Source: Fibrobacter succinogenes (GTDB lineage: Bacteria > Fibrobacterota > Fibrobacteria > Fibrobacterales > Fibrobacteraceae). From it: 53,069 nucleotides of DNA. Position numbers and translations under genes: made by a program. A model generated the notes under the pieces. That model was not told the origin of the DNA. It ran no database searches and saw nothing but the letters and a program-made list of their open reading frames with translations. Shown in pieces: positions 1 through 53,069 of this stretch (position 1 is its first letter; each line of letters opens with the position of its first letter). Location: positions 1 through 53,069 of the forward strand of contig CACXKY010000001.1 of NCBI GenBank assembly GCA_902768325.1. The letters are read 5' to 3'.

Positions 1-738
1 TCGCTTTCGATGCTGGCCGAAGACGTGAAGCCGAACAGGCTCGTACGTAGCCGCCACGAAATTTCGGCGTTCCTCGAAAGCCTTACCGGTGACCGCGTCG
101 GCCTTGTCGCCTTTAGTGGCGAAGCCCAGGTGATGGTGCCGCTCACACTCGATTACGGGACCGTCCAGATGATGCTCCGGGAACTGAATCCGGGCTGGCT
201 CATGCCGGGAACGAACTTGGAGCAGGCTATCCGCAAGGGAATGAGCCTGTTCAAGAATTCCGGAGGCGCCGGGCAGTATTCCGTGATGGTATTGATGAGT
301 GACGGTGAAGAACTTGAAGATGCCGCCGTGAATGCCGCGAAGGAAGCTGCCGAGATGGGAATCCGCATCTATACGGTGGGCATCGGTTCGCGCGAAGGCG
401 TGCCTATTCCGGTAAAGACGCGTAACGGAGAAGTCGCCTACAAGAAAGATATGCAGGGCAATATCGTGACGACGCGCCTGGAAGAAGGAACCTTGCAAGA
501 AATCGCGAGTGTGACTGGCGCGCTGTATTTCTACGCGAGCCCGGGCGAATTCCAGCTGCAGAAGGTGTTGACCGAAATCGCGGGCCTCGAGAAGAAGGAA
601 CACGCGAGTGACCGTATGGAAAATTACCAGGACCGCTACCAGATTTTCCTTGCGCTTGCAGCGCTGCTGTTCCTGGTGGAAGCGGTTGTGTCGGAACGTG
701 GCCGCCGCCGTAAGAATATGATCGGAAGGTTCTCGTAG
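1..738 (+). CDS. VWA-domain membrane protein, BatB-like (5' end cut by window edge)
   Basis: The reading frame is open from base 1, so the true start lies outside the window; 245 residues are visible. It is the C-terminal part of a von Willebrand factor A domain protein. The MIDAS metal site is recognisable: SLSM followed by AEDVKPNRL at the left edge (the leading Asp of DxSxS falls outside), PGTNLEQAI carrying the conserved Thr, and LMSDGEEL carrying the conserved Asp. After the VWA fold comes one hydrophobic helix near the C-terminus (IFLALAALLFLVEAVV), then a short basic tail. This is the layout of BatA/BatB proteins of Bacteroides aerotolerance-type operons, which are membrane-anchored and usually sit beside a MoxR ATPase; that neighbourhood would be upstream and is not visible. 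The BatA versus BatB choice is uncertain. Function in the cell is inferred only from the family. Confidence 0.8.
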   Translation, partial: SLSMLAEDVKPNRLVRSRHEISAFLESLTGDRVGLVAFSGEAQVMVPLTLDYGTVQMMLRELNPGWLMPGTNLEQAIRKGMSLFKNSGGAGQYSVMVLMSDGEELEDAAVNAAKEAAEMGIRIYTVGIGSREGVPIPVKTRNGEVAYKKDMQGNIVTTRLEEGTLQEIASVTGALYFYASPGEFQLQKVLTEIAGLEKKEHASDRMENYQDRYQIFLALAALLFLVEAVVSERGRRRKNMIGRFS

Positions 739-749
739 GCAATAAAAAA

Positions 750-828
750 AGCCTTTCGGGTGGGTGTGTCTCTCTTGGAGACGGTCGGCTCGCCGTGCGA
801 TGCCGCGTAATAATCCACCGGAAAGGCT
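750..828 (+). other. Candidate structured RNA / multi-hairpin intergenic element
   Basis: A 14-base arm at 750-763 (AGCCTTTCGGGTGG) is matched by its near-perfect complement at 815-828 (CCACCGGAAAGGCT, one mismatch). Inside this closing stem are two small hairpins: GTCTCT/GGAGAC at 768-782 and CGG/CCG around 786-795. An A-run lies just upstream (744-750), so the minus strand reads as a stem followed by a T-run, while the plus strand has its own terminator overlapping the 3' arm. It may be a two-way terminator or a small structured RNA. I recognise no known riboswitch core. Confidence 0.35.
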
Positions 829-852
829 CTATAGACAATATAGGGCTTTTTT
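826..852 (+). terminator. Rho-independent terminator
   Basis: GCTCTATA (826-833) pairs with TATAGGGC (839-846) around a five-base loop, with one G-U pair, and is followed at once by six T residues. It would end the transcript of the upstream VWA gene. Its 5' arm shares bases 826-828 with the long stem at 750-828, so the two structures exclude each other, as in an attenuator. Confidence 0.6.
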
Positions 853-921
853 CGGTATCGGGGCAAAATTTTTTTGCTGTCGCTATTCCAAATTGGAGTG
901 TACGGCTTTCCTGGCAGTCCC

Positions 922-927
922 TATAAT
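922..927 (+). promoter_or_regulatory. Putative -10 box for the M16-like gene
   Basis: A perfect TATAAT lies 17 bases before the ATG at 945. No convincing -35 hexamer is seen at 16-18 bases. Transcription would start near 934, leaving a leader of about 10 bases without a Shine-Dalgarno sequence, so the mRNA would be almost leaderless. Confidence 0.45.
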
Positions 928-944
928 ATCTATATTTCCCTAAA

Positions 945-2450
945 ATGCCTAACGTTCGCGAATTATTACCTATCCTCTTGGGTGGCATGCTTGCCGCCTG
1001 TTCGTCTGCGCCGGTTCCGGAAACGGAAACTGCCGCTCAGCCCGTACCTGTGGCAGAACCTGCCGCAAAGCCTGTTGCCGAGGCGCCGTCGGTCCCTGCA
1101 AGCTACAAGGATGTCGTGTTCCCCGAGTTCCGCTATGTGGCGCCGATTCCTGCGGACTACCGCGTGCAAATTGCGGATGGAATTTCGGGCTACGTCGTGA
1201 GTGACCGCAGTTTGCCGCTGGTGCACTTGACGGTCTTTTTCGAAGAATCGAACCTCCCTGCGACGGTGAAGGACGAAGCGGCCTCCGAGATGGTCGGCTC
1301 GATGTTCCGCCGTGGCGCCGGCGGGGGAATGACCGCGAACGCCTTGGATGATTCCCTCGAATTTATTAGTGCCTCGCTTTCGACAAGTGCGGGGACGTTC
1401 CTCGCTTCGTTCGGCATCAACTGCCTGTCGAAGGATTATACGTCGATGCTCGAGCTTGCGAAGAAGGTCTTGACCGCCCCTGCGTTCGACAAGGACCAGC
1501 TCGAGATTATGAAGGCGAATTACGTCACGGCCTATGAACGCCGTTACGATACTCCGGCGAAGGTTTTGTCAGCCCTCAAGTCGAAGGTGAACTACGCACC
1601 GAACGCAAGGCTTTGGGACGCCACCGCCGACGAGTACAAGAAGGTTTCTGTGGCCGACGTGAAGCGCCTTGCCGAAGGCGTCTATTCCTCGGGCCGTATC
1701 GTGTTTGCGCTTTCCGGTGACGTGGACCGCGATTCCGCAGTGACGCAACTGAAGGAATTCTTTGCGGGCTGGAAGGTCCCGGCGCCCAAGGCGGCGAAGC
1801 CTGTGCCGCAACCGCTCTCGTTTATCAGGAAGCCCGGAATCTATGTCGTGGACAAGGATATTTCCCAGGCGAACATCTCGATGAGCCAGCCGTTTGTCAG
1901 GCGTCCGCATCCGGATTACTACCCGACCGCGGTGGCGAGCTTTATCCTCGGTGGCGGAAGCTTTACGAGCAGGCTCATGAACCGCGTGCGCAGTGACGAA
2001 GGCCTCGCTTACAGCATTTACAGTACCGCGGGCAACGATTACCGCGATACGGCGATGACGACGATTGCGCTGCAGACGAAGGTCGAATCTGCCGACTATG
2101 CGCTAAAGCTCATCTTCGAGGAAGTGGAGAAGCTTGCGAAGGACGGCCCCACTCCCGAAGAACTGGAACAGGCGAAAAAAGCGATTGTGGAAAGTTTGCC
2201 CAGCCTGTTTGATTCTCCCGACGCCGTGGCCCAGATTTTCGCGAAGGACGAACTCCTCGGGAAAAAGCAGAGCCACTATGTGGATTTCGTGAACGAGGTC
2301 AATGCGGTGACGGCAGAGCAGGTGAAGGCGATGGTCGCCAAGTATTTTGACAAGTCCAAGATGACGATCTCCGTAGTCGGACCGGTCGCCAAGTTGGAAA
2401 AGTTGGGCCCGTTTACGGTTGTCCCGCTGGACAGCCTGGACTTCAGGTAA
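945..2450 (+). CDS. M16 peptidase-like lipoprotein lacking the zinc motif
   Basis: 501 residues. A lipoprotein signal ends in the lipobox LAAC near residue 19, followed by a Pro/Ala-rich spacer (about 20-55) that would tether the protein to a membrane. The rest has the two-half layout of a single M16 (insulinase-like) unit. The first half should hold HxxEH, but the equivalent stretch reads EMVGSMFRRGAGG with no such histidines, so zinc binding looks lost. The second half keeps the conserved GGGSFTSRLMNRVRSDEG and LAYSIYS segment that helps bind substrate in the partner subunit. In many bacteria an inactive M16 chain of this kind pairs with a catalytic one; no catalytic partner is in the window. 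It is preceded by a TATAAT box and followed 7 bases later by the next gene. Role is inferred: periplasmic or outer-membrane peptide handling, or a chaperone-like subunit. Confidence 0.85.
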   Translation: MPNVRELLPILLGGMLAACSSAPVPETETAAQPVPVAEPAAKPVAEAPSVPASYKDVVFPEFRYVAPIPADYRVQIADGISGYVVSDRSLPLVHLTVFFEESNLPATVKDEAASEMVGSMFRRGAGGGMTANALDDSLEFISASLSTSAGTFLASFGINCLSKDYTSMLELAKKVLTAPAFDKDQLEIMKANYVTAYERRYDTPAKVLSALKSKVNYAPNARLWDATADEYKKVSVADVKRLAEGVYSSGRIVFALSGDVDRDSAVTQLKEFFAGWKVPAPKAAKPVPQPLSFIRKPGIYVVDKDISQANISMSQPFVRRPHPDYYPTAVASFILGGGSFTSRLMNRVRSDEGLAYSIYSTAGNDYRDTAMTTIALQTKVESADYALKLIFEEVEKLAKDGPTPEELEQAKKAIVESLPSLFDSPDAVAQIFAKDELLGKKQSHYVDFVNEVNAVTAEQVKAMVAKYFDKSKMTISVVGPVAKLEKLGPFTVVPLDSLDFR

Positions 2451-2457
2451 TCTTAAG

Positions 2458-3531
2458 ATGCGTATGGGAAGGCTGTACATAGGGGGGCTAGTCTTTGCGA
2501 TGCTCTTCGCTGTATTTGCCTGCGGAAAGGTTTATGCCGCGACTCCCGAATCGCGTTCCAAGGCCGAGCAGATGGCGGCCCACCAGGATTCTGTCGCCAA
2601 GGCGCGGATGCGTGCCCTGGTGCTTTCGCAGTTGGCGGACAAGGAAGATGATGTCCGCAGCCTTTGTTCCGGTGTAAACAAGTGCCTCGGCATCCGTTAC
2701 GACTTCTGCACGGAAGCAGATCTCAAGCCCTGGCCGAAGGTCAAGTACAACGACGATTATTGCGGCGTCTACCGCGAAATCGTAAAGCGCGGTTTCCCGG
2801 CCGATTTACGCCAGCCGATGGCGACGGAAATCTTTGCGCGCATAGGCCGCCCTTACCGCGCTATCTACGTGAACAAGGGGACGCTGCCGCTCGGTGCCGA
2901 TGTCATCAGTTACCTTTTCGACAACATGCCCTTTACGGCACAGCTCATCAACGCGTACTTGGGGACGAACTATACACTGGAATATACGAGCCGGAATCAC
3001 CGCCTTTTTAACGGTAGTAACGGGCGTAGCCTTTCGGGCGAGTTCTACTGGGCGCTGCAGGATAGTGCCGGGCAAAAGCTTGGGCTTAGGAACTTGTTCT
3101 TCGGGTATGGACATGCGAAGGTCCTGCGCTGGTCTTTGCACGGTTCTGCGATTGCCTTCTTGGACATGGACGAAGTTTCCAAGAAAGAACTTAGGTATAA
3201 ACTAACGGCGGTTGTCTTCCCGGCCAATTCCATCTTGAATTCCATCATGCAGATGAACGTTTTCAAGAAGGTGGTGAACGAGAAAATCGATGATATCGTG
3301 AACGATATCAAGAAGGCGTCGGGGAAGTATTTCAGTGGCGACAAGGAGCCGATGCTCAAGAGTGCGGCCCTCAAGTCCCAAGAGAACGTGCAGTACGTCA
3401 TCGACTTTGAAAATGTGGTAAACGGAGCGCCCTGGAAACTCGGGGACTATGAAAGGCTCCGTAAGGAAAGACAAAAAAAGCGTGAGGCGCCCGCCCCGCT
3501 AAAGCTTGAAGAACCGAGGATGGTAAAATGA
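2458..3531 (+). CDS. Secreted protein of unknown function
   Basis: 357 residues if it starts at ATG 2458, chosen because it follows the stop of the upstream gene by 7 bases and gives a signal peptide directly (MRMGRLYIGG, a hydrophobic core, then cleavage near VYAA). An ATG two codons later is also possible. The mature protein has four closely spaced cysteines near residues 60-90 (LCSGVNKCLG, DFCTEA, DDYCGVY) that could form disulphides, and a charged, Pro-rich C-terminal tail. I recognise no family. It lies between the M16-like gene and trmH; its stop overlaps the trmH start (ATGA), so it is probably cotranscribed with both. A role in the envelope follows only from the export signal. Confidence 0.7.
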   Translation: MRMGRLYIGGLVFAMLFAVFACGKVYAATPESRSKAEQMAAHQDSVAKARMRALVLSQLADKEDDVRSLCSGVNKCLGIRYDFCTEADLKPWPKVKYNDDYCGVYREIVKRGFPADLRQPMATEIFARIGRPYRAIYVNKGTLPLGADVISYLFDNMPFTAQLINAYLGTNYTLEYTSRNHRLFNGSNGRSLSGEFYWALQDSAGQKLGLRNLFFGYGHAKVLRWSLHGSAIAFLDMDEVSKKELRYKLTAVVFPANSILNSIMQMNVFKKVVNEKIDDIVNDIKKASGKYFSGDKEPMLKSAALKSQENVQYVIDFENVVNGAPWKLGDYERLRKERQKKREAPAPLKLEEPRMVK

Positions 3532-4184
3532 GTAAGGAAGATACTTTGGAATCCCTGCTTGCGCGCGTTACCGAACGCCGCCAGGAATTGCTCACTCAGG
3601 TGGTCAGCCGCCGTACGCGTCATTTCTGCATGGTGCTGGAAGACCTGTTCGACCCGCATAACATCTCCGCCGTTATCCGTACGGCGGAAGTGTTCGGCCT
3701 GCAGGATGTGCATATCATCGAAGAAGATAATGCCTACAGCGTGAACAAGTCTATCTTGAAGGGCAGCTACAAGTGGATGAGCCTGTACTTGTACAAGAAG
3801 AGGATGCTCTGCATGGAAAAGCTCCGCGCCAAGGGCTACAAGATTGCTGTCGCGAGTACGAACACCACGAATTCGGTGCTGGACCTCGACTTGAGCCAGC
3901 CTACCGCTTTCTATCTCGGGAGCGAGTTCCACGGGAACCACCCGGATACGCTTGCCCATGCCGACTACGAATTCAAGCTGCCGCAGTACGGCATTACGGA
4001 ATCCATGAACGTCTCCGTGGCCGGTGGCGTGCTGATGACGTACCTCGACGTTTATATGCAGAAGGAAGGCCGTGAAAAGTTTGAACTTCCCCCTGCCGAA
4101 AGGGACGCGCTCTTGCGCGATTGGCTCGACCGTCACGTGAACGGGATCGAAAACAATAGCCCGATTGTCAGGATAGAGGAGTAA
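3528..4184 (+). CDS. trmH: tRNA (guanosine-2'-O)-methyltransferase, TrmH/SpoU family
   Basis: 218 residues, the usual length for TrmH. All three SPOUT knot motifs are visible: motif 1 DPHNISAVIRTAEVFG with the catalytic Arg (residues about 40-55), motif 2 FYLGSEFHG and motif 3 ESMNVSVAGGVL. The family transfers a methyl group from S-adenosylmethionine to the ribose of a tRNA guanosine, position 18 for classical TrmH, through a trefoil-knot dimer in the cytoplasm. Position specificity cannot be read from the sequence, and other SpoU members modify rRNA, but the N-terminal extension and length fit TrmH best. The start ATG overlaps the previous stop by four bases, suggesting translational coupling. 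A GC-rich palindrome follows the stop. Confidence 0.88.
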   Translation: MSKEDTLESLLARVTERRQELLTQVVSRRTRHFCMVLEDLFDPHNISAVIRTAEVFGLQDVHIIEEDNAYSVNKSILKGSYKWMSLYLYKKRMLCMEKLRAKGYKIAVASTNTTNSVLDLDLSQPTAFYLGSEFHGNHPDTLAHADYEFKLPQYGITESMNVSVAGGVLMTYLDVYMQKEGREKFELPPAERDALLRDWLDRHVNGIENNSPIVRIEE

Positions 4185-4220
4185 AAAGGCCAAATTGGCC
4201 TTTAAATCGTGTTTTTTTTA
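4185..4220 (+). terminator. Probable terminator after trmH
   Basis: AAAGGCC (4185-4191) and GGCCTTT (4197-4203) form a seven-pair hairpin with a five-base loop starting right after the trmH stop. A run of eight T follows at 4212-4219, but about eight bases of spacer separate stem and T-run, so efficiency is uncertain. Confidence 0.45.
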
Positions 4221-4267
4221 TTTGGCAATCCGGTGATTTTTCGTGAATATGCTAATTTGGTATTAGA

Positions 4268-5176
4268 ATGAAAAAGAATTCGGCACTATACTTTTCTGTT
4301 GGCTTGGTAGTCCTTCTGGCCATCGTCATTCTGGTATTTGGAGTGTTTTTCCTGAATGAGAAAGATCCTCGCGAAACATTCAATCATTTTTATTTGCGCT
4401 TTACCCAGGTGAGCACGCTGGTGCTGGATGACCCCGTCAAGGTGAACGGTGTCAAGCTGGGCAAGGTGGAAAAGATCGAGCTGGCCGGCCACCGCGTCGT
4501 GGTGACGGTTCGCCTCCGTACCGATGTGAAAATCCCGAAGGATTCGGAAATCCGCGTGCAGAACATCGGTATCATGGGTGAACGCCAGATCGGTATGATT
4601 CTGGGCGACCTCAATGAATATTTTACTCCGGGTGATACCATCGACGGTCAGTTCGATGCCGGTATTGCAGAAGCCTTGGGCCTCGCGGGTGAAGTCTGCG
4701 ACAGCACGAAGGTGCTTCTCGAATCGGTGAAGGCCGCCCTGAACGGGACTATCGCCAGTCCGGACTTCCAGCAGAGGTTTAATACGTTGCTCGTGAAGGC
4801 GGAAAACTTGGAAGACCGCCTGATGAGCCTTGTGAATTCTACCGACCCGCAGCTCAAGAAGAGCCTTGCCGGCTTGAACGAAGTGACGATCAAGGTCGGC
4901 GAACTGGTGGATAACGTGAAGCCGCCGATGGACAACCTCTTTGCCGGTGCCGACAAGGTCATGGAAAATGCGAACGGCCTTATTGCGGACCTGGAAGGGG
5001 TCACGAAGCATCTGGATGAACTGATTGCCAGGGTGCAGTCTACGGACAATACGGTCGGGACGCTCCTGAACGACAAGACTTTGCACGACGAGCTGGTGAA
5101 GACCGTCCATTCTGCGGATAGCCTCTTCAGGGTGATTCTCCATGACGGCCTTGACGTGAACGTGGACTTTTTCTGA
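4268..5176 (+). CDS. MCE/MlaD family lipid-transport protein
   Basis: 302 residues. One N-terminal transmembrane helix (about 8-29) is followed by an MCE domain (about 40-116): FTQVSTLVLDDPVKVNGVKLGKVEKI and VQNIGIMGERQIGMILG are typical MlaD-like segments. The long C-terminal part is predicted helical, as in MCE proteins that build a tunnel or needle. Such proteins are substrate-binding parts of ABC systems that move phospholipids between inner and outer membrane. The partner permease and ATPase (MlaE/MlaF) are not adjacent, so they must be encoded elsewhere. It begins 84 bases after trmH, behind a possible TATGCT/GCTAAT-type box at about 4247-4256. HPr starts 7 bases after its stop, so it appears to head an operon with ptsH, ptsI and slt. 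Confidence 0.85.
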   Translation: MKKNSALYFSVGLVVLLAIVILVFGVFFLNEKDPRETFNHFYLRFTQVSTLVLDDPVKVNGVKLGKVEKIELAGHRVVVTVRLRTDVKIPKDSEIRVQNIGIMGERQIGMILGDLNEYFTPGDTIDGQFDAGIAEALGLAGEVCDSTKVLLESVKAALNGTIASPDFQQRFNTLLVKAENLEDRLMSLVNSTDPQLKKSLAGLNEVTIKVGELVDNVKPPMDNLFAGADKVMENANGLIADLEGVTKHLDELIARVQSTDNTVGTLLNDKTLHDELVKTVHSADSLFRVILHDGLDVNVDFF

Positions 5177-5183
5177 GGATAGA

Positions 5184-5456
5184 ATGATAGCGAAAACGCT
5201 TACAGTCACTAACAAACTGGGTATTCATGCTCGGCCTGCTGGGATGATTGTGGATATCACCGGCCCGGCCAAGAGTGATGTCTCCATTGTTTATGAGGGG
5301 TCTAAGGCGAATGCCAAGAGTATCTTGAATGTGATGATGCTTGCCATTCCGCTGGGTTCCGAAGTGAAGTTCGAAGTGGACGGCGAGGACGAAGAAGAAG
5401 TCGTCCAGAAGTTGGAAAAGCTTTTCAATGACAAGTTCAACGAAGAGCCAGGCTGA
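5184..5456 (+). CDS. ptsH: Phosphocarrier protein HPr
   Basis: 90 residues, the usual size. The active-site histidine is in GIHARPA (about residue 15) and the regulatory serine is in AKSILNVMML (about residue 46), the site used by HPr kinase in organisms that have it. HPr accepts a phosphoryl group from enzyme I and passes it to sugar-specific EIIA domains or to regulatory targets. The C-terminus is unusually acidic. The gene overlaps ptsI by 29 bases. No EII permease is in the window, so the role may be regulatory rather than sugar uptake; that is inference. Confidence 0.93.
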   Translation: MIAKTLTVTNKLGIHARPAGMIVDITGPAKSDVSIVYEGSKANAKSILNVMMLAIPLGSEVKFEVDGEDEEEVVQKLEKLFNDKFNEEPG

Positions 5457-7233
5457 ACGTACCGTACTGGTTGGCGTTCCGGCCTCTCCCGGCTTTGCCA
5501 TGGGGAAGGCGTTCCCGGTTGTAAACCGGGAAATTTCTGTTGTTGAGGAGTCCCTCCCCGAAAGCCGTATTGCTGCTGAAGAACAGCTCTTCTTGAAGGC
5601 GGTGAACAAGACCGTCGCTGAAATCAACAAGATCAAGGAAATCTCGGAAAATCGCACAGGTCTCCGTGACAGCTTGATTTTTGCATCCCATTTGATGATC
5701 CTCCAGGACCCCGGCCTCGTGGGCGGAATCCGGGACATGATCAAGAAGGACCACAAGAATGCCCGCTGGGCCGTACATGTGGTGCTGGGAAATTACATCG
5801 ACAAGTTCGAAAAGATCGATTCACCGGCCATGCGCGACAAGGCGGCGGACTTGCGCGATTTGTACAACCGCCTCATGGGGGCGATGGAAGATTCCGGACC
5901 GGTACTTGAGGATGTCGGTACCGAGGCCGGAGCCGTCCTCGTGGCGCACGAGTTCTTGCCGAGTTTCTTGATGTCTGTCAAGCCGGGCCAGGCAAGCGCT
6001 CTTGCCATGGATACGGGTGGCCGAACCAGCCATGTGGCCATTCTGGCGCGCTCGCTGCAGATTCCGGCCGTGTCGGGCCTTCGCAATATCGCGGCCTTGA
6101 TCAAGCCCGAAGATACGTTGATTGTGGACGGTTCGGGTGGCATGGTCATCGTGAACCCGAACGAAGATGATATCCGCCGGTTCCATGAACGCCAGGAAGT
6201 GTTCGAACGCCAACGCCGTGAATTGTTCACGATGCGCCGTCTGGAACCGATGACGCGCGATGGCAAGTATATCACCTTGCATGCGAATATCGAATTGCCG
6301 ACCGAATCCGAGAAGGTCATGGACTTCGGTGCGACAGGCATTGGCCTGTACCGTTCGGAATTCCTCTTCTTCCGTAAGGATCCTCCAAGCGAAGAAGAAC
6401 AGCGGGAAGCTTACAGACAAATTCTTGAAACGATGGCGCCGTGCCCGGTGACCATCCGTACGCTTGATGCCGGCGGAGACAAACTGGTTTCCGGTATTAC
6501 GGCGTCGAACGAGGCGAACCCCTTTATGGGATGGCGAAGCATCCGCGTTTGCCTGGACCGCGAAGAGATTTTTTGCACGCAGCTCCGCGCCTTGCTTTTA
6601 GCGAATACGAAGGGGAACCTGCGTATTTTGCTGCCGATGATTTCGGGACTTGCGGAACTCCGCAAGGCGAAGGCGCTCATTGAGCGTTGCCGCGAGGAAC
6701 TTATCTTGCAGGGCGATGATATCGCTCCCGTGAAGGTCGGCGTCATGATTGAAGTGCCTGCCGCAGTGATGCAGGTGGACAAGCTCGCCAAGGAAGTCGA
6801 TTTCTTCAGCATCGGAACGAACGACTTGATTCAGTTTACGTTGGCGGTGGACCGTACCAACGAGCTCATTACCGATATGTTCCAGCCGCACCATCCGGCC
6901 GTGCTCAGCATGATTTACCAGACGGTGATGGCCGCGCACCGGCAGGGAATTCCCGTGGCGGTTTGCGGTGAAATGGGTTCGGACCCGTTCAGCGTCTTGT
7001 TGCTGGTGGGGCTTGGCGTAGATGAACTTTCCATGACGCCTTGGAGCGTGATGGCGACGAAGAAGATTATTCGATCGATGAACTTTGAAGATGTCCGCGA
7101 GACGGCCTTGACCGTTCTCAAGATGGACGATGCGGAAGCTGTCAATGCCTATTTGAAAGCACGGTACGCGCAGGCAATTAAGGACCTGGGAATATCTAGT
7201 TTGCTGGGTGATGACAGCGAAAAACAGAGTTAG
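5428..7233 (+). CDS. ptsI: Phosphoenolpyruvate-protein phosphotransferase, PTS enzyme I
   Basis: 601 residues, slightly longer than typical enzyme I (about 570). The order is: N-terminal phosphohistidine and HPr-binding part with GGRTSHVAILARSLQIPAV (catalytic His near residue 200), a linker, then the PEP-binding barrel with MGWRSIRVCLD, VGVMIEVPAA, FFSIGTNDLIQFTLAVDR and the C-terminal CGEMGSDP active-site cysteine loop. It uses PEP to phosphorylate HPr in the cytoplasm. The start at 5428 lies inside the end of ptsH; it is the only ATG that keeps the conserved N-terminal VGVPASPGFA, so the 29-base overlap is real and points to translational coupling. The slt gene begins directly after the stop. 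Confidence 0.94.
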   Translation: MTSSTKSQAERTVLVGVPASPGFAMGKAFPVVNREISVVEESLPESRIAAEEQLFLKAVNKTVAEINKIKEISENRTGLRDSLIFASHLMILQDPGLVGGIRDMIKKDHKNARWAVHVVLGNYIDKFEKIDSPAMRDKAADLRDLYNRLMGAMEDSGPVLEDVGTEAGAVLVAHEFLPSFLMSVKPGQASALAMDTGGRTSHVAILARSLQIPAVSGLRNIAALIKPEDTLIVDGSGGMVIVNPNEDDIRRFHERQEVFERQRRELFTMRRLEPMTRDGKYITLHANIELPTESEKVMDFGATGIGLYRSEFLFFRKDPPSEEEQREAYRQILETMAPCPVTIRTLDAGGDKLVSGITASNEANPFMGWRSIRVCLDREEIFCTQLRALLLANTKGNLRILLPMISGLAELRKAKALIERCREELILQGDDIAPVKVGVMIEVPAAVMQVDKLAKEVDFFSIGTNDLIQFTLAVDRTNELITDMFQPHHPAVLSMIYQTVMAAHRQGIPVAVCGEMGSDPFSVLLLVGLGVDELSMTPWSVMATKKIIRSMNFEDVRETALTVLKMDDAEAVNAYLKARYAQAIKDLGISSLLGDDSEKQS

Positions 7234-7237
7234 GTTT

Positions 7238-9559
7238 ATGCGGTTTTTATCGGTACTATTTATCTCCGTACTTGTTTGTAATTCTTGGGCGGGTTCCTTG
7301 GATGTTGTTCCGGCGATGGTGACGGACAGCCTTATCGCGACAATGCCGCTGACCCCTCCGGACCCGTATGAAGAATTGGAAAAGATCCCGTCGGCGCATT
7401 TCCAGAACTTGGTGGTGCGTGCGGAACGTTCCCGTAAGGCGGCCGCCGATTCGACGCTCCCGAAGAACATCCGCGACTTTGCGGTGGCGGCAGCGTATTT
7501 CTATTCGGAATCGTGGGATAGCGCCTATGCGGCATACGATTCTCTCCGTTCGAGAGATTCTGTTTTGGAAAAGAGCGTCATCTTGCGTATGGCGAAGGCC
7601 CGCTTTATGCAGGGCGATTTCGTGAAGATGCGCAAGACTCTGGAACTCGGGACGAGGTTTGCGACCGATGCCGCGTTCGACAAGTCGGCGTCACGTATGC
7701 GTATAGAGGCCGCCATGGCGGATTCGACGCTTACGGACCATGCGCATGCGGATTCGCTGAAGGCGTTTTTGGAAAAGTACCCGAAGGGAGACGATGCTGC
7801 GGCACTCAAGTACCGCTATGCGGAATACCTGGAACAGTTCAAACAGTTGAAGCAGGCGAAACGCCTGTACATGCAGTTGCTCACGAGCGCTACGGCGTAC
7901 AAGGATTCCGCCTTTGCGGCAATCCGCAGGCTTCGCAAGGTGAAGGGCGCCCCGGAGAGCCTGACCGAAAAGGTCGCTTATGCCAAGATGGCTTGCGCGA
8001 AAGATGAAATCGACAACTGCCTCGCTTTGCTTGATTCCATCCGCATTCTGGATTCCCTGCAGGTGGCGAAAAAGCCGGAGACGGCGCTCCCGCCTCCGGA
8101 AGATTCCCTGCAGAAACTCCTCCCGCCGAGTACGCTCGATATGGCAACACGCATTATGCTTTGGGAAAAGCGCGCGGTGGTGCTGCGTTCCCTGAAACGC
8201 GAAAAGGAATCGATTGCGCAGTTCAAGTTCCTCCTCGATTCGGTCGAGGCGCGCCCGCTGTGGATGCAGTCGACGCTCCGCCTTTACCGCAATGATGCGA
8301 AGAAGTATGTGAAAGAAATCAAGACGATGGACTCGCTGTTGCAGGAAGTGAACCGCTACAGCAAGGAAAACGCCAACAATCTGTGGGTCCGCGGTTTTGA
8401 ATACGAACAGAAAGAACAGTACGACAGCGCTATCGTCTGCTTCAGGACTCTTGCCGACAAGAAGTTCAAGAACAACATCAAGAGGCAATGGGCCAAGTTC
8501 CGCATCGGCTTTATCTATTTCAAGCAGGAAAAATGGAACGAGGCCGTGGCCGCCTTTATTGATGCAACAAAAGATCCGTTCCTGTGGAGCGGTAGTGGCG
8601 CCCGTATGTTCCTGGGCGATGCCTACCTGAAGCTCGGCAAAGATTCCTTGGCCCGAGAAGCGTATCTGGACTGCATCCGCGATTTCCCGCTGGCTTATTA
8701 CGCGCACCGCTCCCGTACCAAGCTTGTCGATAACAAGCTGATGGATGCCAAGCAGGTTCCTTTCGCGCATGGTGTGGCCATGTCTCCCGAAGAGACGCTT
8801 GCGTGGATCCGTGCCAGCCAGAAGGTCGGGGTGCCGGATACGACGTACAACCCGCGGCGCTACAAGCGCATTCGCGAGCTGTTCCTGTACGGCTTTACTG
8901 ACGAAGCCTTTGCGCTTTATGACGAAGCCCGCAAGAAGAACTTCAGGCGCCTAGATTTCCTGTACGAATACGGCATGCTTTTCTACGAGGTGGGCGAGAC
9001 GTCTGCCGGCTACCGCCTGGCGCGCCAGTTCCAGAACAACATCGACCGTCGTCGCCTTATGTCGCCTCCGATTTCGGTGCTGCATTACCTGTACCCGATT
9101 CCGTTTACCGAACAGGTCAAGTTCCATTCCGGCGACCGCATCGATCCGTTCTTCGTGTACAGCGTGATGCGCCAGGAATCGATTTTCAACTTCCTGATTT
9201 CTTCGCCCGTGGGAGCGTGTGGACTCTTGCAGATTATGCCCGCTACCGGCAAGATGCTCGCCGGCAAGGAAAATATTGCCGAATGGTTTGATCCGCAGAT
9301 GCTGTTTAATCCGTACATGAATATCCGCCTGGGTATCCGCTATTTGGTGGACTTGAAGGCGGAATACAGCGATGACTACATGTACGTTCTCGGTAACTAC
9401 AATGCAGGCCCCAAGCCCACCAAGCGCTGGCAGGCTGCCGGTGAGGGCAAACCTTGGGATGTCCGCGCCGAAGAAATCAGCTATTGGGAAACCCGCGACT
9501 ACGTCAAGCGTGTCATGGGGAATTACTGGATCTATCAAGAAATCTATGATGGGCTGTAA
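7238..9559 (+). CDS. slt: Soluble lytic murein transglycosylase, Slt70-like
   Basis: About 773 residues. The start at ATG 7238, five bases after ptsI, gives a clean signal peptide (MRFLSVLFIS, cleavage near SWA); an overlapping ATG at 7211 or GTG at 7208 is possible. A long alpha-superhelical, TPR-like region (about 60-600) precedes a C-terminal goose-lysozyme-like domain. The catalytic glutamate is in MRQESIFNF (about residue 647), followed by GACGLLQIMPATG and the substrate-groove motif LGNYNAGP. Such enzymes cleave the MurNAc-GlcNAc bond to give 1,6-anhydro products in the periplasm. The gene closes the MCE-HPr-EI operon. A transglycosylase behind PTS genes is unusual and may just reflect shared transcription. 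Confidence 0.9.
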   Translation: MRFLSVLFISVLVCNSWAGSLDVVPAMVTDSLIATMPLTPPDPYEELEKIPSAHFQNLVVRAERSRKAAADSTLPKNIRDFAVAAAYFYSESWDSAYAAYDSLRSRDSVLEKSVILRMAKARFMQGDFVKMRKTLELGTRFATDAAFDKSASRMRIEAAMADSTLTDHAHADSLKAFLEKYPKGDDAAALKYRYAEYLEQFKQLKQAKRLYMQLLTSATAYKDSAFAAIRRLRKVKGAPESLTEKVAYAKMACAKDEIDNCLALLDSIRILDSLQVAKKPETALPPPEDSLQKLLPPSTLDMATRIMLWEKRAVVLRSLKREKESIAQFKFLLDSVEARPLWMQSTLRLYRNDAKKYVKEIKTMDSLLQEVNRYSKENANNLWVRGFEYEQKEQYDSAIVCFRTLADKKFKNNIKRQWAKFRIGFIYFKQEKWNEAVAAFIDATKDPFLWSGSGARMFLGDAYLKLGKDSLAREAYLDCIRDFPLAYYAHRSRTKLVDNKLMDAKQVPFAHGVAMSPEETLAWIRASQKVGVPDTTYNPRRYKRIRELFLYGFTDEAFALYDEARKKNFRRLDFLYEYGMLFYEVGETSAGYRLARQFQNNIDRRRLMSPPISVLHYLYPIPFTEQVKFHSGDRIDPFFVYSVMRQESIFNFLISSPVGACGLLQIMPATGKMLAGKENIAEWFDPQMLFNPYMNIRLGIRYLVDLKAEYSDDYMYVLGNYNAGPKPTKRWQAAGEGKPWDVRAEEISYWETRDYVKRVMGNYWIYQEIYDGL

Positions 9560-9562
9560 TTC

Positions 9563-9606
9563 GGAATTAGGAATAGAGTTAGTAGTTCTGAGTTACTAGT
9601 TACTAG
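9563..9606. repeat. Left heptamer array of the four-helix-bundle cassette
   Basis: Starting four bases after the slt stop, a degenerate seven-base unit repeats: GGAATTA, (one off-phase unit), GAGTTAG, TAGTTCT, GAGTTAC, TAGTTAC, TAG. The consensus is TAGTTAC. It is the inverted counterpart of the array at 10002-10036; the best inverted match is 16 perfect bases (AGTTACTAGTTACTAG, 9591-9606). Confidence 0.75.
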
Positions 9607-9616
9607 GATATAGGGT

Positions 9617-10030
9617 ATGGCTGTTTCGAATTATCAAGATTTGATTGTTTGGCAAAAATCAATGGAACTGGCCAAAAAGGTATATGTGGTAGTGAAGCTT
9701 TTGCCAAAAGAAGAACTGTATGCTTTATCTGACCAAATACGTCGTTCTGTAGTTTCAATACCATCAAATATAGCGGAAGGTTGTGCTAGAGAGTCAAAAT
9801 CAGAAATGACATATTTTTTGAGAATTGCCAAGGGGTCTGCAGCCGAGCTGGAAACGCAACTTTTGCTCTGCTTGAACACAGGCTATTTGAAAAAACAGGA
9901 TTTAGAGCCGTTGATTTCTCTTTTAGATGAAATAAGTAGGATGCTTAGATCCTTAATGAAACCAATGCGTTCTAATCCTAAAAACAGACGGTCTTATCCT
10001 GCCAACTCGGAACTAGTAACTAGTAACTAG
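9617..10030 (+). CDS. Four-helix-bundle protein, 23S-rRNA-IVS/Avd-like family
   Basis: 137 residues, nearly all helical. The opening NYQDLIVWQKSMELAKKVY, then QIRRSVVSIPSNIAEGCARES and FLRIAKGSAAELETQL, are hallmarks of the small family first noticed as proteins encoded in intervening sequences of 23S rRNA genes (TIGR02436/PF05635-type), related in fold to Avd of diversity-generating retroelements. Biochemical function is not established; Avd binds nucleic acid and a reverse transcriptase, but neither a reverse transcriptase nor variable repeats are visible here. The last residues (ELVTSN) are encoded by the right-hand heptamer array, so repeat and gene form one unit. Composition is AT-rich against its neighbours. 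TATAG at 9610-9614 just before the start could serve as a -10 box. Confidence 0.88.
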   Translation: MAVSNYQDLIVWQKSMELAKKVYVVVKLLPKEELYALSDQIRRSVVSIPSNIAEGCARESKSEMTYFLRIAKGSAAELETQLLLCLNTGYLKKQDLEPLISLLDEISRMLRSLMKPMRSNPKNRRSYPANSELVTSN

Positions 10031-10036
10031 TAACTA
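10002..10036. repeat. Right heptamer array of the four-helix-bundle cassette
   Basis: Units read CCAACTC, GGAACTA, GTAACTA, GTAACTA, GTAACTA, the reverse complement of the left-hand consensus. The array covers the last codons and stop of the four-helix-bundle gene, then runs into TATATT (10034-10039), which could act as a -10 box for the DMT transporter starting at 10047. Confidence 0.75.
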
Positions 10037-10046
10037 TATTACCAGC

Positions 10047-10883
10047 ATGTTATTCCTAATGCTCACAATCGGTCCGGCGTTCCTTTTCGCCTGCGGAAAC
10101 ATCCTGGAAAAGTCCGGCGTGTCGACGGTCGGCAAGCGCACCGGCGGAACTTCCCGCCCTTGGGCGTTCTTTAAGGGCGTGATTACGAATAAATTCTGGT
10201 GGCTCGGCATTTGCTGCTCGGGATTGGCGACTGTCGGGTACTATATCGCCATGGCGCGTTACGACCTTTCGCAAGTGCAGCCCATGATGGTCTTGAACCC
10301 GGTGCTGACCGCGTTGATGGGATTCTGCATCCTCAAGGAAGCCCTGACCAGACGTATTGTCGTGGCCATCTGTTTTGTGGTGGCGGGCCTCTTGTATTCC
10401 GTCGAGAATCTCGGCGAATCGACCGCGGTGCAGAACGTGGGAATGCTATGGGCGTATGCGGGCGGACTCTCCTTGGCGACGCTTTTCGCGCACCTGTGCG
10501 TCAAGGACCGCGAGATGGTGGATTCGCTTATCATGGGCGTGGGCTTCGGGCTTTCGGCGGCGTTCTACAAGAGCCTCGCCATGGATTTTGACTTGGACCA
10601 TATCGAATGGTCTTCCGTGGCAAACCTCTTGCTCGATTTCAGGACGCTCGGGTACATCGCGACCTACGGAATCGCCTTCCTCTATTCGCAGATTTCCTTT
10701 TCGCGCGGGCGTGCGCTGTTCATCATCCCGTTCAGCGCCGCTGTTGGGGCCGCTGTGCCGACCCTGGCGGGAGCCCTCGTTTTTGCGGAAGCCTTCCCCA
10801 TGGGCAAGGCCATTTCGGTCGCGCTGGTGCTTATTGGCGCTTGCCTGTTCATCGTGCGTAGGCCGCGGCGTAAAAAGGCCTAG
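10047..10883 (+). CDS. DMT-superfamily (EamA-like) membrane transporter
   Basis: 278 residues with about ten predicted membrane helices arranged as two similar halves, the standard EamA/DMT layout. First-half landmarks are YDLSQVQPMMVLNPVLTALMG and second-half landmarks are FSRGRALFIIPFSAAVGAAV, equivalent loops in the two repeats. The C-terminus is basic, as expected for a cytoplasmic tail. The substrate cannot be told; family members export amino acids, nucleotide sugars or other metabolites. The gene starts 10 bases after the heptamer array; TATATT (10034-10039) sits 7 bases before the ATG, so any transcript from it would be nearly leaderless. A link to the following polysaccharide genes is possible but not shown. 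Confidence 0.82.
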   Translation: MLFLMLTIGPAFLFACGNILEKSGVSTVGKRTGGTSRPWAFFKGVITNKFWWLGICCSGLATVGYYIAMARYDLSQVQPMMVLNPVLTALMGFCILKEALTRRIVVAICFVVAGLLYSVENLGESTAVQNVGMLWAYAGGLSLATLFAHLCVKDREMVDSLIMGVGFGLSAAFYKSLAMDFDLDHIEWSSVANLLLDFRTLGYIATYGIAFLYSQISFSRGRALFIIPFSAAVGAAVPTLAGALVFAEAFPMGKAISVALVLIGACLFIVRRPRRKKA

Positions 10884-10914
10884 TATCCCTCTGTGGCGTG
10901 GGCGTAAAAAACGC

Positions 10915-10926
10915 TTTTTGCTAAAT
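10915..10926 (+). promoter_or_regulatory. Putative TTGCTAAATT promoter box for ugd
   Basis: TTTTTGCTAAATT lies immediately upstream of the ugd start, with the TAAATT hexamer at 10921-10926 ending 10 bases before the ATG at 10937. The same TGCTAWATT-like core recurs before other genes here (minus strand 18680-18695, and 43985-43992). No clear -35 box is seen. A short GCGT/ACGC hairpin with T-run at 10902-10919 overlaps it and may end the upstream transcript. Confidence 0.35.
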
Positions 10927-10936
10927 TGTGAATACT

Positions 10937-12307
10937 ATGAGTTTCAATACCAAGATTCTTTGTATTGGTGCAGGCTACGTCGGTGGCCCCACTATGACTG
11001 TTATCGCCGACAAGTGCCCCGATGTGAAAGTGACCGTAGTCGATATCAACCAGGCCCGTATCGATGCTTGGAATAGCGACAACCTTCCGATTTTTGAACC
11101 TGGCCTCGATGACGTGGTCAAGCGCGCCCGTGGCCGCAACTTGTTCTTCAGCACGGATATTCCGGCTGCCATCAAGGAAGCGGACATCATCTTCGTTTCT
11201 GTGAACACCCCGACCAAGACTTTCGGCCATGGCGCCGGCAAGGCTTCCGACTTGCAGTACTGGGAAAAGACGGCACGCAATATCCTTGAAATTGCCGACG
11301 AAGGCAAGATTATCGTCGAGAAGTCGACTCTCCCTGTTCGTACCGCTGCCGCAATGGAACGCATCTTGAATTCCAACGACAAGGGACTGCACTTCGAAGT
11401 GCTCTCTAATCCCGAGTTCCTCGCCGAAGGTACCGCCATCAACGACCTGTTTGAGCCCGATCGAGTGCTCATCGGCTCCCATCAGACAGAATCGGGCCTT
11501 GCCGCCTGCCAGAAGCTGGTGGACGTCTATGCCCACTGGGTGCCGCGTGACCGCATTCTCACGACGAACCTCTGGAGTTCCGAACTGACGAAGCTCACCG
11601 CGAACGCCTTCCTGGCACAGCGCATCAGCTCCATCAACTCCATCAGCGCCCTCTGCGAAAAGACCGGTGCCGACGTGGACGAAGTCGCCTACGTGATGGG
11701 CAAGGACCGCCGCATCGGCCCGAAGTTCCTCAAGGCCTCCATCGGCTTTGGCGGTAGCTGTTTCAAGAAAGACATTCTGAACCTCGTGTACCTGTGCGGT
11801 TATTATGGACTCCCCGAAGTCGCCGCCTACTGGGAAAGCGTTGTGAAAATCAACGAGTGGCAGACCCACCGCGTGGTGGACCGCATGCTCGAAACGATGT
11901 TCAATACGATTGCGAGCAAGAAAATTGCCGTGTTCGGTTTCGCCTTCAAGGCAAACACTGGCGATACCCGCGAAAGCCCGGCGAACCTCGTGGTCCGCGA
12001 CTTGCTTGCCGAACATGCACAGCCGGTCGTGACCGACCCGAAGGCTATTCCCGATGCCAAGCGCGACTTGAAGGACGTGCTTGACCAGGTCCAGTTCGAA
12101 GAAGACCCGTACAAGGCTGCCGAAGGTGCTCACGCTGTGGTGGTCTGCACCGAATGGAAGTGCTTTGCCGAACTCGACTGGAAGCGCATCTATGACGGTA
12201 TGGCGAAGCCTGCCTTCGTGTTCGACGGCCGCAATATTTTGGATGCCGACGCCCTCCGCAAGATCGGTTTCGAAGTGTCCAGCATCGGCAAGGGAAAAGC
12301 GGAGTAA
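10937..12307 (+). CDS. ugd: UDP-glucose 6-dehydrogenase, animal-like type
   Basis: 456 residues from ATG 10937 (a GTG three codons earlier is less likely). It oxidises UDP-glucose to UDP-glucuronate with two NAD+, feeding acidic sugars to surface glycans. Domains: N-terminal NAD-binding GAGYVGGPT (about 10-18), central helix with [18 protein letters not shown], catalytic Cys in [10 protein letters not shown] (Cys about 275), and C-terminal UDP-binding domain with [14 protein letters not shown]. The wording of many segments ([40 protein letters not shown]) is close to vertebrate UGDH rather than the short E. coli type. It opens the + strand polysaccharide operon; the WecG-like gene begins 12 bases later behind AGGAAA. 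Confidence 0.95.
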
Positions 12308-12319
12308 AGGAAACCCGTA

Positions 12320-13066
12320 ATGTCGAAAGTTCATTTTCTGAACGTGACTATTGATAGCCTCACGATGGATGAGGCTATTTCCGCTGCAGATGAACTGATC
12401 CAGAAAAGACAATGTTCGTTTATTGTAACCCCTAATGTAGACCACCTGGTTCTTCTGGAATTAGATCAGGATTTGCGGGAAGCGTATAGCAAGGCAGACC
12501 TTGTCTTGGCTGATGGTATGCCAATCATCTGGTTGTCGAAGTATTATGGCGGGCAAATCAAGGAAAAAATTTCCGGTTCTGATTATTTGCCGAAATTATG
12601 CGAATTGTCAGCAAGAAAAGGGTACAAGGTCTTTTTCCTGGGTGCTGCCGAGGGCGTTGCCGAAAAGGCTGCCAAGAATATGCAGCAGCAGTATGATGGC
12701 TTGCAGATTGTAGGTTGCCTGTCTCCCGAATATAACTTCGAGAATGATCCCGAGAAGGTGAAAAAGGTCGTGGATCAGATCAAGGCGGCGAAACCGGATA
12801 TATTGGCGGTCGCGCTGGGTTGCCCCAAGCAGGAACTCTTTATCAGCAAGTACAAGGAAGAACTGAACGTCCCGATTTGTATCGGAATCGGTGCCAGCCT
12901 TGATTTTGCTGCGGGCCTCGTGAAGCGTGCTCCTAGGTGGATGTCTGACCATGGCCTGGAATGGCTTTATCGCATGTGGCAAGAGCCGCTACGCATGTTT
13001 AAGAGGTATGTCTTAAGAGATTGGCGCCTGTTAAAGTTGCTTTGGAAGTATAGGAATCAAAAGTAG
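12320..13066 (+). CDS. WecG/TagA/CpsF family glycosyltransferase (GT26)
   Basis: 248 residues, the usual length. Conserved features are TPNVDHLVLLELDQD near residue 35, the ADLVLADGMPIIWLSKYYG motif with the catalytic-type Asp (about 55-75), and LGCPKQELFISKY (about 165-180). The family includes WecG (ManNAcA transfer in enterobacterial common antigen) and TarA/TagA (ManNAc transfer onto GlcNAc-PP-undecaprenol in wall teichoic acid). It is a peripheral inner-membrane enzyme adding the second sugar to a lipid-linked primer. Given the CDP-glycerol-type transferases nearby, a TagA-like role in building a linkage unit is plausible, but the sugar is unknown. SD AGGAAA precedes the ATG. Confidence 0.9.
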   Translation: MSKVHFLNVTIDSLTMDEAISAADELIQKRQCSFIVTPNVDHLVLLELDQDLREAYSKADLVLADGMPIIWLSKYYGGQIKEKISGSDYLPKLCELSARKGYKVFFLGAAEGVAEKAAKNMQQQYDGLQIVGCLSPEYNFENDPEKVKKVVDQIKAAKPDILAVALGCPKQELFISKYKEELNVPICIGIGASLDFAAGLVKRAPRWMSDHGLEWLYRMWQEPLRMFKRYVLRDWRLLKLLWKYRNQK

Positions 13067-13085
13067 TTTCCAAGGAATTGAACTT

Positions 13086-14378
13086 TTGGAAAAGCTGGTC
13101 GTCAACATTGTCAAGTATTACTATTGGTTCCTTGTTGCTATAGCAGCGAGCTTGATGCTTGGCATGAGGGACGTCTCGTCGGCCCTTATTCCAATCGTTA
13201 TCATTGCAGCCGCAATCAGCTGTTCCTCTATTCGCTGGGCAAAGAAGGACGGTCTTGTATTTGCCCTCCTTTTGTACAGTCTGGGTAGCTACTTTTTCGT
13301 GGAATACGCCTATTCCATGAGGTTGTATTATTTGGGCATCCGTTCGCAGATAGTGCCGATGCTGTTTTATTTTATTGCGCGAAGTGAAAAGTTTAAAATG
13401 GATGATTTCTTTGAAAACAGCCGGGCCCCGCTTTTCTTCGCCATGATGTGCGGCGTTTATTTCTACTTCTTCCTGCCGGACTTTTATGTGAGCTACAAGG
13501 CCAACGTGATTTGGAGTAACTTTGATTCCGACGTGAATGCCTTGTCGGGTAAGTTGCTGTACGAATTTACGCGAATGTCGTCTTTTTGGCCCCATTCCTA
13601 TTTTATTGGCTATTCGTCGCTATTCCTGTTCATGTATTCTGCAAAGAAAATTGTGATAGACGATGTCTACAAGAAGTTTGACCTGGCCTGTTTCGCCTTG
13701 AGCTTTTTCTGCCTGTTCTTTGCCCAACAGCGCGTATCGATAGCCTTCTGCGTCTTGTTCTTTGTGGTTCTTACGGTGTATGCGACAATCAAGAGGTTGC
13801 CGTCGTGCAAGCTGCTCTATTCCCTGTGGATATGTGCCGGCGCCTTGGGTACGGGAATCTTCCTCATTGCCATGAACTACCTTGATGTCGATTTTGTCGA
13901 ATACGTCTTGAACCGTTCGGTCAATTATGACGGAAGTATCGTGGGAGACCGATTTGCTCTGTTTGACCAGTTTATTGATCGTCTGAATGTCTTTGGAAGC
14001 GGGTTGGGCCGCTATGGACACGGTGCGGTTGAAGAAGGCTATATCGGTATTCCAGACAGTGATTATATTCGAGTACCTGCCGAGTTAGGCTTCTTGGGAC
14101 TTGTGATGCTTTTGATTATTTGTGTTCACGCGATTATTTCCGGCTTGCGCATTTTCAAGTACGCCTTCTTTGAAGTCTGCACCCTTTGCTTCTGCCTGGT
14201 GGCGATGATTGGCGCCGCCGTGTGGGAGCTGGGTACCCTGCAGCCGTTCCTCTATTGGTTCTGCATTGGCCATATCCAAAGCAAGTTGGAACGTCGTGAA
14301 GACTTGGAAGAGGAATATAGCGCATATTTCAAAAAATTGAGTGGACAAGAGCCGGATGAGGAGGCCGTTGAAGGATGA
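13086..14378 (+). CDS. Wzy-like polysaccharide polymerase / O-antigen ligase family membrane protein
   Basis: 430 residues with about ten to twelve hydrophobic helices and a longer periplasmic loop near residues 270-340, the pattern of Wzy polymerases and WaaL ligases. The loop holds GDRFALFDQFIDRLNVFGSG, and SDYIRVPAELGFLGLVMLL follows, both typical of the family's C-terminal part. It would polymerise lipid-linked repeat units on the outer face of the inner membrane. The start is taken as TTG 13086, because AAGGA lies nine bases upstream and no ATG occurs before the first membrane helix. The stop overlaps the next gene (ATGA at 14375). Ligase rather than polymerase remains possible. Confidence 0.75.
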   Translation: MEKLVVNIVKYYYWFLVAIAASLMLGMRDVSSALIPIVIIAAAISCSSIRWAKKDGLVFALLLYSLGSYFFVEYAYSMRLYYLGIRSQIVPMLFYFIARSEKFKMDDFFENSRAPLFFAMMCGVYFYFFLPDFYVSYKANVIWSNFDSDVNALSGKLLYEFTRMSSFWPHSYFIGYSSLFLFMYSAKKIVIDDVYKKFDLACFALSFFCLFFAQQRVSIAFCVLFFVVLTVYATIKRLPSCKLLYSLWICAGALGTGIFLIAMNYLDVDFVEYVLNRSVNYDGSIVGDRFALFDQFIDRLNVFGSGLGRYGHGAVEEGYIGIPDSDYIRVPAELGFLGLVMLLIICVHAIISGLRIFKYAFFEVCTLCFCLVAMIGAAVWELGTLQPFLYWFCIGHIQSKLERREDLEEEYSAYFKKLSGQEPDEEAVEG

Positions 14379-15289
14379 GTTCTACGGTTGGAATCTCCGT
14401 CATTATCGTGAATTACAATACGCGCGAGCTATTGCGTAATTGCTTGCGTTCTGTATTTGAAAAGACCGAAGGCGTTTCCTTTGAAGTCATCGTATCGGAC
14501 AATGGGTCCGAAGACGGTTCCATCGAAATGGTGAAGCAAGAGTTTCCGCAGGTCGTGCTGTTGGAAAACCGTGCGAATCTGGGATTTGGTACGGGAAACA
14601 ACCGCGGCCTTGACGTGGCTCGCGGCGAATACATTTTTTACTTAAATAGCGATACCCTGCTGCTGAACAATGCCCTGAAAATCTTTTATGACTATTGGAA
14701 CAGCCATGCGGAAGAGAACTTGGGTGTCTTGGGTTGTAATTTGATGGGCCCGGACAACTGCTTGACGGAATCCCATGGAAAGTTTCCGCAGGCGGGCAAG
14801 CTGGTCAAGGCTATGGCGCACCACCTGGCGGCCTTTGGCGTCAAGAATGTCATGAGGTTCCTCCACATGGACTATTCAAAATTACGCCCCAGGCCGAAGT
14901 ATGAACGTTTTATCGGTGACGTGGAATACGTGGTGGGGGCGGATATGTTCATGAAGAATTCTCCGGCCGCCCGCTTTGACGAAAATTTTTTCCTGTATTT
15001 TGAAGAAACAGATTTGCAGTGGCGATTGAGCCTGCAGGGACAAAGAAGGGTTCTTATCGACGGGCCCGAAATTGTACATTTGGTTCAAGGGGGCAAGCGC
15101 CCTGATGATATCGTCCGTTATGGTTCCTTCTCCATGATCCAGTCCGAAATATCGAAAGTCCGTTATACCAAGAAGAATTTGTCTAGGCTGGCCTCTTTCT
15201 TGTTGAAGGGGATGATTTTTGTGCATTGGTTGTCTCCTTACATTTTTAAGAATACCCGTAAATATTTTGGAATGCTGTGGAGAGTGTAG
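14375..15289 (+). CDS. GT2 family glycosyltransferase (rhamnosyltransferase-like)
   Basis: 304 residues. It has a GT-A fold start VGISVIIVNYNTRELLRNCL, nucleotide-binding VIVSDNGSEDGS, NLGFGTGNNRGL, and the metal-binding acidic motif YFLNSDTLL-type (FYLNSDT). FFLYFEETDLQWRLSLQG is the acceptor-side motif typical of dTDP-rhamnosyl or galactofuranosyl transferases of the WbbL class. It acts at the cytoplasmic face of the inner membrane on lipid-linked glycan. The donor sugar cannot be fixed from sequence. It overlaps the polymerase gene by four bases, and the next gene starts directly after its stop. Confidence 0.88.
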   Translation: MSSTVGISVIIVNYNTRELLRNCLRSVFEKTEGVSFEVIVSDNGSEDGSIEMVKQEFPQVVLLENRANLGFGTGNNRGLDVARGEYIFYLNSDTLLLNNALKIFYDYWNSHAEENLGVLGCNLMGPDNCLTESHGKFPQAGKLVKAMAHHLAAFGVKNVMRFLHMDYSKLRPRPKYERFIGDVEYVVGADMFMKNSPAARFDENFFLYFEETDLQWRLSLQGQRRVLIDGPEIVHLVQGGKRPDDIVRYGSFSMIQSEISKVRYTKKNLSRLASFLLKGMIFVHWLSPYIFKNTRKYFGMLWRV

Positions 15290-16111
15290 ATGATTCCTAA
15301 GAAGATACATTACCTTTGGATGTCCGAAAAGAAAGACGAAACGGTGTTGCGCTGTTTGCAGTCTTGGCGCGAACACTTGGAAGGTTATGAAATTGTAGAA
15401 TGGAACGCGAGTAACTTTCCTTACCAGGATTTCTTATATGCCCGTGAAGCTTATTCCCGAAAGAAATGGGCGTTTGTGACGGACTATTTCCGCTTGTGGG
15501 TGCTTGACAAGTTTGGAGGGATTTACCTGGATGCTGACGTGACGGTCAACGGGAATTTTGACAAGTTCCTCGAAAACAAACTGTTTATCGGTACGGAATT
15601 TACCGACCAGATTGCGGCCCATGCCATTGGTGCTGAACCGGGGCACCCTTTTATAAAGAAGTGTCTTGAATACTACCATGACAGGCATTTCATTTTGCCG
15701 AATGGGGAATGTGACTTGAATGCGATGCCGTGCATTATTACCAAGGTGTTCATGGATATGTATGGCTATAAGGGAACTTTGGTCCATTTTGATGGCAAAC
15801 CGCTCGTATTTGCGGATATGAAAATCTATCCGGATTCATATTTTACCATCAACACCTTTGACGGCAACAATGTCTGCGTGCATAATGGATTGGGAAGTTG
15901 GCGCGATGCCGGATCCGAAAATCCGGTCCTTGAAAAAGTGGTGGGTTCTTATTTCTGGAAAAAATTCTGCCGCAGGGATATCCTCTCTTTTGGTTTTGTC
16001 AAAAAATGGATTTACCTGTTGCTCCCGATGTGGATGGTCGTCTTGATTTCTAGGCGTGCCTCCAAGATAAAGAATAACAAGCGTGTCGGACGGGTAAAAT
16101 TAGGCCGTTGA
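15290..16111 (+). CDS. GT32-like glycosyltransferase with DXD sugar-binding region
   Basis: 273 residues. The opening MIPKKIHYLWMSEKKDE and the block FVTDYFRLWVLDKFGGIYLDADVTV carry the DXD motif (LDADV, about residue 85) of the Gly_transf_sug/GT32 fold found in capsular-polysaccharide synthesis proteins and yeast Och1-like enzymes. The C-terminal part has a hydrophobic, basic segment (about 245-260) that may anchor it to the membrane. It presumably transfers one hexose from a nucleotide sugar onto the lipid-linked repeat. It begins on the base after the upstream stop and lies inside the + strand operon. Confidence 0.85.
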   Translation: MIPKKIHYLWMSEKKDETVLRCLQSWREHLEGYEIVEWNASNFPYQDFLYAREAYSRKKWAFVTDYFRLWVLDKFGGIYLDADVTVNGNFDKFLENKLFIGTEFTDQIAAHAIGAEPGHPFIKKCLEYYHDRHFILPNGECDLNAMPCIITKVFMDMYGYKGTLVHFDGKPLVFADMKIYPDSYFTINTFDGNNVCVHNGLGSWRDAGSENPVLEKVVGSYFWKKFCRRDILSFGFVKKWIYLLLPMWMVVLISRRASKIKNNKRVGRVKLGR

Positions 16112-16122
16112 TTTGTCGCGAT

Positions 16123-17322
16123 ATGAAGAGCCTGTCTAAAATTTTTGAATGGCGCAAATTCTCGCTTCCCTTGGTGGGGATTATCTTCCACCTTTTAAAG
16201 CTGCTCCCTTTTCGGAACAAGAAGATTTGGGTTTTTGGCTGCTGGATGGGAAGCAAGTACGATGACAATGCGAAGTTCCTTTTTGAATATGTGAACAAGA
16301 ACCATCCGGGGGTTCGCTGTGTTTGGCTTTCGCGTAATCCTGCGGTTGTAAAACAGGTCCGCGCTCTCGGCTACGAAGTATACCTCAGTACCTCTTTCCG
16401 GGGGATTGCCGTGGCGCTACGTTGCGGCGTTGCCATCATGACGAATGGACTTGAAGATTTTGGAAGAATCCCTTTAGTGGGTGGGGCCAAGGTCGTTTCG
16501 CTATGGCATGGCGTAGGTGGATTCAAGAAAATCTACAATGAAAACTATCATGGCAAAAAGCTCCTGTTGAAAAAGACGGTAGATCGCTTTTTCAACTGGG
16601 TCTATAGGGACCTTTCCCTGGCGACGTCGGAATATACCGCGGAACGTTCTATGGAACAGTTCGGTGTCAAACGCGATTCCATTGTCATTACGGGGCAACC
16701 GCGTAACGATTTGTTCTTTTCGGGAATACAGAAAAGGGATTTGCTGTCGGATGTCGATGTCGACGTTTTTTCAAAGGTCGTCCTTTACATGCCTACGTAT
16801 CGCGTAAGCCCGAATACCCGCCGTGATATGGTCAAGGATATCCTTGATGAATTGGCGGCAAGCAAAAAGTTCAACGACTTTTTGGAAACGCATAACATCC
16901 TTTTCCTGGTGAAACTTCATCCGCTGACTTCGTTCAAGATGGATTCCTCCAATCCGCATTTCCGTGTCCTTGGTGACAAAAATGTGAAATCGGTCCAGCA
17001 TTTGCTTATGGCCGCCGACTGCCTCGTGACAGATTATTCCAGTTGCTGCGTCGATTACGCCCTGTTAAAGCGTCCCGTCGTGTTCTTTGTGCCTGACGAA
17101 GAAGATTACCTGTCGTATTCCTCGTTGAACGATGCGTACGGCCGCGTTGTAAAGGAACGTGCGAAGTCTGTGGACGAACTTGTCGGATTGATGGAGTCGG
17201 GGGACATGGCTCCGACGAATCTGCTGAACGACTTGTTCGAGGATCCGTCAATTACAGGGACGTGCTATAGCGAAAATATGTATCGTGCAATCTGTGACCG
17301 CTATAATGTGGAGGTGGAATGA
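16123..17322 (+). CDS. CDP-glycerol glycerophosphotransferase family protein (TagB/TagF-like), copy 1
   Basis: 399 residues from ATG 16123 (a TTG at 16108 overlapping the previous stop is an alternative). Landmarks of the Glyphos_transf family: KKIWVFGCWMGSKYDDNAKFLFEY near the N-terminus, VSLWHGVGG with the catalytic-type His (about residue 127), TGQPRNDLFF, VVLYMPTYR, LVKLHPLT, and LVTDYSSCCVDYALLKRPVVFF near the C-terminus. In Gram-positives these enzymes transfer glycerol- or ribitol-phosphate from the CDP-activated form to teichoic acid chains at the inner-membrane surface. Here the window also encodes candidate CDP-activating enzymes, so a phosphodiester-linked glycan is likely. The substrate is inferred. 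It overlaps the following GT2 gene by four bases. Confidence 0.85.
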   Translation: MKSLSKIFEWRKFSLPLVGIIFHLLKLLPFRNKKIWVFGCWMGSKYDDNAKFLFEYVNKNHPGVRCVWLSRNPAVVKQVRALGYEVYLSTSFRGIAVALRCGVAIMTNGLEDFGRIPLVGGAKVVSLWHGVGGFKKIYNENYHGKKLLLKKTVDRFFNWVYRDLSLATSEYTAERSMEQFGVKRDSIVITGQPRNDLFFSGIQKRDLLSDVDVDVFSKVVLYMPTYRVSPNTRRDMVKDILDELAASKKFNDFLETHNILFLVKLHPLTSFKMDSSNPHFRVLGDKNVKSVQHLLMAADCLVTDYSSCCVDYALLKRPVVFFVPDEEDYLSYSSLNDAYGRVVKERAKSVDELVGLMESGDMAPTNLLNDLFEDPSITGTCYSENMYRAICDRYNVEVE

Positions 17323-18146
17323 TTTCGGTTGTTCTTCCGTCCTATAACAGGGCGCATATCTTGCCTAGGGCCATTGAAAGCATTCTTGGCCAAACTTACA
17401 AGGATATTGAACTCATCATTGTCGATGACGGTTCGTCTGACAATACTGCCGAGGTTGTAGGGCGTTTTAGCGATAGCCGGATTGTTTATGTGCGTCAAGA
17501 AAATGCGGGCGCCTGTGCGGCACGGAATAACGGCATTGCGCATGCCCGGGGCGCCTATATCGCGTTTCAGGACAGCGATGACATCTGGCATCAGGATAAG
17601 CTTGAAAAGCAGCTGGCGACGCTCCAGAATACGGGTGCCGACGTTGTTTTCTGCCGGATGAACAGGATGGTCGGTGGAGAAAAGGTGGGGCTGGTTTCGG
17701 ACTACTTTCATGAAGGGTTCTTGCCGAAAGATGAAGTGCCGATGTCCATAGGGACGCAGACTTTGGTCGGCAAGAGCGAAGTGTTCAAGCAGGAACGCTT
17801 CGATTCCGAAATGCCTCGTTTCCAAGAATTCGAGATGCTGGTGCGTGCGCAAAAGAGCTTTTCCATTTATTGCATGGAAGAACCTCTTGTGGATTATCTG
17901 TTGCAGAAAGATTCCATTTCTGCAAATGTGTCGTCAATTATGGCTGCTTGGCGCCTTATATTGAAGAAACATCCCGATTTCTTAACGCAATACAAATCTT
18001 CCCGCGCTCGCATAGCGAGGGATATCCAGCTGAATGCCAAGACGGTCAAGGCCTTTTCTACGCGGATGCGGTTGGCCCTTTTCTCACTGAAGTTCGACAG
18101 GTCCCCCAAAACGCTGGCGCGTTTTGTAAAGTGGTTCCTGCTGTAA
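17319..18146 (+). CDS. GT2 family glycosyltransferase
   Basis: 275 residues. Clear GT-A fold: ISVVLPSYNRAHILPRAIES, IELIIVDDGSSDNTAEVV, ENAGACAARNNGIAHARGAY and the DXD equivalent FQDSDDIWHQDKLEKQL. The C-terminal third is basic. It would add one sugar to the lipid-linked repeat at the cytoplasmic face of the membrane; donor and acceptor are unknown. It is the last gene of the + strand polysaccharide operon and ends only six bases before the stop of rpiB on the other strand, so the two transcripts run into each other. I see no terminator in that gap. Confidence 0.88.
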   Translation: MISVVLPSYNRAHILPRAIESILGQTYKDIELIIVDDGSSDNTAEVVGRFSDSRIVYVRQENAGACAARNNGIAHARGAYIAFQDSDDIWHQDKLEKQLATLQNTGADVVFCRMNRMVGGEKVGLVSDYFHEGFLPKDEVPMSIGTQTLVGKSEVFKQERFDSEMPRFQEFEMLVRAQKSFSIYCMEEPLVDYLLQKDSISANVSSIMAAWRLILKKHPDFLTQYKSSRARIARDIQLNAKTVKAFSTRMRLALFSLKFDRSPKTLARFVKWFLL

Positions 18147-18152
18147 GCGGAT

Positions 18153-18584
18153 TTATTCGAACATGTCGATGCGGACTTTGTGCTTGCCGCCCATGAAGTC
18201 CGTTTCGAGGAATTTCTTTGCGATTTGTTCGCAAAGTTCGTAAGAGATGATGCGGGCGCCCATGCAGAGCACGTTCGCGTCGTTGTGGAGGCGCGTAAAT
18301 TCGCTCGACTTGAGGTCGCCACAGACGGCGGCGCGGATGCCCTTCCTCTTGTTGGCGGCCATGCTCATTCCGATGCCCGTGCCACAGATGAGGATGCCGC
18401 AGTCGGCTTCCTTGGCCAGGACTTTGTCGCACACCTTGTTGGCGTAAATCGGATAGTCGCAGGAGTCGGTCGTGTCGGTCCCCATGTTGAGTACGGTATA
18501 GCCCTGACCTTCGAGGTAGGCCTTGAGCTTGTCTTTGTATTCTACAGCGGCGTGGTCACAGCCGATGGCGATAGTCTTGAACAT
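18153..18584 (-). CDS. rpiB: Ribose-5-phosphate isomerase B
   Basis: 143 residues from the ATG at 18584, chosen because AGGAG lies seven bases upstream and the protein then begins MFKTIAIGCDHAAVEYK, the normal RpiB N-terminus; an in-frame ATG 14 codons earlier gives an unconserved extension. Motifs: CDHAA, the active-site Cys region, GILICGTGIGMSMAANK and RAAVCG, ending in a conserved Arg region. It interconverts ribulose-5-phosphate and ribose-5-phosphate in the pentose phosphate pathway. It lies at the end of the minus-strand polysaccharide set but has its own likely promoter, so the link may be positional only. If the glycan holds ribitol-phosphate, ribulose-5-phosphate supply would be relevant, but that is speculation. 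Confidence 0.92.
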   Translation of the reverse strand: MFKTIAIGCDHAAVEYKDKLKAYLEGQGYTVLNMGTDTTDSCDYPIYANKVCDKVLAKEADCGILICGTGIGMSMAANKRKGIRAAVCGDLKSSEFTRLHNDANVLCMGARIISYELCEQIAKKFLETDFMGGKHKVRIDMFE

Positions 18585-18679
18585 TTCTGGACTCCTGGAA
18601 TTACGAGTTGAACAGGTCATCTTCACTGAACTTCAATCCCGTTATGATGGGATTGATATAGTCATGACGCCTCTTTGGT

Positions 18680-18695
18680 GGCAAATATAGCAAAA
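18680..18695 (-). promoter_or_regulatory. Putative promoter box for rpiB
   Basis: On the minus strand the sequence reads TTTTGCTATATTTGCC, with the -10-like TATATT at 18689-18684. It lies about 100 bases before the rpiB start. The intervening leader holds a perfect hairpin, CAATCCC/GGGATTG (18634-18655). No strong -35 box is seen. The gap from 18585 to 18710 contains no gene that I can support. Confidence 0.4.
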
Positions 18696-18710
18696 TGGGA
18701 TAGGGACGCC

Positions 18711-19760
18711 TTACTTGTTGAACGAAATGCGAATGAAACGGTAAGGGATTGCAATCAGGACCATGATGGCGCAGCAAATGAGCATATAGGGCAGGGGATA
18801 GTTTTTGACGAAGGTCCCATTGTCTATGTTGAATATGGCAATCATGGCTAATCGCTGGTATATGTACAGTGGGAACAGGTGCGCTCCGAGCCAAAGCAAT
18901 GCCGGATTGTTGATTTTTACCTTCATCGTGAATAGGACGGTGCACAGGGCAAAAACGATGCCTTCTATGTTGAACAGGAGCGCGGGAATGTGGTTGTTCA
19001 TCCGGTGCAGGGCCGCAAATAAGATGATGGATAAGGGGAAAAACACCCAATACCTGTTCTTGAGAACAGGGATAATCTTTTCCTTGAAATAAGAAAAGAA
19101 CAGCCCGGCGTTAAAGGTCAGGATGGTGTTGTACCACCATTCCTTTTTGGTGAGGGCGAGTATGGCGAGGGCGGCTAGGAACAGAAAAGTTGTGAAGGCC
19201 AGCGCTCGTTGTGGTCGCAGACTTTGAACTTTCGATGTGGCAAAAAAGGATAGCCAGACGATGGCGTAGCATAACAGGATTATAAAGATATACCAGTTGC
19301 TGTTGCCGAGGCTTTCCCACCCGGTAAGGGAAAGTAAGATGTCGGAAACGGACATTTCCCTGCCTATGAACAGGTTCAAGATAAAGAAGGCGATAACGGC
19401 AACGTCGAAGTTCAAGAGGGTGGGCAAAATGCGCCGAAGAGGCATATTCCTTACATAATCGAATTTCTTTTTAAGAATCGATTCCATGACGCCGTATCCG
19501 GAGTAGAAGAGGAACATGACGACTATAAGCTGGTCTAGTTCGCGATCAATTTTTAAAAAGACCTGGTCTGGCAAGGTCTCAAATACGTAGCCGCTGCCCA
19601 TGATGTATTGCAGGACATGCCGGATAAAAACGAAGAGGATGAAAATGCCTTTTATGGAATCGCACTGCTCACGGTGTAGAAAATCTTCAAAAAAAGTTTC
19701 TTTAGAAAACTTGATTTTCCACAAACAAAGGAGGGCTATGCCGATTAAAAAGGCAATCAT
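18711..19760 (-). CDS. Acyltransferase-3-like integral membrane protein, copy 1
   Basis: 349 residues with about ten membrane helices. The start of the domain, CDSIKGIFILFVFIRHVLQYI (about 33-53), with a His in the first conserved helix, and GNSNWYIFIILLCY in the middle match family-3 acyltransferases that modify surface sugars. These enzymes pass acetyl or other acyl groups across the membrane onto glycans. It has a clear paralogue at 40667-41698 sharing the SIKGIF and GNSNW signatures. The start 8 bases after the upstream CDP-glycerol-type gene places it in the same transcript. Acceptor and acyl donor are unknown. Confidence 0.82.
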   Translation of the reverse strand: MIAFLIGIALLCLWKIKFSKETFFEDFLHREQCDSIKGIFILFVFIRHVLQYIMGSGYVFETLPDQVFLKIDRELDQLIVVMFLFYSGYGVMESILKKKFDYVRNMPLRRILPTLLNFDVAVIAFFILNLFIGREMSVSDILLSLTGWESLGNSNWYIFIILLCYAIVWLSFFATSKVQSLRPQRALAFTTFLFLAALAILALTKKEWWYNTILTFNAGLFFSYFKEKIIPVLKNRYWVFFPLSIILFAALHRMNNHIPALLFNIEGIVFALCTVLFTMKVKINNPALLWLGAHLFPLYIYQRLAMIAIFNIDNGTFVKNYPLPYMLICCAIMVLIAIPYRFIRISFNK

Positions 19761-19765
19761 GGCTT

Positions 19766-21031
19766 CTAGGGGAAGAAGAAATCCTTGATGCGTTGTGTCG
19801 CACCGTCGTCGTCGTATTTAATGAATAGCTGCCGCAAGAAAGCCCTTTTTTGTTTTTCGGGATCCTTCCCTTCGGCAAGGTCTCGAATGGCTTGTTGCAT
19901 CTGGTTCAAATTGTAGGTCAGGTGCCCGGCGCAAATGGATTCTATGGGCTCGATAAAGAAGCCTCTCGTTTCGCGGTAGCGCTCGATGTCGTAGAAGTAA
20001 TAGATGATGGGGCGGTCCATGTACAAAAAGTCGTACACGGTTGTCGTGTAGTCTGTAATGATACTGTCCGAAATGGAGAGGAGCGGGTTGAGGCTGGTCT
20101 TGATTTTTTCGACTAGATCCTTATAGAAAAGGATGTGTTGCGTCCCCTCTGTTTTTACGACGTTGGTCTGGGCTTGCTGAATAGGGTGTACCTTGGCGAT
20201 AATCAACGTGCCTGTTTCGGCAAGGGTCTTTTCAAGGTCGGCGAGTTCATCTTCGGTGACGTTGCCCCAGATGGACCGCGTGGTAGCTTTTTCGGCGTTG
20301 TAAAATTCGCGGGCGGGATTTTCGTAATCGCGATGCGTCGGAACGTAGGTAATCAGGTTCTTTATCTTGAAACCGACCAGTTTTTCAATATCATCGCGCA
20401 ATGTGGAATGATCCTTGAAAAGGACGTCGTTGCGTGGGAAGCCCAGCGAAATGAAATGGGGGTAATAATGGCAGTTGTCGAGGGCGATGAATTTGGAACT
20501 GATGTCGGATAGGGAAAGGTGATAGTCGTACATGTTGTACATATCCCTTTGTTCCCGGAGCATCTTTTCGAATCCGCCGTGATTCGTCCAGCGGTGAAAT
20601 TCATTTTTGATAAGCCCGCCGAAGTAATTCAAGCAAATCGTCCTTTGTGTCGGAACCTTGTATGGCAAGCGTGTGTAATCCGAATCCGTGAAGACTGTGT
20701 AGCATTTGGCAATGGCCTTGCGTGTTCCCTTTCCGTCCTTGAACCTTACGTAATGGATTCGTTCAGGGTGAAAATCCTTGCAATAATCTTTATAGGATTG
20801 CAGGCGTTCGTCATGGTAATAAAGCAGATAGAATTCGTAATTGTCGAATTTAGGATCGCGGACCATGTCGTTGAATAGACAAAGGACATTGTCGGATTCC
20901 CCGTTGAGAATATCGTAGCCATCAAGACGGCAGTTTTCGTGAGGATAGAAGAATACCGCCTTGGGATTCTTTTTCGTCCTCTGATTGATGAACCGCTTGA
21001 TTCTCAACTTGAATTTGTCTATTGCTTTCAT
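19766..21031 (-). CDS. CDP-glycerol glycerophosphotransferase family protein, copy 2
   Basis: 421 residues. N-terminal VFFYPHENCRLDGYDILNGESDN is unusual wording, but the central and C-terminal blocks fit the family: SLGFPRNDVLFKDH, ITYVPTHRDYENP, LIIAKVHPIQQAQ, and ISDSIITDYTTTVYDFLYMDRPIIYYFYD. The histidine of KVHP and the SIITDYTT segment form the donor-phosphate site in TagF-like enzymes. It would transfer a polyol-phosphate from a CDP-linked donor. It overlaps the flippase gene by four bases (ATGA at 21028-21031) and is followed by the acyltransferase. It is clearly diverged from copies 1 and 3, so the substrates probably differ. Confidence 0.82.
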   Translation of the reverse strand: MKAIDKFKLRIKRFINQRTKKNPKAVFFYPHENCRLDGYDILNGESDNVLCLFNDMVRDPKFDNYEFYLLYYHDERLQSYKDYCKDFHPERIHYVRFKDGKGTRKAIAKCYTVFTDSDYTRLPYKVPTQRTICLNYFGGLIKNEFHRWTNHGGFEKMLREQRDMYNMYDYHLSLSDISSKFIALDNCHYYPHFISLGFPRNDVLFKDHSTLRDDIEKLVGFKIKNLITYVPTHRDYENPAREFYNAEKATTRSIWGNVTEDELADLEKTLAETGTLIIAKVHPIQQAQTNVVKTEGTQHILFYKDLVEKIKTSLNPLLSISDSIITDYTTTVYDFLYMDRPIIYYFYDIERYRETRGFFIEPIESICAGHLTYNLNQMQQAIRDLAEGKDPEKQKRAFLRQLFIKYDDDGATQRIKDFFFP

Positions 21032-22467
21032 GTTTTCTTCTTGAATTTTTCTTTAAACAACTCTACCAGTTCCTGCATGTCCGGATTCTTTCGCAGCATG
21101 AGCCAGTAGAGGAATAACGCCACGCTACTTCCAACAATGATAGTTACAATATGGGGCAGTTGCAAGTAGGTCATGAAGTAAACGGGGGTGCAGGCGAGTA
21201 TGCAGCGGATAAGGTACGGGGCGAAATCCTTGACTTGCTGGAGGTAGCCAAGGTTGAACAGCTTGCCGGTATAATAGGTGTTGATAAAGACGGCGATTTG
21301 GTTATAAAGGAACTTGGCTAGGCAGATGGCGAGGATGCCGTGTGGAATGGCCAGTAGAATGAGGCTGATGGAGATGGATTTCTTTAAAACTTCCAGTTTT
21401 AAAAATAAGTCTGATCGACCTTTAACCTTGAGTAAGTTCAGGTTGATGGTGCTTAAATGGTCGAACATATAGGAGAATGCGAAAATATGAAGGTAGATGA
21501 TGGATTCCGCCCATTTGTCCGTCAGGATAAGAAGTATGACAGGCTTTGCCAATGCGCAGAGTATGCCGGAAATGATGAAGATGCCAAGAGAAGTGATTCG
21601 AATATATTTGCGATATATAAGAACCAGCTGATTGTCGTCGTCTTGAAGCTTGGCGAGGATGGGATAAGTGACCGTTTGCAAAACGCCGTTGATGGTGCTC
21701 CCCGGCAAGTCTGCGATACTTGTTCCGCGGGAGTAATAGCCTAGATCTTGCGCAGAGTAAAATTTACCGATGGCGAATGTCGTGAAATTCTTGTAGAGGG
21801 TATGCAAAAGACCCGCTGCGAGTAGCCTGCTGCCAAATGCACCGAGTCTTTTAAAGGATTCGGTGCTGAAGCCGGCTTTGGGAATCCACCTACAGACATA
21901 ACAGATGAAAATCAGGTTGACGCCTGCGGCAATAATTTGTTGATGGACAAGCGACCATATTCCAAATCCTGCATAGGCGAGTGCGACGCCGCAAATTCCA
22001 GAAATGAGGGTGGCGGCAACTTTGCGCTTTGCAAGGGATTTGAAATCCAATTGGATGTTCAGCATGGATACTTGAACCGCCATGACTGCATTGATAATGA
22101 GTGTAACGGCTTGTACCCTTAGGATGGGGCAAAGTATGGGAATCTTGAAGAAGTCTGCTATTGATGGGGCTAGGAAAAAAAGAATGGCGTAGACGACTAC
22201 GGATATGAGTAGATTAAAGTAAAAAACGGTACTATAATCTTTTTGCGTAGGGTCTTTAGTTCTGATTAACGCGGAGTTAAATCCGCTGTCAATGAACGTT
22301 TGAGATATCTCAAAGAAAATGGCGAGCAGGCCGATGGTTCCATAATCGGATGGTAACAGCAATCGAGCCATGATGATTCCCAGCAAGAACTGAATTCCCT
22401 GAGAGGAAATCCGTTCTATAAAGTTCCATTTGGAACTGCTGAGAGTCTGCTGCTTAATTGACGCCAT
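21028..22467 (-). CDS. MOP-superfamily polysaccharide flippase (Wzx/MviN-like), copy 1
   Basis: 479 residues with about twelve to fourteen helices. It opens with KWNFIERISSQGIQFLLGIIMARLL, the standard beginning of Wzx/lipopolysaccharide biosynthesis proteins, followed by PSDYGTIGLLAIFFEISQTF and FYSAQDLGYYSRGTSIADLPG, which is a strong family signature. It would turn lipid-linked repeat units from the inner to the outer face of the inner membrane. The paralogue at 39212-40660 shares the same landmarks. The start overlaps the end of the LicD gene by 14 bases, and its stop overlaps the next gene start, so translation is tightly coupled. Confidence 0.92.
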   Translation of the reverse strand: MASIKQQTLSSSKWNFIERISSQGIQFLLGIIMARLLLPSDYGTIGLLAIFFEISQTFIDSGFNSALIRTKDPTQKDYSTVFYFNLLISVVVYAILFFLAPSIADFFKIPILCPILRVQAVTLIINAVMAVQVSMLNIQLDFKSLAKRKVAATLISGICGVALAYAGFGIWSLVHQQIIAAGVNLIFICYVCRWIPKAGFSTESFKRLGAFGSRLLAAGLLHTLYKNFTTFAIGKFYSAQDLGYYSRGTSIADLPGSTINGVLQTVTYPILAKLQDDDNQLVLIYRKYIRITSLGIFIISGILCALAKPVILLILTDKWAESIIYLHIFAFSYMFDHLSTINLNLLKVKGRSDLFLKLEVLKKSISISLILLAIPHGILAICLAKFLYNQIAVFINTYYTGKLFNLGYLQQVKDFAPYLIRCILACTPVYFMTYLQLPHIVTIIVGSSVALFLYWLMLRKNPDMQELVELFKEKFKKKT

Positions 22468-23287
22468 CTTTCCAGTAGAATTTTATGAATGATTGATGGG
22501 GAACCCGATCCTCTTCAGGGGGGAGTTGCATGTAGTCGCCATAAACAGCCCGCAAAGCGGGGTCATAATCTTTTATTGCGTAAAATTTCGCTCCGGCAAA
22601 ATCCAAAAGGATTCGATCTTTATAAGAATCTACAGGAAGGTGCTCTACGGGGCCGTTGTCCATCACGGCAAGCTGAGAGTAAAAATGGGCCGTTTCAAAA
22701 GGAATGCGGGCGATTTTTTCGTTGTATGTCTTTTGCATCTTATGGCCTCCTAGGCCATTCCTTTTGCGGATTTTATGGTAAAGGAGCTTGAGCGCTTCCT
22801 TGATTCCAGAGCAATGAGAAATACGCCGGAATTGAATCTTTTTGGCAATGATTTTTTCCCAGTCGTCGTGCAAATTATTGTATAGCGTTTTGAATTCGTC
22901 AAAATCGTCCGGAACGCCATCGAGCGGAAAAACATCGATCCAAATACCTGCGGGCTGCGCAATCCAGTGCCCGTTCTTTGCAACAGTCTTTTTGTTGTCA
23001 AATACGCGTGCGTAGGCAATCAGGCTGTCGTATTTACATCCCTTGCCGAAGAAGGCGAGCTCAAACTGATTGGACTTATACGTCTTTAAGAAACGTTCAT
23101 AATCGGGTCTCGGCATGCAAATGTCGATATCGTTGTCCCAGGGGATAAACCCCTGGTGACGCAAAGCTCCAATGAGAGTCCCATAGGCCAGCGAATAGCG
23201 AATATTCTCCTTGTCGCAAAACTGGTGAACATCCTTTAGGATGTCGAGGGCGAACGCCTGCTGCTCCTTTAGAGTTAGTTCTCTCAT
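22454..23287 (-). CDS. LicD family phosphotransferase, copy 1
   Basis: 277 residues from ATG 23287, chosen over an upstream TTG because GAGG lies about ten bases before it. The nucleotidyltransferase-like core is clear: LAYGTLIGALRHQGFIPWDNDIDI with the metal-binding acidic pair (about residues 38-60). LicD proteins transfer a phosphorylated amino alcohol or similar group, classically phosphocholine from CDP-choline, onto sugars of teichoic acid or lipopolysaccharide. Which group is used here is unknown; candidates are products of the cytidylyltransferases at 25380-28555 and 37327-39153. It sits between a second LicD gene (15 bases upstream) and a flippase. Confidence 0.85.
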   Translation of the reverse strand: MRELTLKEQQAFALDILKDVHQFCDKENIRYSLAYGTLIGALRHQGFIPWDNDIDICMPRPDYERFLKTYKSNQFELAFFGKGCKYDSLIAYARVFDNKKTVAKNGHWIAQPAGIWIDVFPLDGVPDDFDEFKTLYNNLHDDWEKIIAKKIQFRRISHCSGIKEALKLLYHKIRKRNGLGGHKMQKTYNEKIARIPFETAHFYSQLAVMDNGPVEHLPVDSYKDRILLDFAGAKFYAIKDYDPALRAVYGDYMQLPPEEDRVPHQSFIKFYWKDGVN

Positions 23288-23302
23288 GTTTATAAGCCTC
23301 AA

Positions 23303-24286
23303 TTAAATTTCGCTATAATCTATAGGGTCGCCGATGGATTTGAAATAGATGTTTTGCTCTTCTAGGGTATGGGGCGTGCCGACATCGCTAGGGAATTGCA
23401 TCCAGTTCTTTCCATATGAGGCCTCTAATATGGCCTGAGGATTATTTGGGGCTGGAAGGCTTGTCTTTTCGAAAGCAATGGGTTTCAACGGGAACAGATC
23501 TTTGGTGGCTCTAAATCCACGGAATTTGAATTCGGTGAGGTCCCAATTTCCAATCCCCGGTGTAATACGGGAGGTGGGTTCTTGAGAATAGATGTTGTTC
23601 GTTTTCAGTTCTTTCTTGTAAAAGTCGAACCTGTCTTTCCAATTATAATTGCGGTGTACAAAATTGCAGATTTTATCGCGGTAGATGGCGTACTGTTCTT
23701 CAGTGACATCTTCTCTGACGTAGTCGTTAGGGAAGAACTCCAAATTCATTGAATCCCTAAGGCAGGTTCCCTGGAAAAGGTGAAGGCAGAATGGGGTCAG
23801 GATGAAAACGTATTTGCCTGGATTTTCCCGAATGGCCATGTCATAGAATTTAGCAGAGAAACAATTTTTTTTTGTGGAGTCAATCCATACAAAATCTTTT
23901 TGGGCGATGTCGGTGAGCATATTGAATTGATCTCGTGTGACGCTCAAGTCGATATCGTCATCCCAGGGTACGAATCCCCCATGCCTGCACGCTCCGAGAA
24001 GGGCCCCGCCATCTAGAAATGGCGTTATGCCATATGGCTTAAGAAGGCTTAAAATATGCTGTGCAAAGTCCAGTTCCTTAAGTTGGAATTCGCGCAGGTA
24101 ACCGGTGGCCGGCTTCATCTGTGTAATGTCAAAATGACGTTTGAGATACTCCAGCTGATATTTTAATGCCCTAATCTCTTTGTTCTGTTCTTTGATTCTA
24201 GTTTTGTTCCTAAAAATAATCGCATATAAACTTTTTAGCGATTTTTTTGCCGGTTTAGGAATGAATTTAGTTACGATGCCACTCAT
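23303..24286 (-). CDS. LicD family phosphotransferase, copy 2, with N-terminal coiled coil
   Basis: 327 residues. A basic N-terminal stretch and a short predicted coiled coil (KTRIKEQNKEIRALKYQLEY, about 28-50) precede the LicD core, DGGALLGACRHGGFVPWDDDIDL (about 91-113), with the DDD metal site. It is much diverged from the adjacent copy 1 and larger by about 50 residues, so the two probably act on different acceptors or donors. The coiled coil may mediate pairing or membrane association. The gene lies 11 bases after the aminotransferase gene in one minus-strand transcript. Transfer of phosphocholine, phosphoethanolamine or aminoethylphosphonate are all possible. Confidence 0.82.
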   Translation of the reverse strand: MSGIVTKFIPKPAKKSLKSLYAIIFRNKTRIKEQNKEIRALKYQLEYLKRHFDITQMKPATGYLREFQLKELDFAQHILSLLKPYGITPFLDGGALLGACRHGGFVPWDDDIDLSVTRDQFNMLTDIAQKDFVWIDSTKKNCFSAKFYDMAIRENPGKYVFILTPFCLHLFQGTCLRDSMNLEFFPNDYVREDVTEEQYAIYRDKICNFVHRNYNWKDRFDFYKKELKTNNIYSQEPTSRITPGIGNWDLTEFKFRGFRATKDLFPLKPIAFEKTSLPAPNNPQAILEASYGKNWMQFPSDVGTPHTLEEQNIYFKSIGDPIDYSEI

Positions 24287-24297
24287 TGGAAAGGCCT

Positions 24298-25371
24298 TTA
24301 AATGAAACCCTTGGTCTGCAAATCCTTGAAAGCTGTTATAAGTTTATCGTAGTCTGCCGTTGTGAGCGCCCCGATGTGGCCTACGCGGAACACGGAATCC
24401 TTCATGTCTCCGCCGTTCGGGCAAATCCACATCCCGTATTCATCCTTGATCTTGAGGAAAATGTCGTAAGCGGACGCCGTTGTCGGGTGAAGCGGCGTGA
24501 CTGCATTTGAAAGCGATTCGGAAATGATTTCGAACGGCAGGCCCTTGAGGCGGTCGCGGAAATAGTTCGCGAGGGATGCTGTACGGGCGATTTCTGCTTC
24601 GACACCGCCATTCGCATCGATTTCCTTAAGGCGGACGTTGATTTGACGGAGGATGCTCACGGCCGGAGTCCAAGGTGTCTGTCCGCGTTCGGCGTTCTTC
24701 AATGCGATTTTGAGGTCGAGGTATTGACACTTGCATTTGACGCTTTCGATGCGGGCAAGTGCCTTGGGCGAAAGGGCCATTACCGAGATGCCCGGCGGGC
24801 AGGCAAGGGCCTTCTGGGAGCCAGTAATCATGATGTCGGCGCCGAGTCCAGCCATGTCGAAGGGGTCGGCGAGGAAGGTGCTGATGCAGTCCACGATCAG
24901 GAAGAGGTTGTTCCTCTTGCAGAAGTCGCTGATGAGCTGCATGTCGTAATGTACGCCAGTCGAGGTCTCGTGCTTGTTCACGATAAAGGTGGTGTATCCC
25001 TTGCCTTCGTAGTCGGCGAGGTGTTCTGCCTTCAGCGCCTTGCCCGGTTCCAGCTTGATTTCGGCAAAGGGGATTTCGTGCAGTTCGCAAAGTTCAACGA
25101 AGCGGTGGCCGAAGCTTCCTCCGTTGACGACGATGGCCTTGTCTGCAGGGGTCAGGGTATTCATGATGGCGGTTTCCATACCGGCGGAACCCGAACCCGT
25201 AATAAAGACGACCCTGGAGTCGTCGGTGGCCTTGGCGAATTTCTTGATCAGGCGCTCGTTCTCGAACATCAGTTCCGAAAAATCCGCCGTGCGGAAATAG
25301 GGAACCTGCTCTGCACCGATGGCGCGTACGGCATCGCTAGATTGTACCGGACCTACTGTAAAGTTGATCAT
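24298..25371 (-). CDS. Class V PLP-dependent aminotransferase (alanine-glyoxylate / aminoethylphosphonate transaminase-like)
   Basis: 357 residues. It begins [14 protein letters not shown], as small class V transaminases do. [19 protein letters not shown] is the PLP-phosphate loop, [13 protein letters not shown] holds the Asp that contacts the PLP ring, and [15 protein letters not shown] holds the PLP lysine (about residue 188). [14 protein letters not shown] ends the domain. The family covers alanine-glyoxylate and 2-aminoethylphosphonate-pyruvate transaminases and some sugar or amino-acid variants. In this cluster it could make an amino compound that a cytidylyltransferase then activates for LicD. 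No phosphoenolpyruvate mutase or phosphonopyruvate decarboxylase is visible, so a phosphonate route is only a hypothesis. Confidence 0.82.
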
Positions 25372-25379
25372 AACGACCT

Positions 25380-26723
25380 CTAAATTTCGTGAAAATTCAC
25401 TCTTTCGTTAAATTGCTGCATGATGAACGCCATTTGAATGCTCTCGCGGCGTCGCAGGCGTGCAGAAGAAAAACGATGATTGAAAATACAACGGACGAAC
25501 TCCTGAACTTCATATCGCAGTCCAAAGCCGTCCCACTTGTAGAAGAATTTCTTGTTGTTGTTTTGGTCTTCGTATCTCAGTTCAAAGTAATCCGTCTTCC
25601 ACCAGGGAGCCGGAACATAGGCATAGCCTTGTGTGCCGGAAATGACCAAATCACCTTCCGTCTTGACTCCGAGCCCTACCTTGAATGAACAGACTGCCTT
25701 GGGATAGCGCAAGACGCCCTTTGTGTAAATGTCTACGTCATTTTCCAATCGGGAGAATAACTCAAGGCTTTCGTACTGGATGCCCATCAGCTTGAGAATC
25801 GGCAATAACGGGTAGGAGCCCTGCTCAAACATGGCTCCTCCAGCTTGGGAGGCGTCGAATTCTCTGCCTTTTTTATCTAGCAGCTGGGAAAGGGAGGCTT
25901 CGATATCGACGACCTCGCCGATAAGGCCAGACTTTATGAGGACGACCAGGTGGTTGAACGCGGGGCAATGCGCTGTCTTGTTGGCCTCCATGAGAATGAC
26001 GCCCTGCGATTCCGCCAGCTTGTAGAGTTCCTTGGCTTCGTTCCCGTTCAAGACCATGGGCGTTTCGCACAGGACATGCTTTTTGGCCTGAAGGGCGGAC
26101 TTTATATTGCTGTAGTGGGCAAGATGGGGGGTGGCGATGTACACCGCGTCGACGAGGCTGTACAATTCGTCGATGCTCTTGCAAGACTTGACGCCGTCGA
26201 AGTTCTGGGCGAAGGCGTTTCCGGCCGTATGGTCAATGTCATATGCGGCGCAGACGTTGGCTCCGCTTACAATGGCAGCTTCCGAAGGGAACCTCTGGGC
26301 GACGCGCCCGCAACCGATAATCCCGAATTTTACGATTTCCTGGGAGTTGTCGCGCAGCATGGTGGAACTGATTCCTTCGGTGCGCGGAAGGTATATCACC
26401 TTGCAGAATTCATTCAGGTAATCGAATTTTCCTTCCCAGTCCGAACCGACGGCGAATATGTCTACATCGTATTTCTGGATGTCGTCGATTTTTTGGCCGA
26501 CATAGTCCTCGATAATAATCTGGTCGGCAAGTCCCGTCGCCTTGACGGCCTCGACGCGTTCCAGGACGTTGTTGCGGACATTCAGTTTGCCGCGGTCGCG
26601 GTCAAAATTGTCGTTAGTGACGCCCACAATCAAGTAATCGCCCAGCGCCTTCGCTCGCTTGAGGAGGTTGATGTGTCCTTGGTGCAGAAGGTCGTATGTG
26701 CCGTATGTGATTACTTTTTTCAT
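25380..26723 (-). CDS. Fusion: glycerol-3-phosphate cytidylyltransferase-like domain plus Gfo/Idh/MocA oxidoreductase
   Basis: 447 residues from the ATG at 26723, which directly precedes [20 protein letters not shown]; an in-frame start 12 codons upstream adds an unconserved tail. Residues 1-130 match TagD-type cytidylyltransferases: HxGH in [10 protein letters not shown], and the signature [11 protein letters not shown]. Residues about 138-447 are a Gfo/Idh/MocA protein with Rossmann motif [12 protein letters not shown] and [14 protein letters not shown]. The usual catalytic EKP motif reads CETPM here (Glu-Thr-Pro), so the lysine normally needed for hydride transfer is missing. It likely makes a CDP-polyol, and the second domain may make or sense the polyol. 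It sits 8 bases before the aminotransferase gene. Confidence 0.85.
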
Positions 26724-26795
26724 TATGGCCTTTAAAATAACAATTTTGTGTATGGACAAACCATTGACGGCCTGGCCAGAGGGCTACAAAAAGGC

Positions 26796-27827
26796 TTATC
26801 CCTGCATGCCTTGGATAGTCTTGATGAACATGGCGCCGAGGTCTGTTCTGGCTTGCCATCCCAGCTCTTTTAGCTTGGTTGTGTCAAGATTCATGTGCAG
26901 CGTTTTGGCGTATCCAAAGTTGGAAATATCGGTTTCTTCGATTTTTACCTGGATTTTGCCCTGGCCAATTTTTTGGGCGACCAGTTGGGCCATTTCGTAA
27001 ATGGAACAATAGGTGTCTTCGTTGGCCGCATTGTAGGCTTCTGCCGGTTTGCCTTTGACAAGGACCGTCAAGATGGCGCTCGCGGCGTCCAGGGTGTACA
27101 GGTAACTGCGCTTAGTTTCGCCCTTCGTATGCAAAATGATGTCGCGGTTTTCAATGAGGCATCTGGAAAAGTCTGCGAAAACGCGGCCGTCGTTATACTG
27201 GACGCCAGGGCCGAATGTTTGTGTCAAGCGGACAACCTTGGCGGGGACTTGGAACTGGCTTGCGTAAGCCGTGCAGAGTGATTCGCAAAGGCGCTTGCTT
27301 TCGGGATAGCTGGTGCGGACATTCATGGTGTCCAGGTCTGTACCGTGGTCTTCAAAAATCTTGTCGTCGTTATGGGGCGCCCCGTAAACTTCCATGCTAG
27401 ATAGGTATACGAACCCCTGGATTTTTTTCTGCCTGGAAAATTCCAGCAGGTTCCTGGTTCCGCTCAAGGCGATTTCAATGACGTTGACAGGCGCTTCCAC
27501 AAAAGACTTGCTGGAAGTTTCGCTGGCGGCATGAATTACGTAATCGACCTGGCCGTCAAAGGCGACTGGCTCCCGGATGTCTCCGGTTACGAACGAGATG
27601 TTCTGCTCGTAGTTCTGGAAAACTCTTTTCGCCTTGTTTTCGTCGCGGACAAAGGCGATGACTTTTGCCGAAGGGACATTCGTGACAATTGCCTTGACAA
27701 GGGTGCTTCCGATAAGTCCTGTCGCACCGGAAATGAATACGGACTTGTTTTTAAGGGCGCTGAAAACGGCGGTATTTTGTGCGCCGAGTTCCTTTATGTC
27801 GCAGATCAGGGTATCTTCTGAATACAT
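26796..27827 (-). CDS. NAD-dependent epimerase/dehydratase (extended SDR)
   Basis: 343 residues. A leader of about 25 residues precedes the Rossmann motif SGATGLIGSTLVKAI (about 33-47). VDYVIHAASETS follows, then VYLSSMEVYG with the catalytic Ser and SYPESKRLCESL, the YxxxK active site (about 175-185). Extended SDRs interconvert or dehydrate nucleotide-linked sugars. It starts two bases after the stop of the TarI/IspD-like gene, so the two are tightly coupled and may act on the same CDP- or UDP-linked product. About 70 bases separate it from the next gene. The substrate cannot be named from sequence. Confidence 0.87.
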   Translation of the reverse strand: MYSEDTLICDIKELGAQNTAVFSALKNKSVFISGATGLIGSTLVKAIVTNVPSAKVIAFVRDENKAKRVFQNYEQNISFVTGDIREPVAFDGQVDYVIHAASETSSKSFVEAPVNVIEIALSGTRNLLEFSRQKKIQGFVYLSSMEVYGAPHNDDKIFEDHGTDLDTMNVRTSYPESKRLCESLCTAYASQFQVPAKVVRLTQTFGPGVQYNDGRVFADFSRCLIENRDIILHTKGETKRSYLYTLDAASAILTVLVKGKPAEAYNAANEDTYCSIYEMAQLVAQKIGQGKIQVKIEETDISNFGYAKTLHMNLDTTKLKELGWQARTDLGAMFIKTIQGMQG

Positions 27828-27829
27828 GC

Positions 27830-28555
27830 TTACTCCAGCCCGTAAATCTGGGCATCTTCCTTGACCTGCAAAATGGCCCTCATGGTATAAAAGTCGTCCG
27901 GAGTCGTAATCTTGATGTTTTCGAACGGCCCGTCGGTCATATGGAGGTGATAGCCGTAATGCTGCATCAGGGTGCAGGAATCGATGAAGTCCTGGCGGTT
28001 TTCGGAAAGGGCTTTTTCATGTGCGGAAAGGATGTCCTTGAGCCAAAAACACTGCGGAGCCTTTGCAACACGGGAATGAGGCCTGTCCTGTACGACCTTG
28101 ATGTTGTTGTCGTCGTCGATTTCGACAAGCGTTTCCTTGACGGTCGCGCTCGTGATGGACGAACCGAACTGCTTGACGCATTGAACATTCTGTGAAAGCA
28201 GTTGCGAACTGATCAGGGGGCGCACTCCATCGTGAATCAAGACGATGGTAGGTTCGTCTTTGGCGATTTCCGCAGCGGCGCAGAGACCGTTGTAAATGGA
28301 AAGCTGCCCGGAGGCTCCTCCGGCTACGACCGTTTTCACTTTTTTTAGATGGTAAGTGGCGATGAGGTTATTGAGGTAGTCTATCCAGTCCTTTACGCAG
28401 ACGACAACGACGCAGTCAATTTCTTCGCAGTTTTCAAAATGCTCAATTGTATGGACAATGATGGGCTTGTCGTGAATTTTCAAAAATTGCTTGGGCAAAT
28501 CCCTGCTGTGCATACGGGACCCGACTCCGCCTGCGAATATGACGCCAATATTCAT
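27830..28555 (-). CDS. IspD/TarI-like cytidylyltransferase
   Basis: 241 residues. Motifs of this nucleotidyltransferase family are complete: FAGGVGSRM (CTP-binding loop), LPKQFLKIHDKPIIVHTIEHF, VLIHDGVRPLIS with the metal-binding Asp, and VAKAPQCFWLKDI. IspD makes CDP-methylerythritol for isoprenoids; TarI/Bcs1-type relatives make CDP-ribitol or CDP-glycerol for teichoic acids and capsules. Its place at the head of a glycan operon with LicD and CDP-glycerol-type transferases favours the TarI-like role, but sequence alone does not exclude IspD. The SD GAGG lies about 11 bases before the ATG. It diverges from the CotH gene at 28793; the 237-base gap holds AT-rich AAAAATAGAT repeats (28577-28598) and promoter sequence. 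Confidence 0.82.
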   Translation of the reverse strand: MNIGVIFAGGVGSRMHSRDLPKQFLKIHDKPIIVHTIEHFENCEEIDCVVVVCVKDWIDYLNNLIATYHLKKVKTVVAGGASGQLSIYNGLCAAAEIAKDEPTIVLIHDGVRPLISSQLLSQNVQCVKQFGSSITSATVKETLVEIDDDNNIKVVQDRPHSRVAKAPQCFWLKDILSAHEKALSENRQDFIDSCTLMQHYGYHLHMTDGPFENIKITTPDDFYTMRAILQVKEDAQIYGLE

Positions 28556-28708
28556 AGTGCTATTTTCCTCTTACCCCTAAAAATAGATAAAAATAGATTT
28601 TTGATAGAATTGACCCTGTTTTTTGCCCGGTTTGGGGTGATTAAAACAACATTAGCTCTATCCTGGGCTTGCCGTTCTGGGTCAAAATGGGTTTTCTACA
28701 AAAATATC

Positions 28709-28738
28709 TGGACTCAGTTTATAAAAAAAGTATATATT
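28709..28738 (+). promoter_or_regulatory. Putative promoter for the + strand CotH gene
   Basis: TGGACT (28709-28714, four of six bases of TTGACA) and TATATT (28733-28738) are 18 bases apart. Transcription would begin near 28745, about 50 bases before the likely start codon at 28793. Confidence 0.45.
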
Positions 28739-28792
28739 TTGCTTAATTATTCGAAAGGGGCCGGAGTGGAGTTCCCTAACATTGTGGCTGAT

Positions 28793-30187
28793 ATGCGATT
28801 TTGTGTATGCAGATATAAAGGTGTCTTTATGTTGCTTTTTGGGGCAATGTTTTTTGCCTGTAGCAACAGTGAAGATCTGTATGCCGTTGATGAAATCGAA
28901 GCCCAGGTAGAAACGGGAGAAGCCGTTGCAACCCAAGTGAGTTTGTTTGAATCTGATGTCCTGCGGGATCCCCTGAGTGCAACTTATCCGTATGCAGGAA
29001 TTCCAAGAGTGGTCATTGAAACGGAAGGGAAGGCTGCCGTTAGCGACCGTGAAACAGAAATTCCTGCGAAGATGTGGATTTGGGGAGAGCATTATCCTGA
29101 AACGGGAGCGATGGAACTGACCATTCGGGGTAGGGGAAATTCTTCTTGGTGGATGCCCCAGAAAGGTTATAAGCTTGAATTTTCCAAAAAGCAGTCCTTG
29201 CTGGGAATGCCCAAGGATAAGGATTGGGCGCTTGTTGCGAATTATGCGGACAAGTCCTTGATGAAGAACTACCTCATGTATCACCTTTCTGGCAAGATAG
29301 GGTCGTATTACGCTCCGCGATGCGAATATGTGGAATTGTTCCTGAATAAAGAGTATTTAGGCGTGTATCTGTTGACGGAAACCATCAAAAAGTCAAAGGA
29401 CAGGGTGAACCTTCCGAAAAATGAGAATTCCTATATCGTCGAGGTCGATGCTAAATACCGCGAAGGCGAGCAGGTTATTTTTTCGAATGTGCTGAAGAGC
29501 GGGGACGGAATGCCGTTCCGCATTCATGAACCTAGGCAAGCTTCTGAAGAAAGCCTTGCTGCGTTGACAGGTCACATTAGTGATTTTGAAACGTACCTAA
29601 AAGGAATTACACCCGATAAAGACAATGGCTTGGAAAAGTGGGTCGATGTAGATGAATTTGTAAAGCATTATTGGCTCCAGGAATTCCCGAAGAATCCCGA
29701 TGCAGTTTTTTATACGAGTGTCTATTTTACTTGGGCCAAGGATGATGTTATAAAGATGGGCCCGGTGTGGGACTTTGACCTCTCTTTTGGAGGGCATAGC
29801 AAGGAACATATAAGCCAGGTTGAAGGATGGCATGTAAAATATTCCTATTGGAACAAGTACGCGTTTAAAGATCCGGTTGTGAATAATGCGAGGATCCGCT
29901 TCTGGCAAGAAAACAAGACATCTTTCCTGAATCTTATAGCGGATGCCGATTCCCTATACGATGCCCTGGAAAAGGCGGCGGAGAATAATTTTAAACGCTG
30001 GAAGATCCTTAAGCATACAGACAAGGATTACCATTTTGCCGCCTATGATACCTATAAAGACGCTGTCGAAGATTTGAAGAAATGGATTGGTGAAAGGTGC
30101 TTCTGGATAGAATCCGAAATGCAGAAGGAGCCTTTATCAGAGGTTGTTGTCAATCCATTGGACACGTTGGTCAATCCAGAGCCTTAA
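28793..30187 (+). CDS. CotH-type kinase-fold lipoprotein, copy 1
   Basis: 464 residues from ATG 28793, chosen because it gives a basic n-region (MRFCVCRYKG), hydrophobic core and Cys at FFAC. An ATG at 28829 has a better Shine-Dalgarno (AAAGG) but no positive charge. Earlier in-frame ATGs would run into the opposite cytidylyltransferase gene. The CotH domain covers about 60-430: PYAGIPRVVIETE, LTIRGRGNSSWW with GYKLEFSKKQSLLGMPKDKDW, YLGVYLLTETIK, and the metal-binding MGPVWDFDLSFGG. CotH proteins of Bacillus and some fungi are atypical protein kinases or surface proteins; many Fibrobacter-like bacteria carry them as lipoproteins. This gene is a lone + strand unit inside the minus-strand cluster, and its 3' end overlaps the second CotH gene by 51 bases. 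Confidence 0.85.
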   Translation: MRFCVCRYKGVFMLLFGAMFFACSNSEDLYAVDEIEAQVETGEAVATQVSLFESDVLRDPLSATYPYAGIPRVVIETEGKAAVSDRETEIPAKMWIWGEHYPETGAMELTIRGRGNSSWWMPQKGYKLEFSKKQSLLGMPKDKDWALVANYADKSLMKNYLMYHLSGKIGSYYAPRCEYVELFLNKEYLGVYLLTETIKKSKDRVNLPKNENSYIVEVDAKYREGEQVIFSNVLKSGDGMPFRIHEPRQASEESLAALTGHISDFETYLKGITPDKDNGLEKWVDVDEFVKHYWLQEFPKNPDAVFYTSVYFTWAKDDVIKMGPVWDFDLSFGGHSKEHISQVEGWHVKYSYWNKYAFKDPVVNNARIRFWQENKTSFLNLIADADSLYDALEKAAENNFKRWKILKHTDKDYHFAAYDTYKDAVEDLKKWIGERCFWIESEMQKEPLSEVVVNPLDTLVNPEP

Positions 30188-31369
30188 ACTGTCCACGGCT
30201 TCCCTATAGTTTTTGTAAGAGTCTACGAAAGGCCATTGGTCATCGACTCTGATTGTGGGCCATCGCTTAAATTCGTTTTTTGCAGCCTTTTCTAAAAGGG
30301 CCGATGGGGCGTTGATGGAATCCTTCAGGTCTTCGAACCGTTCCCTGTTAGCAATCCAATACTTTCTCGCTCGGTCCTTGAAAACAGGGTTCTTGAACAG
30401 GTGCTTGTACCACCCTTGCTTGCGGACATACCAGTCGCAGGGGGACATCATTTTGTCATTGCCAATGCCGTAGGCCAAGTCAAAATCCCATACAGGGCCC
30501 ATTCTAAAAATATCGCCTACGCGCCAGGTGATAAAGATGCTTCTTCCGAAGGCTCCGTCGATATTTTTTGAAAATTCCTGAATCCAGTAATAGCGGACGA
30601 AATCCTCGATGTCTATCCAGTCGGAAAGTGTTATGCTGTCGTTCTCGATGCGCTTTTCAAATTCGTTGACATGGGTTTTCAGAAGGTCGATGGATTCTTT
30701 TGTAGGGTCCTTGGGATACTTGATGTTGAAGATGCAATCCAGGTGGCTTTGGAACAGGATGTCGTCATCGTCGGCTTCCCTTGTTTTTTCAAAGAGGAAG
30801 CTGGAGTCGGTTTTGGGAATGTTTACGCGGTGCTTTGCGACTTTAATGTGTTCGGCCAGCAAGTAGACGCCCATGTAACGGCGGTTCAGGTAGAACTCGA
30901 CAAATTGGACGCGCGGGGAATAGTCGTCTTGCAGTATGTGGGCAAGCTGATAGGTGATATAATTCCTCAGCATGCTTTTGTCGCGCTGGTTGGATATCAA
31001 ATCCCATTCCTTGTCTGCCGGCATGCCGAATAGGCTCTGCTTTTCGCTGAATTTCAGCTTGATGCTGTATTTGGCCATAGTAAAGCTGGAATGGCCACGT
31101 CCCTTGACGGTCAAGTCCAGGACTTCGCTTTCGGGGCCATCCTTCCCGTAAACCTGCAATTTGGAAGGAATCTTGTTCTCGCGGTTCCTGATTTGGGTGA
31201 AGTCGTCTGTTTCTATAACGAGGCGAGGAATGCCTGCATAGGGGTATTCAGAATCGTCTAGAGGCAGGTATCTCGAATCCGCAGAGTCATAATCCCAAAT
31301 GCATGAGGTGCAGCAGAAACAAATGAAACCCGCCAATAAGGCTTTTATGACATTCTTGAACGGTCTCAT
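30137..31369 (-). CDS. CotH-type kinase-fold lipoprotein, copy 2
   Basis: 410 residues. The signal peptide MRPFKNVIKALLAGFIC leads to a Cys-rich lipobox (CFCCTSC). The CotH domain has the same landmarks as copy 1: PYAGIPRLVIETD, LTVKGRGHSSF with KYSIKLKFSEKQSLFGMPADKEW, YMGVYLLAEHIK and MGPVWDFDLAYG. Both copies keep the acidic residues of the kinase-like active site, so activity is plausible. It overlaps the upstream three-domain lipoprotein by four bases (ATGA, 31366-31369), so the two are translationally coupled and probably act together at the cell surface. Its 3' end is antisense to the last 51 bases of the + strand copy. What it phosphorylates, if anything, is unknown. Confidence 0.85.
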   Translation of the reverse strand: MRPFKNVIKALLAGFICFCCTSCIWDYDSADSRYLPLDDSEYPYAGIPRLVIETDDFTQIRNRENKIPSKLQVYGKDGPESEVLDLTVKGRGHSSFTMAKYSIKLKFSEKQSLFGMPADKEWDLISNQRDKSMLRNYITYQLAHILQDDYSPRVQFVEFYLNRRYMGVYLLAEHIKVAKHRVNIPKTDSSFLFEKTREADDDDILFQSHLDCIFNIKYPKDPTKESIDLLKTHVNEFEKRIENDSITLSDWIDIEDFVRYYWIQEFSKNIDGAFGRSIFITWRVGDIFRMGPVWDFDLAYGIGNDKMMSPCDWYVRKQGWYKHLFKNPVFKDRARKYWIANRERFEDLKDSINAPSALLEKAAKNEFKRWPTIRVDDQWPFVDSYKNYREAVDSLRLWIDQRVQWIDNNL

Positions 31370-34188
31370 TGTTGCAGAGTCCAGTCAATGTCAAGAGTTT
31401 TAATCAGTGAGTCGATGCGGTGGGTGAGGTGCTTTGCTCCGGTATTGTTCAAATGGTCTGTATCGTTGGCTTCCGTGCCGGAGTAGTCATGGTCGCCCAT
31501 TCTGTTTTCGTCAAGCAGAATAAAATGGGGATAGGTTTCGCTTATGGCCTTGAAGTCTTGAATGATTTGCGGAGCTTCGCTTCGCAAAATTCCATAGCGT
31601 CCGTATGAACCGGTGGTTTTATAACCTGGGTTTTGAGGGAGGAGAACGCCGATAACATAGATGTTCCGTTCGTTACATGTCTTGATTATTTTTTTCAGCA
31701 TGTCAATTTTTTGATTAAACAGAGCGGGATTGCTGGATATCCATGTTGAATCGTGCGAAACAGAGGGCTCCTTCCAGCCTTCCTGGGAAGAGACGTTATG
31801 CCCTCTCGAGGCCCGGAACATGTTGGCGAGGGTGGGGACTCCCGGTGATTCGTAGGTCTGGATGTACAATTCGGGAGGGAAGAAGTCTTTCCAGAAATTG
31901 TGGTTTGCGTCGTAGACGTAACCTACGTAATGTTTGTAGGGGTTGTTTAAAAGGCTGTTGTCGCAGCACCACCATCTGTCAATGTCTAGATCGAAGATGA
32001 CGACCTTGAGGTTCTTCATGTGGTGGTAAAGGTATTTTTCGAGGAACAGGTAGGATCCTTGGATGGAGTTCCCAGAACTGGCAAGGTTGACTGCAAATAT
32101 GGGCTCCGAGAAAAGAAGCGGGACAACCGCATTTTCCATGCGGGATGAGCCTAGCGAGATGACGGTAGCGGAATCCTTGTAGGCCCATAACAATTCCATC
32201 TTGTAGCGCCAACGGTCTGCAGATGGATAAACTCCAGAAGTGTTGTAGTACATTCCTGCACTGTCAAGGTCCAATTCAAAAGGTTCAATGCTGCTGGAAC
32301 TAGACGGTATGTCCGTGCTGCTCGATTCAACATCGGCTTCGCCGCTCGAACTGCTGCTGGGTAAAACTTCGGCACTACTGCTGGATTGCGGGAGTTTTAT
32401 CCTGGGCTTTATCCAAAAACAGGGGTGCCATAGTTCTTCGCCTTCTACAAGGTCTATCCTCTTTTGGCTGGACAGGTTGGTTAACGCGATGCGTCTGTGC
32501 GCTCCGTTGGCATTGACTAGCGTGGCGACGATGTTGTCGTTCGTTTTGCCGACAACCCATTCGCTGTGGTCGAATGTAAAGCCGGATGGGGCCTGAATGG
32601 ATTGGATTAGTTTTCCGGAGCTGTCTGCGATAAGGATGTATTGGTGGGTGGAATAGCTCTTCCCTACAAAGGCACGCCCTGTTTTGCCTCCGAAATCCAA
32701 AAAGGCGGTGCGTAGTGTGCTGTCCTTGGAAAGGGAGACGTTGCAGGCTTGTTCCTGATTGTACCAGATGGCGTCCTTGTTGTTCTTCCTTGCGCGTAGA
32801 AGCCTTGCTCCTGATACCGCCAGGTTCCCATCGGGACTTACGCCGCCGTGATAGGCTCCGTCAAACAGTTTTTTGGGGGTCCCGAATTTTCCGTTGGAGA
32901 AAGTCACCTGCCAAGTGCTGTTGCCCAGGAATGTTGCGTCATTGCTGTTGACGCCGGGGTTGTTGACGTATATGATTGCGGTGTCGCCGTTGTCCAAGAC
33001 GGTCCAACGTGGTATGGCGGCGCTTTTTACGTTTAGCTTTACGAGGTGGGAACCTGTGGAATCGAGGTCGCGGACGTAAAGATCGGATTGGCTCGTCAAG
33101 CCTTCGAACCCGGTGCAAAATGCAACTTTGTTCCCGTCCGGAGAAATCTCTGGGTGATAGACGGCAATGGTGTCTTTTATCTCGACGGCGGTTCCTTCAT
33201 CCGTCGTATAATCGATGTAGGTGAGGTTCCCTGTGACATCGTTGCGGAACGCCACTTTCATTTCCATCGTTTTAGAGAAGTCCCACAAGTCGGCGGGCTT
33301 TGCCATAATGGTAATGGGGGAACTCGAGGTGCTCCCGCTATTGTCCATCCAAACGGGATTTTCGATAATGCCAAGAGCGAGACGGAAGCCGACGTAATCG
33401 GCACGTGATTCGGAAAGGACTGCGTAGACGTCACCTCGCGAGAAGAGGGATGGTTTTGTGGATCCGGTCTTGATTGAGAATTCCTTGACCACCCTTTCAC
33501 CGAGTTCGTTGGGATTCTTGGCGCCAGCAAAGTTTATGATGGTCGTGTCTTTTAGCTTTCCCAAGTAGTCGTTAGACCATTCCATCAGGCTGGTCGAGAA
33601 AAAGTGCCCGTAGGAAGCGCTTGCCGCCTTGATCCATTCCGCTTCTGTCGGAAGTCGGAATCCCTTGCGGTCGGCGTAGAACAAGAAGCCGCCTAGATGG
33701 GTGCAGTGACCGTCTTCATCAAACAGGGCGCTCGTATAATCGTAGACGCTGTCGATTTTGGCGAGCTTGCTTTTTTTGTTTGCAAATAGGGCGGCGTCGT
33801 AGAATGTGATGTCGGTGAGAATTTTTCCGCTCGTGCATTCTAAGGATTTTGCCAATTTGGAAGGACTCATTACGGCCTTGAATTCTTCACAGGACACCAT
33901 GGCGGAATCCATAAAGTAGTCGTAGCGAAGGATGGTCCGGAGTTCAGGGGTTTCCGTTATTTTGGCGTTCTTGTCGTTGGTGCCGATGGCGACAAGGGCT
34001 TCGGAACCTGCGACAAGAATCATCTTGTCGTAGGCTTCTGCTGAAGAAGAAATGCTGTCGCTAGATTCATCGGAACTCGATTCTAGTAAAACGGCGGAAC
34101 TGGAAATTTCCCATTTTTCTTCCGGGTCGCTGCTGTTACTGCATGCGACAAGCACCCATAGTAAAATGACAAACGGAAGGATGGGCAT
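31366..34188 (-). CDS. Three-part lipoprotein: FGE-like domain, beta-propeller-like region, SGNH-like domain (TIGR02171-like)
   Basis: 940 residues. A lipoprotein signal (lipobox LVAC, Cys 16) and serine-run linker (28-50) lead to: (1) a sulfatase-modifying-factor/FGE-like fold, about 55-275, with GFRLPTEAEWIKAAS, LMEWSNDYLG and DYVGFRLALG; (2) a TolB-like propeller region, about 300-600, with YHPEISPDGNKVAFC and GGVSPDGNLAV; (3) after a second long serine linker, an SGNH-like domain, about 660-940, with ISLGSSRMENAV (possible Ser nucleophile) and DTDHLNNTGAKHL (possible Asp/His pair). The order resembles the paralogous family TIGR02171 described in Fibrobacter. SGNH domains often add or remove acyl groups on glycans. 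It lies 34 bases after wzc and overlaps CotH copy 2. The n-region lacks Lys/Arg, which is unusual. Confidence 0.78.
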   Translation of the reverse strand: MPILPFVILLWVLVACSNSSDPEEKWEISSSAVLLESSSDESSDSISSSAEAYDKMILVAGSEALVAIGTNDKNAKITETPELRTILRYDYFMDSAMVSCEEFKAVMSPSKLAKSLECTSGKILTDITFYDAALFANKKSKLAKIDSVYDYTSALFDEDGHCTHLGGFLFYADRKGFRLPTEAEWIKAASASYGHFFSTSLMEWSNDYLGKLKDTTIINFAGAKNPNELGERVVKEFSIKTGSTKPSLFSRGDVYAVLSESRADYVGFRLALGIIENPVWMDNSGSTSSSPITIMAKPADLWDFSKTMEMKVAFRNDVTGNLTYIDYTTDEGTAVEIKDTIAVYHPEISPDGNKVAFCTGFEGLTSQSDLYVRDLDSTGSHLVKLNVKSAAIPRWTVLDNGDTAIIYVNNPGVNSNDATFLGNSTWQVTFSNGKFGTPKKLFDGAYHGGVSPDGNLAVSGARLLRARKNNKDAIWYNQEQACNVSLSKDSTLRTAFLDFGGKTGRAFVGKSYSTHQYILIADSSGKLIQSIQAPSGFTFDHSEWVVGKTNDNIVATLVNANGAHRRIALTNLSSQKRIDLVEGEELWHPCFWIKPRIKLPQSSSSAEVLPSSSSSGEADVESSSTDIPSSSSSIEPFELDLDSAGMYYNTSGVYPSADRWRYKMELLWAYKDSATVISLGSSRMENAVVPLLFSEPIFAVNLASSGNSIQGSYLFLEKYLYHHMKNLKVVIFDLDIDRWWCCDNSLLNNPYKHYVGYVYDANHNFWKDFFPPELYIQTYESPGVPTLANMFRASRGHNVSSQEGWKEPSVSHDSTWISSNPALFNQKIDMLKKIIKTCNERNIYVIGVLLPQNPGYKTTGSYGRYGILRSEAPQIIQDFKAISETYPHFILLDENRMGDHDYSGTEANDTDHLNNTGAKHLTHRIDSLIKTLDIDWTLQQ

Positions 34189-34222
34189 TCGCAGATTGTC
34201 CTTGCTCGAATGTCAGTGGGAA

Positions 34223-36325
34223 TTAATACTTCCCGTATTTATAGCCATAGCCGTCGGAATGGCTATGTTCGTACTTGTTGATGACGAAGCTTGCGTGGGC
34301 AGATGTGTTGCCCTTCAGCAACTGGGCCATACCGTCCTTGATGGCGTCGATGCTGTGACGGTTGTATTCGATAACCATCACAATCTGTGAGGTGACCCTG
34401 CAGGCGAGGGCCGCATCGGTGACGAGCATGATGGGCGGCGTGTCCACGATGATAAGGTCGTACTTTGCTTCAAGTTCTTCAATCATGGACGCATAGTGCC
34501 TAGAACCAAGCAGCTCGGAGGGGTTGCTCGGAACTTCGCCGCAAGGCATGATATCGAGGTTCTCGACATCTGTCTTGGAAATGACCTGGTTCATTTCAGC
34601 CGTGTGCAATAGGACTTGAGACAAACCCTTGCCACGCTTAATGCCGAATTCCTTGTGCAGGCGGCCCTTACGGAGGTCCGCGTCAATGAGCAAGACCTTT
34701 TTCCCGAGTCCTGCAAATAGGGCGGCGAGGTTCACGGATATGAAACTCTTGCCAACGCCGGGGATCAAACCGCTTACGCCGATAACGGACTTGCAGCCCT
34801 CTTCCATGCTGAATTCCAAGGAACTGCGCAGGGCGCGGAGGGCTTCCACGGCAACATCGTCGGGTTCGACCACGGCGAGGGGACTCGTGCCTTTGGTCCC
34901 CTTGGGATTGCCTTTCGGCACCTTGGCATACACGCTGAATCCGGTTTCGCGTTCGATAAAGCTCGCGTCGCGGACACCGTTGCTCAGTTTAAGCTTGATG
35001 GAAACCAGGGCGGCCCCGAGCAGCATGCCAAGGAACAGGGCGATGCAGAGGATAATTTTCTTCTTGGGCTTGATCGGCTTCTTTACGACTTCAGCAAAGT
35101 CGATGATGCGTACCGTACCGACTTCACCGGCGGCGACAAGCTTGAGCTGTTGAATGTTGTTTAACAACGAGGTGTACATGACCTTGGTCATTTCCACTTC
35201 GTTACTCAGTTTCAGGACTTCCTGTTGTGTGGCCGGCAGGCGCTTGGATTCGCTGTTGTTGGTTGCCAATTCACGCTTGATGGCGCTTTCCTGCTCGTCA
35301 TAGGTCTTGATAGTCGGATGTTCCGGCTGGAACAGACGGATGGCGTCTTGCTTTTTCTGTTGCAAGAGCAAAAGGTCTTGTTGCAGCTTGTTGCGGCGTT
35401 CCAGAACGAGCCTTGTTTCGGCATTGATGTCCACGGAACCCACGCGGTTGCGGTAGTGGTTGAACCGCATCATGGCGCTGTCCATTTGCGACTTGATATC
35501 GGGCAACTGTTTTTCGAGGAATTCCAGGGTTCTCTGGGCTTCGGCGTTGTTCTTTTCGATGTTCTGGCGCTGGTAGGTGCAAACGATTTCGTTCAGGATT
35601 TTAGCGGCGCGATCGGGGTAGATGTCCTGATAGCTGAATTCCAGGATGCCGGTCTTTTTTCCCTTTTCCTGAATGTCGAAAGCGTCCCTGAAGGTTTCGA
35701 TAGCGACAAGCCTGTCCAGTTTCGTCAGCTGGAAGCGCTGCCCTTTTTCGACATTCATTTGATAGACGTGGAAGGTGAGGGTGTCGCCGGCATAGGGCGT
35801 CTTGTACGTTTCGCCGGCATGACAGTTGGACAATACGAGTTGCTGGTTGTGGTCGTACAGATCGAAGGTGAGGCTGTCCCTGACGATGGCCAACCACGGA
35901 CGGCCCTGTTCTTCTTCGGGCAGATTATCCCAAGGGACTTCGAACAGGCTCAATTCCATGCGGCCTTCACGATGGAGAAGCCTTTGCAGTTTACGGATGG
36001 GCTCTGCGATATATTGCAGGTGCATCTTGTCTACGGCGTCACCGACCACTTGCCGGCTCTTGATGAGTTCGATTTCCGTTTCGGCGGGGCTGGAACTGGC
36101 GAACAGGCTTCCGAGCCCGCCCATCATGGCACTGGCCATTCCCTTGTTGTTCTTGGATTCAATTTGCAGCAGGGCGTCTACCTGGTAAATAGGGCGGATC
36201 CACATGGCAATAAGAACCCCGACGACTCCCGACAGGATGACGCAGGGCAGCATAATATGCCAGTTCTTGACAAGGTCTTTTAATAAATCAAAAAGGTTAA
36301 GGTCTTCTTTTTTTGCAGATGCCAT
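34223..36325 (-). CDS. Wzc-type polysaccharide co-polymerase and tyrosine autokinase
   Basis: 700 residues. Wzz-like N-terminal part with a first membrane helix (about 24-44), a large periplasmic coiled-coil region (about 60-420), a second helix (about 430-450), then a cytoplasmic BY-kinase: Walker A SGLIPGVGKSFISVNLA (about 515-530), A' motif KVLLIDADLRKG, and Walker B DLIIVDTPPIML. The tail YEHSHSDGYGYKYGKY holds the tyrosine cluster used for autophosphorylation. Wzc proteins set chain length and export of capsule or exopolysaccharide with an outer-membrane Wza channel and a Wzb phosphatase; neither is in the window. It lies between the OCD-like gene (39-base gap) and the three-part lipoprotein. 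Confidence 0.93.
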   Translation of the reverse strand: MASAKKEDLNLFDLLKDLVKNWHIMLPCVILSGVVGVLIAMWIRPIYQVDALLQIESKNNKGMASAMMGGLGSLFASSSPAETEIELIKSRQVVGDAVDKMHLQYIAEPIRKLQRLLHREGRMELSLFEVPWDNLPEEEQGRPWLAIVRDSLTFDLYDHNQQLVLSNCHAGETYKTPYAGDTLTFHVYQMNVEKGQRFQLTKLDRLVAIETFRDAFDIQEKGKKTGILEFSYQDIYPDRAAKILNEIVCTYQRQNIEKNNAEAQRTLEFLEKQLPDIKSQMDSAMMRFNHYRNRVGSVDINAETRLVLERRNKLQQDLLLLQQKKQDAIRLFQPEHPTIKTYDEQESAIKRELATNNSESKRLPATQQEVLKLSNEVEMTKVMYTSLLNNIQQLKLVAAGEVGTVRIIDFAEVVKKPIKPKKKIILCIALFLGMLLGAALVSIKLKLSNGVRDASFIERETGFSVYAKVPKGNPKGTKGTSPLAVVEPDDVAVEALRALRSSLEFSMEEGCKSVIGVSGLIPGVGKSFISVNLAALFAGLGKKVLLIDADLRKGRLHKEFGIKRGKGLSQVLLHTAEMNQVISKTDVENLDIMPCGEVPSNPSELLGSRHYASMIEELEAKYDLIIVDTPPIMLVTDAALACRVTSQIVMVIEYNRHSIDAIKDGMAQLLKGNTSAHASFVINKYEHSHSDGYGYKYGKY

Positions 36326-36364
36326 AATATACCTTTAGCTTATAAGTGCTAATTTAACAATTTC

Positions 36365-37330
36365 CTATACCCAGAACTTATCGGTTTCCTTGACTATAGG
36401 TATTTCTGGGAGGGATTTGTCGAGGGTCATCTCGTAAATTTTCGATGCAAAAAGAGTGTCGTGCAGGCCTAAACCGTAATTATAGTCGATAATCCTTTGA
36501 TTTTCGGATTTGCGGCCGGGATCCCTGCCGGCGAGGACTTCGCCGATTTCGTTGTAATCGTGGTACTGCGGGAAGAACTTGAAGTTCCTCACATGCCCGG
36601 TATCGTCTCCAAAAACGCGGTCGAAGGTGGTGTCGCAGTTCTGGAACCCGCGCATGTGTACCGGAATGATGGTGATGCCGGGAGGGAACAGGCTTTCGTC
36701 TTCTACGATAAGGCCGTTCGCGCTGGTGATGCAGCTGATGAGAACGTCGACGGACTGGGCGATTTCCTTGACATCGTCAACGATTTCAAAAGAGACGTTC
36801 TTGTAGTCCTTGAAACGCTGGATGAACAGTTCCGCCTGGTCTTTGTAACGTAACAGCTTGACGTCAAAATGTTTTTCGGGTTCGGCTTCCAGGATGCACA
36901 GCAGGCTTGCGCGGGCCGTATTGCCGAGCCCGAGCATCCCGTAGCGGGAAGAATTCTTTTTTCGAAGTGCCTTGGAAGAAGCGGCCGCGACCGCTCCCGT
37001 CCGCATGGTGGTAATCCAGTCGCCGTCCAATAGGGCGAGGAGGTCGCCGTTCTTGGCGTTGTACAGGAGCATGTCGCTCCCTAGGCTCGGTACGGCCCCT
37101 TCGATGCGGTGGACTTCCTTGATGCCGAAATAGCGGATGTCAGGATTGCTTTTGGACTCAGGAAGCAGGCAGGGCATCGAAGTGAAGAAATCGGTATCGG
37201 TCGGGTGTACGCTAATCTTGGCCGGTAACTGGGCTTCGCTTTTTAGTGCAAAGCTTTCGTAGATCCAGTCGGTGCATTGTTTAGGCGTAATCCCGAGGCT
37301 TCGGATAGTCTGTTCGGATATGATTCTCAT
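36365..37330 (-). CDS. Ornithine cyclodeaminase / mu-crystallin family protein
   Basis: 321 residues from the ATG at 37330, which overlaps the upstream stop as ATGA and begins MRIISEQTIRSLG; a longer in-frame start would lie inside the upstream gene. Family marks: LLDGDWITTMRTGAVAAAS (substrate and cofactor loop, about 100-118), Rossmann motif YGMLGLGNTARASLL (about 135-150), and DVLISCITSANGLI. Members include ornithine cyclodeaminase, ketimine reductases, alanine dehydrogenase and SbnB-like enzymes that join amino acids. The four-base overlap with a cytidylyltransferase-PLP fusion suggests it makes or uses an amino-acid-derived part for the glycan. The exact reaction cannot be read. Confidence 0.82.
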   Translation of the reverse strand: MRIISEQTIRSLGITPKQCTDWIYESFALKSEAQLPAKISVHPTDTDFFTSMPCLLPESKSNPDIRYFGIKEVHRIEGAVPSLGSDMLLYNAKNGDLLALLDGDWITTMRTGAVAAASSKALRKKNSSRYGMLGLGNTARASLLCILEAEPEKHFDVKLLRYKDQAELFIQRFKDYKNVSFEIVDDVKEIAQSVDVLISCITSANGLIVEDESLFPPGITIIPVHMRGFQNCDTTFDRVFGDDTGHVRNFKFFPQYHDYNEIGEVLAGRDPGRKSENQRIIDYNYGLGLHDTLFASKIYEMTLDKSLPEIPIVKETDKFWV

Positions 37331-39153
37331 ACGGTGGCTCCTGCTTCCAACTCCTTGAAAGCCTTGATAAGTCGCGCGTTGTCTTCGTGGCAACGGACTG
37401 CAATGCGCATATACTGCTTTCCGTCAAAGCCTTTCTTGTCGCTACAGTCGCGCATTAAGATGTTGTATTTCTTGAGCATCGTGAGGACGAGGCTGTTCGC
37501 GTTCTTCGGCGGGAGGATTTCGCAGAGGAAATAGTTCGCTTCCGACGGCATGACCCTCAAGAATTTAACCTTGCGCAGCTCGTCGCCAAAGTTGTCCCGT
37601 TCCGCGATGAACTGCTCGCAGGCAATCTTGTAGTCCTTTTCGTACTTGGTGTAAATCTGCATGAAGAATTCGGCAAAGCTGTTCAGGTTCCAGATGCTCA
37701 CGGTCTTCTTCATCGTGGCAATCAGGGCCTTGTCTGCGGAACAGAGGATGCCGAGGCGGATGCCGGGTACTCCGTAGCTCTTGGAAATGCTCTTCATGAC
37801 CACCAGGTGGGGGTAGGCTTCCAGGATTTTGTCGTCGAGGAGGGAATTGTCTTCATAGCCATGGCTGAAGTCGACAAAGCTTTCGTCTACGACGAGGCGT
37901 GTGCCGTTTTCTTCGCTCCATTTTGCGAGGGCAAGGACGTCTTTTTTGGCGATGAAGTTCCCCGACGGGTTGTCCGGATTGATTAACAGCAAGTTGTCGG
38001 CATGGTTCTTGCTGAAAAATTCCATCAGGTCCTTGGCGGAATAGCGGTAATCGGCGTTTTTCGGGACGAAGGTGACGAGGGAATCCTTGTCACGGCGGTT
38101 CGGGTATTCCTCAAAGGTGGGGCGGATAATCCCGAGCGATCCCGGGAGTTCTTCCATCAGTGCCTTGATCAGTTCGGCAGCCCCGTTACCGGGAACAATG
38201 TATTCTTCTTTGACGCCCCAGCACTTGGAGGCAAGCAGGGTGTTGACCTTCATGCCCGAGGGGTATTCGCCGACCAGGGTCCTGAAGTTGGCGTTCATCT
38301 CGTCGATAATACGGGAATTGCGGAAATACGGGTTTACCAGGTAGCAGTAGTCCAGCATTTGCGGGAACCGCCAGAACCCACCGTAACGGCCGTAATACTT
38401 GCGGAGGACATCCTTCTCTTCGGCGAACAGGGCTTCGGCGATATCCAGGTCCTGCTTGTCGTCGATTTCGTACCATTTCTCGTTAGTGATGGGCAAGGCC
38501 TTGAGATCGCTCTTGCTCAGGAAGGATATGATGCGCAGGACGTTTTCGTAGTATTCGTTGTTACCGACGGCCTTGCAGTAGGCGTCCAGGAAGGGAACGT
38601 ACTTGGAGCGGGAAAAGTCCTTGCTGAACTTGTAGATGTTGACCGTCTTGTAGTAGCTGCCGACTTCGCTGTAGTCGAAGGCGGCCTTGGTGACGAAGTT
38701 GACGATGTTGTTGTCGCGGTCGATTTTCACCATGGTGCCGTCCATCCACGTCTCGTACTTGGCGACGAGGGCGAGGTTCGGGAACGGATTCTTCAAGAGC
38801 AAATCGAACATTCCGTCATCAAAAATCAAGTCGCTTTCAATAAGGAGCGTATCGTCTTCTTGTAGCTTGTCCTTTGCCAGGGCCAGGGAGTAGACGTTGT
38901 TGGTCTTGTCGTAAATCGGGTTGTTCACATACTCGATTTTGAGCCCGCCCCGTTCGGTACCGATGTAATCCATCAGCTTCTGGCCTTCGTAGCCGACGAC
39001 GATGACCACCCGGTTGAGGCCGAGTTTGCTTAACTGGTTGAGTGTACGGTCAATGAGCGGCGTCCCGTTGACGGGCACCATACATTTTGTATTGTTCTTG
39101 GTGTATTCGCCAAGACGCTTCCCCATGCCTGCAGCCAGAATGATAGCTTGCAT
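37327..39153 (-). CDS. Fusion: LicC/PntC-like cytidylyltransferase plus PLP aminotransferase/decarboxylase-fold enzyme
   Basis: 608 residues. Residues 1-240 form a nucleotidyltransferase: AIILAAGMGKRLGEYTKNNTK with PVNGTPLIDRTL, LLIESDLIFDD (metal-binding Asp), and YEIDDKQDLDIAE, as in phosphocholine (LicC) and aminoethylphosphonate (PntC) cytidylyltransferases. Residues about 250-605 are a fold-type I PLP enzyme like HisC or CobD: VPGNGAAELIKAL, INPDNPSGN, VVDESFVDFS and MKSISKSYGVPGIRLGIL (PLP Lys about 457). Two readings fit. One is a transaminase making 2-aminoethylphosphonate that the first half activates; I recall a similar fusion in Treponema. The other is a CobD-like decarboxylase making a phospho-amino-alcohol such as ethanolamine phosphate. 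The OCD-like gene overlaps its stop. Confidence 0.85.
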   Translation of the reverse strand: MQAIILAAGMGKRLGEYTKNNTKCMVPVNGTPLIDRTLNQLSKLGLNRVVIVVGYEGQKLMDYIGTERGGLKIEYVNNPIYDKTNNVYSLALAKDKLQEDDTLLIESDLIFDDGMFDLLLKNPFPNLALVAKYETWMDGTMVKIDRDNNIVNFVTKAAFDYSEVGSYYKTVNIYKFSKDFSRSKYVPFLDAYCKAVGNNEYYENVLRIISFLSKSDLKALPITNEKWYEIDDKQDLDIAEALFAEEKDVLRKYYGRYGGFWRFPQMLDYCYLVNPYFRNSRIIDEMNANFRTLVGEYPSGMKVNTLLASKCWGVKEEYIVPGNGAAELIKALMEELPGSLGIIRPTFEEYPNRRDKDSLVTFVPKNADYRYSAKDLMEFFSKNHADNLLLINPDNPSGNFIAKKDVLALAKWSEENGTRLVVDESFVDFSHGYEDNSLLDDKILEAYPHLVVMKSISKSYGVPGIRLGILCSADKALIATMKKTVSIWNLNSFAEFFMQIYTKYEKDYKIACEQFIAERDNFGDELRKVKFLRVMPSEANYFLCEILPPKNANSLVLTMLKKYNILMRDCSDKKGFDGKQYMRIAVRCHEDNARLIKAFKELEAGATV

Positions 39154-39177
39154 CCTTGCTCCTTAATTAAAGCTCAC

Positions 39178-39197
39178 GTATGGGGTTAACCCCATAC
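39178..39197. repeat. Perfect 20-base palindrome between flippase and fusion gene
   Basis: GTATGGGGTTAACCCCATAC is its own reverse complement. It lies in the 58-base gap between flippase copy 2 and the cytidylyltransferase-PLP fusion, just before the Shine-Dalgarno AAGGAGCAAGG of the fusion gene. As RNA it can fold as GTATGGGG/CCCCATAC with a TTAA loop; there is no T-run. It may be an internal processing or attenuation hairpin, or a protein-binding site. Confidence 0.6.
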
Positions 39198-39211
39198 TCG
39201 TCATGTTAAAG

Positions 39212-40660
39212 TTAACATTTATTTCGTGAAAATTTGCTCTGGGCCAATTTTACGAGCAGTTCCATGGGGGCCATTTTCAGGATGTGGGCGAGACCAAAGT
39301 ACAGGGCCAATCCGCCCAGGATGCCCACGACGACTTGGAGGACGTAGTTCATGTCAAGCAGGGTTACCCCGTATATTCCTGTGGCGACGAATAGGGACAT
39401 GAACCAGGAGGGGAGAATCAGTTTTGCCTGGCCCAGCATCGACAAGTCGATAAAGCTTCTGGTATAGGTCATGTTCAGGATGGTGGCGATAACGCCATAG
39501 CAGGCGCGGCCGATACAGAGGCCCACTAGGCCGAACGGGAGCGATACCACCAGGATGGTGACGGCAATGGTCTTCTTGATGATTTCCAGCTTGAGCACCA
39601 GATCGGAACGGCCCTTGACGTAGAGCAGGTTCAAGTTGATGTTGCAGATGGGGTCGAGCATCAGGCCGAAGCAGAGGATTTGCAACAGCAATACGGATGG
39701 CATCCACTTTTCGCCCAGCATCAATACGATAATGGGTTTTGCAAGCGCGGCGAGTCCCATCATTATCGGGAAGACGGCAAAGCAGGAAATCTGTAGGTAC
39801 TTGATGTAGATAGACCTTAGGCGCTCACGGTCGTCCTGTAATTGCGAAAGGATCGGGAATGTGACGCGGTACAAAATGCCCGCCACGTTTTGCGACGGGA
39901 GGTTTCCCAGGGAATCGGCTCGCGTGTAGTATCCGAGATCGCTTGCCGAGTACCGTTTACCGATGACCATGTTGTAAAGGTTCGAATAGATGGAAGAAAT
40001 AAGGCTTGCGATGAGGAGTTTGGAGCCGAATCCGAAAAGGGCGTGGAAGGAGTCCTTGTTGAAGACGGGCTTCGGGAACCATCGTACCATGGCGAGCATC
40101 ATCAAGAAGTTGATGGCCGCACTGCAGATGGATTGGTATACCAGGCTCCATACGCCAAAGCCCTTGTAGGCAAGGGTGATGCCCAAGACGCCCGAGATTA
40201 CCGCTGCCGTGAGCGATACCTTGGATTGCGTCTTGAAATCGACATTCTTGGTGAGCCTGGCTCTATGTACCGCAAAGAGGGCATTGATAATCAGCGTTAC
40301 CGAAAAGACCCGCATAATGGATTGCAGGTCGGGCATGTTGTAAAAGTCGGCCACAAACGGGGCTGCGATAAACAAGGAACCGAAGGCGAGGACGCTTATG
40401 GAAAAGTTGATGATGAAGGCTGTCCCGTAATCGCTTTCGGTCGCGTTCTTCTGGCGGATCAGTGCGTTCGAAAAACCGCAGTCGATGAGCGTCTGGGATA
40501 CGCTCATGAAAATCGAGAGCATGCCGATCATTCCGAAATCCGACGGCGAAAGCAGACGCGCCAAGACGATGCCCGTCAAGAAGTGGACGCCCTGCAGGGA
40601 AAACCTCTCTATGGCGCTCCAGATAATTCCGTGTATAGATTTCGATGCAACAGATGACAT
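39212..40660 (-). CDS. MOP-superfamily polysaccharide flippase (Wzx-like), copy 2
   Basis: 482 residues with about fourteen helices. It matches copy 1 (21028-22467) in layout and signature segments: IWSAIERFSLQGVHFLTGIVLARLL, PSDFGMIGMLSIFMSVSQTL, YSASDLGYYTRADSLGNLPSQ. Two flippases in one locus usually mean two different lipid-linked repeats. It begins six bases after the acyltransferase gene, and a 58-base gap with a perfect palindrome separates it from the fusion gene downstream. Base composition is higher in GC than copy 1, so the two did not arise by a recent local duplication. Confidence 0.92.
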   Translation of the reverse strand: MSSVASKSIHGIIWSAIERFSLQGVHFLTGIVLARLLSPSDFGMIGMLSIFMSVSQTLIDCGFSNALIRQKNATESDYGTAFIINFSISVLAFGSLFIAAPFVADFYNMPDLQSIMRVFSVTLIINALFAVHRARLTKNVDFKTQSKVSLTAAVISGVLGITLAYKGFGVWSLVYQSICSAAINFLMMLAMVRWFPKPVFNKDSFHALFGFGSKLLIASLISSIYSNLYNMVIGKRYSASDLGYYTRADSLGNLPSQNVAGILYRVTFPILSQLQDDRERLRSIYIKYLQISCFAVFPIMMGLAALAKPIIVLMLGEKWMPSVLLLQILCFGLMLDPICNINLNLLYVKGRSDLVLKLEIIKKTIAVTILVVSLPFGLVGLCIGRACYGVIATILNMTYTRSFIDLSMLGQAKLILPSWFMSLFVATGIYGVTLLDMNYVLQVVVGILGGLALYFGLAHILKMAPMELLVKLAQSKFSRNKC

Positions 40661-40666
40661 TTTAAA

Positions 40667-41698
40667 TTACGGTTTCTTGAATAGTTTGGAGTCAAGCCAT
40701 GATGTTGCCTTATTGAACGCAATCGCCAATAGCAACGTGACGGCAAGACAGAACAGGAAATAAAGATAGATATTCTGTTCGTTCCAATGCAGGTGTTTGC
40801 CGAAATTCATGGGGAGTCTTTGCAGAATGTAGATTCCAAAAACCTGGCTACCGAACCAGGAAAGGACCTTGCTATTGATTTTCACCCGCATTGAAAGTAA
40901 TACGAGTGCAGCTGAAAAGGCGAACAGGGCGCTTTGGGTTCTTCCGTAAAAAGTCGGGATAAGGCCGTTTTTGGCGGCGACTAATAGGAGTACGCATACG
41001 GCAATGGCGACAAACCAAAGCATGTGCTTTTTGAAGGAAAGCTTGTCTTTGAACAGCGATACAAGGCAACCAAGCGGGAAGGCCAATATGGTGTCGATCC
41101 AATAGCGTTCCTTGAATTTGGACACGACTACGATGTAGATGATGCAAAGGACGGTTATCAAGATTGCTGCCCTGGAAAGGTTTCCCTTGAAAGCCAATAG
41201 TCCCACATATCCAAACAGGTAGGCGCAGAGGATGGCGAATATGAACCAGTTGGAGTTCCCGACGGATTCCCAGGCCAATAGCGAAAGCAGTATTTTGGGT
41301 GCGGACAGGTATTCCGGTGCAAGGAAGAAGTCGTACAGCAGGAAGAGTATGACGGCCAAGTCGAAGTGCAAGAGTATTTTCAGGATTCGCTTGGTGGGAA
41401 ATCCCTTGACGTAGGCAATACCCTTTTTCTTTACGGATTCAAAGATGCCGTAGCCCGAATAGAAGAGGAACGGCGCAACCATCAGTTGCCCTAGCCAGCG
41501 GCAATATTCCTGCATCGGTGTGTCGTACCATTGGTTTAGAACGACATAGGGGCAAAAATGCGAAAAGAAAATGGTGACGACAAAAATGCCCTTGATCGAT
41601 TGCGTTTGGTCTACAGATAGGGCCTGCGCAGAATTATCTTGCGAGAACCTCATGGATGCAAATGTGATTGCCGCGAGCAAAGCAAGGAAGACGAGCAT
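40667..41698 (-). CDS. Acyltransferase-3-like integral membrane protein, copy 2
   Basis: 343 residues, about ten helices. It shares with copy 1 the opening TQSIKGIFVVTIFFSHFCPY (conserved His in the first helix of the domain), the segment FLFYSGYGIFESVKKKG, and GNSNWFIFAILCAY. It would acylate sugars of the exported glycan. It starts 8 bases after the CDP-glycerol-type gene and ends six bases before flippase copy 2, so the three form a compact block like the flippase/transferase/acyltransferase block at 18711-22467, in a different order. Confidence 0.82.
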   Translation of the reverse strand: MLVFLALLAAITFASMRFSQDNSAQALSVDQTQSIKGIFVVTIFFSHFCPYVVLNQWYDTPMQEYCRWLGQLMVAPFLFYSGYGIFESVKKKGIAYVKGFPTKRILKILLHFDLAVILFLLYDFFLAPEYLSAPKILLSLLAWESVGNSNWFIFAILCAYLFGYVGLLAFKGNLSRAAILITVLCIIYIVVVSKFKERYWIDTILAFPLGCLVSLFKDKLSFKKHMLWFVAIAVCVLLLVAAKNGLIPTFYGRTQSALFAFSAALVLLSMRVKINSKVLSWFGSQVFGIYILQRLPMNFGKHLHWNEQNIYLYFLFCLAVTLLLAIAFNKATSWLDSKLFKKP

Positions 41699-41706
41699 TA
41701 AAACTC

Positions 41707-42867
41707 CTACAGCTTGACCTTCTCGACGAGGAAGTCGACGACCCTTTTCGTAGACTGGTTATCGACATATTGGTGGATGCGGTGCATCGCCTGTTCGCGT
41801 TCGGCCTTGGCCGTGTCGATTCCGTTCGCCACATTCTCGATGAAACGCATGAGGTCGGAGGTCGTCTTCAGGTACTCTCCCTTGATCCATTCGAAATAGT
41901 CGAAAAGGAACCCGGTCTTGGACGAATACTCTTCGAAGTCGTCGATGGTCAACGCAATGGGACGATTCAGCATAATGTATTCGTGGTACGCCGCCGAATA
42001 ATCCGTAATCAGGGCGTCAAAAGACTGCATCAGATTGGCGGTCGATACGCCCATTTTGTATTTGAGATCCTGTGAAATCAGTACGATGTTCGAGAAGGCC
42101 TGCTTGGAGAAGTTGGCGGCCTGGGCGTGGTGCATCTGGATGGCGAGCAAGATGTTCTTCTCGCTCAAGAACTGGTTCAGCTGGACGAGTTCTTCTTCGG
42201 TCTGTACCAGGGGAACACCGAACGGGAATACCTTTTCGCTGTCGATACGGCCCCCCTGGCGGTGCTGCCGGAACGTGGGGAGCCAGCCGATGATTTTTGA
42301 AAACGGCTTTTGCGGTTTCGCTGTACACAGGGCGGGGTAGAAGCCGTTGCCGAACAGGTCCGTCTTATCGAACAGGCGGTCGTTGGCGGGGAAGCCTAGC
42401 GGCAAGATATCTTCGAGCTTGTCGACGCAGTAACCTTTGCAGTCGATGAAATCGATGTCTTGCATGGCCGGCGAAAGCGTCAGCATGTAATCCATCTTTT
42501 TAAGGTAATGCATGTAGTCGGGGCATTTCTTGAACGGGCCGCCATGGCGTGTGTAGATGCGGACGGACTCGGGATTTTCCTTGTAGATGGGCCTGTTGCT
42601 GTCTATAATCAGTTTTACATGCTTTCTATAAAAAGATCGGCGGTACCTTTGAAGGCGGGTAAGCTTGCCGAAAAAGGGAACACTCTTGATGCCGGGCGGA
42701 ACCTTGAAATCTTTGTCGACGGCCCAGACGAGCTTGTATTTTTTATTGAGCCCGCGCTTTACCATTTCTTGGTAAATCATCCAAGGGGATCCATCGAGTT
42801 CTGGAAATGACTCAAAGAGGATAATTCCCTTCGAGAACATTTCTATGAGCTTGGTAAAGAAATGCAT
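41707..42867 (-). CDS. CDP-glycerol glycerophosphotransferase family protein, copy 3
   Basis: 386 residues if it starts at ATG 42867; an ATG at 42843 (MFSKGIILFESFPELDG) is equally possible. A longer frame to 42903 is unlikely because it would overlap a near-consensus promoter (42874-42903). Family marks: GIILFESFPELDGSPWMIYQEM, YTRHGGPFKKCPDY with the catalytic-type His, LGFPANDRLF, IIGWLPTFRQHR, LLAIQMHHAQ, and FDALITDYSAAYHEYIMLNRPIAL. It should transfer a polyol-phosphate from a CDP donor. It heads the second minus-strand block, followed by an acyltransferase and flippase copy 2. Confidence 0.85.
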   Translation of the reverse strand: MHFFTKLIEMFSKGIILFESFPELDGSPWMIYQEMVKRGLNKKYKLVWAVDKDFKVPPGIKSVPFFGKLTRLQRYRRSFYRKHVKLIIDSNRPIYKENPESVRIYTRHGGPFKKCPDYMHYLKKMDYMLTLSPAMQDIDFIDCKGYCVDKLEDILPLGFPANDRLFDKTDLFGNGFYPALCTAKPQKPFSKIIGWLPTFRQHRQGGRIDSEKVFPFGVPLVQTEEELVQLNQFLSEKNILLAIQMHHAQAANFSKQAFSNIVLISQDLKYKMGVSTANLMQSFDALITDYSAAYHEYIMLNRPIALTIDDFEEYSSKTGFLFDYFEWIKGEYLKTTSDLMRFIENVANGIDTAKAEREQAMHRIHQYVDNQSTKRVVDFLVEKVKL

Positions 42868-42873
42868 GGCCAA

Positions 42874-42903
42874 AATATACATCCGGGAGCATTTTATTGT
42901 CAA
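42874..42903 (-). promoter_or_regulatory. Strong sigma-70-like promoter of the second minus-strand block
   Basis: On the minus strand a perfect TTGACA (42903-42898) and TATATT (42879-42874) are 18 bases apart. Transcription would begin near 42867, so the first possible ATG would be leaderless. This is the best promoter match in the window and probably drives the genes from 42867 to 30137. Confidence 0.7.
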
Positions 42904-42917
42904 CCAGCCGTACCTGC

Positions 42918-42948
42918 TTGCAGTCTCAAAGGTTTCGTTTTTTATATT
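42918..42948 (+). promoter_or_regulatory. Putative promoter for the + strand GT2 gene
   Basis: TTGCAG (42918-42923) and TATATT (42943-42948) with 19 bases between. It is divergent from the minus-strand promoter 15 bases away. Transcription would begin near 42956, before the GGAG and GTG start of the GT2 gene at 42979. Confidence 0.45.
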
Positions 42949-42978
42949 TTTCGGACAGAGCCTTCACTGGAGTTCAAT

Positions 42979-43989
42979 GTGCCTCAAGTATCGATTATCG
43001 TCCCTGTCTACAACGTCGAAGTCGGCTATCTGAAAGAGATGGCTTCTTCGCTGTCGTCGCAGACGCTGACCGATGCCGAGTTCCTTCTGGTTCTCGATGG
43101 CGATAACGATGTTCTGGAACAGCAGTGCCAGGAATTCTCAAGGCAGGATAAGCGTTTTGTCGTCTTCAAGAAAGAACATGGGGGCGTCTCGGATACGCGA
43201 AACTTTGGGATGATGCATTCGCAGGGCGAATACCTCTCCTTTGTCGATGCCGACGACTGGATTTCGCCCGATGTCTATTCGAATGCATACCGCCTTGCCA
43301 AGGAAAACGACAGCGATATTGTCTTTTGGGACATGGCGAAGGTCAGCCCGGATGGAACCGAGAAAAAGGAAGCCTACGAGAAGCAAACCGTTGCAGCACT
43401 ATCCGATGAACAACGGACGGAGCTCATGAAGCAGTTTATCTGGGTCAGGCACCTGAAATACGGGGCTGCCATCTCGGTCTGTTGCAAGCTGATCAAGCGT
43501 GAATTCTGGGCAAAATACCAGTTCCTGTTCGATAAGAATCTCGCCATTGGCGAAGACCGTATATTCTTCTATTCCATGATGCAAAAGGCGGGAACGGTAT
43601 CGTACCTGAACGAGTGCGGCTACTTTTATAGGCAGGATCCGTCTTCGGCGACGCACCGTTACCAGGCCGGCGGGCTCCCTTACCTTATCCGCTACCTGAA
43701 CGCCTTCGATCGGGATTTCTTTGCGGCAAATCGGGCGCTTTTTGGCCGTGAGGCCTACCGCCTGCTGACTGTGAGCTGGGGCTTAACTTATATGAACGAC
43801 CAGAATCCGGATTCGTACTGGACCAGGATGAAACGGCTGTCAGGCGAAGTCCGGAAGGATTATTTCCGGGAGTATATGCGGAAAGTGGAGTGCGCAAGGC
43901 TCTCGTTGTGGAAGAAAATAGAGATTGCGCTACTCCGTCATGGGATTACATTGACCTTGTGGATTCGGGGCCTGGCAAAAAATTGCTAA
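42979..43989 (+). CDS. GT2 family glycosyltransferase (GTG start)
   Basis: 336 residues from GTG 42979, chosen because GGAG lies six bases before it and the protein then starts [20 protein letters not shown], the standard GT2 N-terminus. Extending the frame to 42862 would cross two promoters. Further marks are [34 protein letters not shown] and [15 protein letters not shown] with the metal-binding DxD equivalent. The C-terminal part has a basic amphipathic end. It probably adds a sugar to the surface glycan, but it stands alone on the + strand, divergent from block B. The sppA start follows 10 bases after its stop, with a possible promoter box in between. Confidence 0.87.
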
Positions 43990-43999
43990 TATGATTTCG

Positions 44000-46297
44000 A
44001 TGAACAAGATTGCATTTGGTATTCTGGCGTTTTCTGCCGTTGCGTTCGCCTACCTTCCCGGTGAATCGCGTTTTGTCTCGTTGGAAGGGGATCACGGGCT
44101 TTTCGGAAACCCGGCGGGCCTCGCTGCATTTGATTCGTGGGGCGCCTTGGTCGACTACCAGTACGATGACGGGATTTCGGCCATCCGCACGGGAGGCAAT
44201 TTAGAACATTGGGGCGCGTCTTTCGACTACCGCCAAGACGGTAACGGTTTTGACGAAACACGATGGAATTTGGTACACTCGGTTGACCTCCTGAACCGCT
44301 ACGTGTTCATGGGTAGCCGCTTTTCGGCTTTCAGGAGTGCCGACTTCGGCGGTACGGAATGGACGTATGCCATGGGTGCGATGGTGCGCCCGTTCCGCGA
44401 TATCTCCTTGGGCTATTCCTGTGACAACCTGCTCTATGTAGGCCCGCAGTCCATGAAGCGCATCCACAACGTGGGCGCGACCGTTCGCCTAGGCCGCAAT
44501 TTCGGCGTGAGCTACGACTTGGAAGATTGGGAAGAACACCGGCTCCTCCTCGAGATGGACTTGTACAATTTCCGCGTCGGCTTCAAACTCCCCGTATATG
44601 GCGACGATGACGAATACACGCTGACGCTATCCACTTCGTTCGGCGGTTACAACGAGTTGGCGGTAAAGGTTTATGACGATTACCTCCCCAAGGGAGGTTC
44701 GTGGGGCTTCCACCGTTCCCGTGACCCGCATGCGGCCATCGCGGCGCAAATCGTGAGGGTTCCCCTGGATATGCAGGTGTCGGAAGTCGAAGACGGGTTC
44801 TCGTTCTTCCACAAGAGTTCCATTGGAATCTTGAAAGTGCGGAATACCTTCGAGCATTTGCTGAACGACCCGTCGTGCGGGCTTGTGATTCTGGACTTCT
44901 CGGGTTATAAGGGCAATATGGGTGTCTCTGGCGAAATCAACCGGTTGATTCGCAGGCATAGGGCCCGTGGCGGCAAGACGATTGCATATGTAGATGATAT
45001 TCGCCCGTCGGTGCTTTTCGCTGCATCTTCTGCAGACAGGATTGTCGTTGAACCTTCTGCCCATTTTGCGTGGCGCGGTTTTGGCGGCAGCAGCCTGTTC
45101 TACAAGGGGCTCTTGGATAAGCTCGGCGTGAAGGTGGAATTCTTGCGCCATGGGGCTTACAAGTCCGCGGTTGAACACTATGTGGCCGATTCCATGTCGC
45201 AGGAGGCCCGCTCGAACATCGAGACGCTCTATAAGGATTTGTGGAAAATCGTGAATACGAACGTGGCGGCAAACCGTTCTGGCAACGCTTTGGGAATCGA
45301 ACAGCGGATGGCGCAGCTGGACTCCTTGGCCGAAGTCCCGCTGGTCGCGGCAAAGCATGCGATAAAGGCTGGACTTGTCGATACGGCGCTTTATATAGAT
45401 CAGGTTCCGGCCTATGCGCTCAAGACGTTCTTTGACTTGGACGCCCCGCAGGCGAAGTTCCGTACGTGGACGCCGAGCAACCGCAGAATGTTCGATGAAA
45501 GCTGGGCGCACCGTACCCAGGTGGCGCTCCTCAATATCGATGGGACGATCGATTCGCGGATGGAACGTTCCGTGAGCGAGAGCCTGCGCAAGCTTCCCGC
45601 TACTGGCGCGGACGCCTTGATTGTCCGCATTTCTTCGCCGGGCGGTAGCGCGATTGCGTCGGACAAGATTTGGCATGCCCTGCGGAACGTGAGCGAGCAG
45701 GGAATCCCGGTGGTGGCGAGCATCGGTAGCATGGGTGCTTCGGGCGCCTACTACATCGCCTGCGGTGCCGATACCATCCTTGCAGAGAATCACTCCATCG
45801 TCGGTAGCATCGGCATCTACGGCGGTAAGGTGGACTTGAGCGGCCTCATGCAGAAGGTCGGCGTGAAACCCGAGTTCGTAAAGACCCACGGTCATTCGGA
45901 TGCGGAATCTTTTTCGCGCCCGTGGACGGACGAAGAAAAGGCTGCCCTCCAAGAATACATGGATGACTTCTACGAACGCTTTACGGGAATTGTCTCGAAG
46001 GCGACGGGAATCCCGCAGGCGGTTGTCGATACCGCTTATGGCGGTGGCCGCGTGATGGCCGGTTACAAGGCGCTTGAAGCCGGGCTCGTGCATGGCGTTG
46101 GCGGTATTGACGATGCTATCGCCATGGCGCGGGAGATGGCGGGTATCAGCGCTTCGACCGATATTGAACTGGTCCAGTTGAATACCGATACGGATTTCCT
46201 CGTGCCGAATCCCAAGGCCATGATAGATTACGTGGTCGATTTCGAACAGACCCGTTTCTGGGCTATCGCTCCTGAATTCCTGGGAGAAACCTACTAA
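44000..46297 (+). CDS. sppA: Signal peptide peptidase SppA with N-terminal barrel-like region
   Basis: 765 residues from ATG 44000 (an ATG at 43991 adds three residues). A signal peptide ([17 protein letters not shown]) precedes about 230 residues rich in alternating beta strands, with [12 protein letters not shown], a motif like the NPAGL of FadL/PorV-type outer-membrane barrels. From about residue 245 comes a two-repeat SppA (67-kDa type): the general-base Lys in [11 protein letters not shown] (about 388) and the nucleophile Ser in [16 protein letters not shown] (about 581), both kept, plus [13 protein letters not shown]. Classical SppA is held in the inner membrane and digests signal peptides; this fusion would instead be exported and perhaps sit in the outer membrane. 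TAATAT at 43987-43992 could be a -10 box, making the mRNA leaderless. Confidence 0.85.
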
Positions 46298-46317
46298 CCT
46301 CATATTTCACTCCTTCC

Positions 46318-47397
46318 ATGCTCCCTATCGTCCTTACAGTTCTTGCGTGCCTTGCCATCTCGGCGTTCTGTTCCGTGACGGAGGCCTCGTTCTACAGCGT
46401 GCCGCCTTCGACGGTGGAGTACCTGCGTAAACAGAAAAAATTTACGGCCCGGTACCTTATGCATGTCAAGGAGAACATCGACCGCTATATCGCGTCGGTG
46501 CTTGTGGTGAATACGGTCGCCAATACGGTAGGGGCGTCCCTTGCGACGGCACTTGCGGTCAAGCGCCTTTCCCCGACGGCGGCAATGGCGCTCCCGATTA
46601 TCTTGACGATACTCATCCTCCTGTTTGGCGAAATTACGCCGAAGACCTTGGGCGTCAAGCAGGCCCGTATCTGCGCCCCGTTAGTATCGGTCCCGTTCTT
46701 TTATATAACGAAGATTCTCGGCTGGACGGGCGTCATCTGGCTCTGCCTCACGTTGACGAAACATTGGACGCGCCAGGACGAAGAGAAAAAGGAAGTCAGC
46801 ATTGAAGATATCAATAGCCTTGTGAGCCTCGGCCTCCGCGAAGAGGTCATTGACAAGCACCAGGCTTCGGTCATCAAGAATATCTTGGCCTTGAATTCTG
46901 TAACGGCCCGTAAGGTGATGACGCCGCGGCATGTCGTCTTTTCGCTGCCGGCGGACAAGACCATCGGCGAGACGTTGGATGAACGCGGTAACTGGCCGTT
47001 TTCCAGAATCCCGCTTTATGGCAAGAACAAGGACGAATGGATTGGAATCGTACTGCGTCGCGATGCCTACAACTTTTTGGCCGAAGGCCGTCGTGATGTA
47101 AAGCTCCGCCAGCTCATGCGTCCGCTTCAGTTGATTCCCGATAGTGTCACGCTAGAAAAACTCCTGCTCCGCTTCCTCAAACAGCGCGGCCACATCGTGG
47201 GCGTCGTGGATGAATGGGGGGCCATCGCGGGAATCGTGAGCCTGGAAGATGTCCTGGAAGAAATCCTCGGACGCGAAATCGTGGATGAGTACGATGAATC
47301 CGTGAACCTCCAGGAGACGGCTCGCCGTAGGAGCCATGCCTTGGCGATTATGCGGAAAAGGGCTTCCGCGGCCCGTCAAAAGAAGGCAAAAAGCTGA
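46318..47397 (+). CDS. CNNM/CBS-domain membrane protein (CorB/HlyC-like)
   Basis: 359 residues. The N-terminal CNNM (DUF21) domain (about 1-150) has four hydrophobic segments with SAFCSVTEASFYSVP, NTVANTVGASLAT and FGEITPKTLGVKQA. A paired CBS domain follows (about 190-320): TARKVMTPRHVVFSLPADKTI and HIVGVVDEWGAIAGIVSLEDVLEEILG. The C-terminal CorC/HlyC domain seen in longer members is missing; the protein ends with a short basic tail. Relatives move or sense magnesium and other divalent ions; older hemolysin labels are not reliable. It begins 20 bases after sppA and is probably cotranscribed with it. Confidence 0.88.
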   Translation: MLPIVLTVLACLAISAFCSVTEASFYSVPPSTVEYLRKQKKFTARYLMHVKENIDRYIASVLVVNTVANTVGASLATALAVKRLSPTAAMALPIILTILILLFGEITPKTLGVKQARICAPLVSVPFFYITKILGWTGVIWLCLTLTKHWTRQDEEKKEVSIEDINSLVSLGLREEVIDKHQASVIKNILALNSVTARKVMTPRHVVFSLPADKTIGETLDERGNWPFSRIPLYGKNKDEWIGIVLRRDAYNFLAEGRRDVKLRQLMRPLQLIPDSVTLEKLLLRFLKQRGHIVGVVDEWGAIAGIVSLEDVLEEILGREIVDEYDESVNLQETARRRSHALAIMRKRASAARQKKAKS

Positions 47398-47422
47398 TTT
47401 TTGCTATATCAATTATAACAAT

Positions 47423-47438
47423 TCTATCAATTGATAGA
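47423..47438. repeat. 16-base perfect palindrome after the CNNM gene
   Basis: TCTATCAATTGATAGA is self-complementary and followed by GTGTTTTAG. It may be a weak terminator for the CNNM transcript or an operator; it lies about 55 bases before the -35 box of the rplM promoter. A TTGCTATATC box occurs at 47401-47410. Confidence 0.4.
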
Positions 47439-47490
47439 GTGTTTTAGCCTTAAATTACGCGGATTTATACATTTTCTTGACTTTTTGTCC

Positions 47491-47519
47491 TTGTCAAGGC
47501 CTTCGAAATCGTCTATATT
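47491..47519 (+). promoter_or_regulatory. Promoter of rplM-rpsI
   Basis: TTGTCA (47491-47496) and TATATT (47514-47519) are separated by exactly 17 bases. Transcription would start near 47526, giving a leader of about 50 bases before rplM. Confidence 0.65.
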
Positions 47520-47520
47520 T

Positions 47521-47558
47521 GTTTCCACTTTCACGGGGCAAAGGGTTGCTCCGGAAAC
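47521..47558 (+). promoter_or_regulatory. Leader hairpin upstream of rplM, candidate autoregulatory element
   Basis: CGGGGCAA (47534-47541) pairs with TTGCTCCG (47546-47553) around a four-base loop, with one G-U pair. The helix can extend with GTTTC (47521-47525) and GAAAC (47554-47558), leaving an eight-base one-sided bulge. The 5' arm lies partly before the predicted transcription start near 47526, so the extension depends on the exact start site. Ribosomal protein operons often use such leaders for feedback; I do not recognise a published L13 leader here. Confidence 0.4.
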
Positions 47559-47575
47559 CTATCTAGAGGATTTAC

Positions 47576-48004
47576 ATGAAGACCATTACGGTAAACCCCA
47601 AGTCCGTCTCCCGCAAGTGGAAGCTTGTGGACGCAGCGGAAAAACCTATGGGACGCGTTGCAAGCGAAGTTGCTCGTCTCCTCATGGGCAAGCACAAGGC
47701 TATCTATTCCCCGAACGTCGACACTGGTGACTTCGTCGTTGTTATCAACGCCGAAAAGGTTGCCGTGACCGGCAACAAGAACCTGCAGAAGGAATACTTC
47801 CACCACACCGGTCACATCGCCGGCGAACGCTGGATCAACTTTGCCGATCTCATGGCCAAGGATCCGACCGCTCCGCTGACTGCGGCTATCTGGGGAATGC
47901 TCCCTCACAGCGCTCTGGGCCACAAGATGGTCAAGAAACTCAAAATCTTTGCTGGCGCCGAACATCCGTACGCAGCACAGAATCCCGAAGTCGTAGACTT
48001 GTAA
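47576..48004 (+). CDS. rplM: 50S ribosomal protein L13
   Basis: 142 residues, the normal length. Conserved segments: WKLVDAAEKPMGRVASEVARLLMGKHK, GDFVVVINAEKVAVTGNK, YFHHTGHIAGERW and AIWGMLPHSALGHKMVKKLKIFAGAEHPYAAQNP. L13 is an early-assembling protein of the large ribosomal subunit that binds 23S rRNA. AGAGGA lies upstream of the ATG at the usual distance. It is followed by rpsI, the standard L13-S9 operon, and preceded by a good promoter and a leader hairpin. Confidence 0.97.
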   Translation: MKTITVNPKSVSRKWKLVDAAEKPMGRVASEVARLLMGKHKAIYSPNVDTGDFVVVINAEKVAVTGNKNLQKEYFHHTGHIAGERWINFADLMAKDPTAPLTAAIWGMLPHSALGHKMVKKLKIFAGAEHPYAAQNPEVVDL

Positions 48005-48012
48005 TTTAGAAC

Positions 48013-48018
48013 GGAGGA
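48013..48018 (+). promoter_or_regulatory. Ribosome-binding site of rpsI, sets an ATC start
   Basis: GGAGGA (48013-48018) is the strongest Shine-Dalgarno in the region and sits seven bases before the ATC at 48026. Its position fixes initiation there and not at the next in-frame GTG (48092), which is 73 bases away and inside the conserved protein core. Confidence 0.75.
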
Positions 48019-48025
48019 TAAATCT

Positions 48026-48430
48026 ATCGCTACCGCAAAGAATAAGAAGATCTACCGCGGCACCGGCCGTCGTAAGAATGCCATCGCCGCTGTGGTCCTG
48101 AAGCCGGGTTCCGGCAAGCGCACTATCAATGGTCGTGATTTCAAGGATTACTTCCATTCTGAAGTGCAGAACATGATCGCCAACCTTCCGTTCGCCATCC
48201 TCGGCAACGCTGAAGAATGGGACGTCGAAGTCACCGCTCGTGGCGGTGGAATCGCCGGTCAGATGGGTGCTGTCCGTCTGGGCATCGCTCGCGCCCTCGT
48301 TGCGAACAACGCTGAAGACAAGCCGGCCCTCAAGAAGGAAGGCTTGATGACTCGCGACTCTCGTGCCGTTGAACGTAAGAAGTTCGGCCGCAAGAAGGCT
48401 CGTAAGCACTTCCAGTTCAGCAAGCGCTAA
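48026..48430 (+). CDS. rpsI: 30S ribosomal protein S9, apparent ATC start codon
   Basis: 134 residues if read from ATC 48026. S9 proteins carry GTGRRK near the N-terminus; here it appears as KIYRGTGRRKNAIAAVVLKP, upstream of every in-frame ATG, GTG or TTG. The frame is closed by TAA at 48002-48004 (shared with the rplM stop), and between that stop and the core only ATC at 48026 fits the Shine-Dalgarno GGAGGA. The protein then begins (M)ATAKNKK. The C-terminus RKKFGRKKARKHFQFSKR, ending in the SKR tail that reaches the ribosomal P site, is intact. Either ATC is used as a rare start or one base (ATG to ATC) is a sequencing error or mutation. A strong terminator follows. Confidence 0.93.
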   Translation: MATAKNKKIYRGTGRRKNAIAAVVLKPGSGKRTINGRDFKDYFHSEVQNMIANLPFAILGNAEEWDVEVTARGGGIAGQMGAVRLGIARALVANNAEDKPALKKEGLMTRDSRAVERKKFGRKKARKHFQFSKR

Positions 48431-48453
48431 TCTGCGAATTTGCTTTTACGGAA

Positions 48454-48480
48454 AACCCTGGCTTCGTGCCGGGGTTTTTC
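48454..48480 (+). terminator. Rho-independent terminator after rpsI
   Basis: AACCCTGGC (48454-48462) pairs with GCCGGGGTT (48468-48476) around TTCGT, nine pairs with one G-U, followed by TTTTTCTTTTTATTTT. It is the clearest terminator in the window. Confidence 0.85.
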
Positions 48481-48536
48481 TTTTTATTTTACAAATGAAT
48501 TTGCTTTTTGTGTATTATGAGGTTATTTTGTTTTTG

Positions 48537-49328
48537 ATGGAAAAGCTTGCTTTCATATTGCTCTCTTTTTTATTGTTTGTCGCCTGTAGCACAAACAGTG
48601 GTGATTCCTACATCACCACTGTCAACGAAAAAGAAAACGAGGTGCTGCTTACGGACCTTGCCGGTTTGGAATTCGCTCTGTCTTGTCGAGTGGTTGCCAA
48701 GTCGAAAAGTTGCGGAATCGTCTTCTCCGGTTTTACCTTGGAAGAGTCCCGGATTAGTGATTGTTCACCTAATACCGGTTGCACCTATTACAAAACGATT
48801 TCTGGATTCAAGGACGCGTCACTCCTTTCCCTGCAAGTCAAGGATGAAAATTCGGGCGAGATGAAACCGTTGATTTCCTATTTCCAGGGCGAAGTTGAAT
48901 TCATGAAAGGTGATACCTATGTACCTTCCGTCATGAACTTGAATTGTGCAAAAGATTCTGTCAATGCGATTACGCTGGAAGGGTATTATAAAGGAGACGA
49001 ATGGATTAAACGCGATACCACAATCGTCATTAAGGATACGATTTACGCCGATGCGGCTGGAAAAATCAGTTTTTCTGTTTCGGATGGTAAGAAAAATCGA
49101 GCATCCCTTTCCATTGATCTTAGCAAGGTTCTCAAGAATATTGACTCTGCGGGCAATTGGGAGGTTGGTTCCGGTATGATTGTTGTTGAGGCTCTGGATG
49201 TTAATTTCGAGACGAAAAAATCGTTTGATCCTTACTTGAAAGTGAGCCCACTTCCGAATAAGTTGATTTTGTCCGGCGGTGTGAATGATAGTCCCATTGT
49301 AATCCCGGTGGTGAACGATGCAAAATAA
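48537..49328 (+). CDS. Lipoprotein of unknown function
   Basis: 263 residues from ATG 48537, chosen because it gives a compact lipoprotein signal, MEKLAFILLSFLLFVAC, with Cys 17 as the lipidation site. An in-frame ATG at 48495 would add 14 hydrophobic residues; frames further upstream run through the rpsI terminator. The mature part has five more cysteines, including a pair in SDCSPNTGC, and is mostly short beta strands, possibly Ig-like. I recognise no family. Its stop overlaps the start of the following barrel protein gene by 11 bases, so the two are probably made together and may form one surface complex. Confidence 0.7.
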   Translation: MEKLAFILLSFLLFVACSTNSGDSYITTVNEKENEVLLTDLAGLEFALSCRVVAKSKSCGIVFSGFTLEESRISDCSPNTGCTYYKTISGFKDASLLSLQVKDENSGEMKPLISYFQGEVEFMKGDTYVPSVMNLNCAKDSVNAITLEGYYKGDEWIKRDTTIVIKDTIYADAAGKISFSVSDGKKNRASLSIDLSKVLKNIDSAGNWEVGSGMIVVEALDVNFETKKSFDPYLKVSPLPNKLILSGGVNDSPIVIPVVNDAK

Positions 49329-49962
49329 AATTGTTACCGTTCTCCTTTCTTTGTGGCTTGCCGTTCCCACTTTTGCAGATGGCGTGGGCGCCTTCGAAAA
49401 ATTCAGTATGGGCGCCATGCTCGGCATGGGCCCGTCGTACATGACCGGCTCCGACAAAGATCTATACAGCGATAATTATTCGGCTGGCTTCGGGATATAT
49501 TTTAGAATGGCGTTCCCTGTTACATCAAGGGCATCGGTACTTGCCGATATCGGTCTAGACGGAACCTTCGGTTTTGCGGGTGAATACGAATACTTGCGTC
49601 GAACGGTTGTGGACTCGGTGGAAACCTACGGTATGGAATTTACCGTGATGTGGAATGTTTTTGTGGCGGAAAACGTGTTTGTTTCGGCGGGTCCCAGTTT
49701 CAGAATCCCGCAAGTCGACGAGAAAATTGAAGTGGATGGAACCGAAGTCTTTTCGCAAGAAGAAGTGGATTACGGCAATGACCTTTGGCTCGATGCAGTG
49801 GTTGCTTTTGGATTCAAGAACAATGGCGCCGAATTGGGACTCCGGACGGGTTATGAATTCTTGGGTATGTACAAGGAAACGGATAGTTACCGCAAAGTCG
49901 ATATACACGAACTCCGGTTCCGCCTTTATTTTACCTACTGGTTCGGCCAGAAACGCAACTAG
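49318..49962 (+). CDS. Outer-membrane beta-barrel protein
   Basis: 214 residues. A signal peptide (MQNKIVTVLLSLWLAVPTFA) precedes an eight- to ten-strand-like pattern of alternating residues: KFSMGAMLGMGPSY, SAGFGIYFRMAFPV, RASVLADIGLDG, NVFVSAGPSFRIP, AELGLRTGYEFLGM. The last strand ends in an aromatic-rich RLYFTYWFGQ, close to the signal for insertion by BamA. Ligand or enzyme activity cannot be told. It overlaps the lipoprotein gene at its start. Its TAG stop shares the palindrome CTAG (49959-49962) with the stop of the opposite flavoprotein gene. Confidence 0.8.
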   Translation: MQNKIVTVLLSLWLAVPTFADGVGAFEKFSMGAMLGMGPSYMTGSDKDLYSDNYSAGFGIYFRMAFPVTSRASVLADIGLDGTFGFAGEYEYLRRTVVDSVETYGMEFTVMWNVFVAENVFVSAGPSFRIPQVDEKIEVDGTEVFSQEEVDYGNDLWLDAVVAFGFKNNGAELGLRTGYEFLGMYKETDSYRKVDIHELRFRLYFTYWFGQKRN

Positions 49963-50714
49963 AAATTATCGTCGCGGTCGAACATGTGCGTGACGAATTC
50001 GGTCACGAGCGTCACGTAGGCGTCATCGCTGAAGATGGGCTTCTGCATCACGTCAATCGCTTCTTGAGAAAGCTTGCCGGTCTTGGCAAGTTCCTCGCCG
50101 CCCTTGCGGTACTTTTCACGCAGCATGTTCAGGCGGCGCGGGCCACCGCGGTGGTCGAGCGCGCGCATCTGCGGGCAGGCGATAAGCGTATAGCCTTCAT
50201 GCCCGAGAATGATGTCGAACTGCTTGCGGATCGGTTCGTAAACGACGTCCAGGTCCATCCAGGCGCAGCTTGAAAGCAAAATGATTTTCTGGCCTTCTTT
50301 CTGGAACTGCAATCCGTGCAGGTGCGAATTCAATGCGTTGGCGCCTTCCTTCAGTTTCTGCCCCATGTACGGGTGCACCATGCCGACGATGCGGTCCATC
50401 AGGACCTTCATCTGTCCGGGAATGCTGAACAGGAACAGCGGGAAACTCCAGATGACGATGTCCGAGTTGATGAGCTTTTCGCGCACCCAGGGGATGTCGT
50501 CGTCCTTCATGAAGCAGCTTCCGTCGGGGCGTCCCCAGCAACTGAGGCAACCGCGGCAGGGCTTGATGTTCAGATTGTCGATGAAGAGGTATTCGGTTTC
50601 GTAGTCGCCGTTTTCTTCGAGTCCTTGTACGAACGCCTTGGTCGGAATGAGCGTGCCGCTGCGTTCCTTTTTCGGGCTAGCGACCATTACGAGTATCTTC
50701 TTCTTTTCTGCCAT
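49959..50714 (-). CDS. Flavodoxin-fold NAD(P)H-dependent oxidoreductase (iron-sulfur-flavoprotein-like)
   Basis: 251 residues. The FMN-binding loop is MVASPKKERSGTLI (about 9-22). A cysteine cluster KPCRGCLSCWGRPDGSC (about 52-68) resembles the site of iron-sulfur flavoproteins. SDIVIWSFPLFLFSIPGQMKVLMDR is the second flavin contact region. Such proteins pass one or two electrons between NAD(P)H or ferredoxin and small acceptors. It lies 21 bases after metH on the same strand. Cobalamin-dependent methionine synthase needs occasional reductive reactivation by a flavoprotein, so a functional link is possible but only inferred. Confidence 0.82.
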   Translation of the reverse strand: MAEKKKILVMVASPKKERSGTLIPTKAFVQGLEENGDYETEYLFIDNLNIKPCRGCLSCWGRPDGSCFMKDDDIPWVREKLINSDIVIWSFPLFLFSIPGQMKVLMDRIVGMVHPYMGQKLKEGANALNSHLHGLQFQKEGQKIILLSSCAWMDLDVVYEPIRKQFDIILGHEGYTLIACPQMRALDHRGGPRRLNMLREKYRKGGEELAKTGKLSQEAIDVMQKPIFSDDAYVTLVTEFVTHMFDRDDNF

Positions 50715-50735
50715 GGCGCCAAATTTAGAAAATAT

Positions 50736-53069
50736 TTATTGCTTCACGTGGAAGTAATCGACTTCGGGGTGGCTGATGTAGAGGCCGCTTACGGAGGCCT
50801 GCGGGTACATGGCGCCGTTTTCGGTGAGGCTGATGCCTACGCTACCAAAATCGATGAGTTTTGCGATGTTGAAGATTTCCTTGATGTTCGGGAGCACGGG
50901 GTAGCCGACGGCCGGGCGGATGCCCTTCCAGTTGTTGGTGCGGGCGAGTTCCTGGCTCAAGTATTCGGCGCCAGCTTCGGCGAGGCGGTCGGCGACCGTC
51001 TGCATCAAGAGAACGTCGTAGTCGCTGCCGCCCTGTTCGGCTTTGAGTTTTTCGAGGCGCTTGACGAAGGCGTCACTTACGGTGACGGCGAAGGCTCCCA
51101 CAATGTCGCGGAATACATCTTTACCGGCGGGAGCGGCGAAGACGCTTGCGGTGTTCGCATTGGCGGGCGCCACATAGTCGCAGAGCGCGAGGCAAGTGCC
51201 TTCGGGATTCTGCTGGCGTGCCGTGGCGACTTCGACAAGGTCGGAGTCGGTGCCGGTACGGCCCGTGTTGAAAATTACCGACTTTTCCGTACCGGCAGCA
51301 GGGTAGAACGCCTGCACGGCACGCAGTGCATATTCGGGCTTTGTGAGCGACTTGATGAGCGCTTCTGCGTCGGCCTTGAGCTTCTTGGCTTCTTCCTCTT
51401 CGGGCTTGATTTTCCAGGTGAAGAAGAAGTATTCCCAGCTGATAAGCGGGATGACTTTTTCGAGCGCGATGGGCGGGAGCTTGCTTTCGCCCATAAATGG
51501 GGGTTCGCATGGCTGGTACTTGCTCCAGTCGCATTGGAAGCGGCGTTCTTCGGGAGTCTTTTCGGCAGCGGCCATGGCGCTTGCGGCTTCGGTCTGGATG
51601 CCGTTCTGCTTGTCGCGGATGCGCTGCTGTTCTTCACGGTTTTCGCGAATCGTAGTCTCGCTAGTGGCCGGATCCAAAAGTTTCTGGGCGAGGCCCGGGT
51701 TGCTGGCGGCGTCGCGCACATGGAATACGGGACCGTCGTAGCACGGGGCAATCTTTACGGCAGTGTGCGTAGGCGAGGTGGTGGCACCGCCCACAATAAT
51801 CGGAATGCGCTGGCCTGCGTCTTGCATAGCCTTCGCCACGGTACACATTTCTTCGAGCGACGGCGTAATCAGTCCAGAGAGGCTCAAGATGTCGGCCTTG
51901 TTCTCGATGACCGCCTTCACGATGACATCTTCGGGAACCATCACGCCGAGGTCCACCATCTCGTAGCCGTTACAGGCCATAATCACGGAGACGATGTTCT
52001 TGCCGATATCGTGCACGTCGCCTTTCACGGTGGCGATTACGATTTTGCCGCGGCTCGATGCGTTGGCATCCTTGCCCGCTTCGATGTAAGGCTGCAAGAT
52101 TTCCACCGCCTTCTTCATGGTACGGGCTGTCTTCACTACCTGCGGCAAGAACATCTTGCCTTCGCCGAAGCGGCGGCCGACTTCGTTCATGCCGTCCATG
52201 AGCGGACCTGAAATAATTCCCACCGGGCTGTCGCCGCGGTTGATGAGTTCCATCAGGTCGGGCTGAAGCGTCGTGGAAGTTCCCTTGAGCAAAGCTTCTT
52301 GCAGGCGTTCTTCGGGCGTAGTGGGCTTGGCGTCAGCGGCGGCGTTCGCGCTGTCGTCAGAAGAACTGCTTGCGCCTGTGCTCATGGCGAAAATCGCCTT
52401 CGGGTCGTACTTGGTGCCCGCTTCCTTGGCGGCCGTGGCGGCCGCGGTCATGCGACTTGCAATTTCGATGAGCACTTCGCTCGCATCCGGTTCCGTATTG
52501 TAGATGACTTCGGTAATCGCCATGCGGAGTTCGAGCGGAATCGTCTTGTATTCGATAATCGCGCTGGGGTTCATGATGGCCATGCCCATGCCGTTCGGAA
52601 TTGCGTAATGCAGGAACGTCGTGTGCATCGCTTCGCGTAGGTAGTTGTTACCGCGGAATGCAAACGAAAGGTTCGAAAGACCGCCCGAAATGCGTACGCC
52701 GGGAAGGTTGTCCATAATCCAGCGGACGGCGCGGATAAAGTCGATGGCGTAGGCGTTGTGTTCGGCCATGCCGGTCGCGACTGTCAGCACGTTCGGGTCG
52801 TAAATGATGTCGGAGGGGTCGAAGCCAAGCTTCTTCACCATGATGTCGTAAGCGCGGGCGGCGATTTGTACGCGGCGCTCGTAGTTGGTGGCCTGGCCTT
52901 CTTCGTCAAAGAGCATCACGATGACTGCACCGCCGAGGCGTTTGATGGTGAGCGCATGTTCGATAAACGCCTGTTCGCCCATCTTCAAGGAGATGGAGTT
53001 CACGATGCACTTGCCCTGGGCGCACTTGAGGCCCGCTTCAATGACTTCGAATCGGGAAGAGTCCACCAT
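50736..53069 (-). CDS. metH: Cobalamin-dependent methionine synthase (N-terminus beyond window edge)
   Basis: 777 residues visible; the frame is open to the last base, so the homocysteine-binding module lies outside. In order: the C-terminal half of the methyltetrahydrofolate-binding barrel (FDEEGQATNYERRVQIA, SGGLSNLSFAFRG, IMNPSAII); a Ser/Ala-rich linker; the cobalamin cap (GDSPVGIISGPLMDGM, GEGKMFLPQVVKTARTMKKAV); the B12 domain with GDVHDIGKNIV (His ligand of cobalt), LSGLITPSLEEM and VGGATTSPTHTAVKI; and the reactivation domain with IRPAVGYPVLPN and YPQASVSGLYISHPE. The enzyme transfers a methyl group from 5-methyltetrahydrofolate to homocysteine. I see no cobalamin riboswitch inside the window; one could lie upstream of the true start. 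Confidence 0.95.
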   Translation of the reverse strand: MVDSSRFEVIEAGLKCAQGKCIVNSISLKMGEQAFIEHALTIKRLGGAVIVMLFDEEGQATNYERRVQIAARAYDIMVKKLGFDPSDIIYDPNVLTVATGMAEHNAYAIDFIRAVRWIMDNLPGVRISGGLSNLSFAFRGNNYLREAMHTTFLHYAIPNGMGMAIMNPSAIIEYKTIPLELRMAITEVIYNTEPDASEVLIEIASRMTAAATAAKEAGTKYDPKAIFAMSTGASSSSDDSANAAADAKPTTPEERLQEALLKGTSTTLQPDLMELINRGDSPVGIISGPLMDGMNEVGRRFGEGKMFLPQVVKTARTMKKAVEILQPYIEAGKDANASSRGKIVIATVKGDVHDIGKNIVSVIMACNGYEMVDLGVMVPEDVIVKAVIENKADILSLSGLITPSLEEMCTVAKAMQDAGQRIPIIVGGATTSPTHTAVKIAPCYDGPVFHVRDAASNPGLAQKLLDPATSETTIRENREEQQRIRDKQNGIQTEAASAMAAAEKTPEERRFQCDWSKYQPCEPPFMGESKLPPIALEKVIPLISWEYFFFTWKIKPEEEEAKKLKADAEALIKSLTKPEYALRAVQAFYPAAGTEKSVIFNTGRTGTDSDLVEVATARQQNPEGTCLALCDYVAPANANTASVFAAPAGKDVFRDIVGAFAVTVSDAFVKRLEKLKAEQGGSDYDVLLMQTVADRLAEAGAEYLSQELARTNNWKGIRPAVGYPVLPNIKEIFNIAKLIDFGSVGISLTENGAMYPQASVSGLYISHPEVDYFHVKQ

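Follow-up and report, generated by a model that had tools for sequence, protein, structure and literature searches.

The gap between slt and the following transporter gene in Fibrobacter succinogenes raises the question of what kind of sequence has come to lie there. The initial annotation of the analyzed DNA (a stretch of 53,069 nucleotides, called the window below) had described a small gene that fits snugly into this gap, bounded by inverted arrays of a degenerate heptamer with a best match of 16 perfect bases, and had suggested that it might be a mobile cassette. The description agreed with our measurements. Between slt, which encodes a lytic transglycosylase (7208-9559, + strand), and the DMT-family transporter gene (10047-10883, + strand), the two target-side neighbors, the gap was filled by two arrays and an IVP gene. 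The left array (9558-9606, + strand) contained seven units, which in register read AATTCGG, AATTAGG, AATAGAG, TTAGTAG, TTCTGAG, TTACTAG and TTACTAG, so that TTACTAG forms the inner units, and its first unit overlapped the stop codon TAA of slt (9557-9559). The right array (10004-10038, + strand) was the reverse complement of the left one, with five units (AACTCGG, three of AACTAGT, and AACTATA), and ended 8 nt before the ATG of the DMT gene (10047). The IVP gene (9617-10030, + strand) encodes 137 amino acids and, as had been noticed, its last codons and its stop codon (10028-10030) lie inside the right array.

The inverted arms (9572-9606 and 10006-10040) were 35 nt long with 80% identity, and their score was reached neither by any of 1000 shuffles nor by any of the 542 other pairs of the window with equal spacing. 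The perfect 16-nt core stands at 9591-9606 on the + strand (AGTTACTAGTTACTAG) and at 10020-10035 on the - strand, where the + strand reads CTAGTAACTAGTAACT. The whole element (9558-10038, + strand) is about 481 bp long and stands where ten relatives have a slt-DMT gap of 3 bp. Its GC content was about 38%, compared with 52-59% in the surroundings, in line with the AT-richness remarked on before. In the predicted RNA fold the arrays paired and enclosed the ORF (z = -3.96). The window element thus has terminal inverted repeats that close a hairpin round an S23p/IVP ORF, as expected of an intervening sequence (IVS).

The product of 9617-10030 matched PF05635 (23S_rRNA_IVP; TIGR02436, four helix bundle protein) with 3.6e-40 and 136.9 bits over residues 7-111, against a curated Pfam cut-off of 33.8. 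Of the two kinships that had been claimed for the family, the one to Avd of diversity-generating retroelements appeared only as sub-threshold matches (bAvd, 6e-8; DivGenRetAVD, 1.5e-7), with an Avd family score of 31.7 bits against a cut-off of 80. No reverse transcriptase (RT) gene adjoined the IVP gene, which was the one IVP gene in its own genome, and no RVT_1 match was found in that genome, a MAG of 85.5% completeness. PF05635 is a large family with solved structures and, to our knowledge, no known function. The computed pI of the window protein was 9.3, and IVP proteins were basic in general (median pI 9.0). Their PDB relatives 2gsc and 2rld have five chains each, and a family member from X. 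campestris is a homopentamer according to work cited in PMC4990558. The gene was under purifying selection, with dN/dS of 0.02-0.13 in most informative pairs. Since this selection acts on a gene inside the element, IVP may be considered a candidate mobility factor no less than cargo.

The same junction was then compared among relatives, some of them represented by MAGs. Ten relatives (G001, G003, G005, G010, G012, G015, G017, G020, G022, and G023) had a clean empty allele, in which the slt stop codon is followed by 3 bp and the ATG, so the gene and its flanks were not conserved in place. The gap was filled by an element of the window type in G000, G034, G004, and G019, by another IVP subfamily with another heptamer in G002, G016, and G033, and by gene-less arrays in G009 and G011; G024 had a remnant. 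A second junction, lysS-lolC, behaved similarly. Twelve relatives were scored as empty, with a junction of 3-7 bp in most, and elsewhere it was filled by several IVP groups or by gene-less arrays. The filled alleles began at the stop codon and often extended exactly to the ATG. On the neighbor-gene trees, the empty label alone required at least 6 changes at slt-DMT and at least 11 at lysS-lolC. Furthermore, G016 and G022, whose lolC genes are about 97% identical, carried different IVP subfamilies at lysS-lolC. One IVP clade kept the heptamer TCTCGTC at two different sites, which indicates that gene and arrays travel together. Polymorphic presence, clean empty sites and dispersed copies, by which a mobile element is recognized, were all found. 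The mobility of the IVP-array element is thus well supported, and the earlier suggestion of a mobile cassette gains from the empty sites, although horizontal transfer through recombination in the flanks, and not fresh insertion, may account for part of the distribution of filled alleles.

Several further features were seen at these junctions. Nearly all IVP-filled alleles had TAG as the lysS stop codon, and clean empty alleles had TAA, suggesting that the element boundary probably lies within the stop codon. Codon 6 of lolC (loci L315-L344) encoded Trp (TGG) in every one of the 12 empty alleles; of the 14 IVP-filled alleles, 12 had Leu or Phe there, through several codons, which is a convergent change beside the insertion. 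Gene conversion of the lolC start was judged unlikely as its source because several different codons were used. The lysS-lolC gap of G014 (L316) held a short TCTCGTC-like remnant that resembles a deletion scar, and the near relative G001 still has the matching element. No target-site duplication was seen, and any 3-bp TAG/CTA overlap would look the same as an array unit. No copying intermediate was identified in this analysis. Duplicates on Calothrix plasmids shared their neighboring genes as well, so that the element boundary could not be read from them.

To learn how general this architecture is, IVP loci were surveyed in two samples. Among Fibrobacterota relatives, 34 of 61 genomes had IVP genes (1-5 each). 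At the first 30 of these loci the best repeat period was 7 on the left side in 29 and on the right side in 27; the mean period-7 score was 17.5 and 16.6, respectively (maximum 21), compared with 9.2 in controls, and other periods stayed at the control level. The second sample comprised 80 loci outside Fibrobacterota from at least a dozen phyla (Bacillota, Bacteroidota, Pseudomonadota, Cyanobacteriota, Planctomycetota, Verrucomicrobiota, Chloroflexota, Acidobacteriota, Nitrospirota, Patescibacteria, and others). A strong period-7 array was present on at least one side at 61 of the 80 loci, compared with 3% of control windows. The left-right inverted similarity exceeded the control-window maximum at 63 of 80 loci and the 99th percentile of cross-locus pairings at 44 of 79. 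On contigs classed as viral, about 20 of 28 IVP genes had inverted heptamer arrays (L350-L377). A minority of IVP loci had period 8 instead of 7 (L053, L237, L261, L271, L296, and L360). These results indicate that inverted heptamer arrays are an architecture belonging to the IVP family, in most tested members. As a trait of all Avd-like proteins they were ruled out, because five Avd-like loci, one of them adjoining an RT, were without arrays.

Among loci with clear arrays, 52 of 79 lay between two co-directional genes, and of the 59 loci whose right array was clear, 18 had the gene end inside it. Insertion in 23S rRNA was ruled out for the sample: a motif scan of about 150 IVP loci found no 23S motif near any of them, and the window element itself lies between slt and DMT. 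The family name therefore reflects a minority location, at least in this sample.

The heptamer unit differed from locus to locus (for example AACTAGT, CTTCCTA, TCTCGTC, CCTCGAA, ACTCATA, ACGCCCG, and TCTACCG), and the left and right arrays of one locus mirrored each other. It had been expected that the heptamers recur beside other family members; the inverted arrays did recur, but the word was not conserved, apart from a common CTA/TAG core. When 194 arrays were rotation-aligned on the right-hand strand, the consensus was C(0.75) T(0.83) A(0.56) NNN M, with 34% C and 10% G. CT was found in 150 of these arrays compared with AG in 39, and AACT was found in 25, its complement in none. Core and polarity together give the element the order TAGNNN... 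- IVP gene - ...NNNCTA across phyla, which suggests that the arrays are recognized by something conserved. Some arrays also had 13-nt GC mini-hairpins inside them or at their edge (e.g., GCACCGCAGGTGC, GCGCCATAGGCGC, and GCCGCTTCGCGGC), at L130 (8930), L135 (137-242), L136 (13268), L321, L320, and other loci.

Arrays were also found without the gene. The genome of the window was scanned with a pattern of 2.5 heptamers allowing at most 3 mismatches, which gave 164 matches, compared with 28 for the reversed pattern as control. As this genome has one IVP gene, nearly all of the matches lie away from it. Many were opposed pairs 14-91 nt apart, and a 23-nt core between opposed arrays occurred in 8 copies (0 in the control), which constitutes a miniature, MITE-like subfamily. 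That it arose from the local IVP gene by internal deletion was rejected, since the 5' side matched no better than shuffles and the 3' side weakly. In 100-kb samples, nine IVP-positive genomes had 2-12 period-7 arrays and seven IVP-negative genomes 0-4 (Mann-Whitney p = 0.004, with a slight bias towards the former, as four of the nine samples came from IVP-bearing contigs, some with the gene in the sampled stretch). Thus a few arrays persist in genomes that lack IVP. Array periods were almost exclusively 7 or 14, other periods being almost absent. The gene-less arrays resembled the resident IVP heptamer more closely than those of other genomes (mean percentile 0.77, p = 0.02 per genome), with G036 and G008 as exceptions. 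The gene-less arrays, including the miniature form, whose copies share a 38-nt core, are likelier to be the non-autonomous part of the system, as derivatives, than the IVP element is.

On this evidence, we consider it probable that 9558-10038 belongs, as a single copy, to a widespread class of mobile elements, small hairpins in which an IVP gene lies between inverted heptamer arrays with a CTA/TAG core. Such an element would insert where the stop codon of one operon gene is followed by the start codon of its successor, and would be co-transcribed with its operon. In the transcript the arrays would pair, forming a long hairpin like that of the 23S rRNA IVSs, which are excised by RNase III, and the same processing may take place here. 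The basic, pentameric IVP may bind the repeated heptamer cores and, in doing so, promote the insertion of further copies of its own element and, in trans, of gene-less arrays. Insertion at gene junctions might proceed by template switching or by annealing at short stretches of TAG/CTA microhomology, with a copying intermediate made by host replication or repair enzymes. Several observations count against this explanation: no target duplication or copying intermediate was found, genomes lacking IVP still have a few arrays, those of G036 and G008 are unlike the resident heptamer, and the IVS protein of Coxiella is reported to be probably not made in vivo, with a decaying ORF (PMC4990558), so that the protein would not be needed for persistence there. 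We nevertheless infer, as the best-supported reading, that IVP acts on its own arrays and that insertion relies on short TAG/CTA homology and host enzymes.

Passive repeats round a host gene might have been built by replication slippage and by the correction of quasi-palindromes, both of them established mutational processes, with IVP as an ordinary RNA- or DNA-binding regulator and presence or absence reflecting gene loss and homologous transfer. The stepping of array lengths by 7 nt in Coxiella (PMC4990558) and in the Nostoc trnL P6b stem (PMC4476775) would agree with this, as would the finding of neither transposase nor target duplication. However, unrelated IVP subfamilies occupy identical junctions of 3-7 bp, the CTA core and the strand polarity recur across phyla, gene-less copies with one common core are dispersed over the genome, and slippage alone leaves unexplained why the period beside one family is almost exactly 7. 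We therefore regard passive repeats as unlikely.

The remaining alternatives invoke an enzyme encoded elsewhere. If IVP, like Avd, passed the hairpin RNA to an RT whose cDNA then entered gene junctions, the distant Avd similarity (both profile matches being below the cut-off), the folded transcript (z of -3.96), and the residence of known IVSs in an RNA gene (PMC4990558) would fall into place. But no RVT_1 match was found in six complete IVP-positive genomes (G004, G009, G010, G025, G030, and G033), among them G030, which had the densest arrays sampled, and the Avd-like loci lacked arrays, so this retroelement is improbable. We attach equally little weight to a MITE-like element whose arrays serve as terminal inverted repeats for a classical transposase, with IVP as cargo. 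The initial annotation had leaned this way in proposing a non-autonomous element moved in trans, and the inverted termini, the small size and the many gene-less copies are what it would predict. That proposal was not supported. Four of the complete IVP-positive genomes (G010, G025, G030, and G033) lacked both RVT_1 and Y1_Tnp, the latter being the transposase family searched for, with DDE families outside the search. Moreover, the ends vary among elements of the same genome as well as from phylum to phylum, which transposase-specific ends do not; a target duplication was not seen; and IVP, a conserved gene, is the only one that the long form never lacks. Co-occurrence shows that neither RVT_1 nor Y1_Tnp is required, and an RT or Y1 transposase was rejected as obligatory partner. 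The IVP-array element looks like a mobile element that does without a transposase, is widespread and has largely escaped notice.

For most tested PF05635 members these results supply a common anatomy and make them testable as mobility proteins; since every element brings along a candidate recognition array of its own, binding specificity becomes predictable from sequence. As a literature link between IVP and heptamers we found only those of Coxiella, and no paper describing the general architecture of IVP with inverted heptamer arrays, in a search that most subscription papers and preprints lay beyond. A wider proposal can be offered tentatively, with rather less confidence than the reading of the window element: that IVPs may be the mobility factors of transposase-free hairpin elements across bacteria, which recognize their own heptamers, insert copies of themselves and of gene-less arrays at gene junctions and in RNA loops, and gave rise both to the 23S rRNA IVSs and to the long-known intergenic arrays of cyanobacteria, Beggiatoaceae, and Bacteroidetes. 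If true, this would bring together in one element class the 23S rRNA IVSs, the intergenic heptamer repeats and the trnL P6b stems, and would add a mode of mobility without transposase or, by the co-occurrence found here, reverse transcriptase.

The closest known system is the 23S rRNA IVS of Coxiella burnetii. As described in the accessible part of PMC4990558, it is about 430 nt long, with an S23p/IVP ORF in terminal inverted repeats that form a long hairpin, a 28-bp stem at its termini and, upstream of the ORF, GACAGAT heptamers in tandem; its transcript is excised by RNase III, and earlier authors cited there suggested that IVSs are mobile elements. The PF05635/S23p protein, the ORF within terminal inverted repeats, the hairpin, and the heptamers are shared with the window element, which differs, together with about 150 IVP loci, in lying between protein genes and outside 23S rRNA. 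That part of the paper describes neither general inverted arrays nor a CTA core, dispersed gene-less copies, or empty sites. By analogy, the Coxiella IVS looks like the rRNA-resident form of the IVP-array element.

TAACTGA heptamers are found between genes in Beggiatoaceae, cyanobacteria, and Bacteroidetes, often end 1 nt before a start codon, and have no transfer mechanism that is known; four-helix proteins, S23 proteins or intervening sequences are not mentioned with them (PMC4679880). In the Nostoc trnL P6b stem, paired heptamers undergo whole-motif replacement between strains (PMC4476775). The arrays described here are likewise intergenic 7-nt direct repeats that often stop just short of a start codon, and their stem, like P6b, is made of paired heptamers. 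By this likeness, TAACTGA arrays and P6b stems may be gene-less forms of the IVP element. With Avd, IVP has in common the four-helix-bundle superfamily (weak profile matches), but the window IVP stays below the family cut-offs and adjoins no RT, and Avd-like loci have no arrays. REPINs/RAYT and MITEs are also short intergenic inverted-repeat elements, in which a minority of copies bear a gene and many do not. Unlike them, the IVP element contains no Y1 or other transposase and exists in complete genomes without Y1_Tnp; its ends are degenerate 7-mer arrays that are different in each element.
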